From positions 1 through 42,422 of the forward strand of contig JAPLDO010000230.1 in NCBI GenBank assembly GCA_026391715.1: a stretch of DNA of 42,422 bases. Reading direction: 5' to 3'. Positions 1-42,422 of this stretch are shown piece after piece. This stretch comes from Bacteroidota bacterium (lineage in GTDB: Bacteria > Bacteroidota > Bacteroidia > Bacteroidales > FEN-979). The notes under the pieces are model-generated. The model worked only from the letters and a program-made list of their open reading frames with translations. It had not been told where the DNA came from and searched no databases. Within the stretch, counting starts at the first letter, position 1, and each line of letters begins with the position of its first letter. The position numbers were made by a program, and so were the translations under genes.

Positions 1-1
1 G

Positions 2-715
2 AGATATGTATGGACTTACAACACTTGTGGCATATCAGCTCCGTTGATTCTGACGCAAACTACGTTGGGGTGTAATAGCTGCGGGCAACCTATTACCGAT
101 TCACGCGATGGTAAAATCTATAATACTACTCTTATCGGATCGCAATGCTGGCTGGCGCAAAATATGAACATTGGTATAAAGATTCCGGGAAGTTCATCTC
201 AAACAGACAACGGCGTTTTTGAGAAATACTGCTACGCAAATGTGGATTCCAATTGCGCCATTTATGGCGGACTTTATCAATGGGGTGAAATGGTTCAGTA
301 CCTGAATGGCGCATCCAACACCACTTCGTGGAACCCGGTTCCCGTTGGCGGCGTTGGTGGAATATGCCCTTCAGGATGGCATCTTCCGACCAGGAACGAA
401 TGGGATACTTTGTTAATATATCTTGGCGACGATGCCGGAAGTAAAATGAAAGAGGCAGGAACCGCCCATTGGGAACCTCCTAATTTCGGAGCAACCAATG
501 AAACTGGTTTCACCTGTCTGCCAGCCGGAATGGTAAGCGGCGGAGGCTATGCCGCATATTTTCAGTGGTTGCATTCTTATGCCGAATTGTGGACCTGTAC
601 CGGTAGCGATACTCATAATGATTGGATGAAATGGCTTTGGAGTGACATGACAGAAGTGAGTGGCAGCTATCGCAGTAAAGTGGATGGTCTCGCAGTCAGG
701 TGTATTAAGAATTGA
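2..715 (+). CDS. FISUMP-domain protein, 5' truncated by window edge
   Basis: The reading frame is open from base 2, so the true start lies left of the window and only the C-terminal part is present. The sequence carries the hallmarks of the FISUMP domain (Fibrobacter succinogenes major paralogous domain): GKIYNTTLIGSQCWLAQNM near the start, then YGGLYQWGEM, ICPSGWHLPTRNEWDTL and the closing GLAVRCIKN just before the stop. FISUMP proteins are predicted secreted or surface proteins of Bacteroidota and Fibrobacteres, with no established biochemical activity. The residues upstream of the first possible start (YVWTYNTCGIS) resemble the end of another extracellular module, which suggests a longer multidomain protein. 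No T9SS sorting domain follows. The 3' end overlaps the convergent downstream gene by 11 bases. The family call is firm; the function is unknown. Confidence 0.85.
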   Translation, partial: RYVWTYNTCGISAPLILTQTTLGCNSCGQPITDSRDGKIYNTTLIGSQCWLAQNMNIGIKIPGSSSQTDNGVFEKYCYANVDSNCAIYGGLYQWGEMVQYLNGASNTTSWNPVPVGGVGGICPSGWHLPTRNEWDTLLIYLGDDAGSKMKEAGTAHWEPPNFGATNETGFTCLPAGMVSGGGYAAYFQWLHSYAELWTCTGSDTHNDWMKWLWSDMTEVSGSYRSKVDGLAVRCIKN

Positions 716-1421
716 CGAATTTCTCAAACCGCCATTCGCACAGTTGTTTAAACCTGTTCATGATGTGGGCAGTAGCCCGGTTATGAATGGCTTCCCAGGT
801 TTTGTTGATGATATTCAGTTTTGTAAGGGTTTTATTTCCATAGAAATTAAATCCAACCATGATAAAAAGTTGCGACATCTCCTTCTCGCCCCGTTCCGGA
901 ATTGAAGAGCGAACATACATAGAGAATACCCCAATCGGATAGCCGCCGCTGCACTTATATAAAAGATACCGGGCATTATCAAAATCAAACGGGTCAGGCG
1001 TTGACTGGATATTAATTGCGTTAAGGTTAAACAGATGAAAGAGTTGCAATCGGGCAATTCCCTTTCTCGGAGCAAAAGGATCGGAAGGCCACCCAAACAG
1101 GTTTACCTTGATATGCTCCAACTCTCCATCTTTGAGAGTTACCTTTGCGATATGATTTGGCCAGCAGCTTGAATCGCCGTTCCATTTCAACAACTCTTCA
1201 AACACAAAAGTCGCCGGAGTTTCTATGCCAATCCGGTGGATGTTCAACACCCGGTACATATCAACCCCAATCCCGGTGCGTTGCATAATACTCTCGCTGT
1301 ATAACCGTCTTTCTTCTTCCGAGTGAAACTTTATACTTGTAGCAATTGCAGGTCTGTCAAATATGAAAAACCTGATATCGGATAATATTCCAGAGCTTTT
1401 TGATGGAGGGTGTTTCGACAT
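705..1421 (-). CDS. Hypothetical protein, 238 aa
   Basis: This is an uninterrupted 238-codon frame on the minus strand that I cannot assign to a named family. It has no signal peptide and no membrane segment, so it is probably cytoplasmic. The composition is that of a normal folded protein, with alternating hydrophobic stretches (for example MSQLFIMVGFNFYGNKT) and a basic, aromatic C-terminal helix ending in RFKQLCEWRFEKFVNS. Its stop lies inside the end of the FISUMP gene, giving an 11-base tail-to-tail overlap. Upstream 187 bases of non-coding DNA separate it from the divergent glmM gene. The smaller frames on both strands across this region look like shadows. I am fairly confident it is a real gene because of its length and its normal codon and amino-acid usage, but no function can be proposed. 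Confidence 0.6.
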   Translation of the reverse strand: MSKHPPSKSSGILSDIRFFIFDRPAIATSIKFHSEEERRLYSESIMQRTGIGVDMYRVLNIHRIGIETPATFVFEELLKWNGDSSCWPNHIAKVTLKDGELEHIKVNLFGWPSDPFAPRKGIARLQLFHLFNLNAINIQSTPDPFDFDNARYLLYKCSGGYPIGVFSMYVRSSIPERGEKEMSQLFIMVGFNFYGNKTLTKLNIINKTWEAIHNRATAHIMNRFKQLCEWRFEKFVNS

Positions 1422-1560
1422 GTTTTACTGAGATTACTGCGGAAAGTATGTAAGCCATGATATTTGAAACGCGACTCGCTTATAAACAGTAATTCATATT
1501 TGCACAAAATAACAACATATTTTCCTTCCTTCAATACCGAATCGCTGATTTTTATTCACA

Positions 1561-1594
1561 TTGTACGGCAATTTCCGAAAAACCTATACATTTG
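1561..1594 (+). promoter_or_regulatory. Putative Bacteroidota-type promoter for glmM
   Basis: TACATTTG at 1587-1594 matches the Bacteroidota -7 consensus TAnnTTTG and lies 14 bases before the glmM ATG. A TTG at 1561-1563 could be the -33 element, but the spacer of 23 bases is slightly longer than usual. It implies a short leader. Confidence 0.4.
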
Positions 1595-1608
1595 CCTAAA
1601 AATCTGAA

Positions 1609-3003
1609 ATGACACTTATTAAATCAATCTCCGGAATCAGGGGAACCATTGGCGGAAAGGCAGGAGATGGCCTCAGTCCGTTTGATATTGTGCGCTTTAC
1701 ATCCGGTTATGCCGCATTTTTGCAGGAAACCCTTCCCGGTATAAAATTACTTGTTGTAGTAGGCAGGGATGCGAGAGTTTCGGGACAGATGGTGAACAGC
1801 CTTGTTACCGGAACCCTTATGGGAATGGGAATTAATGTGGTTGATATTGGATTAACCACTACTCCCACTACCGAAATTGCCGTGGTTGAACTTGCCGCTC
1901 ATGGAGGTTTAATTCTTACCGCGAGTCACAATCCAAAGCAATGGAACGCGCTAAAACTACTGAACAGCAGTGGAGAATTTCTTTCTGCCGCAGATGGCGA
2001 AAGGGTTCTTGCCTTATCGGAGCTGGCGGATTTCAGGTTTGCCGATGTAAATAATCTAGGGTCATACAAAACCGACGATACTTTTCTTGTTAAGCACATC
2101 AATAAAATTCTTGATCTTCCCCTCGTTGATATTGAAGCAATCAGAAAAGCAAATTTCAGAATTGTTGTTGATGCGGTGAACAGTACGGGTGGAATTTATA
2201 TCCCGGCTTTGCTCAAGGCATTGAACGTTAGTAAAGTTGATCTGCTTCACTGTACTCCAAACGGGCTTTTTCCCCATAATCCCGAACCGCTTCCCGAGCA
2301 TCTTGCCGATATCTGCGAAGCGGTTGTTAAAAATAAAGCCGATCTTGGCTTTGTAGTTGACCCGGATGTTGACAGGCTTGCAATCATCAACCAGATCGGG
2401 GAACCATTTGGCGAAGAATATACGCTCGTTGCTGTTGCCGATTATGTGCTTCAGCTCCAGAAAGGAAATACTGTTTCAAATCTTTCTTCAACACAGGCGC
2501 TAAGGGTTGTAACAGAACGCGCCGGCGGCGAATACTTTGCTTCTGCCGTTGGCGAAGTCAACGTTGTGGAAATGATGAAACAGCGCCATGCCGTAATCGG
2601 AGGCGAAGGAAACGGCGGCATCATCTATCCTGAATTGCACCACGGACGCGACGCTCTGGTTGGCATAGCCTTGTTTCTGACCTATCTTGCAAAATCCGGA
2701 AAAACCTGCTCAACATTACGGGCGCAATATCCCGATTTTTTTATCTCGAAGAACAAGATCGAGTTTTCTCCTGAAATGAACATTGACAACATCCTTGAAT
2801 CAATTGTCGCCAAATATAAATCGCATCCGATTTTAACAATAGACGGCATTAAAATTCATTTCGGCAACGACTGGGTACATCTGCGCCGTTCGAATACCGA
2901 ACCCATTATTCGCATCTATGCCGAAAGCGATATGCTTACCAAAGCGGAAAATCTGGCAAAGAAGATTATCAGCGATTTCAAAGACATTTTAAACGGACGT
3001 TAG
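1609..3003 (+). CDS. glmM: Phosphoglucosamine mutase GlmM
   Basis: Alpha-D-phosphohexomutase of 464 residues, the usual length for Bacteroidota GlmM. It interconverts glucosamine-6-phosphate and glucosamine-1-phosphate in the cytoplasm, feeding UDP-GlcNAc into peptidoglycan and lipid A. The N terminus has the SISGIRGTIGG substrate loop. The catalytic serine loop TASHNPKQWNALK contains Ser106, which carries the activating phosphate. The metal-binding loop DPDVDRLA lies mid-protein, GGEGNGG forms the sugar-binding loop, and the C-terminal domain carries the phosphate-binding RRSNTEPIIRIYAE. All key motifs are intact. The family also contains phosphomannomutase/phosphoglucomutase enzymes; GlmM is preferred because of its similarity to Bacteroidota GlmM proteins and its envelope role, though specificity cannot be proven from sequence. 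The ATG at 1609 sits just behind a TAnnTTTG motif. A small basic-protein gene follows after 3 bases. Confidence 0.9.
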   Translation: MTLIKSISGIRGTIGGKAGDGLSPFDIVRFTSGYAAFLQETLPGIKLLVVVGRDARVSGQMVNSLVTGTLMGMGINVVDIGLTTTPTTEIAVVELAAHGGLILTASHNPKQWNALKLLNSSGEFLSAADGERVLALSELADFRFADVNNLGSYKTDDTFLVKHINKILDLPLVDIEAIRKANFRIVVDAVNSTGGIYIPALLKALNVSKVDLLHCTPNGLFPHNPEPLPEHLADICEAVVKNKADLGFVVDPDVDRLAIINQIGEPFGEEYTLVAVADYVLQLQKGNTVSNLSSTQALRVVTERAGGEYFASAVGEVNVVEMMKQRHAVIGGEGNGGIIYPELHHGRDALVGIALFLTYLAKSGKTCSTLRAQYPDFFISKNKIEFSPEMNIDNILESIVAKYKSHPILTIDGIKIHFGNDWVHLRRSNTEPIIRIYAESDMLTKAENLAKKIISDFKDILNGR

Positions 3004-3006
3004 AAA

Positions 3007-3240
3007 ATGCCAAAAAAAAAGAAAGCCAGAAAAAAAGCCCGCAAGCCAGTTAAATTCAAAACTATTACGATTAAAGTCACTGCGCATCAGAAGAAATCGC
3101 TGATGAATTACTGTAAATCGCACCGGACTACGCCTACAAAAATGATTAAGAAAAGTATTCATCCATTCCTTGACAAATATGCCGACATGAAGGTAGTTGC
3201 TCGCAAAAGGGAGGTTGTGAAGCAGCTTGAGTTGTTTTAG
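3007..3240 (+). CDS. Small lysine-rich protein coupled to glmM
   Basis: A 77-residue, strongly basic protein whose ATG lies 3 bases after the glmM stop, so the two are almost certainly co-transcribed and probably translationally coupled. The first 17 residues are a Lys/Arg/Ala tail (MPKKKKARKKARKPVKF). They are followed by a short strand (KTITIKVTAHQKKSL) and helices (MNYCKSHRTTPTKMIKKSIHPFLDKY), a pattern resembling a ribbon-helix-helix DNA-binding fold. The C terminus is REVVKQLELF. A nucleic-acid-binding role is plausible but is inference only. Immediately behind its stop, in the same frame, lies the remnant of an aspartic protease. The gene itself appears intact. I do not recognise a named family. 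Confidence 0.65.
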   Translation: MPKKKKARKKARKPVKFKTITIKVTAHQKKSLMNYCKSHRTTPTKMIKKSIHPFLDKYADMKVVARKREVVKQLELF

Positions 3241-3393
3241 GCTATTTGTCAAGAACATGAGAATAGCGATGAATGCGCATGTTTGCTTGGCGCTATTCCC
3301 ATGGAAGACATGGATATCATGGTGCATCCAGCCAGGCAATGCGTTATTGCAAACCCGCTACACCCGAACATTCCAGCATCGGTGGCGTATTGA
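3241..3393 (+). pseudogene. C-terminal remnant of a retropepsin-like aspartic protease
   Basis: In the frame directly following the small basic gene, 50 codons without a start encode CLLGAIPMEDMDIMVHP and then NPLHPNIPASVAY before a TGA at 3391. From memory of the family, this matches the C-terminal end of the bacterial retroviral-like (clan AA) aspartic proteases, where a LGAIPxEDMDxxxxP segment precedes a closing NPxHP motif. The catalytic DTG-containing N-terminal region is missing, so only a scrap of the gene is left. It sits between an intact operon and a decayed ATPase gene, so the strip at 3241-4562 looks like a degrading region. A small gene fragment created by deletion is the simplest explanation. 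The family assignment is moderate because only about 40 residues remain. Confidence 0.5.
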
Positions 3394-3473
3394 TTCACAA
3401 TATTGTTTCCGAGCCTGACAGCCCATAAACAAAAGGAAGAAATAGTACATATATTTCCAGTGGGGATTCTTAG

Positions 3474-4562
3474 ACTGACATTTGTTTTATAAATATTCAG
3501 ACACACCAGAATATTTTCTACTTTAACAAAGAAATAATTGAATTTGATGATGTCAGCGATTACCAGAAGCTGCACGAGTTAATAGAAAAGTATAGAGAAA
3601 CCATCAAACCATCTGGTAAAATCTATCTTTTTCTCGACGAGATCCAAATAGTTGATCAATGGGAAAAACTGGTCAACTCCTATTCACAGGATTATACTTC
3701 GGATTATGAAATATTTATCACTGGCTCAAATTCCACTTTACCTGCGGGCGAACTCGCTTCATTGCTCAGTGGAAGGTTTGTCTCATTTGCGATCTACTCT
3801 TTTTCCTTTGATGAGTTTTGTAAATTCACAGGTGAAGTAAAAAATCGCCAATCGCTTATCAATTATCTGAAAACCGGGGGGCTTCCCGAATTGCTTCACC
3901 TTAATGATGAGGAGATGAAGCTGCTCTGCACTTCTTCATTGCGGGACACGATTTTATTGCGCGACATCGTTCAGCGATAACGGATCAAGGATGCCCGGCT
4001 CCTTGAAAACCTCTTTAAATTTATCGTTTCGAATGTGGGCAACCTCTTTTCGGTAAATTCCATCGTGAATTATTTTAATAGTCATAAGATCAAGACCAAC
4101 CACGAAACAATCCTTGCTTACCTGAACTTTCTGAAACAATCATTCCTGATCCATAAGGCTGAACGATTCAATATCAAGGCAAAAGAGATACTTGCAGGTC
4201 CAAAGAAATTTTACCTGAACGACCTTGCTTTCAGGAACTATTCGTCGGTCAGGTTTGAATTCGGATTGTCACAAAACCTTGAAAATTATATCTATCTGTT
4301 TTATAAAATGCATGGATTTAAAATTTTTGTAGGAAATCTGAAAGACAAAGAAATTGATTTTGTGATAGAAAATGAAAAAGAGAAACTTTATATACAGGTA
4401 ACCTGGACTTTGAGCGACGCCGCAGTAATTGAACGGGAATTTGGTAATCTTGAACAAATTAATGATAACTATCAAAAAACGGTTATCAGCATGGACGATG
4501 CTACATTCGGCAACAGAAATGGCATCGTTCATCAGGTTGCCTGGGAATTGGCGGAGGGTTAG
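3474..4562 (+). pseudogene. DUF4143-type AAA ATPase pseudogene (nonsense, 5' deletion)
   Basis: One frame from about 3474 to 4562 encodes most of an AAA-family ATPase of the DUF4143 type. Visible parts are the Walker B region YLFLDEIQ, the sensor-like FITGSNS, the mid segment LRDTILLRDIVQR, a winged-helix-like stretch, and a C-terminal nuclease-like DUF4143 core (KEIDFVIENEKEKLYIQV). Two lesions are visible. A TAA at 3978-3980 interrupts the frame where homologues typically have RDIVxRY, consistent with a single tyrosine-to-stop change. The N-terminal 40-60 residues with the Walker A P-loop are absent, because an in-frame stop at 3471 precedes the remaining part and no P-loop is found upstream. 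An internal restart could yield only a C-terminal 175-residue piece. Intact relatives are often described as toxin-antitoxin-like or mobile accessory ATPases. Here the gene is almost certainly dead. Confidence 0.8.
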
Positions 4563-4761
4563 TTACTTAGAAGTTCGCAAATTAATAATAAAAGTTATAA
4601 AATAGAGTAAAAAGGTATTAGAAATCTATGGTGTTATAAACACCGGCTGGTCTTTCAGACGCTGTCAGCTTTTGCTATGCAGTCAGACCTTTCAGGATAA
4701 ATAAGAGAAAAGAAATTTAGTATAATCATATTACCTTTTCTGTTTTTTCGGATTAACCACA

Positions 4762-7254
4762 ATGAAAACAATTAATTTTACCACCATGGAATACAGACAG
4801 AATGAGCAATTGCTTCTGGCGACAGATTTTATTCAATTTACGAATAAGAATATTTTTCTAACTGGAAAAGCAGGAACCGGGAAAACTACATTTTTGCATA
4901 ATTTAAAGAAAATCACCCCAAAACGAATGGTGGTAGTGGCGCCAACCGGCGTGGCAGCAATTAATGCCGGAGGAGTGACCATCCATTCGTTTTTTCAACT
5001 GAGTTTTGCTCCGGCAATACCTGAATCGGTTCGCCTTGCTAATAATTTTGCTGCTTCAGAAGGAAATCAAAGGAAATTCAATCGCGAAAAAATCAATCTT
5101 ATTAAATGTATTGATTTGCTTGTGATTGACGAAATCAGCATGGTGCGCGCCGATGTTTTGGATTCTGTTGATGAAGTATTGCGGAAATATCGCAACCACT
5201 ATAAACCTTTTGGCGGAGTGCAACTGCTTATGATTGGCGATTTGCATCAGCTTACTCCTGTAATTAAAGATATGGAATGGAATATCATAAGAGATTACTA
5301 CAAAAGCGTCTATTTTTTTGATAGTCTGGCGTTAAAAAAAACCAATCCGATAATCATCGAATTGAAGGAAATTTTCAGGCAATCTGACGCCTGGTTTATC
5401 GGGTTGCTTAACAAAGTCAGAGAAAATGAGATTAATGCAGAAACCATAAATGAGTTAAACTCCCGATACATCCCCGGTTTTAAACCCGCAGACGATGAAG
5501 GTTACATCACCTTAACAACACATAATGCAAATGCTTTTGAAATAAATCAGGCAAGGTTGAAAGATATTTCCAAAAAATCGCACATATTTTCAGCCAAAAT
5601 CACCGATGACTTTCCCCCATACCTTTATCCAACGGAAGAGAAACTCGAATTGAAAAAGGGCGCTCAGGTGATGTTTATTAAAAATGATTTGTCGCCCGAA
5701 AAAAGTTTTTATAATGGAAAAATCGGAAAGATTACCCGTTTTGAAGATGATCTGGTTTTTGTGAAATGTCCTGCCGATACTGAGGAAATAGCCGTTGGCC
5801 AGGTTGTATGGGAAAATGTGAAATATTCTATGAATCAGGAAACCAAGGAAATTAAAGAAGAAGTGGCGGGCAGTTTCACGCAATTACCGCTTAAATTAGC
5901 CTGGGCAATAACCATCCATAAAAGTCAGGGACTTACTTTCGATAAGGTTATTATTGACGCCAATGCGGCTTTTGCATTCGGGCAGGTGTATGTGGCTTTA
6001 AGCCGTTGCAGAACTTTTGCCGGCATTGTTTTAAGTACGCCAATCTCTGGATCAGGGATAAAAACAGATGCTTTGGTAATGAATTATTCGCTTGAAGCCC
6101 AGCAAAAAGAACCGGGACCCGAAAAACTTTTCGAATCAAAATACCTTTTCCAGCAGGATTTGTTATACGAACTATTCGATTTTAAGTTAACCAAATACAG
6201 ATTCGACGGTTTACTGAAAATTACCGCTGAAAATTCAACAATCATTGATGGCGCTTTAATTACTGATTTACAAGCGAAAAGAATTCTTTGCGAAACTGAA
6301 TTATTTCAAATTGCAGAAAAATTCAAGGTGCAAATGACGAAATTATTGACGCCGGCGGCGCTTCCCGAAGAAAATCCTGAATTGCAGAATCGAACCAAAC
6401 AAGCCGCCACATATTTCTATGCCAAATTAAACGCTCACCTTACTGTATTTCTCGAAACGATAAATTTTGAAACAGATAATAAGGCTGTAAAAAAACTTCT
6501 TAATGAATCATTGGAAAAATTTCAAAAAGAGGTTTTCATCAAATCAGCTTGTCTGAAAAATTGTCAAACTGGCTTTGAAACCATTGCCTATCTCAAAATG
6601 AGGTCGAATGCCGAGGTTGATTTCCGCCCGTCGTTTAAACAAAAAGGCTTGTCGCCTGAGGAATTTTCGAAAAGCATCATTCATCCCAAACTTTATACTG
6701 AGATTAAAACATGGCGGGATAATCTTGCCAACGAAAAAGATCTTCCTACATATATGATTTTGCCGCAAAAGTCAATCATTGAATTGATGAATAAATTGCC
6801 AACCACCCTTCCCGAATTGAAATCAATCAAAGGAATCGGGCATGCCAAAATCAATCAGTTTGGCAAGAGTATAATAGCTATAATCAAAATGTATTGTATC
6901 GAAAATAAAATAATTCCTACACAACTTGACATTGAGGCGGTTGGGAAAAAAGGAAAAAATAGTTCCGGTATATTGAGTTTTGAGATGTTTAAATCCGGTA
7001 AAACTATTGCCGAAATTGCCTCTGAACGAACCTTGGCAACCTCAACTATTGAAAGTCATTTAGCTGATTATGTGGGAAGCGGCGAACTTAAAGTTACAGA
7101 TTTTGTTCCGGAAGAAAAACTTCAGAAGATTTCAGAATTTATGAATAAAAATCCCGAAAAAACTATGGGTGAAATTAAAAATTCATTGGGCGATATAGTT
7201 ACTTATGCCGATTTGAAATTTGTGTTTCAACATAATAAAAAGCTGAAGAAGTAG
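4762..7254 (+). CDS. PIF1/RecD-like helicase with HRDC-like and HTH C-terminal parts
   Basis: An 830-residue superfamily 1 helicase. Walker A is GKAGTGKTT (residues 35-43), followed by VVVAPTGVAAINAGG (motif Ia), the Walker B DEISM at 123-127, and MIGDLHQLTPV (motif III). About 100 residues after a UvrD-like insertion comes TIHKSQGLTFDKVIID with VYVALSRCRT, the motif V/VI region typical of PIF1/RecD-like enzymes. The C-terminal half adds an HRDC-like segment (PQKSIIELMNKLP and LKSIKGIGHAKINQFG) and a helix-turn-helix of the kind seen at the end of RecQ proteins (SGKTIAEIASERTLATSTIE). It probably unwinds DNA or G-quadruplex/recombination intermediates; the substrate is unknown. A second ATG eight codons in (MEYRQ) is an equally possible start. 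It converges with valS, with 37 bases between the stops. The ATPase call is firm; the biological role is inferred. Confidence 0.88.
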   Translation: MKTINFTTMEYRQNEQLLLATDFIQFTNKNIFLTGKAGTGKTTFLHNLKKITPKRMVVVAPTGVAAINAGGVTIHSFFQLSFAPAIPESVRLANNFAASEGNQRKFNREKINLIKCIDLLVIDEISMVRADVLDSVDEVLRKYRNHYKPFGGVQLLMIGDLHQLTPVIKDMEWNIIRDYYKSVYFFDSLALKKTNPIIIELKEIFRQSDAWFIGLLNKVRENEINAETINELNSRYIPGFKPADDEGYITLTTHNANAFEINQARLKDISKKSHIFSAKITDDFPPYLYPTEEKLELKKGAQVMFIKNDLSPEKSFYNGKIGKITRFEDDLVFVKCPADTEEIAVGQVVWENVKYSMNQETKEIKEEVAGSFTQLPLKLAWAITIHKSQGLTFDKVIIDANAAFAFGQVYVALSRCRTFAGIVLSTPISGSGIKTDALVMNYSLEAQQKEPGPEKLFESKYLFQQDLLYELFDFKLTKYRFDGLLKITAENSTIIDGALITDLQAKRILCETELFQIAEKFKVQMTKLLTPAALPEENPELQNRTKQAATYFYAKLNAHLTVFLETINFETDNKAVKKLLNESLEKFQKEVFIKSACLKNCQTGFETIAYLKMRSNAEVDFRPSFKQKGLSPEEFSKSIIHPKLYTEIKTWRDNLANEKDLPTYMILPQKSIIELMNKLPTTLPELKSIKGIGHAKINQFGKSIIAIIKMYCIENKIIPTQLDIEAVGKKGKNSSGILSFEMFKSGKTIAEIASERTLATSTIESHLADYVGSGELKVTDFVPEEKLQKISEFMNKNPEKTMGEIKNSLGDIVTYADLKFVFQHNKKLKK

Positions 7255-7291
7255 AATAAAAGATAATTTCTAACCGCCCAAATGGATTATT

Positions 7292-9913
7292 TCATAATAG
7301 TCTGCTGATTTGTTCCCCCAGTACGCGGATTCGCGCTTCTGCGTCGTTAAGTTTTTTACGTTCCGAATCAACAACATTTGCCGGCGCATTTTTCACAAAA
7401 CTTTCATTGCTTAGTTTCTGCAATACTTTCCCAAGAAAACCTGTTGTATAGGCAAGCTCCTCTTCCAGTTTTTTCAACTCTTCGGCAACATCCAAAATTT
7501 CCGTTAGTGGAATAAAAAACTCCGTAGAACCAATTACAAAGGAGAGGCAACCATCAACCTTTTTTTCAACATAGCCAAGTTCGCTGATGTTGCAGAGTTT
7601 CATAATCAGCTCATCGTAAGTTCTGTCGGTGGTTTCATTGTTATTCTTCCTGATAAAAAGTTTGATGGATTCCTTTTGCGGGATATTCTTCTCTTTTCTG
7701 GCATTGCGGATTGCCATAATGACATCGCAGGCATAAGAGAACTTTTCAATGATTTTCTGGTTAAAAACAGTTGGCTCAGGCTGCCTTGTCAACATTATTG
7801 ATTCTTCCTCCTTACGTTCTCCGATGATATGCCATATCTCTTCGGTGATGAATGGCATGAAAGGATGAAGAACCTGCAATATCTTTTCAAAATAGCCAAT
7901 TACCAAATTATATGTATAATTATCAATCGGTTGTTGATAAGCTGGTTTTACCATCTCAAGAAACCAGGAACAGAAATCATCCCATACAAGTTTGTAGGTA
8001 GCCATCAGGGCTTCCGACAACCGATAATCGTCATATAAAGAATAAATATTTGAGAGGGCTGCATTGAAAGCAGTATCAAACCAGGTTAAAGAAACTTTAT
8101 TGACCTCCGATTGCGCAAGATTTGGATCAACGGGCCAGCCTTTGATCAGCCGCATGGCATTCCAGATTTTGTTGCAGAAATTTCTTCCCTGCTCAATAAG
8201 AGCGTCATCGTATAACAGGTCATTTCCGGCAGGAGAGCAAAGTAACATTCCCACCCGGACTGCATCGGCGCCATTTTTACTTATAAGGTCAAGCGGCTCC
8301 GGTGAATTTCCCAATGACTTTGACATTTTCCTACCCAGCTTATCACGGACAATACCTGTGAAATAGACATTCCTGAAAGGTATCTCCTTGCGGTATTCCA
8401 TGCCTGCCATGATCATCCGCGCCACCCAGAAAAAGATGATTTCCGGAGCCGTGATAAGGTCGTTGGTTGGGTAATAATAGTTGATATCGCGATTCCCGGG
8501 ATTGCGGATACCGTCAAAAACCGAAATAGGCCAAAGCCAGCTTGAAAACCAGGTATCGAGTACATCTTCATCCTGTTTCAGGTCGTCAATTGAAAACTTT
8601 GAACTTACTTGTTTAAATGCTTCCTCTTTTGATTTTGCCACCACAAATTCGCCATCCGGAAGGTAATAAGCAGGGATGCGTTGTCCCCACCAGAGTTGCC
8701 GTGAGATACACCAATCGGTGACATTTGCCATCCAATGGCGGTACATATTTTTATATTTCGCGGGATGGAAAAGTATTGTGTCATTTTCAACTAGATCGAG
8801 AGCCGGTTTTGCCATATCTTTCATCTTCATGAACCATTGAACGGAAATTCGTGGTTCAATAACCTCATCGGTACGCTCGGAATAACCGATTTTATTGGTA
8901 TATTCTTCGATTTTAACAATATGTCCGCAGTTCTTCAGCTCCTCTGAAATTTTTCGCCTCACCACAAAACGATCCTCTCCAATGAATAGTTGTGCCGCTT
9001 CGCTCATGGTTCCATTGGGATTGAATGTATCAATAACCTCAAGCTTGTGCTTCAATCCAAGGTTGTAGTCGTTTATATCGTGTGCCGGAGTTACTTTTAA
9101 AGCCCCGGTGCCAAATTCGCGGTCAACGTATTCATCAAAAATAACAGGTATAGCGCGGTTGAGCAAGGGCACAAGAATTTTTTTACCACGAAGACTTTGA
9201 TAACGTTCATCTTCGGGGTGAACGCAAATTGCAGTATCGCCGAGGATAGTTTCCGGGCGGGTTGTGGCAATGGTTATCCACTCCTCCGTTTCACCTTCAA
9301 CCTTATACCGAACATAATACAATTTCGAGTTAACTTCTTTATAGATCACCTCTTCGTCGGAAACCGCAGTTAACGCCTTTGGATCCCAGTTCACCATGCG
9401 AACTCCGCGGTAAATCAACCCTTTTTTGTAAAGATCAATAAAGACGTCAATCACCGATTCGTAAAGCGAATCGTCCATTGTAAAACAGGTACGCTCCCAG
9501 TCGCAGGAAGCGCCGAGTTTTTTCAACTGGTCGAGGATAATGCCACCATGTTTTGTTTTCCATTCCCAGGCATGACCGAGAAACTCCTCGCGCGTGAGAG
9601 CCGACTTGTCAATTCCCTGCTCCTTAAGTTTAGTTACAACCTTTGCTTCGGTTGCGATAGATGCATGGTCGGTACCGGGAACCCAGCAGGCATTTTTGCC
9701 CAACATACGCGCCCGTCGCACAAAAATATCCTGAATGGAATTGTTGAGCATGTGCCCCATGTGAAGCACTCCGGTAACATTTGGCGGCGGAATTACAATG
9801 CAATATGGCTCGCGGTTGTCGGGTTCGGAATGGAAAAAGCCTTTTTCCATCCACCAGGCGTACCATTTATCTTCAACGTTAGAGGGGTCGTATTTGGAAT
9901 TAATTTCTGTCAT
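7292..9913 (-). CDS. valS: Valyl-tRNA synthetase
   Basis: Class I aminoacyl-tRNA synthetase of 873 residues, a normal bacterial ValRS length. It charges tRNA-Val in the cytoplasm and edits misactivated threonine. The N terminus reads [18 protein letters not shown], with the HIGH-like HMGH at residues 51-54. The editing (CP1) domain contains [15 protein letters not shown] and [17 protein letters not shown] is at residues 529-533 ([14 protein letters not shown]). The anticodon-binding domain follows, and the protein ends in the Lys/Glu-rich coiled-coil arm ([15 protein letters not shown] and further). All catalytic motifs are intact. The gene stands alone on the minus strand, with 571 bases of sparse DNA upstream, so it is probably transcribed as a single unit. 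Confidence 0.98.
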
Positions 9914-10484
9914 CAGAATAATTTTATTACTCGTTATTTTGATATAAATTGATGATAATACTACTAAAAATCATATTTTACGTTTAACGCAAAGTTCAAT
10001 GGAAGTTCAAAATTCTAAAATTGTGGATTTTGTTTTTTGGGGAATCCAAATAGGTATCCAATAGCATTTTTCAAGTATCATTCACAATTCTGTAAATGAA
10101 GTGATACAGAATATTGGCAAAAATAATAAAAAACCCCATTAGTTTGTGGGGTTATAGTCGCTCAAATTCCATATCCCCGGTTTAATTGACAACTCAGTGA
10201 ATCCTTTGCAAAACCTGGGGAACCGGTAAGGGCGCTGGAAAAATTCGAAATGATCGCCGCTCTTGAATTCCTCCTATCGGACTAAATAATATTCTTTATC
10301 TTTGCCTTGACCAACAAACTATAGCATGTCGCAAAACGTATTGGACAAAACCAGAAAGTATGACAAAATCAGAAAATGTTAGAATTACTGAAAAAATCCA
10401 GGTGAAAAAATGGTGGAAATCACCACTTGCCGCCTGCTGTTTCAGGTGTGATTTGTCTATAAAAATTTATCTTAAAATCAGCTT
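9914..10484. other. 571-bp region without a convincing gene
   Basis: This stretch lies between the start of valS and a decayed membrane-protein gene. It should hold the valS promoter, but no clear TAnnTTTG/-33 pair was found on the minus strand. A GC-rich hairpin lies at 10132-10153. On the plus strand TATCTTTG at 10297-10304 fits the Bacteroidota -7 consensus without a well-spaced -33 element. Two tiny plus-strand frames follow (starts at 10326 and 10360), with no recognisable product. No tRNA-like arm sequences were seen. Confidence 0.5.
10132..10153 (-). terminator. Hairpin with U-tract, terminator-like on minus strand
   Basis: A perfect 7-bp inverted repeat (AACCCCA at 10132-10138, TGGGGTT at 10147-10153) has an 8-base loop. 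Read on the minus strand it is followed by a T-rich run (complement of AAAATAATAAAAA), the form of an intrinsic terminator. No minus-strand gene is visible between it and 10484, so what it would terminate is unclear. Confidence 0.45.
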
Positions 10485-11073
10485 ATGAATACTATAGCAA
10501 TGACCCTTCCAACCGAATTCAAAGAATGGGTGGATATCATCCAGGCAGGATTTACCATCGCAGCCATGATTGTGGGCGGGATCTGGACCTACCGGATGTT
10601 CATCAAAAAGAGGGAGCATTTTCCTGGGATCAACCTGAGTATTACGTTTGAAGGCTGGCGCCGATCCGGTTTCAGAAGATTCCACCAGTATTGATTGGCA
10701 TCTGATTTGGGAAAGAAACTGGACATTTTCGGAAAAGGCGCCTTTTGAAATTGAACCGGGCGAGAGCGATTCCCTATACGCCGATTTTTTCGTGGACAAG
10801 CAGGTGAAAATCATACAGTTTTATTATTATATCGCAAATATTGAAAAAGAAGGGAAAAACCTGGGATGGGCATTGACCCGGTATTATCAAATTCCGGTAA
10901 CGAACAGACAAAAACAAAATCCCATGAACAGATTATCAAACAACAGTTCAGGAAACGAGCAGCAGAAGCTGCAAATACAGCAAAGACCTCAGCCAAAGCA
11001 GTCTCCCGCCAAACCAGTGAATTCACAGGATCAACCGAGGGAACCGATCAGGGCGCCGGAGAAGAAAAAATAA
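10485..11073 (+). pseudogene. Frameshifted single-pass membrane protein
   Basis: Two overlapping frames appear to be halves of one gene. The first (from ATG 10485) encodes an N-terminal membrane helix, EWVDIIQAGFTIAAMIVGGI, followed by WTYRMFIKKREHFPGINLSITF, and then runs off into nonsense (RRSGFRRFHQY, stop at 10694). The second, in the +1 frame from about 10650, continues with DPVSEDSTSIDWHLIWERNW, IEPGESDSLYADFFVDKQ and KNLGWALTRYYQIP, ending in a Gln/Pro/Lys-rich tail to 11073. The membrane-anchor-plus-IEPGESD layout resembles a widespread uncharacterised bacterial protein whose full version is longer, so a deletion plus frameshift near 10640-10660 probably removed about 60 residues of the middle. 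A sequencing or assembly error is the alternative. The function is unknown. Confidence 0.6.
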
Positions 11074-11138
11074 TTTTCCTGCCGGACAAACCACATAGTT
11101 AGTCTTTTCCTTTTTGGGGAAGGAATTTGGGTGGGGTC

Positions 11139-11171
11139 TTGAAACAAACTATCTGGTTTAGTATACATTTG
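11139..11171 (+). promoter_or_regulatory. Putative promoter for the secreted hydrolase
   Basis: TTG at 11139-11141 and TACATTTG at 11164-11171 are separated by 22 bases, close to the Bacteroidota -33/-7 arrangement. The hydrolase ATG lies 19 bases downstream. Confidence 0.5.
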
Positions 11172-11190
11172 CAGGCTAATTCTTAACCTT

Positions 11191-12024
11191 ATGAAAACAA
11201 TTTTTCTTTCGTCTGTGTTGCTTTTTCTTCTTAACCTGTCTTTTCCGGCATTTTCACAACCCAAATCAAAAACGGGTTCAGAAATAAAATATGGTCAAAA
11301 TTCAAAAAATGGCAGGTATCTCCAAATCCGGGGTTTCAGAATGTATTTCGAAGTTTATGGAAAAGGAGAACCGATGCTCCTGCTTCATGGTAACAGTGGG
11401 TCAATCGAATCAATGCAATATCAAATTCCCTGGTTTGCGAAGAAATACCGTGTGATTGCGGTTGACAGCCGCGCTCAGGGAAAATCAGTCGACCCATCAG
11501 ATTCATTATCGTACGAGATGATGTCCGACGATTTCAATGCCCTGCTCGATTCGCTGCATCTTGATTCTGCTTTTGTAATTGGATGGAGCGATGGCGGGAT
11601 CAATGGATTGGAGCTCGCCATCAGGCACCCTGACAAGGTGAAAAAGCTCGCCGTCACCGGGGCGAATATCAGACCAGATACAACGGCTATTTCCAATGCC
11701 GAAATTCAGTCCATGGTACAACAGGTGAATATGTTAAGCCATGCTGAACAGTACCCTGAGCTGGCAAACCAGACTAAGCTCGTCAGGATGATGATTTATC
11801 AACCCAATATTTCCCACGAAACCCTTCGGACGATCAAATGCCCTACCCTCATTATCGGCGGCGACCACGACATTATCAAACCTGAACATACACTCGAAAT
11901 TTTCAGAAATATTCCGGGGTCACAACTTTGGATACTTCCGGGTTCGGGGCATAATACGCTGATTGAATTCAAAGATGAGTTCAATGAGCAGGTTGGGAAT
12001 TTTTTTTCTGCGGCAAGGTTATAA
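11191..12024 (+). CDS. Secreted alpha/beta hydrolase
   Basis: A 277-residue alpha/beta-hydrolase-fold enzyme. A signal peptide covers about residues 1-22 (hydrophobic core FLSSVLLFLLNLSFPAF before SQ), so it should be exported. The oxyanion-hole HG is at 66-67 (LLLHGNSG), the nucleophile elbow GWSDGG contains Ser133, the acid is in GGDHDIIKP (probably Asp227), and His254 lies in GSGH. The full triad is therefore present. Such proteins act as esterases, lipases or C-C bond hydrolases; the substrate cannot be told from sequence. The last 44 bases overlap the 3' end of the convergent histidine-kinase gene. A promoter-like TACATTTG lies just upstream, so it is probably a single-gene transcript. 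Confidence 0.88.
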   Translation: MKTIFLSSVLLFLLNLSFPAFSQPKSKTGSEIKYGQNSKNGRYLQIRGFRMYFEVYGKGEPMLLLHGNSGSIESMQYQIPWFAKKYRVIAVDSRAQGKSVDPSDSLSYEMMSDDFNALLDSLHLDSAFVIGWSDGGINGLELAIRHPDKVKKLAVTGANIRPDTTAISNAEIQSMVQQVNMLSHAEQYPELANQTKLVRMMIYQPNISHETLRTIKCPTLIIGGDHDIIKPEHTLEIFRNIPGSQLWILPGSGHNTLIEFKDEFNEQVGNFFSAARL

Positions 12025-13828
12025 CGAATCTGCTTCCTTTCCCCTTCTCACTGTTTACCTCAATGTTGCCTTCATGCAATAATATATACTCCTTGCATAA
12101 GATTAAACCAAATCCCGTTCCCTGCTCGCCGCCGGTTCCTTTTGATTTATAGTTATCATCGAGGTGAAACAGTTTCTCTATGTCATCAGGAGCGATTCCG
12201 ATTCCATTGTCGCACACTTCAATTTTCGCCGCCTGAATATCTGCGCTCAAAGTAACCGTAACCAAACCACCCGGATTAGTAAATTTGATGGCATTGGATA
12301 TTATATTCCGTAACGAAGTGAGTATCATATCCTGATCAGCATAGATTTGCACCGGAACCAAAGCGGAAAAGTTAATATCTATTTTCTTCAGTAAGGCTAC
12401 AGTTTCGAATCCATGAATGGTTTCCCGTACTAATTCAACAAGATCACAACTCTTTTTAACAGGCTTGATTGATTCAGAATTAATCCTTGACCATTCGAGA
12501 ATACTATCGAGTAATTTAAAGGTTGAACGACTTACGGAATAAAGACTATCTATTGCCATCTCCCGGTCTTCAACTGAAAGTTCGGGATCATTTTTAAGAA
12601 TATCGGTGAAGCCTATTAAAGCATTAAATGGCGACCTCAGATCATGTCCAAGAATAGAGATAAATCTACGGAGAACTTTATTCGACTGATCCAGTTTTCC
12701 TGCAATAAGTTTTATATTTTGCCGCTGACGGTTTTGGTAAAACAGAAACCCAATTGAAACAATCAGTAGTACAAATAAAAGAAACCCAATTATAGAGTTG
12801 GTACGCAGTTGTTCTCTCTCTATTTTTTGCTCAAAACGCAACCGTTGGTTTTCCGATCTTTGTTTTTCCGACGCAATTTTGTTGTTAAACTCCTGAAGTT
12901 GCACCAATACTTTCTGCGAGAGGATTGACTCCTTGGATTGGTAGTACAAAATAACAAATGGATAGGCTTTTTTGAAATCGCCATTCGTTAAATAAATATC
13001 CTCCAGTCCCATGCTGGAGAGCCGAATATACTGGGGAATATTCAGTTCCTTTGCCAGTCTAAACGCTTTCAGAAACAACTCTTCCGCTCTGAATTTCATG
13101 TTAAGCAGAAAATAATTTCGAGCCATATTGATTAGAATAAGTGGTTCATCCTCATGAAAGGTTTTTATCACTATAGGATATGACTGCTCAAGGTATTTCA
13201 GCGATTTCCGGTAATTTTTCCGTTTGGTTTCAAGTCCCCCGAGAATATTAAGATTATTATAAATAAGAGTCTCAATACCATTATAGCTGGCAAAATGGAG
13301 TGAAATAAGCGCGTATTTTTCGGTGGTATCAAATGGAATGCGCCAATCCTCAAAATAAAGAGCAGCCAGGCGATTATAGACTGAGGCAAGGAGCAGGCTG
13401 TCTGACAATGAATTTACAATAGCTTTTGCTTCATTGAGATACTTGTAACTTTGATCATACAAACTGTTGCCACGCAGAATATCTCCCACCAGGGTTAACA
13501 TCTTTACGGTCATTTTCAGATTTCCCTTTTTTCTGTAATAATTTAATGCGCTTAAGGCAAACCCGATAGCCTTTGCAGTGTTCCCTCTGTAATACTCATA
13601 ATTTGACACAGTAACCTTTGCCGAGGCGACACTATCGTCCATATAGCCCGCAGAATCTGCCAGATTGATTGATCTTAAATATATATTGATTCCTTTGTCT
13701 TTATCATGTTTATAAACAGCTTTGCCCTCCTTCAGAAGATTGTTTATCAGAAGAGAATCCGGATGATTTCCAATGAGTTGAAAAGAAACAAACATGGCAA
13801 CCATAAACGAAAACAATCGTGATTTCAT
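11981..13828 (-). CDS. TPR-containing membrane sensor histidine kinase
   Basis: A 615-residue hybrid of a periplasmic TPR sensor and a cytoplasmic kinase. Residues 1-20 form a signal peptide. About residues 30-320 are helical repeats of TPR type (for example YKYLNEAKAIVNSL and AEELFLKAFRLAKEL), followed by a coiled coil and one membrane helix around 346-365 (IIGFLLFVLLIVSIGFLFY). The HisKA box LGHDLRSPFNALIGF puts the phospho-acceptor at His395. The ATPase domain has NAIKFTNPGG, CDNGIGIAPDD and the G2/ATP-lid TGGEQGTGFGL. No response regulator or DNA-binding partner is adjacent, so it is an orphan kinase. This layout is common in Bacteroidota, where the TPR region is thought to sense or bind partners. 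Its 3' end overlaps the hydrolase gene by 44 bases, and its start is separated from divergent cutC by 59 bases. Confidence 0.93.
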   Translation of the reverse strand: MKSRLFSFMVAMFVSFQLIGNHPDSLLINNLLKEGKAVYKHDKDKGINIYLRSINLADSAGYMDDSVASAKVTVSNYEYYRGNTAKAIGFALSALNYYRKKGNLKMTVKMLTLVGDILRGNSLYDQSYKYLNEAKAIVNSLSDSLLLASVYNRLAALYFEDWRIPFDTTEKYALISLHFASYNGIETLIYNNLNILGGLETKRKNYRKSLKYLEQSYPIVIKTFHEDEPLILINMARNYFLLNMKFRAEELFLKAFRLAKELNIPQYIRLSSMGLEDIYLTNGDFKKAYPFVILYYQSKESILSQKVLVQLQEFNNKIASEKQRSENQRLRFEQKIEREQLRTNSIIGFLLFVLLIVSIGFLFYQNRQRQNIKLIAGKLDQSNKVLRRFISILGHDLRSPFNALIGFTDILKNDPELSVEDREMAIDSLYSVSRSTFKLLDSILEWSRINSESIKPVKKSCDLVELVRETIHGFETVALLKKIDINFSALVPVQIYADQDMILTSLRNIISNAIKFTNPGGLVTVTLSADIQAAKIEVCDNGIGIAPDDIEKLFHLDDNYKSKGTGGEQGTGFGLILCKEYILLHEGNIEVNSEKGKGSRFVITLPQKKNSQPAH

Positions 13829-13887
13829 AACTTTTATTTACCTTCGTTTGCAAGGATATTTCTAATGGTTCAAAAATACACAATATT

Positions 13888-14628
13888 ATGATTATAGAAG
13901 CTTGTGTCAACTCTGCAACGTCGGCAATTGAAGCCCAAAAAGGGGGCGCAAATCGCGTTGAACTATGTGAAAACCTTCACGATGGAGGAACTACTCCAGG
14001 CGTCGGCTCCATTCGTGTTGCCAGAAAACGCCTTGATATTGACCTCTTTGTTATGATTCGTCCCAGAGGAGGCGACTTCCTTTATTCCCAAATCGAATTT
14101 GATATCATGAAGGAGGATATTCGTTTTGCCAAAGAACAGGGCGCCGATGGCGTGGTATTTGGCATTCTGCTGCCGGATGGAACTATTGACAGGGACCGGA
14201 TGAAAACTCTTGCTGATCTGGCGCAGCCGATGAGCATGACCTGTCATCGCGCATTTGATATGACTATGGACCCTTTTCAGGCAATAGAAGATTTGATTGA
14301 CCTGGGATTTGACCGGATTCTTACTTCCGGGCAAAAACCCACCGCTCTTGAAGGCGCCTTATTAATCAAGAATTTGATTTCAAAAACAAACGGCAGAATC
14401 ATCATCATGCCCGGAAGCGGGGTTAAAGAACACAATATCTTAGAATTGCTCACATTAACAGGAGCAAAAGAGGTTCACATTCATCTCGAAAAGCAGGAGG
14501 TCAGCCGGATGATTTTTAAGCGCCACGACGTTTTTATGGGAAAGCCTGACCTGTCGGAGTTTGAAAACACCCAAACAGATTGGAAAAGAATAGACAAAAT
14601 CCGAAGAATGATTGATGATTTACAATGA
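13888..14628 (+). CDS. cutC: CutC family protein
   Basis: A 246-residue TIM-barrel protein of the CutC family. The opening IEACVNSATSAIEAQKGGANRVELCENL, FVMIRPRGGDFLYS, the MSMTCHRAFDM strand and the MPGSGV motif near the C terminus are all typical. The family was named for copper homeostasis, but that role is contested in several bacteria and the biochemical activity remains unclear, so copper handling should be taken as a label only. It is a cytoplasmic protein with no signal peptide. The ATG at 13888 is the first in frame. It is transcribed divergently from the histidine kinase, and the 59-base gap (with TACCTTCG at 13839-13846, one mismatch from the -7 consensus) should hold both promoters. 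Nothing is odd in the coding sequence. Confidence 0.93.
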   Translation: MIIEACVNSATSAIEAQKGGANRVELCENLHDGGTTPGVGSIRVARKRLDIDLFVMIRPRGGDFLYSQIEFDIMKEDIRFAKEQGADGVVFGILLPDGTIDRDRMKTLADLAQPMSMTCHRAFDMTMDPFQAIEDLIDLGFDRILTSGQKPTALEGALLIKNLISKTNGRIIIMPGSGVKEHNILELLTLTGAKEVHIHLEKQEVSRMIFKRHDVFMGKPDLSEFENTQTDWKRIDKIRRMIDDLQ

Positions 14629-14907
14629 TTGGCGCTAAATAGCGATACAGTTAAATGATGAAAACCTCTATTGCTTTTACCATGATTTTGTCGTATATTT
14701 AACGCTTCAATATGAAGGGCAGAATGTTTACATGATGAACTAAATTTCTGTTCCCAATGAGGTTAAAACTCCGGTAACTGCCAGTTGCCATTGCCTCGAC
14801 CGCCGCTGACGGCCCCCGCCTTGACATTCCCTTGTTTTACACGCATGAAATATTTTGCGAAGGCAAATCACGTGTCAAAATTCAGTCAATCAACAAAAAC
14901 AAATCCC
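14629..14907. other. 279-bp intergenic region with degenerate 7-bp repeats
   Basis: This gap precedes the first T9SS gene. At 14776-14796 three degenerate heptamers in reverse orientation (AACTGCC, AGTTGCC, ATTGCCT) belong to the same family as the GGCAGTT units at 16816-16829 and 18097-18131. The frame stays open upstream of the chosen T9SS start, but that extension is Pro/Ala-rich, lacks homology signs and overlaps the repeats, so it is treated as non-coding. Confidence 0.5.
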
Positions 14908-16809
14908 ATGAAAAAAATTGCAATCCTCTGCTGTGGGCTGTTGACAGCCGCTGCGATGCAGGCGCAGATCATTCATGTGCCTGGCGATTATCCAACGATC
15001 CAGTCAGGGATCAACGCTTCAACCCCGGGAGATACCATATTGGTAGCCGAGGGGACATATTACGAACAGATCAACTTCCTTGGCAGGAAGCCGCTCATGG
15101 TAGCCAGCCGGTTCCTGATGGATGGCGATACCAGCCATATCAGTAAGACCATTATAGACGGGAGCCTGCTTACCAATATGGACAGCGCTTCGGTAGTTTA
15201 CTTCGTTTCAGGGGAAGATTCCACTTCAATCCTCTGTGGGTTTACGATCCAGCATGGCAAAGGAACTTATACAACGGATAACCTGAACGACCGGCAAGGC
15301 GGCGGAATCTGGATCTCGGAGGCCGGCGCTAAAATCATTCATAACAGGATCACCCACAATACGCTCGACGATACGCAGCCTGTAAATGGAAACAGTACCG
15401 CCGGCGGGGGTATCGGGGGCAAATATGCAGATGGCGACTATTGGGCGGTGATCGCAAATAATACTATCGACAGCAATACCTGCGTCTCAAAGTATGAGTA
15501 TGCTGCCGGAGGAGGTATTGCTATCAGCTACAATTCAAGGATCTTCAATAATGTAATTTCATACAATACCTGCTCAGGCGTCCAGAATGCAGCTTCTGAG
15601 GGCGGTGGAATGGATTGCCTTCAGATGCCTTTATGGACGACTCCTGTTATAATGATTGTCAATCATAATACAATCACACACAACCTGATACAATCTCAGA
15701 ACAATTTTGCAACATCAGCCGGAATACTTATCATGAATGTGCCAGTAGTATTTTCAAACAATGAAGTGGCGTACAACACGGCGATTACCGGAACCACCTC
15801 CGGAGGTGTTGCAGGGTTGTTGTTGGTCAATCCCGATCCGGGGAGTGTGGTCAGCAGCAATGTTTTCAAAGGCAATGTCAGTAATTTGTTTACAGGAGGA
15901 TTGGGAATGCAAAATGATGTGATATTAAACAACACTGTTCTGGTTGAAAACAACTATTTCTTTGATAATGTGGCTGAAAATGGCGGCGCTTTTCTAACTA
16001 TTGATGCTCCGGTGATATTACAAAACAACGTTTTCAAGGGGAATCATGCAGAAAACTACGGAGGGGCATTGTATCTCTGGGATTATTTTGGCATGTCCGG
16101 TCACCTGGCGACCCTGGTTAATAATACCTTCTCCGGTAATACTGCTTTGGGATCAGGTGGCGCCATCTATTCCATCGCTGCCGATCCTCTGATCTTTAAT
16201 TGCATATTCTGGCAGGATTCATCAGCATTTTATCATGAAATCCATAATACTTCCGGAGTGGTTGAGATCGCATATTCCGAGATTGACACAAATGATATTC
16301 AGGGTTCCAGGATAATCGGGTCAGGGGTGTTTTATGAAGATCCGCAGTTTGCAGATCCTCAAACCCTGCATCCTCAGGTCTGGAGCCCTTGTGTTGATGC
16401 CGGGGCAGCCCAATACACAAGTTCCATTGGCGCTGTAATTCCTGCTCCGTTAAATGATATTCTTGGTTCAGCCAGGCCTGCCGGGTCAGGATTTGATATG
16501 GGAGCTTATGACGATATAAAAGGAGGGGTTGGAATAAAACGATTTACGAATTACGATTTACGAATTACGATTTATCCGAATCCGATTGCTGTTTCAACAA
16601 CGTTTTCATATTTGCTACGCGAGTCGTCATCGGTAACCCTTCAAATATTTAACAGTTTCGGGCAATTGGTTGCAGAACCTTTGAATGCATACCAATCAAA
16701 AGGCGAACAACAATTTGAATGGAATTCAAAGAATCTGCCTGCCGGGATGTACTTTTATAGGATTCAGACAGGAGATAAATTGGGGAGCGGGAAGATTGTG
16801 AAATATTAG
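14908..16809 (+). CDS. Secreted beta-helix surface protein with T9SS sorting domain (copy 1)
   Basis: Start chosen at ATG 14908, because it begins a clean signal peptide (MKKIAILCCGLLTAAAMQAQ); the frame upstream is not protein-like. The mature protein begins IIHVPGDYPTIQSGINAST, followed by the GDTILVAEGTYYEQ motif of pectin-lyase-like right-handed beta-helices. A long array of Asn- and Gly-rich rungs follows (for example GGGIAISYNSRIFNNVISYN and NNTFSGNTALGSGGAIY). A short linker encoded by five 7-bp repeats (RFTNYDLRIT) leads into a type IX secretion sorting domain: YPNPIAVSTTFSY, a strand-rich core with NLPAGMYFYRIQTG, and the final GSGKIVKY. It should cross the outer membrane by T9SS and be attached to the surface or released. 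Ligand or substrate is unknown; polysaccharide binding or lyase activity is possible. The next gene is a shorter tandem relative. Confidence 0.9.
   Translation: MKKIAILCCGLLTAAAMQAQIIHVPGDYPTIQSGINASTPGDTILVAEGTYYEQINFLGRKPLMVASRFLMDGDTSHISKTIIDGSLLTNMDSASVVYFVSGEDSTSILCGFTIQHGKGTYTTDNLNDRQGGGIWISEAGAKIIHNRITHNTLDDTQPVNGNSTAGGGIGGKYADGDYWAVIANNTIDSNTCVSKYEYAAGGGIAISYNSRIFNNVISYNTCSGVQNAASEGGGMDCLQMPLWTTPVIMIVNHNTITHNLIQSQNNFATSAGILIMNVPVVFSNNEVAYNTAITGTTSGGVAGLLLVNPDPGSVVSSNVFKGNVSNLFTGGLGMQNDVILNNTVLVENNYFFDNVAENGGAFLTIDAPVILQNNVFKGNHAENYGGALYLWDYFGMSGHLATLVNNTFSGNTALGSGGAIYSIAADPLIFNCIFWQDSSAFYHEIHNTSGVVEIAYSEIDTNDIQGSRIIGSGVFYEDPQFADPQTLHPQVWSPCVDAGAAQYTSSIGAVIPAPLNDILGSARPAGSGFDMGAYDDIKGGVGIKRFTNYDLRITIYPNPIAVSTTFSYLLRESSSVTLQIFNSFGQLVAEPLNAYQSKGEQQFEWNSKNLPAGMYFYRIQTGDKLGSGKIVKY
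16539..16573 (+). repeat. Five 7-bp units (ACGATTT/ACGAATT) inside T9SS gene 1
   Basis: Five contiguous heptamers alternate ACGATTT, ACGAATT, ACGATTT, ACGAATT, ACGATTT (35 bp), followed directly by ATCCGAATCCGATT, the start of the sorting domain. They encode the linker before YPNP. Seven is not a multiple of three, so gain or loss of one unit would shift frame. Confidence 0.95.
16667..16728 (+). repeat. 62-bp direct repeat, copy in T9SS gene 1
   Basis: Bases 16667-16728 are identical to 18225-18286 in the next gene. Both lie within the sorting-domain coding sequence (VAEPLNAYQSKGEQQFEWNS). The rest of the two genes is much more diverged, so this stretch looks recently copied or homogenised by gene conversion. 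Confidence 0.95.
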
Positions 16810-16820
16810 TCGTCAATTGG

Positions 16821-16859
16821 CAGTTGGCAGTCCGCTGGCGATCAGCGAACTGCAAACTG
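16821..16859. repeat. 17-bp imperfect inverted repeat between the T9SS genes
   Basis: Arms 16821-16837 and 16843-16859 pair with two mismatches around a 5-base loop GCGAT. The left arm begins within GGCAGTT-type heptamers (16816-16829) that also occur in the next gene. No T-run follows on the plus strand, so it does not look like an intrinsic terminator. It may be a small mobile or slippage-derived element. Confidence 0.8.
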
Positions 16860-16888
16860 AATCCTTTATTCTTTGTAACCATATCAAC

Positions 16889-18367
16889 ATGAAAAAACTT
16901 CTATTTTTCCTTGGCAGCCTGGCTTTCACGGCTGCATTGCAGGCACAGATCATCCATGTGCCAGCCGATTTTCCAACTATCCAACAGGCAATTGATACTG
17001 CAAACGCCGGAGATACCGTGCTGGTTTCCCCCGGAACTTATGTGGAGAACATCGACTTTAAAGGAAACTTTTTAAACTTTAAAAACATCACCGTTGCCTC
17101 CCTTTTTCTGACCACCCTGGATACATCCTATATTTCCGCGACCATTATTGATGGTAATCAGTCGGGAAGTGTGATCACTTTAGGTGGTTTTGTGGACTCT
17201 TCAATGGTAATATCAGGATTCACGATTACAAACGGAAATTCATCCAAGGGTGGTGGAATTTGCATCGGAAAGCCTACTATTGTGGGTTTGATGGCAGGCG
17301 CTCCATCCCTTCAAAATTTGAAAATAATTAATAATTCCGCAGGTTCCGGGGGGGGAGTTTATGTTTTTGGTTCTGGCAGACCATCATTTTATAATGTTAC
17401 TGTTTCCGGCAATACAGCGGAAACCGGAGGAGGGCTGTGTTGCGATTCTGATAATCATGCGGGCGGATACAGTTCCGCATTCAAGTTAATGAATGTTACA
17501 ATTACCGATAATGTAGCAAGTCAACAAGGGGGTGGCATTCATTTGTTTTCACTCTCGACATGGATTAATGAATTGCAAAATGTACAAATTATCAACAATA
17601 CAGGAGCAAATGGTGGTGGGATTTATCTTTATAGCGGCACGTCAGTATTAACAAATGTGACCATTTCAGATAATTCCGGATCAGGGATTCAAATGTGGGG
17701 TTCTGAGGTATTACTGACGAATTCAATCGTATGGAATGATGAGCCAAATGAAATCCTTTTTGAAAATAACTCTTGGAATAGTATTTTAACTGTAATAAAT
17801 TCTGATATCCAGGGTGGGCAAAACGGCATCTTTACCAATAACAATGGATCAGTCAACTGGCTGGAAGGCAATATCAATGTTGATCCCCTGTTTGCCGGCA
17901 GCAGCGACCATACCTATGCTTTATCCGATGGCTCACCCTGCATTGATACCGGCACGCCAGATACCGCTGGATTAAATCTTCCTTTTGGAGATATCATCGG
18001 GAATAAGCGCATCTGGGATGGCAATGGCGATGGAATTGCCATCGTGGACATGGGAGCGTATGAGTTTGGGGCGATTCCGGCGGAGATTGATAAGCCGGCA
18101 GTTGGCAGTTGGCAGTTAGCAGTTGGCAGTTATCCGAATCCGATTATTGAATCAACGACTTTCAGGTATACGCTGAAAGAATCTATGCAGGTAAATATTC
18201 AGGTATTTGACGGTTTCGGGCAAATGGTTGCAGAACCTTTGAATGCATACCAATCAAAAGGCGAACAACAATTTGAATGGAATTCAGGGAACCTCCCTGC
18301 AGGGATCTACTACTATCGCATACAGGCAGGAAAGCAGGTGGGGAGTGGGAAGATTATCAAATTGTGA
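16889..18367 (+). CDS. Secreted beta-helix surface protein with T9SS sorting domain (copy 2)
   Basis: Start chosen at ATG 16889, which begins a signal peptide (MKKLLFFLGSLAFTAALQAQ). The upstream in-frame extension would begin inside the intergenic heptamer/inverted repeat and is rejected. The mature part opens like its neighbour (IIHVPADFPTIQQAIDTAN, GDTVLVSPGTYVEN) and continues as a right-handed beta-helix with repeated GGGI and NNTGANGGGIYLYSGTS rungs and a SDGSPCIDTGTPDTAG closing region. A linker made by five GGCAGTT-type 7-bp units (AVGSWQLAVGS) precedes the T9SS sorting domain YPNPIIESTTFRY, NLPAGIYYYRIQAG and GSGKIIKL. At 492 residues from this start it is shorter than copy 1. The pair probably arose by tandem duplication. 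It is predicted to be cell-surface; its binding partner or activity is unknown. Confidence 0.9.
   Translation: MKKLLFFLGSLAFTAALQAQIIHVPADFPTIQQAIDTANAGDTVLVSPGTYVENIDFKGNFLNFKNITVASLFLTTLDTSYISATIIDGNQSGSVITLGGFVDSSMVISGFTITNGNSSKGGGICIGKPTIVGLMAGAPSLQNLKIINNSAGSGGGVYVFGSGRPSFYNVTVSGNTAETGGGLCCDSDNHAGGYSSAFKLMNVTITDNVASQQGGGIHLFSLSTWINELQNVQIINNTGANGGGIYLYSGTSVLTNVTISDNSGSGIQMWGSEVLLTNSIVWNDEPNEILFENNSWNSILTVINSDIQGGQNGIFTNNNGSVNWLEGNINVDPLFAGSSDHTYALSDGSPCIDTGTPDTAGLNLPFGDIIGNKRIWDGNGDGIAIVDMGAYEFGAIPAEIDKPAVGSWQLAVGSYPNPIIESTTFRYTLKESMQVNIQVFDGFGQMVAEPLNAYQSKGEQQFEWNSGNLPAGIYYYRIQAGKQVGSGKIIKL
18097..18131 (+). repeat. Five 7-bp units (GGCAGTT) inside T9SS gene 2
   Basis: Units at 18097, 18104, 18111, 18118 (AGCAGTT) and 18125 span exactly 35 bp and are followed by ATCCGAATCCGATT, the same 14 bases that follow the unrelated repeat in gene 1. 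They encode the linker before the T9SS signal. Confidence 0.95.
18225..18286 (+). repeat. 62-bp direct repeat, copy in T9SS gene 2
   Basis: Identical to bases 16667-16728 in the neighbouring gene, within the sorting-domain coding region. See the first copy for interpretation. Confidence 0.95.
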
Positions 18368-18379
18368 AATGCGAAATCG

Positions 18380-18940
18380 TCAATTGAAGGTCGGATCTGC
18401 CGGGAAATTTGCCCAGATAGCATAATCCTTTCCCATGCTTTTCAGGTAATTGCTCCATAACGTTTCGGGGTGGTCATTGATGATTTCACTGACCGTTGTT
18501 TGGGATATAACCCAGGATTTTTCCCTGATTTCCTTGTCGAGCTGGTTGGGCGACCATCCGGAATAACCAAGGAAAAACCGGATATCATTTGGAAGCAGCT
18601 CTTTGGATTTCATCTTTTCGCGGATGACGTCAAGATCGCCTCCCCAATAAAGTCCTTCCATTACATGCAGACTATTGTCAATATCCGGACGCTTGTGCAG
18701 GTAAAACAGACTATCGGTCTTTACCGGTCCGCCAAGATAAACAGGTAACTTGTACGGCGGAAAATCTTTCAGAATTTCTTTCAGTCTGATTTCAATGGGC
18801 TTGTTGATGATCAGTCCGAATGTGCCTTCATCATTGTGCTCGGCGAGAAGTACAACCGCTTGTCGGAAGAAGAAATCGCGCAGCGCAGGTTCCGAAATGA
18901 GGATGGTTCCCTGCTTTGGTTTTATGACTGGTTTTTCCAT
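18380..18940 (-). CDS. YqgE/AlgH family protein
   Basis: A 186-residue protein matching the YqgE/AlgH (DUF179) family. It opens with KQGTILISEPALRDFFFRQAVVLLAEHNDEGTFGLIINKP, the signature region of the family. LPVYLGGPVKTDSLFYLHKRPD and then RFFLGYSGWSPNQLDKEI follow, ending in ETLWSNYLKSMGKDYAIWANFPADP. The length is the family norm. Structures are known for the family but its function is not established; the AlgH name comes from an alginate-regulation phenotype in Pseudomonas and should not be carried over. It is cytoplasmic and probably monocistronic. Its stop lies 12 bases from the T9SS gene 2 stop. Its start is 60 bases from the divergent murL start. Confidence 0.95.
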   Translation of the reverse strand: MEKPVIKPKQGTILISEPALRDFFFRQAVVLLAEHNDEGTFGLIINKPIEIRLKEILKDFPPYKLPVYLGGPVKTDSLFYLHKRPDIDNSLHVMEGLYWGGDLDVIREKMKSKELLPNDIRFFLGYSGWSPNQLDKEIREKSWVISQTTVSEIINDHPETLWSNYLKSMGKDYAIWANFPADPTFN

Positions 18941-18959
18941 GTTGTTCTCACAATTTTAG

Positions 18960-18967
18960 TATTTTTG
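18960..18967 (+). promoter_or_regulatory. Putative -7 element for the murL operon
   Basis: TATTTTTG matches the TAnnTTTG consensus 33 bases before the murL ATG. A TTG at 18942-18944 is present, but its 15-base spacing is short. On the opposite strand TAAAATTG could serve the divergent YqgE gene. Confidence 0.35.
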
Positions 18968-19000
18968 CGCAGGCTCGTCCGACAAATATAATACCATTTC

Positions 19001-20380
19001 ATGCTAAGATCAAACAGGCGCGACAGATTTCTGCAATTAAAGGAACAGTTTCCTTTTTTCGTATTTGAAAAGCAGGAATATTCGCTCGGTAGCCGCGGTC
19101 TCGAAATCCGGTTTACTTTTAATCTCGCTGACCAATATAAGTTTTACCCTACGCTTTTTATACCAAGGAAATCCTGTTTCCTGTCCGATGAAAATATTGC
19201 AAACCGCCTGCCCAATATTGTTTTCAACATCGGAATGATCGAACTGATCAGCTACTGGAAAGCAGCCTGTCCCCCCAATCTTATTATTCAGCCCTACGGC
19301 TTGTTTCCCGAACAGGTTAAATGGTGGAAACATCTTTATTTTCATGGGTTAGGCGAGTTTTTTTATCTGAATTCCATCCATTCTGATAAGGACACATTTT
19401 TGAATATTGAAGTTGCCTCCAAAAATCATCTTCCGCCTCAAAGTTATTCCCTCGATAATTCCATTATCATTCCGGTTGGCGGGGGAAAAGATTCAGCGGT
19501 AACGCTAGAAATACTTGGAGGTATGCCAGGAACTCTTCCACTGGTTTTAAATCCTCGGAAAGCCTGCATCGAATCAATGGTTGCAGCGGGATTTCCGGCG
19601 AACGATTATTTCGAAATCCTTCGAACCATTGATCCTCTGCTGCTTTCGCTGAACGACATGGGTTTTCTTAACGGGCATACTCCGTTTTCGGCGATTCTCG
19701 GCTTTCTTACCGTTCTAGCATCGGCGATGACCGGTAAAAAACATATTGCTCTTTCAAATGAATCAAGCGCCAACGAACCAACTATTCCGGGAACTGATAT
19801 CAATCATCAGTACTCAAAATCGTTTGCTTTTGAAACTGGTTTCCGCCAATATATTTCTACCTGGATTAATCCAGAAATCAACTACTTCAGTTTTCTGAGA
19901 CCCCTGCATGAGCTACAGATCGCGGCGCTTTTCTCCGGCTTTCCCAAATATCATCCTGTTTTTAAAAGCTGCAATGCAGGAAGTAAAACCGATACATGGT
20001 GCTGTAATTGCCCAAAATGCCTGTTCACATACATAATATTGGCTCCTTTTTTACCCGAAACCAGCCTTTACGCTATTTTTGGAAAAAACCTGTTATCCAC
20101 TGAAAAATTACTGCCCTGGTTTGAGCAGTTATCAGGATTGGCAGAGGAAAAACCATTTGATTGCATCGGCACGGTTGATGAAGTAAATGTAGCGCTCTGT
20201 GAAATCATCGGCAGAAACTCTTTGGATTCACTCCCTTTTCTTCTCGATTATTACCGGAATAGTCGTTTGTATCCACAATGTTTGCCAGGGAATTTTGAGC
20301 AAACTCTCCTCGCTTTTTCACCTCATCATCATTTGCCGCCCGAATTTGAACAAATACTCAAAAATGTAATCTATGGATAA
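19001..20380 (+). CDS. murL: MurL-like UDP-MurNAc-L-Ala-L-Glu epimerase
   Basis: A 459-residue protein that I assign to the MurL family. In Xanthomonas oryzae MurL epimerises the terminal L-Glu of UDP-MurNAc-L-Ala-L-Glu to D-Glu in an ATP- and Mg-dependent reaction. Seen here: an N-terminal domain of about 150 residues, a PP-loop-like nucleotide motif GGGKDS at 160-165, LSNESSAN near 251-258 followed by NHQYSKSFAFE at 268-278, FLRPLHELQIAALF at 298-311, and a cysteine cluster WCCNCPKCLF at 333-342. These match my memory of the family. The strongest support is context: its last 8 bases overlap the start of a MurD-type ligase, exactly the partner expected. The protein is cytoplasmic, with no signal or membrane segment. 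No MurI racemase lies in the window. The alternative is an unrelated PP-loop ATPase, for example a thiolation-like enzyme. Confidence 0.8.
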   Translation: MLRSNRRDRFLQLKEQFPFFVFEKQEYSLGSRGLEIRFTFNLADQYKFYPTLFIPRKSCFLSDENIANRLPNIVFNIGMIELISYWKAACPPNLIIQPYGLFPEQVKWWKHLYFHGLGEFFYLNSIHSDKDTFLNIEVASKNHLPPQSYSLDNSIIIPVGGGKDSAVTLEILGGMPGTLPLVLNPRKACIESMVAAGFPANDYFEILRTIDPLLLSLNDMGFLNGHTPFSAILGFLTVLASAMTGKKHIALSNESSANEPTIPGTDINHQYSKSFAFETGFRQYISTWINPEINYFSFLRPLHELQIAALFSGFPKYHPVFKSCNAGSKTDTWCCNCPKCLFTYIILAPFLPETSLYAIFGKNLLSTEKLLPWFEQLSGLAEEKPFDCIGTVDEVNVALCEIIGRNSLDSLPFLLDYYRNSRLYPQCLPGNFEQTLLAFSPHHHLPPEFEQILKNVIYG

Positions 20381-21773
20381 CCTGATCCGGGAACGTTTTG
20401 CCGAAAAATCCGTGGCGCTTCTGGGGTTTGGCAGAGAGGGGCAATCCACCTATTCACTGATAAGACGGGTATTGCCTGATTTGCCATTAACCATTGCCGA
20501 CGCCAATGAAAATGTAGTCGCAAATCCTTTGGTCGCCGGCGATAAAAACCTGCAATTTATCACCGGAGAAGGTTATTTATCGCATCTCCTTGAATTTGAT
20601 CTGATTGTTCGCTCGCCTGGAATTACTGTCTGGCAACTTACCGGTTTGCCGGGACAACCCGTAGCTGATGGTCAGATTCTTCGCGAGAAAATTACTTCTC
20701 AAACAGAATTGTTCCTCGAAAAGTACAGCGCTCAGGTAATCGGAATTACCGGCACTAAAGGAAAAAGTACAACGTCAAGTCTTATTCATCATATTCTGCG
20801 GTGCGCCGGTCGCGATGTTTTACTTGCCGGAAATATCGGCAACCCTGTTTTCCATATAACAGGGCTAATCACTGCGGAAACACTCATTGTTGTTGAATTG
20901 TCATCGCATCAACTGGAATTTCTGAAGGTCGCCCCTCATATTTCGGTTTTTTTGAATCTTTTTCAGGAACACCTCGATGCATACTCATCCTACGAAGCCT
21001 ATCAGCAAGCCAAATTAAATATTACGAGGTATCAGTCAGAATCAGATTTCATCGTATTTAACGCAGACGATAATCTGGTTTCCGCGCTAATCAAGCCGTT
21101 TCTTCGTTTTCGGAAGGGGTTTTCTTATTCGCTTTCAGTCAAACAGGAAAAAGGAACATCTCTTCGCGACGGACAAATTATGTTTTGCGATGGATCAAAG
21201 GAGGTTCCGGTATGGAAAATTCATCAGGATCGTTTCCTGCGCGGGGAGCATAATCTGAAAAACATAATGGCGGCAATTAATGTAGCAATGATTGTCGGTA
21301 TTGATCCCGAATTTATTGAAGAGGGAATTGCCACATTCAAGGGATTGGAACACAGGCTTGAATATGTTGGCGAATATAAAAAGATTCATTTTTACAACGA
21401 CTCCATTGCAACCATCCCCGAAGCATGCATCGAGGCAATCAAGGCAATACCTTTGGTTGATACGCTTGTGGCTGGCGGTTTCGACCGGGGAATTGATTAC
21501 GCCGGACTCGGCAGTTTTCTTGCCGGTTCCGGCGTAAGGAATATCATACTCATTGGCGCCGCCGGTTACCGCATCGGCAAAGAAATTCAACACGTTTCAT
21601 CGGGCAAAAAACAGCTTTTCTTTATAAACAGGTTTGATGATTTTGCGCCAATTGCCTTCCGCGAAACGCGTCCCGGAAATGTATGCCTCCTTTCTCCCGC
21701 CGCCGCAAGTTATGATGAATTTCAAAATTTCGAAGAACGTGGGAAAAGATTCCGCGAACTCATTCAAAGGTAA
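20373..21773 (+). CDS. murD2: MurD-type ligase, probably MurD2 (L-Glu adding)
   Basis: A 466-residue Mur ligase of the MurD type. The N-terminal Rossmann part holds LLGFGREGQST, the ATP P-loop GTKGKSTTSS starts at residue 127, and the central domain has GNIGNPVF, VVELSSHQLEFL, and LNLFQEHLDAYSSYEAYQQAK. The C-terminal domain contains GEHNLKNIMAAINVA, GLEHRLEYVG, NDSIATIPEA and LSPAAASYDEFQNFEERGKRF, as in MurD. The ATG overlaps the murL stop (ATGGATAA), so the two are co-translated. In organisms with MurL, the partner MurD2 joins L-Glu, not D-Glu, to UDP-MurNAc-L-Ala. I therefore favour MurD2; sequence alone does not fix the stereospecificity, and a classic MurD elsewhere in the genome would sharpen the call. 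The stop overlaps the next gene by one base. Confidence 0.85.
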   Translation: MDNLIRERFAEKSVALLGFGREGQSTYSLIRRVLPDLPLTIADANENVVANPLVAGDKNLQFITGEGYLSHLLEFDLIVRSPGITVWQLTGLPGQPVADGQILREKITSQTELFLEKYSAQVIGITGTKGKSTTSSLIHHILRCAGRDVLLAGNIGNPVFHITGLITAETLIVVELSSHQLEFLKVAPHISVFLNLFQEHLDAYSSYEAYQQAKLNITRYQSESDFIVFNADDNLVSALIKPFLRFRKGFSYSLSVKQEKGTSLRDGQIMFCDGSKEVPVWKIHQDRFLRGEHNLKNIMAAINVAMIVGIDPEFIEEGIATFKGLEHRLEYVGEYKKIHFYNDSIATIPEACIEAIKAIPLVDTLVAGGFDRGIDYAGLGSFLAGSGVRNIILIGAAGYRIGKEIQHVSSGKKQLFFINRFDDFAPIAFRETRPGNVCLLSPAAASYDEFQNFEERGKRFRELIQR

Positions 21774-22750
21774 TGATGAAAATAAACGGAGATTGCATGT
21801 CTTTCGCTGGTAAGTTTCTTTTAATCATCAGTGGCGCATTTTTTTCATCAGGTTTAACCGGGCAAAATTTGAATTATGAAAAAGTTGTCAATGGTTACAT
21901 TGAGAAATATAAGGGCATTGCGGTTAATGAAATGAACCTTTTTAAAATTCCGGCAAGCATTATTCTTGCTCAGGGTATCCTTGAATCAACTGCCGGTACA
22001 AGCAAACTCGCCGCGGATGCAAATAATCATTTCGGAATTAAATGTCATAAAGAGTGGTCGGGAAAGACCTTTATTCAGGATGATGAAACCAAAAATGAGT
22101 GTTTCAGAAAGTACAGCGATCCGTTGGAGTCGTTCCGCGATCATTCTCATTTCCTCACCCGGCGCGACCGTTACAAATCTTTGTTTACTCTTGAAATAAC
22201 CGATTACCAGGGATGGGCTCGCGGATTGAAAGCCGCCGGTTATGCTACTAATCCAAAATATGCCGACCTTTTAATCAAAACCATCGAAACCTATAAACTT
22301 CACAAATTTGATAAAGTTATGGCAGGAAAGCCAAAACCGGAAACCGTTCAGGCTTCTGATGTGGCATTGGGAGATGAAGTTCAGCTTGGGTTCAGGTTAA
22401 TCGGACAAGGCGCTACCGGCAGGGATATTTTTCTGAATAACCGCCGCAAGCTGATAATTGCCCAAAACGATGATAACGTCTATCTGATTTCCAGAGATTT
22501 TAATATCAGCGTTGAAAAGTTGCTTACCGCCAACGACCTGGCATTTGCCACTTCATTAAAACCCGGTCAAATCGTATATCTTGAACAAAAACGCCGCCGG
22601 GCAAGCGTGAAATATCACACATTCAGGGAAGGCGAAACGTTATATGGAATTTCCCAGCAATACGGCGTCAAACTGAAGATGATCTATAAGCGTAATAATC
22701 TACATGATTTGGTTGAGCCAAAGCCGGGAACGGTTTTAAAACTTAGATAA
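21773..22750 (+). CDS. Exported N-acetylglucosaminidase (GH73) with LysM
   Basis: A 325-residue cell-wall hydrolase. An N-terminal signal region (FLLIISGAFFSSGLTG, about residues 15-30) leads to a GH73/FlgJ-type glucosaminidase domain: FKIPASIILAQGILESTAGTSKLA (catalytic Glu in ILES), NNHFGIKCHKEW, FRKYSDPLESFRDHSHFL, and YQGWARGLKAAGYATNPKYADLL. The C-terminal half has LysM-type peptidoglycan-binding units: one weaker (ISRDFNISVEKLLTANDL, LKPGQIVYL) and one clear (YHTFREGETLYGISQQYGVKLKMIYKRN, PGTVLKLR). It should cut glycan strands in the periplasm. The start codon overlaps the murD2 stop (TAATG), making this the third member of a wall-synthesis operon; a second ATG follows immediately. Its 3' end overlaps the convergent DUF3352-like gene by 15 bases. 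Confidence 0.92.
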   Translation: MMKINGDCMSFAGKFLLIISGAFFSSGLTGQNLNYEKVVNGYIEKYKGIAVNEMNLFKIPASIILAQGILESTAGTSKLAADANNHFGIKCHKEWSGKTFIQDDETKNECFRKYSDPLESFRDHSHFLTRRDRYKSLFTLEITDYQGWARGLKAAGYATNPKYADLLIKTIETYKLHKFDKVMAGKPKPETVQASDVALGDEVQLGFRLIGQGATGRDIFLNNRRKLIIAQNDDNVYLISRDFNISVEKLLTANDLAFATSLKPGQIVYLEQKRRRASVKYHTFREGETLYGISQQYGVKLKMIYKRNNLHDLVEPKPGTVLKLR

Positions 22751-25474
22751 GCGGTAATTTTTTACAATTCTGCCCGCTCCAACAATTAAGCTCATCGGTC
22801 GTCCTTTTTCAAGGATACCAATATCAAACGGCGTATTTCCCCTGATCCCGGATTCAAGTTCACAGTAACCCTTATGGTCGAATAGAAACAGCTCATTGGT
22901 TTCGGGGACAACAAAACCAACAAGCGCCTTCCCGCCCGGACCATGAAGAATGAATGGGTCATTCCTGATGTCGCGCCGAAAGGCATAAGAATAAATAAGT
23001 TTATAGTTTCGATTGTAATAGAATATTTGGTTACGATCGGAATAGATAAACTCCGGTTGAGCGTTTCCGGTAATATCTTCATAGAAAAACCGGTGATCGG
23101 GCGAGAAAATATTCAAAGTAACCTCCGACTTTCTGCCGTTTTCCTGAATGAAAACCAGTTTACCGCCGTGTCCGGTAGTAAGAATGACGCCCTTTTTGTT
23201 TGTTTTGTTGCAGTAAAAACCAGAGGATGGCGCCGCTATAAATCCGGGATTTAGCGCAATCGCCGGATTTCCGTCAGGGTTGGTGATAATGGTTTTTCCG
23301 CTGTTACCAGTTACCACGAAATAATGACGGTTTCCAATATTAAGATCATAAGCCTCGTGTGAAATTTCTTCTCCGATATTCGGACGTTTCCAATCGGGAA
23401 AAGATGTTCCTTCAAGGTTAAATTTATATAGCCGGTTGTCCTGAAAAGCGACCAGAATAGTGTAAACATCATTTTTATCGGGTGGTATGAGCGTAAGTGC
23501 GTTTGTAGCCCTCAGTGGAAAACGCATCGGATATTTATCGGCAAAACGACCATCCGCATGAAGCATATACAGGTGCGTATCGGTGTTGAAAAGGAGAAAC
23601 AACGAATCATAACCTGGACGGGCAATTGTGTGGATTTCACCTTGAATGTTACCCATGATTGGTAATTTCCACCTAATCTCACCTTCGGGCGAAATCAGGT
23701 AAAGCTTATTATTAATATCAGCCAGAATAATTGCTTTATCACCGTTTCTGGTAATGTTGATGATTTTTGGCGATTTGCCGATAGTTGTGTCAAGTCTTGC
23801 CTGCCATTGAAGCGGTCCTTCATTTTCAAGGTTAGGATTATACCGTAGAAAAAAATTGGAGTAGAAAAGTCCGTCGGCATTACTGAACTGGAATGCAATG
23901 GATTCTATTTTTCGCAAACTGTCCAGAACAGGGTTCAACTGTGCCGAGAGGCTCTGACTCAGTAATTTTTGAATAGTATGGATAGCGTTTCGAGTATTAT
24001 AATAGCTGTAAACATTATAATTATCCGGAAGGTTTGAGGCAAAGTCGCTGTAAGTCTTGTCTTTTTCAAGTGTTGCGCTTTCCTGAAATTGATTTATGAT
24101 TTGCTCAATATCTTTTGTCGAATTTCCCATAACGAGATATCCATTTACAAACGTGAAGCATTTTACTTTTACTTTGCCGAAAATTTCTCCAAACAAAGAC
24201 GGGAAAAATGGCGGAAGATCAAGAAGATAGACTTTGCTGCCCTGATATACCACAGAATCGGATTTTAGTCCGATACTATCGCCAAGCGCTAACAGCAACG
24301 AAGCTGCTTTAACAGTATCGGACGCTGCAATCGCAGCGCAATCGCGCTCCTCGGCGCTTCCGGGGTTATCGAGTCCAAAAACGCAGGCTTCGCTGCCTAT
24401 CCAGGGAAGAAAATATTCGCCGATATTCAGTTGAAAATGATCTATAAGGGAAGCAACGGCATTTTGGTCGGCGGTGGATTTTTCATCGTTTATTGTACGC
24501 GACTGAAAACGACGCGAAAAGCGCGCAGGATCGCTCCATCCATAAGCAGTGAAATAAATGGCGTTTGATGGAACAATAGCAGAAATTTCCATTTTTTGGG
24601 GTTCCTGATCGGAGAAAAGCGAAAGAAATTGCTGACTGCTGTCTGATGCAACCGTGATGCCATTGAACAATAGTTCATCTTTTTTGATGATGAGATCAAG
24701 CCCGCTCCAGTCGGCAAAACCGGAGAATTTTATCAGGTCGGCGAGAGTTTCTTCCCTGGTAATGGTAGATAAAACGAGTGAGAAAAAACGGTAATTAATA
24801 TAAATGTTGGCGTCGGCTTTTTTCCCAACGGTTGCTTCAACTTTTTTAAACCCGGCAGAAGTTGCGAGCGGGGTATTGAGGGAGAGCCGGTCAATTGATC
24901 TTTTTACGAGGTTGGCATGGTAGCTGCCTGTGAAAACTCCCTTCATCACTGCGAAATAAAAAGGGTTGCGGACGCCTTTTACCTGAATTCGGTGAAGGTT
25001 TGTTGTGGAATATGGAGTGGAAGTAATTATTGCTTTATCCTCTGTAAGATCTTTTATAAAATCAAGAATATATGTATCGGGATCAGCGCCATTAACCGAA
25101 GCAAGGTATAGCGCTCCGAAATTTGAACGTCCGCTCAGCGTAATGGCAACCCAAATTTTGTATTGCTGAAAAATGTGGCTGATCTCCTGGTTTTTCCGGC
25201 TTGCTGAATCAAAGTACTGAAGTTCATTGCGAACAATAATTATCCCAGGAAATTGTGAAATGGATTTCCATAAAAGATTCGAACGGTTCAACTCATCTAA
25301 CAGGTTACCAGTTTGGTTCAGTTGGATGATCAGCGCTGTATTTCCTGGTATGGCATTAAAAGGGGATTCGGCGGGACGATGAAATTTTTGATACAAATTG
25401 AATCCAAGCCACGAAAAACCCGCTATGGCAAGAAGAACAAAAAGTGAAATCAGTACAATCCTGATATTTTTCAT
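22736..25474 (-). CDS. Membrane-anchored DUF3352-like / beta-propeller-like protein
   Basis: A large protein of 912 residues from the preferred ATG at 25474, where MKNIRIVLISLFVLLAIAGFSWLGF forms a membrane anchor; the longer frame from 25501 only adds nine residues. The N-terminal half resembles the DUF3352-type domain (AESPFNAIPGNTALIIQLNQ, LYLASVNGADPDTYILDFI, repeated substrate-free beta-alpha units). The second half looks like a beta-propeller or PQQ-like repeat region, with blades such as NGDKAIILADINNKLYLISPEGEIRWKLP, LLFNTDTHLYMLHADGRFADKYP and RHYFVVTGNSGKTIITNPDGN. It faces the periplasm. It is the last gene of a minus-strand run with rnhB, 63 bases downstream. The function is unknown; a scaffold or envelope-assembly role is a guess. 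The end overlaps the GH73 gene by 15 bases. Confidence 0.75.
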   Translation of the reverse strand: MKNIRIVLISLFVLLAIAGFSWLGFNLYQKFHRPAESPFNAIPGNTALIIQLNQTGNLLDELNRSNLLWKSISQFPGIIIVRNELQYFDSASRKNQEISHIFQQYKIWVAITLSGRSNFGALYLASVNGADPDTYILDFIKDLTEDKAIITSTPYSTTNLHRIQVKGVRNPFYFAVMKGVFTGSYHANLVKRSIDRLSLNTPLATSAGFKKVEATVGKKADANIYINYRFFSLVLSTITREETLADLIKFSGFADWSGLDLIIKKDELLFNGITVASDSSQQFLSLFSDQEPQKMEISAIVPSNAIYFTAYGWSDPARFSRRFQSRTINDEKSTADQNAVASLIDHFQLNIGEYFLPWIGSEACVFGLDNPGSAEERDCAAIAASDTVKAASLLLALGDSIGLKSDSVVYQGSKVYLLDLPPFFPSLFGEIFGKVKVKCFTFVNGYLVMGNSTKDIEQIINQFQESATLEKDKTYSDFASNLPDNYNVYSYYNTRNAIHTIQKLLSQSLSAQLNPVLDSLRKIESIAFQFSNADGLFYSNFFLRYNPNLENEGPLQWQARLDTTIGKSPKIINITRNGDKAIILADINNKLYLISPEGEIRWKLPIMGNIQGEIHTIARPGYDSLFLLFNTDTHLYMLHADGRFADKYPMRFPLRATNALTLIPPDKNDVYTILVAFQDNRLYKFNLEGTSFPDWKRPNIGEEISHEAYDLNIGNRHYFVVTGNSGKTIITNPDGNPAIALNPGFIAAPSSGFYCNKTNKKGVILTTGHGGKLVFIQENGRKSEVTLNIFSPDHRFFYEDITGNAQPEFIYSDRNQIFYYNRNYKLIYSYAFRRDIRNDPFILHGPGGKALVGFVVPETNELFLFDHKGYCELESGIRGNTPFDIGILEKGRPMSLIVGAGRIVKNYRLSKF

Positions 25475-25537
25475 GGATGGTTTCTGTGAAAACCGGTGCA
25501 AAGGTAGCCGTAAGAAATAAAGCAGGGGAAAAAGTTT

Positions 25538-26155
25538 TTAAACAATGGCGGGGGAATTGTTAATAAGATTCGTTTCAGGGGCTTCACATCGGAATGAAAG
25601 GCGGTGATATGGAGTCAGACCAAATTTACGGATAGCTTCACGATGTTTTTTCACCGGATATCCCTTGTTTGTATGCCAGTCATACTCTGGAAATTCATGG
25701 TGTATTTGCTGCATATACTCATCCCTGTAGGTTTTTGCAAGAATGGATGCCGCCGCAATCGAAAGAAAAATTGAATCTCCCCGCACAATACATTTGTGAA
25801 CAATTCCGAATACCGGTTTAAAACGGTTTCCGTCAATAAGCAGAAGTTCAGGTATAACAGTGAGTTTTTGAATAGCGATATGCATGGCGAGAATTGAAGC
25901 ATTGAGAATGTTGATTTCATCAATTTTCGGAGCGTCAACTCTTGCAACCGCCCAGCTAATTGCATTTTCTTTAATTACAGGACGGAGGCTGTTGCGCTGT
26001 TTCGCTGTAAGTAGCTTGGAATCGGTAAGGGTTTCATGGCTGAAACTACGCGGAAGAATGACTGCTGCCGCAAAAACAGGACCTGCAAGGCAACCCCGTC
26101 CTGCTTCATCGCAACCTGCTTCGATAAGCATATCTGTAAGATGGCTTCGTAACAT
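25538..26155 (-). CDS. rnhB: Ribonuclease HII
   Basis: A 205-residue type 2 RNase H that removes RNA from RNA-DNA hybrids and single ribonucleotides from DNA. The N-terminal catalytic motif [17 protein letters not shown] supplies Asp16 and Glu17. Further signatures are [38 protein letters not shown] (the second and third acidic residues) and the [24 protein letters not shown] tail, all standard for RnhB. The length is typical, the start [14 protein letters not shown] is the longest one before the motif, and no domain is missing. The gene lies 16 bases downstream of a membrane-protein gene in a five-gene minus-strand run. Confidence 0.97.
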
Positions 26156-26171
26156 GGCAGTCAGATAATTT

Positions 26172-27167
26172 TCACCGGTAAACCAGGTTATGGATAAATA
26201 AATTATTCAACAGGACAGAAAAAAAATAGACAAGCAGAATCACTTCGGCTACCTTCGTTTTTTTTAAACCGGTGAGGGTTCGCGCAGTTACCATTGTTAA
26301 GGCAGGAATTGCAAGGGCAATATGATAAACAGCCATTGACCCTGAAAACAGGAAAGAGACGATAACAAAAAAAAGCGTCCAGAGGATAACATTGGATTTG
26401 GCTCTGATTTCTACAACTTTATCAGCGCCTTTCCGGTAGAATAAAAATCCCCAGAAAGCCACAATCAGCGTGTAACTTCCAAGTATATAAAAATCGGCGT
26501 TGAATGGATTTGGAAACAAAACAATCCGGCTGAAAAATTTTATATATGAATCAATAGCTTCAATGAATTCATTATGCCAGAATGCCCATACAGCCATATA
26601 AATCAAAGGCGTTGCCAGTCCAATAAAGGCAGCCATCCAGGCGCGCCAGTTTGCGGCGCTGCAAACCAGCAGGCTGATAATAACAAAGGCAAACCAGATT
26701 ATAAACGGAAGGTAAAAAAAACCGGCAATTGAAGTGAAAAGGCCTGCCACGAAAACCCTGTCAAGATGTTCGGGTTTGTTATAATATATCAGAATCTGGT
26801 AAAGGATGATAATCATAAACCCCACAGCAATATTAACCGGGGTTAGGGTGAGATTATCAGGCAGAAAACTCATCAGAACAAAGAATACCAAAGCGGCAAG
26901 CGAGGAGTTTTTTAAAACCAGTTCATGCCGACTGAACATGGAGGCAAGAAAATAGGTTTCGGTCAGAATCAGTATAAACCCCAGCAGCGTAGCAATAAAT
27001 GGATAACCATGGAGCCAGAAATAAACCAAATTGTAGAGGGGAACCGGACTGTCAGGCGCCGGCATCGCCGGCGGGGTGATGAAAGCGCTAATCCAAAGAA
27101 ACATGCCGGTTATAGCAATAATCAGATACTGGCTGAAAAAACTGGATTTAAAAAAGTTTATGAACAT
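26172..27167 (-). CDS. Multi-spanning membrane protein, DUF6427-like
   Basis: A 331-residue, very hydrophobic protein with about eight to ten predicted membrane helices, for example [17 protein letters not shown] near the N terminus, [48 protein letters not shown] and [16 protein letters not shown]. It resembles the uncharacterised Bacteroidota membrane proteins of the DUF6427 type from memory, often near purine or cell-wall genes. There are no catalytic or transport motifs that I can identify. Its start lies inside the end of purD (10-base overlap), so it is translationally coupled to purD, and rnhB follows after 16 bases. The cytoplasmic membrane location is firm; the function is unknown. 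Confidence 0.75.
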
Positions 27168-28441
27168 AGATCGAAACCGATGTCGCGCCGGTAATGTTTT
27201 CCTTCATAAGTAATTTTTTCAGCATTTTTGTAGGATTTCTCAAGCGCTTCAGCCATTGTTGCCCCGAAGGAAGTAACCGCCATTACGCGTCCGCCATTGG
27301 TAATAACCTCGCCTGTTTCGCTATTTGCCGCTGTTCCTGCATGAAAGATCAGGCTTCCGGTTACAGACTTTTCTCCGGTGATCACTTTGAATTTTTCATA
27401 CGCATCGGGATAACCTTTTGATACAAGCATGACGGTTGCCGCGGTTCGTTTGTCAATTTGAATAATTTCCCGCTCAAGTTTTCGGGTTGCAACTGCATTG
27501 AACAACTGAAGCAGGTCGTTCTGCAAACGAGGAATTATGGATTCGGTTTCAGGGTCGCCAAGGCGGCAGTTATATTCAATAACGAAGGGATTTCCATTGA
27601 CATTCATCAATCCGAAAAAGATAAATCCAATATAATCTATTCCTTCGGTTATCAGACCTTTAATGGTAGGTTTGATAATCTGTTCCAGCGCTTTATCCAT
27701 AAAAGAATCATTAGCAAACGGAACCGGCGAAACTGATCCCATGCCGCCAGTATTTGCGCCTGTATCGCGTTCGCCGATTCTTTTGTAATCCTTGGCTTCG
27801 GGCAGTATTTTAAAGGATTTGCCATCGGTTATTACAAAAACCGACAGTTCAATGCCATGCAGGTATTCCTCGATAATTACCTTTTCGGAAGCGCTTCCAA
27901 ATCGGTTTTCCATAAGTATACTGGTGAATTCGGTAATGGCGTCTTCAAGCGAATCAGAGATAATCACTCCTTTTCCTGCGGCAAGTCCATCGGCTTTGAG
28001 AACATAAGGCGGCTTCAGAGTATGCAGAAATTCAATTCCGGCGGTGATTGTTGTTTTGTCGAAGGTCATGTACCGCGCTGTGGGGATTTCATACCGGCGC
28101 ATGAACTGTTTAGCAAAGTCTTTACTTCCTTCAAGTCGGGCGCCTTTTGCCGATGGACCGATTACCGGAACCCGGCAGATTTGAGGGTCGGCAAGAAAAA
28201 AGTCATAGATTCCATATACCAAAGGGTCTTCCGGTCCTACGATTACCATATTTATCTGATGTTCCAGAACGGCTTTTTTAATGGAAGGAAAATCAAGGAC
28301 AGAGATAGCGAGGTTGGTTCCGATCAAAGCAGTTCCGGCATTTCCAGGCGCTATAAACAGGCGGGAAAGCAGGCTGCTCTGTGAAATTTTCCATGCCAGC
28401 GCATGTTCCCTGCCTCCGGAACCCAACAATAGAATGTTCAT
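27158..28441 (-). CDS. purD: Phosphoribosylamine-glycine ligase
   Basis: A 427-residue ATP-grasp enzyme (GARS) that ligates glycine to phosphoribosylamine in the second step of purine synthesis. Diagnostic motifs run in order: MNILLLGSGGREHALAWK, FIAPGNAGT, NMVIVGPEDPLVYGI, VIGPSAKGARLEGSKDFAKQF, YVLKADGLAAGKGVII, IEEYLHGIELSVFV, NTGGMGSVSPVPF and the metal-binding VIEYNCRLGDPETE, all intact. The length is normal for PurD. It is cytoplasmic. It sits between a glycosyltransferase gene (6 bases upstream) and a membrane-protein gene (10-base overlap downstream); purine genes elsewhere are not seen in this window. The start ATG at 28441 is fixed by the N-terminal motif. Confidence 0.98.
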   Translation of the reverse strand: MNILLLGSGGREHALAWKISQSSLLSRLFIAPGNAGTALIGTNLAISVLDFPSIKKAVLEHQINMVIVGPEDPLVYGIYDFFLADPQICRVPVIGPSAKGARLEGSKDFAKQFMRRYEIPTARYMTFDKTTITAGIEFLHTLKPPYVLKADGLAAGKGVIISDSLEDAITEFTSILMENRFGSASEKVIIEEYLHGIELSVFVITDGKSFKILPEAKDYKRIGERDTGANTGGMGSVSPVPFANDSFMDKALEQIIKPTIKGLITEGIDYIGFIFFGLMNVNGNPFVIEYNCRLGDPETESIIPRLQNDLLQLFNAVATRKLEREIIQIDKRTAATVMLVSKGYPDAYEKFKVITGEKSVTGSLIFHAGTAANSETGEVITNGGRVMAVTSFGATMAEALEKSYKNAEKITYEGKHYRRDIGFDLCS

Positions 28442-28447
28442 AAATAA

Positions 28448-29575
28448 TCAGGCTTTATTTGCTTTTTCAATAGATTCCCACAAGCGGTCGGCGGTTTGCT
28501 GCCACGAAAACAGAGACTTGCGCCGACGACCGCGAATTATCAGGTCTTCGCGCAGACTTTCATATTGATAAGCTTTGTATAGGGCTTCGGCAATTGATTC
28601 AGGATCGAAAGGATTGACAAAAAGAGCGGCGTCGCCGGCAACTTCGGGCATTGAAGTAACATTGGAGGTTATCACAGGCACCTCAGCTCTGAATGCCTCG
28701 ATTATCGGGATTCCAAAACCTTCGAAATATGAAACATAAGTGAGCGCCAGCGCCGAACCCAGAACTCCTTTCAGTTCATCAATGTTGAGCCTGCCTGTAA
28801 ATATCACGTCGTCGGAAAAAACCATCCGGTTGTAAGCCGAGTCAATCTCAGTTGTCCACCACTTCCTGGCTCCCACTATCAGTAGTTTTACTTCCGATGG
28901 ATTTGATTTTTTAAAAAGATCAAATGCCCGAAACAGGTTGACAAGATTTTTTCGCGGGTGCAGCGAGCCAATAAACACAAAATAGGGGCGTCCCCCGGAA
29001 AATCTCGCTCTGATCTTTTCCCGGTTTACTTTCTTAATTGGTTGATAGGCGTCGTTTGCCCCATCATAAACAACATCAATTTTATCAGGCGAAACATGAT
29101 ATTGTTTGACAATATCGCTTTTTGAAAATTCGGAAACGGTAGCGATTCTTACTGCTTTTGCAGCATATTTCGGGAAATATCTCCGGTAATATCTTCTTGT
29201 CCAGTATGGAATATCCTGCGGATAATGCTCAAAATTAAGGTCATGGAAAACAGTTAAAGATTTAACCGGCGTTTTCAGGGATAAAAATCCGTCGGGGGAA
29301 AGAAAAAGATCAGGTTTGATTTTTTCGAACAATTTCGGAAGCGCCATCTCAAACCATGTAAAATATAGTATCGGATGCCTCGCCTGCGGGAATTGGATAA
29401 TGGGCGTTATATTATCGGAAAAGATAAACTGCGGGTCGTAGTCGCGATCAAAGATGAAATAAAAGCGATGCTCAGGATGCTGGTTAGTTATGAGTTTCAG
29501 CGATTCATAAGTAAACCAGCCAATACCTTCCAGCTTGTTGTTGATCAGCAACCGTGTGTTAACCGCAATGTTCAT
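28448..29575 (-). CDS. Family 4-type glycosyltransferase
   Basis: A 375-residue GT-B glycosyltransferase of the GT4 type. The N-terminal half holds MNIAVNTRLL, LEGIGWFTYESLKL and LTVFHDLNFEHYP, then RIATVSEFSKSDIVKQY. The C-terminal half carries the linker YFVFIGSLHPRKNLVNLF, VIFTGRLNIDEL, the EX7E-type loop YFEGFGIPIIEAF, VITSNVTSMPEVAGDAALFVNPFDPESIAEAL. It should transfer a sugar from a nucleotide donor to a surface-polysaccharide or glycan acceptor in the cytoplasm. It heads the five-gene minus-strand run (GT, purD, DUF6427, rnhB, DUF3352) and is divergent from the flippase gene, 87 bases apart. Donor and acceptor cannot be told from sequence. Confidence 0.92.
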   Translation of the reverse strand: MNIAVNTRLLINNKLEGIGWFTYESLKLITNQHPEHRFYFIFDRDYDPQFIFSDNITPIIQFPQARHPILYFTWFEMALPKLFEKIKPDLFLSPDGFLSLKTPVKSLTVFHDLNFEHYPQDIPYWTRRYYRRYFPKYAAKAVRIATVSEFSKSDIVKQYHVSPDKIDVVYDGANDAYQPIKKVNREKIRARFSGGRPYFVFIGSLHPRKNLVNLFRAFDLFKKSNPSEVKLLIVGARKWWTTEIDSAYNRMVFSDDVIFTGRLNIDELKGVLGSALALTYVSYFEGFGIPIIEAFRAEVPVITSNVTSMPEVAGDAALFVNPFDPESIAEALYKAYQYESLREDLIIRGRRRKSLFSWQQTADRLWESIEKANKA

Positions 29576-29662
29576 TAATTTTTTAACTTTGTAGCAAATA
29601 TCTGAATATTTTTTGAGTTAATAGTAAAAGATCCCAATCCCGGCCGACTTTACACCTATTTC

Positions 29663-31138
29663 ATGCAGCGGAAGTTCCTGACAAATCTGGGTTTACTTCT
29701 TTTCATAAATCTTCTCATAAAACCCGTTTGGATTTTTGGGATTGACCTTACCGTTCAGCGCAGTGTCGGGGTGACTGATTACGGTTTTTATTCTGTTATT
29801 CTGAATTTCTCCTTTCTGTTCAACATCCTTCTCGATCTGGGGATAACCAATTTTAACAACCGGAATATTGCCCAAAACAATCAATTGCTAAACAAGCATT
29901 TCGAGGGTTTACTTGTGCTAAAACTCATGCTCGCGGTTATTTATATTCTAATTATTTTTTCCGTTGCCCTGATTCTGAATTACAGCGCGGCTCAGTTTCG
30001 TTTGCTCGGATGGCTTGCTTTCAATCAGTTTCTGCTCTCTTTCATTTTATATCTGCGGTCCAATGTTTCAGGCTTTCTCATGTTTCGAACGGATAGCATG
30101 CTATCAGTTCTTGACAGGGTGATGATGATTTTGTTTTGCGGCGCATTGCTGTGGGGAGGGATTATTGATTCGCCATTTAGAATTGAGTGGTTTGTTTACA
30201 CGCAAACGTTGGCTTATTCCATCACGGCAATTATTGCTTTCATGATTGTCGTTAAAAAAGCGCGCTTCCGGAAATTAAACTGGAACTGGCCTTTTTTTCT
30301 GATGATCATGAAACAAAGCGCTCCGTTTGCCTTGCTGGTGTTGTTAATGACATTCTATAACCGGCTTGACCCTGTAATGATGGAGAGTTTATTGCCCGAC
30401 AAAACCGGTAATGAACAGGCAGGTATTTATGCGTCTGGATTCCGTTTACTCGACGCCGCCAATATGGTTGCCTATCTGTTTGCCGTTCTATTGGTTCCTA
30501 TATTCAGCAGAATGCTCAAAGAGAAACAACCGGTGGAGCAGATGCTGAAACTCTCCTTCACCTTAATCATCTCAATCGCTTCAATAGTATCAATCGGGTT
30601 GTTTTTTTACAGCAGGGAGGTAATTGATCTGCTATATGATTCACATATTGACGAGTCAACCTCCGTGTTCCGACTACTCATTCCCGGCTTTATCGCCGTT
30701 TCAACGGTCAATATCTTTGGCACTTTATTAACAGCCAATGGAAGTTTTAAACAGCTTAATATCATTGCTTTATTAGGATTGGTGATTAACTTTATCCTTA
30801 ATTTCATTCTTATTCCCCAATTTTTGGCAACAGGTTCGGCAATTGCCAGTCTGGTGACACAATTTACCATGGCAGTTCTTCAGGTGATTATAGTTCAGAA
30901 AATTTTCAGGTTTAAAGTGAATTTCAGATATCTTATTACCTTATTTGTTTTTATTGCAGGGGTAATCGTTTTCAACTATATTTCAAAAATGTTCCCCATT
31001 CATTGGTCATTTCTGCCGGCGTCATATTCCTGGCTTGGCAGCTTTACTCTTGTCCTGCTAATTTCCGTAATTTTTGCCTCAATCCTAAAACTATGGAGTT
31101 TCGGGTCGTTGCAAAAAATTCTTCGCCAGGACCGCTGA
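29663..31138 (+). CDS. Polysaccharide flippase, Wzx/MATE-like
   Basis: A 491-residue integral membrane protein with about 12-14 hydrophobic helices, of the oligosaccharide flippase (Wzx/RfbX-like, MOP superfamily) type. The N terminus MQRKFLTNLGLLLFINLLIKPVWIF is typical of Wzx. FNRLDP-like segment FYNRLDPVMMESLLPDK and repeated amphipathic helices such as NIFGTLLTANGSFKQLNIIALLGLVINFILNFILIPQF follow. It should move lipid-linked sugar repeats across the inner membrane. It leads a plus-strand group with two Wzz-like genes and an O-antigen ligase-like gene, so it very probably serves one polysaccharide pathway. The cargo cannot be read from sequence. The ATG at 29663 opens the first hydrophobic helix. 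Confidence 0.85.
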   Translation: MQRKFLTNLGLLLFINLLIKPVWIFGIDLTVQRSVGVTDYGFYSVILNFSFLFNILLDLGITNFNNRNIAQNNQLLNKHFEGLLVLKLMLAVIYILIIFSVALILNYSAAQFRLLGWLAFNQFLLSFILYLRSNVSGFLMFRTDSMLSVLDRVMMILFCGALLWGGIIDSPFRIEWFVYTQTLAYSITAIIAFMIVVKKARFRKLNWNWPFFLMIMKQSAPFALLVLLMTFYNRLDPVMMESLLPDKTGNEQAGIYASGFRLLDAANMVAYLFAVLLVPIFSRMLKEKQPVEQMLKLSFTLIISIASIVSIGLFFYSREVIDLLYDSHIDESTSVFRLLIPGFIAVSTVNIFGTLLTANGSFKQLNIIALLGLVINFILNFILIPQFLATGSAIASLVTQFTMAVLQVIIVQKIFRFKVNFRYLITLFVFIAGVIVFNYISKMFPIHWSFLPASYSWLGSFTLVLLISVIFASILKLWSFGSLQKILRQDR

Positions 31139-31187
31139 TTATTTAGGATTTCCGTCTGACTCCCACTTTATCATTCGGATAATTGCC

Positions 31188-31195
31188 TATCTTTG
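31188..31195 (+). promoter_or_regulatory. Putative -7 element before the first Wzz gene
   Basis: TATCTTTG is a perfect TAnnTTTG match 23 bases before the ATG at 31219. It overlaps an alternative TTG start at 31183, which argues that translation begins at 31219. A clear -33 element was not found. Confidence 0.5.
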
Positions 31196-31218
31196 GCAAC
31201 AATTTTGATTTTTCTCCT

Positions 31219-32265
31219 ATGACCAATGAAGTAAAAAACGGAGATGATTTCGATTCCTCAAACCTCGTGATCTTTCTTTACAAGTGGCGTAAACCCTTGT
31301 TAATTGTTATGCTGGGCGCTATCGTCGCCTCATGGTTCTTCTCCTCGCCCTGGTTCATTACGCCAAAATTCAAATCTACGGTAATTATGTTTCCTGCCAG
31401 CAGTAGTTCCATTTCCCAATCGCTGCTGAATGAACAATCAATAAAAGGTCAGGATATTACTGCATTTGGCGAGGATGATCAGGCAGAGCAACTACTGCAG
31501 ATTTTGCACTCCAATAAAATCCGCGACAGGGTTGTGAAACAATTTGACCTGATGCGGCATTATGATATTGACAGCGCTTCGGATATAAAGTATTCAATGC
31601 TTTTCAAAGAATACGACGACAACATCACCTTCCGTCGCACCGAATTCATGGCGGTTCAGATAACTGTTTTTGATAAAGACCCTCAACTTGCCGCCAATAT
31701 TGCCAATACCATTGCCTCATTGCTCGATTCAACCAAGAACGATATGATGAGGCAGCGTTCCGTTAAAGGTTATGAGGTTGTAAAAGCCGAATATGAAGCG
31801 ATGAAAGCGGATAAAGATAAAATAGTAGATTCGCTCGTAGTACTGGGAGGTTTGGGAGTTAATGACGTAGAGTACCAGTCGCAGGTGCTTAATCAGCAAT
31901 ATGCAATCTCCGTAATGAACGGAAATCGTACCGCCCAGGCAGCCTTGCAGAAAAAACTTGATGTGCTTGGAAAGTATGGCGGGATTTACATGGCTTTAAA
32001 AAACTCACTCGAATTTAAAACGGAACAACTCATTTTGCTTGAAACCAAATACAAGCAGGCAAAGGTTGATGCAGAGCAAAATCTACCTCAGAAATTTGTG
32101 GTCAGCGACGCCTATAAAGCTGAGAAAAAGTCATACCCAATACGTTGGCTGATCATTCTTGTTTCAACCGTTGCAGCGCTTTTCATGGCAATCATTTTTA
32201 TTATTGTTAATGAAAATATCTCTGCATACAATTCGCATAAGAAATTTTTGGTAGGACAATCATAA
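31219..32265 (+). CDS. Wzz-type chain-length determinant (copy 1)
   Basis: A 348-residue inner-membrane protein with Wzz layout: a short cytoplasmic N-terminus, a first membrane helix (PLLIVMLGAIVASWFF), a PKFKSTVIMFP motif right after it, a long periplasmic helical domain with coiled coil (about residues 100-290), a proline-containing region KKSYPIRWL, and a second membrane helix (IILVSTVAALFMAIIFIIV). Such proteins control polysaccharide chain length or export. No tyrosine-kinase domain follows the second helix. Start chosen at ATG 31219 because the longer frame from 31183 (TTG) would start within a promoter motif. The gene belongs to the flippase-Wzz-Wzz-ligase group. Confidence 0.85.
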   Translation: MTNEVKNGDDFDSSNLVIFLYKWRKPLLIVMLGAIVASWFFSSPWFITPKFKSTVIMFPASSSSISQSLLNEQSIKGQDITAFGEDDQAEQLLQILHSNKIRDRVVKQFDLMRHYDIDSASDIKYSMLFKEYDDNITFRRTEFMAVQITVFDKDPQLAANIANTIASLLDSTKNDMMRQRSVKGYEVVKAEYEAMKADKDKIVDSLVVLGGLGVNDVEYQSQVLNQQYAISVMNGNRTAQAALQKKLDVLGKYGGIYMALKNSLEFKTEQLILLETKYKQAKVDAEQNLPQKFVVSDAYKAEKKSYPIRWLIILVSTVAALFMAIIFIIVNENISAYNSHKKFLVGQS

Positions 32266-32282
32266 ATTACAATATCCTGATT

Positions 32283-33254
32283 ATGGACAATTTTTTCAAT
32301 AGTAAAAATATCATTGATATCATATTAAAATGGAAACTACAGCTTATTGTTGTTGTTGTCGCCGCTATTCTGCTTTCCACATTATTTTCAAGTCCGATAT
32401 TTATCACGCCTTTATATAAATCAAACTGCGTTCTTTATCCTTCCAATGTTTCGCCTTATTCTGATGAAAGTGAAACCGAGCAAAGTTTGCAAATTTTTCA
32501 GTCAAGAGACATCAGAGACAGCCTTGTGAAAAAATTCAACCTTGCCCGACACTGGGGAATAGACAGCGCGTATAAACATTTTGAAAGTTCGCTTGTTTGG
32601 GAATACAGTCAGCGCGTACATATTGGAAAAACCCCTTTTGAAGCGGTTGAAATTGAAGTTTTGGATCAGGATCCGATAATGGCGCGCGATCTGATTCTCG
32701 CTATGTTGGATGCTTACAACAAAAAGATTCGCTCAATGCATAAAACAAAGTTTGGGGAGGTTGTAAGCAATTACAATTTTATAATGGGGATTAAAAAAAA
32801 TTATCTCGACTCCCTCAAAAACAGAGCTGAGGAACTCGGAATTAACTTTGGACTTCTTGAATATCAGTCGCAAACAAGAGAAGTTATGCGCGCTTACCTG
32901 AGTACCGGTGGAGGTTCTGTGCGATCAGCCGAAGCTAAAGCATTAAAAAAGAACCTGGAAGAAAAAGGCGGTGAAATCCAGTTGCTGTCGGAGATGATGA
33001 AATCGGAGTCGGGAACTTTCAGCGCTATGAAACTTGATGCAGACCGTGCGCTACTTGATTATAACCGCAATTATACTTACGTGAATGTTCTTAGCAAACC
33101 CTTCGTCGCCGATAAAAAAAGTTATCCAATCCGATGGTTAATCGTGGTTTTCAGTACGATGGCATCCTTTTTTATGGCAATTCTGATAATCGGAATGATA
33201 GAACGTAGCCGATTCCGCAGTTACACAACAGGTAATGAAGGAGAAAATAGCTGA
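32283..33254 (+). CDS. Wzz-type chain-length determinant (copy 2)
   Basis: A 323-residue protein with the same architecture as its upstream neighbour, 17 bases away. The first helix (LQLIVVVVAAILLSTLFS) is followed by ITPLYKSNCVLYPS, then a periplasmic helical region with QSLQIFQSRDIRDSLVKKFNLARHWGIDSAY, which parallels the corresponding part of copy 1 (QLLQILHSNKIRDRVVKQFDLMRHYDIDSAS), and a second helix after KKSYPIRWL. The two therefore look like tandem duplicates that have diverged. It may form mixed assemblies with copy 1, which is inference. No kinase domain is present. Its last 20 bases overlap the start of the ligase gene, so translation is coupled. Confidence 0.85.
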   Translation: MDNFFNSKNIIDIILKWKLQLIVVVVAAILLSTLFSSPIFITPLYKSNCVLYPSNVSPYSDESETEQSLQIFQSRDIRDSLVKKFNLARHWGIDSAYKHFESSLVWEYSQRVHIGKTPFEAVEIEVLDQDPIMARDLILAMLDAYNKKIRSMHKTKFGEVVSNYNFIMGIKKNYLDSLKNRAEELGINFGLLEYQSQTREVMRAYLSTGGGSVRSAEAKALKKNLEEKGGEIQLLSEMMKSESGTFSAMKLDADRALLDYNRNYTYVNVLSKPFVADKKSYPIRWLIVVFSTMASFFMAILIIGMIERSRFRSYTTGNEGENS

Positions 33255-34701
33255 AATACAAAGTTACCTTACCGGTAGCAATCAAAGGATTTCAATCCTG
33301 TATGTACTCAGCGCCCTGTTTATCGGACTGAACTGCTATCTCATTGGCAGAGATACTTACTGGCTGCTGTTTTTACCAATATTTCTTGTGATTCTCTATT
33401 ATTATTTCTATTCCGTTGACAAGATTCTACTTCTCATCACTTTTCTTACGCCGCTTGCGATTAACGTTACCCAATTTGAGTTTAATGTTGGCGTTTCCAT
33501 TCCAACAGAACCCCTGATGTTGGGAGTTTTGCTTCTTTTCGTCATTAAACTGTTTTATACCAATAGTTTTGATAAGAAAATATGGACTCATCCCATGACT
33601 ATCGTTATCGGTCTGCAGTTGCTTTGGATGTTGATTACGAGTATAATGAGCGATATGCCGATGGTTTCTTTCAAACATTTACTCGCCAGGCTGTGGTTCG
33701 TTGTACCCTTTTATGTCCTTTGCATCCCGCTTTTCAGGAAAATATCAAATATCAATTTGTTTGTCTGGCTCTATACTATTCCACTTATCATCGTGATTGG
33801 TTATACAACTTATCATCACTCGTTATGGGGATTTAATGAGGAGGCAGGTCATTGGGTAATGGAACCATTTTATAATGACCATACAATTTATGGCGCAATC
33901 CTTGCCATTTTTATTCCCATTTTTGTTGGTTTTATCCTTAATAAAGAGGCAGGGAAAACCTCGCGGTTTTTCAGTGTGGTTGTATTGATTATTTTATTTG
34001 TCGCTCTGGCGCTTTCTTTCAGCAGAGCTGCCTGGCTGAGTCTGGCTTTTGCTATTGGCGTATTCTTTCTGGTTGTCTCCCGGATCAAATTCCGATGGAT
34101 ACTCTTTTCCACAATTCTGTTTGGACTTCTGTTTTATCTCTTTTCTTACGAAATACTTGATCGCCTAGAAAAGAACCGACAGGGACCATCAGCTAACTTT
34201 GTAGAACACATAAGGTCAATATTGAATATCTCCACCGACAATTCAAACCTCGAACGAATTAATCGCTGGCAGTCGGCATTACGTATGTTTAATGAAAGAC
34301 CATTCTTTGGTTACGGACCGGGGACATATCAGTTTGAGTATGCGCCATTTCAGCGGGCGCGGGAGAAAACGCTGATAAGCACAAACGCAGGCGATAAAGG
34401 AAATGCACACAGTGAATACATCGGACCGCTCGCTGAACAGGGATTTATTGGAATGATTCTGGTTTTGGCTGTTGTGGCTACCTTTATCTTAACAGCGCTG
34501 CGCGTTTATAAAAGGAGTAACCAGAGGCACATAAAAATTCTGAGTTTATCGTTAATGCTCGCCCTTCTGACCTATTTCATTCATGGAATCATGAATAACT
34601 TTCTCGACACCGACAAAGCCTCCGTACCGGTTTGGGGATTTATTGCGGCAATTGTAGCCCTTGACTTATATTCGGGAAACAAGGAAAAATCAGAACTCTG
34701 A
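33235..34701 (+). CDS. O-antigen ligase/polymerase family protein
   Basis: A 488-residue membrane protein with about 10-12 helices and the O-antigen ligase (WaaL/Wzy-like) fold. The conserved periplasmic loop is visible as RINRWQSALRMFNERPFFGYGPGTYQFEYAPF, followed by NAHSEYIGPLAEQGFIGM; the ERPFFGYGPG and AHSEY motifs are characteristic. It either polymerises repeats or joins the glycan to lipid A core or another carrier at the periplasmic face. It starts inside the end of the second Wzz gene (20-base overlap) and completes the flippase-Wzz-Wzz-ligase set. Whether it is polymerase or ligase cannot be decided without a second member elsewhere in the genome. Confidence 0.88.
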   Translation: MKEKIAEIQSYLTGSNQRISILYVLSALFIGLNCYLIGRDTYWLLFLPIFLVILYYYFYSVDKILLLITFLTPLAINVTQFEFNVGVSIPTEPLMLGVLLLFVIKLFYTNSFDKKIWTHPMTIVIGLQLLWMLITSIMSDMPMVSFKHLLARLWFVVPFYVLCIPLFRKISNINLFVWLYTIPLIIVIGYTTYHHSLWGFNEEAGHWVMEPFYNDHTIYGAILAIFIPIFVGFILNKEAGKTSRFFSVVVLIILFVALALSFSRAAWLSLAFAIGVFFLVVSRIKFRWILFSTILFGLLFYLFSYEILDRLEKNRQGPSANFVEHIRSILNISTDNSNLERINRWQSALRMFNERPFFGYGPGTYQFEYAPFQRAREKTLISTNAGDKGNAHSEYIGPLAEQGFIGMILVLAVVATFILTALRVYKRSNQRHIKILSLSLMLALLTYFIHGIMNNFLDTDKASVPVWGFIAAIVALDLYSGNKEKSEL

Positions 34702-34717
34702 AGTTTCACTTTCTATC

Positions 34718-34733
34718 TGCCTCGCTACCTCGC
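34718..34733. repeat. Two 8-bp units between convergent genes
   Basis: TGCCTCGC at 34718 and TACCTCGC at 34726 form a two-unit tandem just outside the stop of the second lpxD-like gene. It is short and could be chance, but it joins a pattern of short tandem repeats next to gene 3' ends in this window. Confidence 0.5.
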
Positions 34734-34737
34734 GATT

Positions 34738-35652
34738 TCATTTTTGCGCCAACTGTCTCAGTACAGCGAGTTCGCGCCACTTTTTTCTGGGATCGTCGGC
34801 GGGTACGCCCCAGTATGTTTTTCCGCCTTCAAGCGATTTATCAACGCCCGACAATGCAAGAACAATAGCTTTTTTACCGATGGTAAGATCTTTGTTTACC
34901 GAAACCCTTGCCCAAAGAATCACATCGTCCTCAATTGTCGTAACGCCGGCAATAGCGCAATGAGCGCCGATAAGGCAATTACGCCCGACAAAAGTATCGT
35001 GACCTATCTGGATATGGTTATCAAGTTTGGTTCCAAAGGAAATTATGGTGTCGCCTGAAACTCCTTTATCAATAGAAGTAACAGCGCCGATTTCAACATT
35101 ATCTTCAATGACAACCCTGCCACACGATTCCAGTTTTTTCCATCCTTCGAGCCTGCGTTGGAAGTAAAAGGCATCTGCGCCAATAACAGCGCCAGAATGG
35201 ATAATTACATTATTGCCGATAACCGTATGATCGTAAATAGCGGCATTAGCGTGTATAATGCAGTTTTTACCGATCTTTACATGATTTCCCACAAAAGCTC
35301 CCGGCTGAATTACAGTTCCTTCGCCAATTTCAGCGCTTCCGCTAATCATTGCAGCAGCTTTTTCAAATGGACGGAGCCGGGTGATAAGCGAAACAAAGTC
35401 GTCAAAAGGTTTTTCACTTATAAGAAGCGCTTTCCCTTCAGGACAGGCAACTTCCTTGTTGATCAGAATTGTTGTGGCATTTGAATTTAATGCCTTTGCA
35501 TAATACTTTGGATGATCAACAAATGTGAGATCCCCTGGTTCAACCTTATGAATTTCGTTCATACCGGTTACCAGTAAGTCGGGATCGCCAACCGGCATTA
35601 CATTCAGCAGAGTCGCCAGTTCGGAAAGCGTAAAAGGCTTGAGAAACTTCAT
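34738..35652 (-). CDS. Second LpxD-like acyltransferase
   Basis: A 304-residue left-handed beta-helix protein with an N-terminal LpxD-type uridine-binding domain (LSELATLLNVMPVGDPDLLVTGMNEIHKVEPGDLTFVDHPKYY) and a hexapeptide-repeat helix (SAEIGEGTVIQPGAFVGNHVKIG). The catalytic His corresponds to H218 in LDNHIQIGHDTFVG and is present. However, the region that reads GSDGFGFA and TTIDRA in the true LpxD of this window is altered to GADAFYFQ and TSIDKG. It may be a diverged LpxD paralog with another acyl or sugar specificity; lipid A use is not shown. Bacteroidota often carry such a second copy downstream of efp, as here (106 bases from efp). It converges with the ligase gene. Confidence 0.8.
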   Translation of the reverse strand: MKFLKPFTLSELATLLNVMPVGDPDLLVTGMNEIHKVEPGDLTFVDHPKYYAKALNSNATTILINKEVACPEGKALLISEKPFDDFVSLITRLRPFEKAAAMISGSAEIGEGTVIQPGAFVGNHVKIGKNCIIHANAAIYDHTVIGNNVIIHSGAVIGADAFYFQRRLEGWKKLESCGRVVIEDNVEIGAVTSIDKGVSGDTIISFGTKLDNHIQIGHDTFVGRNCLIGAHCAIAGVTTIEDDVILWARVSVNKDLTIGKKAIVLALSGVDKSLEGGKTYWGVPADDPRKKWRELAVLRQLAQK

Positions 35653-35729
35653 AACAGTTTTGGCTTAGCCCAATTTGTGTTTATCCTTCAATCCAATAGC
35701 AACAGCTATTGCAAATTCAATATATCAAT

Positions 35730-35757
35730 CCCACGTCCCACGTCCTTCGTCCCTCGT
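35730..35757 (-). repeat. Four 7-bp units immediately behind efp
   Basis: On the plus strand CCCACGT, CCCACGT, CCTTCGT, CCCTCGT (28 bp) end one base before the efp stop region. Read with the gene they are GACGAGG/GACGTGG-type units. The sequence is unrelated to the GGCAGTT and ACGATTT units, but the 7-bp period is the same. Confidence 0.9.
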
Positions 35758-35758
35758 C

Positions 35759-36325
35759 TTAAACTTTCACCCTCTCCGAATAATCACCCGTTCTCGTATC
35801 AACTTTTATCGTTTCGCCTTCATTGATAAAAAGGGGAACCTTCACGGTTGCTCCGGTTTCAACGGTACACTCTTTCAGGGCGTTGGTAGCGGTATTACCA
35901 CGCATACCAGGTTCGGTGTAGGTAATCAGAAGATTAACAAACGGAGGAAGTTCGCAGGTAAGGGCGGTTTCAGTATCGGCATGGAAAAGGATTTCAACTT
36001 CCTGACCATCTTTGAGGAACTGTGGCGCATTTATCAGATTTTCAGGAATGTATATCTGTTCAAAGGTTTCGAGGTGCATGAAATGATAGCCTGAATCATC
36101 CTTGAAAAGATATTGATATTTTCTGCGTTCAACGCGTGCAATCTCAATTTTGGCGCCCGAATCAAAGGTGTTGGCAATAACACGACCGTGTTTAAGGCTT
36201 TTCAGTTTTGTACGGATAAACGCCGGACCTTTTCCGGGTTTGACATGCTGAAATTCAACGATACTGTATAAATCATTGTTAAATTCAATAACCAGACCAT
36301 TTCTGATATCTGCTGTTGTCGCCAT
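35759..36325 (-). CDS. efp: Elongation factor P
   Basis: A 188-residue EF-P with the three-domain layout of the family. It binds between ribosomal P and E sites and relieves stalling on polyproline. The loop [18 protein letters not shown] puts the modifiable lysine at Lys32. Domain II ([31 protein letters not shown]) and the C-terminal domain, with [40 protein letters not shown], are complete. Lysine rather than arginine at the loop fits the EpmA or unmodified type; no modification enzyme lies in the window. The start ([10 protein letters not shown]) is clear. The second lpxD-like gene lies 106 bases downstream and is co-directional, a Bacteroidota-typical order. The promoter probably lies in the 109-base gap shared with the divergent FkbM gene. 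Confidence 0.98.
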
Positions 36326-36359
36326 AAAAATTTATTGATTGTTCATTCATAAAGGGCTG

Positions 36360-36367
36360 CAAAATTA
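36360..36367 (-). promoter_or_regulatory. Putative -7 element for efp
   Basis: On the minus strand TAATTTTG matches TAnnTTTG 34 bases before the efp ATG. No clear -33 element was found. Confidence 0.4.
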
Positions 36368-36392
36368 GTCAAAAAACTTGAATTAAATGTGT

Positions 36393-36400
36393 TAATTTTG
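36393..36400 (+). promoter_or_regulatory. Putative -7 element for the FkbM methyltransferase
   Basis: TAATTTTG on the plus strand fits the TAnnTTTG consensus 34 bases before the ATG at 36435. It forms a divergent pair with the efp element. A correctly spaced -33 element was not seen. Confidence 0.4.
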
Positions 36401-36434
36401 CCGCTGTTAAGAAAACGAGCTCGCTTTACGGCTA

Positions 36435-37157
36435 ATGAAACAACTACTGAAACATTTTCTCTCTCTGCTACATATTTCGGTAACCCGTAATCAGAAATAT
36501 GACGCCTATACCAGGAAAATTTTAAAGCAGGTTCTAAAGCCTGACTCAAACTGCGCAGATATTGGATGCCATAAAGGAGAAATCCTCGATTTGATGATTA
36601 AACAAGCGCCTCGCGGGAAAAAATTCGGGTTTGAACCTATTCCTGAATTGTATCAGTTTCTGCTTGCAAAGTATAGCGGCGTTCCTGACATTGCAATCAG
36701 TCCCGTTGCGCTTTACGATAAAAAGGGGCAGACCTCTTTTCAACATGTTCTTAATGCCCCGGCATATAGTGGCATAAAAAAGCGGAAGTATGACGGAAAG
36801 CAGGTTGACATTGTGCAGATCACTGTTGAAACAGAACGTTTCGATGATGTTATTCCTGCCGGTCTTCGTATAGATCTTTTAAAAATTGATGTTGAAGGCG
36901 CCGAATTCAGGGTAATGAAAGGGGCTGTAAACACCTTGAAACGATGGAAGCCCGTTGTGATTTTTGAATTTGGACTTGGCGCCGCCGATTTCTATAATTC
37001 CAGTCCCGGCGATTTATATCATTTTGTTACCGGCGATTGCGGATTAAAAATATCTACTTTGCAGGGATTTATTGATAAAGCGCCGGCTTTATCGGATGCT
37101 CAATTTCAGAAATTTTATGAAACCGGCAGCGAGTATTACTTTGTTGCACACCCCTGA
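36435..37157 (+). CDS. FkbM-type methyltransferase
   Basis: A 240-residue SAM-dependent methyltransferase of the FkbM family. Residues 35-75 contain the SAM-binding motif NCADIGCHKGEILDLMI and the FGFEPIPELYQFLLAKY acidic loop. The C-terminal core has LRIDLLKIDVEGAEFRVMKGAVNTLKRWKPVVIFEFG, the diagnostic FkbM stretch. It probably O-methylates a sugar or other small substrate in the cytoplasm. It lies on the plus strand in the middle of the otherwise minus-strand lipid A and EF-P block, so it may be a later insertion; a role in polysaccharide or lipid A modification is a guess. Its end overlaps the convergent ABC-ATPase gene by 22 bases. Confidence 0.88.
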   Translation: MKQLLKHFLSLLHISVTRNQKYDAYTRKILKQVLKPDSNCADIGCHKGEILDLMIKQAPRGKKFGFEPIPELYQFLLAKYSGVPDIAISPVALYDKKGQTSFQHVLNAPAYSGIKKRKYDGKQVDIVQITVETERFDDVIPAGLRIDLLKIDVEGAEFRVMKGAVNTLKRWKPVVIFEFGLGAADFYNSSPGDLYHFVTGDCGLKISTLQGFIDKAPALSDAQFQKFYETGSEYYFVAHP

Positions 37158-37777
37158 CCCTTATAATCCTCAACTTTCAACAAATTTGCGGCAAAAGACG
37201 ATTCTGTTTGATGCAGGTTTGTACAGATGATAACTGTGCGGTTTTGTGAATATTTGCGCATTAGTTCAAGATACCACCCGATTCCTTCCTCGTCAAGGTT
37301 CATTGTAGGTTCATCAAGCAGAATAAGCGGCACATTACTAAGCAGGGCAAGAACAAGTTTTACCCGTTGCTTCATTCCTGATGAAAACTGCCTGATTTGT
37401 TTTGATCCGGATGGCGTAAAGCCGAGCATTCCTATAAGTTGGTTGTAATTGATTCCCGGAAGATATTCTTTGAAGGAAAAATGAAAATTCACCATCTCCT
37501 GTAAGGAAAACTCTTCAATAAGTTCGAGGTATGGAGCTGCCAGAGTTAGTTGGCTGAAAATTTCCTCCCCTGCAATAGTCTTTCCGTCCAGCGAAAAAGC
37601 GATAACACCCGATGTTGAAGTGAGATTTCCTGCAAGAAGTTGAAGAAGCGTTGATTTTCCCGAACCATTTCTTCCGAGAATAGCTGAAACCGACTTTGCG
37701 GGAAATGTGTAGGAAATGTCGCGGAAAATCCATTCCTGATTGAATTTTTTTCCGATACCTTTTAAGGTTATTTGCAT
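37136..37777 (-). CDS. ABC transporter ATP-binding protein, orphan
   Basis: A 213-residue ABC ATPase. Walker A is GRNGSGKSTLLQLL near residues 35-48, the signature is FSSGMKQRVKLVLALL, Walker B is LILLDEPTMNLDEEG, and the H-loop region reads IICTNLHQTE, where the usual histidine context is retained. It has one nucleotide-binding domain and no membrane domain. No permease gene is adjacent, so the partner must be encoded elsewhere. It lies 45 bases downstream of lpxA and belongs to the lpx operon by direction; some Bacteroidota show an ABC ATPase at this place. The substrate is unknown; a small CcmA-like exporter ATPase is one possibility. The end overlaps the FkbM gene by 22 bases. Confidence 0.9.
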   Translation of the reverse strand: MQITLKGIGKKFNQEWIFRDISYTFPAKSVSAILGRNGSGKSTLLQLLAGNLTSTSGVIAFSLDGKTIAGEEIFSQLTLAAPYLELIEEFSLQEMVNFHFSFKEYLPGINYNQLIGMLGFTPSGSKQIRQFSSGMKQRVKLVLALLSNVPLILLDEPTMNLDEEGIGWYLELMRKYSQNRTVIICTNLHQTESSFAANLLKVEDYKGQGCATK

Positions 37778-37822
37778 GGCGGCATGAAATCTTAAAGATA
37801 TTTCGTGATGTAACCGAAACTA

Positions 37823-38614
37823 CTATTTCTCGCGCATGCTCGAATATCCTTTCATAATCCCGCGACTTGAGTTGGCTATGAACAGCAGAATTTCATCGCG
37901 TTCACGCGTAGCCTCCACTTTGGCTTCAATGATTTCTACAGCCTGTGACACATTATGTCCTTTGAGAAAGATTATCCTGTATATTTCCTGGATTTTGTTG
38001 ATCACTTCGGGCGAAAATCCCCTTCTGCGCAATCCTATTGAATTAACCCCGACATAAGAAAGAGGATCTCTTGCCGCTTTTGTATAAGGCGGAACATCTT
38101 TACCCACCCCGGTTCCGCCTGCAATGATGCAATGTGAGCCAATATGACAAAACTGGTGTATGGGCACCATGCCTCCAATAATTGCCCAGTCGTCAACAAT
38201 TACATGCCCGGCAAGCATAGCGGCGTTTGCCATTATTACGTTATTCCCCACAACACAATCATGGGCGATATGAACATAAGCCATCAGCAGGGTATTATCG
38301 CCTATCACGGTTTCGTAACTGGCTTTGGTGCCTCTGTTAATAGTTGCAAATTCGCGGATGACAACATTGTTGCCGATTTTCACAATGGTCTCTTCGCCTG
38401 CAAATTTCAAATCCTGGGGTATGGCAGATATTACCGCGCCCGGAAATATCTTGCAGTTCTTCCCAATTCTGGCGCCTTCCATTATTGTGACGTTTGAACC
38501 TATCCAGGTTCCCTCTTCAATTATCACATTCTTTTCGATGGAAACAAAGGGTTCAATTACCACATTGGAGGCAATTTTTGCCTGCGGATTCACGTAAGCT
38601 AACGGTTGATTCAT
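37823..38614 (-). CDS. lpxA: UDP-N-acetylglucosamine acyltransferase LpxA
   Basis: A 263-residue left-handed beta-helix acyltransferase that adds the 3-OH acyl chain to UDP-GlcNAc, the first step of lipid A synthesis. The N terminus AYVNPQAKIASNVVIEPFVSIEKNVIIEEG has the hexapeptide rungs. The catalytic histidine is in LMAYVHIAHDCVVGNNVIMANAAMLAGHV. The C-terminal helical part (VGVNSIGLRRRGFSPEVINKIQEIYRIIF) is typical of LpxA and separates it from LpxD. The length is standard. It starts 9 bases after the lpxC-fabZ stop and belongs to the lpxD-lpxC/fabZ-lpxA block. Confidence 0.97.
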   Translation of the reverse strand: MNQPLAYVNPQAKIASNVVIEPFVSIEKNVIIEEGTWIGSNVTIMEGARIGKNCKIFPGAVISAIPQDLKFAGEETIVKIGNNVVIREFATINRGTKASYETVIGDNTLLMAYVHIAHDCVVGNNVIMANAAMLAGHVIVDDWAIIGGMVPIHQFCHIGSHCIIAGGTGVGKDVPPYTKAARDPLSYVGVNSIGLRRRGFSPEVINKIQEIYRIIFLKGHNVSQAVEIIEAKVEATRERDEILLFIANSSRGIMKGYSSMREK

Positions 38615-38623
38615 ACTTTACAG

Positions 38624-40006
38624 TTATTTGCGTTGAATTTGAGCCATCATCTCGGCTTCCATAACTATTTTGCTACCCACATAAGCAACCCCTTTCATAC
38701 AAATTAATCCACGTCGCATGGGAGCGGTAAGCTGATTAAAAAATACAATGGTATCACCCGGCACTACCTTATTCCTGAATTTTACGCTGTCAATTTTCAC
38801 GAAAAGGGTATTGTAATTCTGAGGATCGTCAACCATGTTTAATGCCAGAATTCCGCCTGTCTGCGCCATTGCCTCAATCTGGATAACTCCTGGTAAAACC
38901 GGCTCATCAGGAAAATGACCGACAAAGAAAGTTTCATTTATGGTTACGTTTTTCACGCCCACTACATAATCCTTGCCCATTTCAAGGATCTTATCAATAA
39001 AAAGGAATGGCGGACGGTGTGGAAGGATTTCCTTGATCTGATTGATGTTATAAAGTGGCGTTTTATTCAGGTCGAATTTTGGACCTTCTTCATGCCTGCG
39101 CTCTTTCAGCATCTGTTTTTTAATCATTCTGGCAAATTGCACATTGGAATAATGTCCGGGGCGCGTTGCAATAATATGTCCCTTGATAGGCATTCCAACA
39201 AGGGCGAGGTCTCCCACAACATCAAGAAGTTTGTGACGCGCCGGTTCATTAGGAAATTGCAATTCGAGGTTGTTGAGGATTCCTTCTCTTAATACCTCTA
39301 CTTTCGGTTTGTTAAAAAGATGGGCAAGGCGATCCAGCTCCTCGCGCGACATTTCACGGTCAACAAAAACGATGGCATTGCTAAGATCGCCGCCTTTTAT
39401 CAGATTATTGTTGACGAGATATTCAAGTTCATGCAGAAACACGAATGTGCGACAGGTGGCAAAATCATCTTTGAACCGTTTGATGTGATTGAGAGTGGCA
39501 TTCTGGGAGCGAAGGATTTTAGATTCATAATCAATCATTACCGAAACCCTGAATTCCGTTGAAGGAATGGCAATGAGTTCCACCTTTTTTTCTGTATCCA
39601 CAAATGTGATGTTCGAGGTAATCTCACAGTAGCTGCGCAAAGCTTTTTGCTCAATAATCCCCGCCGACTCAAGAGCCTCAACATAGTATCTGGAACTTCC
39701 GTCGAGAATAGGAGACTCCGATTGGTTCATTTCAATCAGGGCATTGTCAATCTCCAAACCCGCTAAAGCTGCCAGAACATGCTCCACAGTGTCAATGCGA
39801 ACTCCATCTTGTTCGATGCGTGTTCCGCGCGAAACATTGTCAACATCAGCGTCAACGAGGGTTCCGGTATTCAGGTCAACCCTGCGAAATTTATATCCGT
39901 AATTATCCGGAGCCGGTTTAAAAGTAAGGATAACTTCATTTCCGGTATGTAAACCAACGCCGGAAACACTCACCGCTTCCCTGATTGTTCTCTGCCTTTC
40001 ACTCAT
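38624..40006 (-). CDS. lpxC-fabZ: Bifunctional LpxC deacetylase / FabZ dehydratase
   Basis: A 460-residue fusion. Residues 1-300 are LpxC, the Zn-dependent UDP-3-O-acyl-GlcNAc deacetylase: GLHTGNEVILTFKPAP, the zinc motif IDTVEHVLAALAGL (His76), and ARHKLLDVVGDLALVG with further metal ligands. Residues about 320-460 are FabZ, the 3-hydroxyacyl-ACP dehydratase, with LPHRPPFLFIDKI and GHFPDEPVLPGVIQIEAMAQTGG holding the catalytic His and Glu. The fusion is known from Bacteroidota and links lipid A to fatty-acid synthesis. The ATG at 40006 lies 8 bases inside the end of lpxD, so expression is coupled, and lpxA follows after 9 bases. Confidence 0.98.
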   Translation of the reverse strand: MSERQRTIREAVSVSGVGLHTGNEVILTFKPAPDNYGYKFRRVDLNTGTLVDADVDNVSRGTRIEQDGVRIDTVEHVLAALAGLEIDNALIEMNQSESPILDGSSRYYVEALESAGIIEQKALRSYCEITSNITFVDTEKKVELIAIPSTEFRVSVMIDYESKILRSQNATLNHIKRFKDDFATCRTFVFLHELEYLVNNNLIKGGDLSNAIVFVDREMSREELDRLAHLFNKPKVEVLREGILNNLELQFPNEPARHKLLDVVGDLALVGMPIKGHIIATRPGHYSNVQFARMIKKQMLKERRHEEGPKFDLNKTPLYNINQIKEILPHRPPFLFIDKILEMGKDYVVGVKNVTINETFFVGHFPDEPVLPGVIQIEAMAQTGGILALNMVDDPQNYNTLFVKIDSVKFRNKVVPGDTIVFFNQLTAPMRRGLICMKGVAYVGSKIVMEAEMMAQIQRK

Positions 40007-41036
40007 ATTGTTGATTGAACCTTTTTTCTAATTTGTATATCTTTTTAACAATTTCATCGAGGTTGCGCCAGTGGATAAAATTTCGCCTCGCTTTATGAAT
40101 TTCAATAGCAGGAGCTCCAAGCATCATTGCGCCCTGGTTTGTAATGCTTGCTTCAACTCCCGATCCTGCGCCGATTTTAACGTCGTCGGCAATTGTGATA
40201 TGACCCACAATGCCTACCTGACCGCCAATCATGCAGTTCTTTCCGATTTTTGTTGAACCGCTTATTCCGGTCTGCGCCGCTATTACCGTATTCTCGCCGA
40301 CCTCGGCATTGTGCCCAACCTGGATAAGATTGTCGAGTTTAACTCCTTTGCGGATGATGGTGGAACCGAGCGTTGCCCTGTCTATTGTGGTGTTCGATCC
40401 TATTTCAACATGATCTTCGAGAATGACATTGCCAAGCTGAGGAATTTTCTGATAGTGATTTCCTGATACCGGGGCGAAGCCAAAACCATCTGAACCAATA
40501 ACAACTCCTGAATGTAAAGTGCAATTCTTCCCGATAATACTATCATTATAAACTTTTACTCCAGGAAAAAATATAGAATTGTCGCCTATAACAACATTAT
40601 CGCCAATATAAACCTGCGGATGAATGTAAACATTAGCGCCGAGCGTCGAATTTTTGCCAATGTATGAAAAGTCGCCAACCGAAACATTGGCTCCAATTGA
40701 GACAGAAGAAGCTATAGAACATTGCTTTGAAATTCCGGCAACCAAAGGACTGGCATTGCTGAACATTTCAAGCAAAGTGGCAAAAGCCGAATAGGCGTCG
40801 TCAACGCGTATCAAAGTGCAGGGAACGGACTGGGTAGCGATTAAATCTTTATTAACAACAATGATTGCAGCCTTTGTTGTATAAATATATGGAGTATATT
40901 TTGGATTAGCGAGGAAGGTCATTGTTCCCGGCTCGGCTTCATCAATTTTCGATAGATTGCTAACCCTGGTATCCGGGTCGCCTTCAACTATGCCATTGAG
41001 AAATCCGGCAATCTGACTGGCGGTAAATTGCATCAA
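39999..41036 (-). CDS. lpxD: UDP-3-O-acylglucosamine N-acyltransferase LpxD
   Basis: A 345-residue LpxD that adds the second acyl chain to UDP-3-O-acyl-glucosamine. The N-terminal domain (SQIAGFLNGIVEGDPDTRVSNLSKIDEAEPGTMTFLANPKYTPYI) precedes a long hexapeptide helix. Conserved motifs are HSGVVIGSDGFGFAPV, KIPQLGNVILEDHVEIGSNTTIDRATLG and GVKLDNLIQVGHNAEVGE (catalytic His). The C-terminal helix (KARRNFIHWRNLDEIVKKIYKLEKR) is the ACP-binding type. It overlaps lpxC-fabZ by 8 bases and probably heads the lpx operon; the HD-hydrolase gene lies 90 bases upstream in the same direction. Confidence 0.97.
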   Translation of the reverse strand: MMQFTASQIAGFLNGIVEGDPDTRVSNLSKIDEAEPGTMTFLANPKYTPYIYTTKAAIIVVNKDLIATQSVPCTLIRVDDAYSAFATLLEMFSNASPLVAGISKQCSIASSVSIGANVSVGDFSYIGKNSTLGANVYIHPQVYIGDNVVIGDNSIFFPGVKVYNDSIIGKNCTLHSGVVIGSDGFGFAPVSGNHYQKIPQLGNVILEDHVEIGSNTTIDRATLGSTIIRKGVKLDNLIQVGHNAEVGENTVIAAQTGISGSTKIGKNCMIGGQVGIVGHITIADDVKIGAGSGVEASITNQGAMMLGAPAIEIHKARRNFIHWRNLDEIVKKIYKLEKRFNQQYE

Positions 41037-41126
41037 TTATTCTGGTGATTTTTACAATGTAAAATAGCGGCGCAAGTTACCAAAAATTTTGCAAATCCAT
41101 GTAGTAATTTATAAACTATCAGATAA

Positions 41127-42365
41127 TTAGTGATTTATCTCTTTGGGATAATACAATAGATACTTACTCACTGTGGTTGGCATCATTGCGTTATTCAACT
41201 GCTCCGAAGCCTTTGAAATATCGGTTAGCTCGTTTGATTTTCCTTTAATCATGATTCGGTCGTGCAATGGATTATATGCCTTGTTTTCCACCCGGTCGCA
41301 GGTAAAGTAATATGGTAATTCCTTTTCAGTCAGATTGAAATGAAGCATAGTTTGCCTTCGCAGCATTTCCACATACACAGGATTAAACGGTTCCGATTGC
41401 ATCTCAACCCTGAATAATTTCCGGTTTACAAGGTTGTCCGACAGGTAAGATAAAATAGGGTCGGGATGTTGGCGCCAGGTTTTAATTGACGAAAATATGT
41501 CGTAATCATCAAGCTGGGCAAACTCGTCAAGCCATTTAGGGTTCAATTCGAAATCGGATTTTGAGGGTGTGAAGAGTAAAAATTGACCCAATGCCGGGGT
41601 AGAAAACAGTTGAATCCCTGATTCGGAAAGCCATTTTGCACGTTTCATAATATTCACAAGCAACTGATCTGCGGCAATAACTGTTTTGTGAAGGTAAACC
41701 TGCCAGTACATCAGGCGACGGGAAATCAGGAATTTCTCAATCGAATAAATGCCTTTTCCTTCAACCACCAACTCATCCTCGTGTACCGTAAGCATTTTGA
41801 TAATCCGATCGTAACTTATAACCCCTTCGGCAACTCCGGTAAAAAAACTGTCGCGGGCGAGATAATCCAACCTGTCCATATCCAACTGGCTTGAAACCAA
41901 TTGGTGAAGAAACTGTTTTTTATAATTATCGGTAAAAATTGCGTAAGCAGTATCGAGAACTCCGTTGAAATGCCGGTTAAGGGCAGCAACGAAAAGTTCG
42001 GATAATTCTTCATGGTGGAGATTTCTTACGATTGTCTGTTCCAGCGTATGAGAATAAGGTCCATGCCCTATGTCATGCAACAGAATTGCAATGGTCACAC
42101 CTTCAGCCTCTTCATCGGTAATAATAATTCCCTTTGAACGAAGAACGCCGATAGCCTGAATCATCAGGTGCATTGCTCCCAGCGCGTGCTGAAAACGTGT
42201 GTGTTGCGCCGATGGATATGTGTAGTTGGTAAGTCCGAGTTGCTTGATCCTGCGTAACCGTTGAAACCAGGGATGCTCGATTATATCAAAAACCAGTGGA
42301 CTCGGGATTGTGATAAATCCGTAAACAGGGTCGTTGATGATCTTAAGTTTGTTGGTGGCGAACAA
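41127..42365 (-). CDS. HD-domain phosphohydrolase, dGTPase-like
   Basis: A 412-residue HD-superfamily protein. NDPVYGFITIPSPLVFDIIEHPWFQRLRRIKQLGLTNYTYPSAQHTRFQHALGAMHLM holds the first histidine of the metal site, ILLHDIGHGPYSHTLE is the HD motif, and LVSSQLDMDRLDYLARDSFFTG supplies the last aspartate. All metal ligands are present. Such proteins hydrolyse dNTPs or nucleotide phosphates; the substrate is unknown. The frame has no ATG near its N terminus: the start is a TTG at 42365, giving MFATNKLKIINDPVYG, and upstream codons run to a stop with no better choice. It precedes lpxD by 90 bases, a common Bacteroidota order. TACATTTC (one mismatch to TAnnTTTG) lies upstream. Confidence 0.9.
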   Translation of the reverse strand: MFATNKLKIINDPVYGFITIPSPLVFDIIEHPWFQRLRRIKQLGLTNYTYPSAQHTRFQHALGAMHLMIQAIGVLRSKGIIITDEEAEGVTIAILLHDIGHGPYSHTLEQTIVRNLHHEELSELFVAALNRHFNGVLDTAYAIFTDNYKKQFLHQLVSSQLDMDRLDYLARDSFFTGVAEGVISYDRIIKMLTVHEDELVVEGKGIYSIEKFLISRRLMYWQVYLHKTVIAADQLLVNIMKRAKWLSESGIQLFSTPALGQFLLFTPSKSDFELNPKWLDEFAQLDDYDIFSSIKTWRQHPDPILSYLSDNLVNRKLFRVEMQSEPFNPVYVEMLRRQTMLHFNLTEKELPYYFTCDRVENKAYNPLHDRIMIKGKSNELTDISKASEQLNNAMMPTTVSKYLLYYPKEINH

Positions 42366-42422
42366 ATCGGGTTGTTTTTGTTAAAGAAATGTAAAAAGAG
42401 GGTTACTTGCACAATAAAAGCA

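Follow-up and report, generated by a model that had tools for sequence, protein, structure and literature searches.

The closest described counterpart of the locus presented here is the MurD2/MurL pair of Xanthomonas oryzae (XOO_1320/XOO_1319), and the known range of such pairs covers gamma- or alphaproteobacteria and actinobacteria (PMC8788868). Positions D182, K319 and K348 of E. coli MurD are reported to govern the use of L-Glu, and the exchange K319T leads the E. coli enzyme to accept it (PMC8788868). The window, i.e. the whole stretch of 42,422 nucleotides analysed here, comes from a member of the Bacteroidales, and an original prediction made from its letters had proposed that three overlapping genes form a murL-murD2-GH73 operon. 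We are confident, though short of certain, that the operon provides peptidoglycan with D-Glu by a route that bypasses the free amino acid.

The 8-base overlap between genes 1 and 2 and the 1-base overlap between genes 2 and 3 are both present in the ORF coordinates as predicted, with all three genes on the + strand (Table 1). The pairing of murL with murD2 seen in the window recurs in 68 of the 73 related loci that leave room for the pair, and a divergent yqgE lies upstream of murL in 61 of the 78 with space for that gene. Gene 3 encodes a PF01832 glucosaminidase with two LysM stretches according to profile searches. Its membership in the unit, which had been part of the original prediction, did not hold: a GH73 gene lies downstream in just 10 of the 69 MurL loci with room, those of the closest relatives, and this poor conservation led us to reject it as a component of the system. 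The GH73-LysM gene is probably a local neighbour, outside the MurL/MurD2 system. A promoter scan of the operon gave fewer hits than expected by chance (4 versus 9.4) and a terminator scan gave 9 versus 5.5 expected, while tRNA and Rfam searches of the window returned no match.

Table 1. Positions of genes, motifs and diagnostic codons at the murL-murD2 locus
Feature	Position	Strand	Remarks
murL (MurL relative), gene 1	19001-20380	+	459 aa ORF; NF041275 match
murD2, predicted L-Glu-specific UDP-MurNAc-L-Ala ligase, gene 2	20373-21773	+	466 aa; TIGR01087; start within murL
GH73-LysM cell-wall hydrolase, gene 3	21773-22750	+	325 aa; PF01832 E 2.1e-37
yqgE/algH (DUF179), divergent neighbour of murL	18380-18940	-	PF02622 158.7 bits
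GGGKDS PP-loop (ATP pyrophosphate) motif	19478-19495	+	residues 160-165; 6/6 residues invariant in 45 aligned sequences
C(x)9CxxCxxC motif (C324, C334, C337, C340), candidate zinc site as in QueC/QatC	19970-20020	+	four Cys invariant in 45 aligned sequences
Glu199 codon	20967-20969	+	E. coli MurD Asp182; X. oryzae MurD2 Glu197
Ile345 codon	21405-21407	+	E. coli MurD Lys319
Arg372 codon	21486-21488	+	E. coli MurD Lys348; X. oryzae MurD2 Arg358

The assignment of gene 1 to the MurL family was borne out by a profile search, in which it matches NF041275 over positions 10-444 of 447 (E 2.1e-71, 240.7 bits). The score lies far under the 700-bit equivalog cut-off, but since the model is named for Xanthomonadales this bars membership in the equivalog and not the function. 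The four motifs that had been pointed out are all there, GGGKDS from residue 160, NESSAN from 253, NHQYSK from 268 and WCCNCPKC with cysteines at 334, 337 and 340, and the nearly full-length match makes a chance occurrence untenable. The related QueC motif is given as C(x)8CxxCxxC in PMC13329287.

No other PP-loop family fitted gene 1 better; a better fit of that kind would have spoken against the original assignment. A Pfam search with the window protein found no family at E ≤ 0.001, its homologues gave weak QueC, PAPS-reductase and DUF6395 matches, and PF06508 matched 7 of 27 MurL members without reaching significance (best E 0.027). A profile match to the PP-loop enzyme TtuA falls on the GGGKDS region (E 9e-4). 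A single-sequence search for a solved structure returned none at E ≤ 1, and Foldseek alone with the MurL model none at E ≤ 0.001; a likeness to QatC/QueC emerged only on realigning the Foldseek candidates, with 9-18% identity to QatC, QueC and Cap9 in the structural alignments. The predicted structure thus combines PP-loop, four-cysteine motif and a QueC/QatC-like fold. Such a fold would fit the ATP-to-AMP chemistry of MurL and may provide a concrete catalytic hypothesis for the enzyme.

Gene 2, which had been described as a MurD-type ligase beginning within gene 1, scores 295.6 bits against the TIGR01087 murD model (cut-off 212). The MurD2 reading is further strengthened by three residues: in an alignment of 29 MurD2 sequences, including that of the window, and 60 canonical MurD sequences, the Glu199 site is E in 29/29 versus D in 60/60, the Ile345 site I in 29/29 versus K in 60/60 and the Arg372 site R in 29/29 versus K in 60/60. 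Glu and Arg thereby replace Asp182 and Lys348 of MurD in every MurD2 aligned, and gene 2 is predicted to be an L-Glu-specific UDP-MurNAc-L-Ala ligase.

The gene content of the window genome (98.99% complete) agrees with this picture. Neither PF01177 nor TIGR00067 detects a glutamate racemase, and there is no convincing D-amino-acid transaminase, the best match reaching 38 bits against a cut-off of 277 that only one of 14 control genomes passes. Among the eight TIGR01087 matches there is no second full-length MurD, and none resembles an N-terminal-only MurD that could be the partner of a split enzyme; the division-cluster murD, on another contig, is reduced to a gene of 182 residues for the C-terminal domain, between mraY and ftsW. 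The genome is therefore not one with murI and a D-Glu-specific MurD alone, which would have contradicted the original prediction, and MurD2 with its L-Glu residues should perform the ligation step.

We have surveyed 198 genomes of the order, scoring MurI as TIGR00067 above cut-off. MurL is carried by 68 of them, about a third, and is full-length in 67. The proposed extension of the pair's range to Bacteroidota is thus supported, its extent having been understated. MurI occurs in 120 of the 198 genomes, namely in 120 of the 131 others and in none of the 67 with full-length MurL; the Fisher p of 1e-41 overstates the independent evidence because both genes follow phylogeny. From this exclusion and the content of the window genome, the MurL/MurD2 route very probably replaces MurI across a large part of the Bacteroidales. 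Record titles point to genomes of rumen and faecal origin among the MurL carriers.

It is conceivable that the MurL and MurD2 homologues do another job, e.g. on a modified peptide, and that an unrecognised racemase or transaminase supplies D-Glu to a D-Glu-using ligase. Full-length canonical MurD is indeed retained in 36/67 MurL genomes, about half, with the active site intact in the 32 aligned, for which simple replacement gives no explanation. PF01177, the Asp/Glu racemase superfamily, matches in 14/67, mostly proteins of 230-250 aa and none above the MurI cut-off; the MurI model itself gives weak matches of 25-43 bits in 10/67, and transaminase matches exceed 60 bits in 22/67, under a model strict enough that a single control genome passes. 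The window genome, on the other hand, belongs to neither the PF01177 nor the transaminase group and has MurD2 as its sole full-length MurD, and MurL and MurI are mutually exclusive throughout the sample. We regard such another job as very unlikely.

In the favoured pathway, MurD2 would attach L-Glu, which would then be flipped to the D form in place. MurL, as a QueC/QatC-like PP-loop enzyme, may activate the α-carboxylate of this Glu as an adenylate, converting ATP to AMP, which would let the α-carbon invert before the adenylate is hydrolysed. Both the substrate stereochemistry and the adenylate step are inferred from the homologous X. oryzae enzymes. With the takeover by MurL/MurD2, canonical murD would have been trimmed in many lineages to its C-terminal domain, which persists as a separate gene.

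Such stubs, open over ~180 codons, are present in 27/67 MurL genomes, the search having covered those in which no full-length canonical MurD scored. The 27 stub rows of the residue alignment include L049 and L054, full-length murD genes cut by a contig end, which are left out of the residue and rate comparisons. Twenty of 25 aligned stubs begin at one common Met, internal to the full-length gene, and 14 of 24 are exactly 182 aa long (the 245 residues and negative gap of L065 are artefacts of an unclear start). The stub looks to be under selection: D317, two Trp and other residues are kept in 25/25 and H301 in 24/25, and in the three of ten stub pairs with measurable dS, dN/dS within stubs alone is 0.08, 0.13 and 0.35, dS being saturated in the other seven (dN 0.18-0.46). 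Such constraint and uniform length speak against the alternative that the stub has no function as a protein and is either a decaying leftover or a spacer that couples the translation of mraY and ftsW. This alternative would nevertheless account for the faster evolution of stubs (C-domain to MraY+FtsW distance ratio 1.64 versus 0.92 for full-length genes), the presence of K348 in just 7/25, the short gaps to mraY and the two genomes of one family (G470 and G572) with neither murD nor stub beside mraY; we consider a remnant or spacer somewhat unlikely. Where MurL genomes retain murD in full, synonymous AT enrichment is highest at the common Met, which suggests that translation can begin there and that the C-domain has a distinct role.

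The stub seems to have arisen several times. On the MraY+FtsW tree, which omits six rows with MraY or FtsW missing (L049, L054, L047, L078, L099 and L106), its state needs 12 changes, nine of them forced by well-supported branches, and both states coexist within five families, in two of these within one genus. A single origin followed by horizontal transfer or recombination among families would explain the start shared by most stubs. A single stub clade is rejected by an AU test with eight long-branch stub rows left out (p 1e-49) but not by one on the C-domain alignment alone, with nine left out (p 0.066). In the C-domain tree, where L049 and L054 count as full-length as they do in that second test, T_L058 groups with its sister B_L080 (support 97) and T_L050 with B_L102 (83), and a single clade of stubs appears in 0 of 200 bootstrap trees. 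For six stubs the sister genome's MurD ranks 1, 3, 4, 5, 17 and 22 among 32, being closest for only one, as a single origin would lead one to expect, in a comparison that labels L049 and L054 as stubs. We hold a single origin to be unlikely. Our tentative reading, which we put at a little under an even chance, is that murD of MurL-bearing Bacteroidales is a two-product gene, which besides the ligase yields, from a conserved internal Met, a 182-residue C-domain protein that acts on its own in division or in building the wall, and that its 5′ part was lost repeatedly and independently after the takeover, so that only this second product is left.

If the proposed pathway is correct, the chemistry of an early essential step of wall synthesis differs across much of the Bacteroidales, so that the order would divide according to its response to inhibitors directed at MurI or at MurL/MurD2. 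The retained C-domain would suggest a second, non-catalytic function of a Mur ligase, visible only where catalysis is redundant. In a single literature collection, searched by titles and abstract starts, we found nothing on a Bacteroidales MurL, a MurL-QueC link or a stand-alone MurD C-domain; the words 'MurL' and 'Bacteroidales' do occur in a review on neurodegeneration (PMC11464490).

Compared with the dcw-cluster MurD of E. coli, the stub likewise lies between mraY and ftsW and matches the C-terminal domain, but the N-terminal domain and the central, ATP-binding one are absent from it, and K348 and the HN motif are mostly gone. MurL differs from the QueC family (QatC, QueC and Cap9; PF06508) in its low structural-alignment identity and weak PF06508 matches, and its expected substrate would be UDP-MurNAc-dipeptide, without ammonia or deazaguanine. 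With the X. oryzae system the locus shares the neighbouring gene pair, the full-length MurL profile, the MurD2 residues and the absence of MurI. It differs in the sub-cut-off score of its MurL, in adjoining yqgE and in the canonical murD that accompanies it in full or as a stub; murL and murD2 overlap in the window and are fused in some relatives, a comparison confined to the window and these relatives. Its host belongs to the Bacteroidales, in contrast to the proteobacterial and actinobacterial hosts of MurD2/MurL (PMC8788868).

Several lines of evidence make it very probable that the bacterium of the window and its MurL-bearing relatives use a predicted route in which MurD2 would attach L-Glu, MurL would then invert the attached residue and MurI would no longer be present. 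The three overlapping genes of the window and the motifs named for them in the original prediction are present as claimed. The first, proposed to encode MurL, indeed matches the NCBIfam MurL profile over positions 10–444 of 447 (E 2.1e-71), with 240.7 bits against a curated cut-off of 700 that was set for the Xanthomonadales model, and no Pfam family at E ≤ 0.001. The reading of the second as a MurD-type ligase is likewise borne out (TIGR01087, 295.6 bits).

Locations of the genes discussed, in the window and on other contig stretches (L012, L229)
Location	Strand	Feature	Remark
window 18380–18940		yqgE/algH	divergent, upstream of murL
window 19001–20380	+	murL	
window 20373–21773	+	murD2	
window 21773–22750	+	GH73 glucosaminidase gene	with LysM (domain match)
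window 38624–40006		LpxC-FabA-domain fusion protein gene	
L229:2592–3227		stub-like MurD C-domain ORF	genome G409, between mraY and ftsW
L012:7430–10018		single 862-aa frame joining MurG and MurC	division cluster, seen by eye

Excerpts of PMC8788868 place E197 and R358 of X. oryzae MurD2 at the sites of D182 and K348 of E. coli MurD, and report that reverting both residues leads to D-Glu use and that E. coli MurD K319T accepts L-Glu. We aligned canonical MurD, the usual D-Glu ligase, from MurL-negative (n = 28) and MurL-positive genomes (n = 32) with 29 MurD2 proteins (33 loci were tried, four of which gave no protein >380 aa). The D182, K348 and K319 sites read D/K/K in 60/60 canonical enzymes and E/R/I in 29/29 MurD2, including that of the window, and all 89 sequences retain Lys115, Glu157, His183, Lys198 and Asp317.

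The distribution of MurL and MurI points in the same direction. The MurL profile matches 68 of 198 genomes of the order, or 67 once a contig-edge fragment in G446 is set aside. MurI (TIGR00067, above cut-off) is found in 120 of the 198, that is in 0/67 MurL genomes versus 120/131 others (Fisher p 1e-41, for genomes that are not phylogenetically independent). Weak TIGR00067 matches of 25–43 bits occur in 10 of the 67, and with PF01177, a model of the wider superfamily, matches extend to 137 of the 198, including 14 MurL genomes, there mostly through proteins of 230–250 aa which we infer to be other racemases of the superfamily. Genomes lacking both full-length MurL and a MurI above cut-off include G468, G481, G510, G518, G519, G546, G570, G578 and G584; in G468, MurL is represented just by a short similar piece interrupted by an internal stop. 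The genome containing the window (5.02 Mb, 256 contigs, 98.99% complete) gave no glutamate racemase match with PF01177 or TIGR00067, so the objection that MurI is present, which the original prediction had raised against itself, falls away. Its top D-amino-acid transaminase match (38 bits) is a 354-codon ORF which, because of its length, more likely encodes a branched-chain transaminase, and apart from the MurD in the window it has no full-length copy. Full-length canonical MurD is kept without MurI in 36 MurL genomes (the 32 aligned have intact catalytic residues), perhaps for D-Glu supplied by a transaminase or by recycling; a transaminase-model match >60 bits is seen in 16 of these 36 versus 6 of the 31 remaining MurL genomes.

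In a phylum-wide sample of 395 genomes, a full-length MurL match was obtained in the window genome only, two others reaching 20–22 bits. A scan of named genomes with the MurL alignment gave at least 575 relatives; nearly all of the best 80 are MAGs titled Bacteroidales, Bacteroidetes, Bacteroidota or Bacteroidia, with lakes, sediments, rumen and faeces among their sources. Among the matches listed the nearest (62–64% identical) are titled Bacteroidales or Bacteroidetes, which points to a Bacteroidales for the window genome as well. At the loci of these best 80, counting those with room for the gene concerned, murL is followed by or fused to murD2 in 68/73 and has the divergent yqgE/algH upstream in 61/78, while GH73 lies downstream in 10/69, which are the closest relatives. 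The hydrolase, originally counted as part of the unit, is thus a local neighbour, and the conserved unit is yqgE / murL-murD2. Five loci carry natural MurL-MurD2 fusions (L186, L192, L203, L209 and L221; 901–996 codons stop to stop) and fusion-type ORFs occur in genomes G472, G574 and G499, all eight together spanning about 885–996 codons, which suggests that the dipeptide intermediate may be handed over directly.

A part of canonical MurD has been retained in many MurL genomes of the order. In the division and cell wall cluster of the window genome (contig C162), an intact 182-codon murD ORF between mraY and ftsW matches the MurD C-terminal domain only (profile 264–440 of 441; PF02875). Such stubs were searched for in 34 MurL genomes where canonical MurD was not evident, together with a check of neighbouring genes. 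They are present in 27 of the 67 MurL genomes (25 aligned, plus G574 and G464), and full-length murD in 36 (32 fetched, G491 by score, three cut by contig ends); neither lies beside mraY in G470 and G572, and mraY was not found in G414 and G521. In G470 and G572, which belong to one family, mraY lacks murE or murD neighbours, and in G572 murL lies near mraY. In the other 131 genomes, murD scores over the full-length cut-off in 126; of the remaining five, G579 and G446 have an N-terminal murD part that runs off the contig, and mraY was not found in G411 and G562. The fifth, G409 (98% complete, ~10 contigs), carries a stub-like ORF, and profile searches there for MurL, MurI and full-length MurD found none. 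The joined MurG and MurC frame at L012 may represent a fusion or else result from an error of assembly.

The other stubs are 29–68% identical to that of the window genome. As a class, stubs change more quickly than the C-domains of full-length MurD. After each stub was trimmed to its start, dN/dS was 0.08, 0.13 and 0.35 in the three of ten pairs with measurable dS; dS was saturated in the other seven (dN 0.18–0.46). D317 and two Trp are present in 25/25 stubs and H301 in 24/25, and K348, a D-Glu-site residue, in just 7/25. The start Met common to 20 of the 25 corresponds to a Met inside full-length MurD, where the central domain ends; the remaining five start nearby or unclearly. This site is Met in 31/32 MurDs of MurL genomes, where T-L/I-E mostly follows, and in 20/28 of MurL-negative genomes. 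From it to the C-terminus there are 182 aa in 31/31 and 17/20 of these MurDs, respectively, and in 14/24 stubs.

The stub probably arose by repeated truncation. A tree built from MraY+FtsW of 81 genomes requires 12 changes of its state, nine of them forced by well-supported branches; a single stub clade is rejected by an AU test (p 1e-49; 46 MurL genomes, eight long-branch stubs excluded); and both states occur within five families, in two cases even inside a single genus (g206, g221). Passage of the stub between lineages by transfer is unlikely in the face of these results, although a single stub clade survives when the short C-domain alignment is tested by itself (p 0.066) and only one of six stubs compared is nearest its sister's MurD; the case for repeated truncation thus comes mainly from the neighbour-gene tree.

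Full-length murD itself carries signs of a start at the same position. Scored through synonymous codon choice, AT enrichment in 32 genes of MurL genomes is maximal at the internal Met (mean z 1.57, centred window; positive in 29/32), and this codon and the next six fill the first seven ranks among 433 columns. The 28 MurL-negative genes peak at their true 5′ start, with z 0.67 at the internal site. Codon shuffling gives z 1.42 ± 0.21 at the internal Met of 31 MurL-genome genes, −0.34 ± 0.11 at 93 other Mets of those genes and 0.44 ± 0.29 at the internal Met of 20 MurL-negative genes. The true 5′ start of MurL-genome murD shows little enrichment (0.02–0.34), so AT is not a clean marker. Together these values lend moderate support to an internal start from which the C-domain would be made as a second product, a reading weakened by the relatedness of the genes, which are not independent; the AT peak could also stem from an internal promoter for ftsW or from regional bias.

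The MurD2/MurL pathway itself is already known. Excerpts of PMC8788868 give its range as gamma- and alphaproteobacteria and actinobacteria, and those of PMC5808125 mention distant relatives from cyanobacteria, a fungus and an amoeba; judged by titles and the starts of abstracts, no paper on MurL in Bacteroidales was found in the one library searched. What sets the present case apart is the spread into Bacteroidales, the fusions, the predicted QueC-like fold and, most of all, the MurD domain that has been kept.
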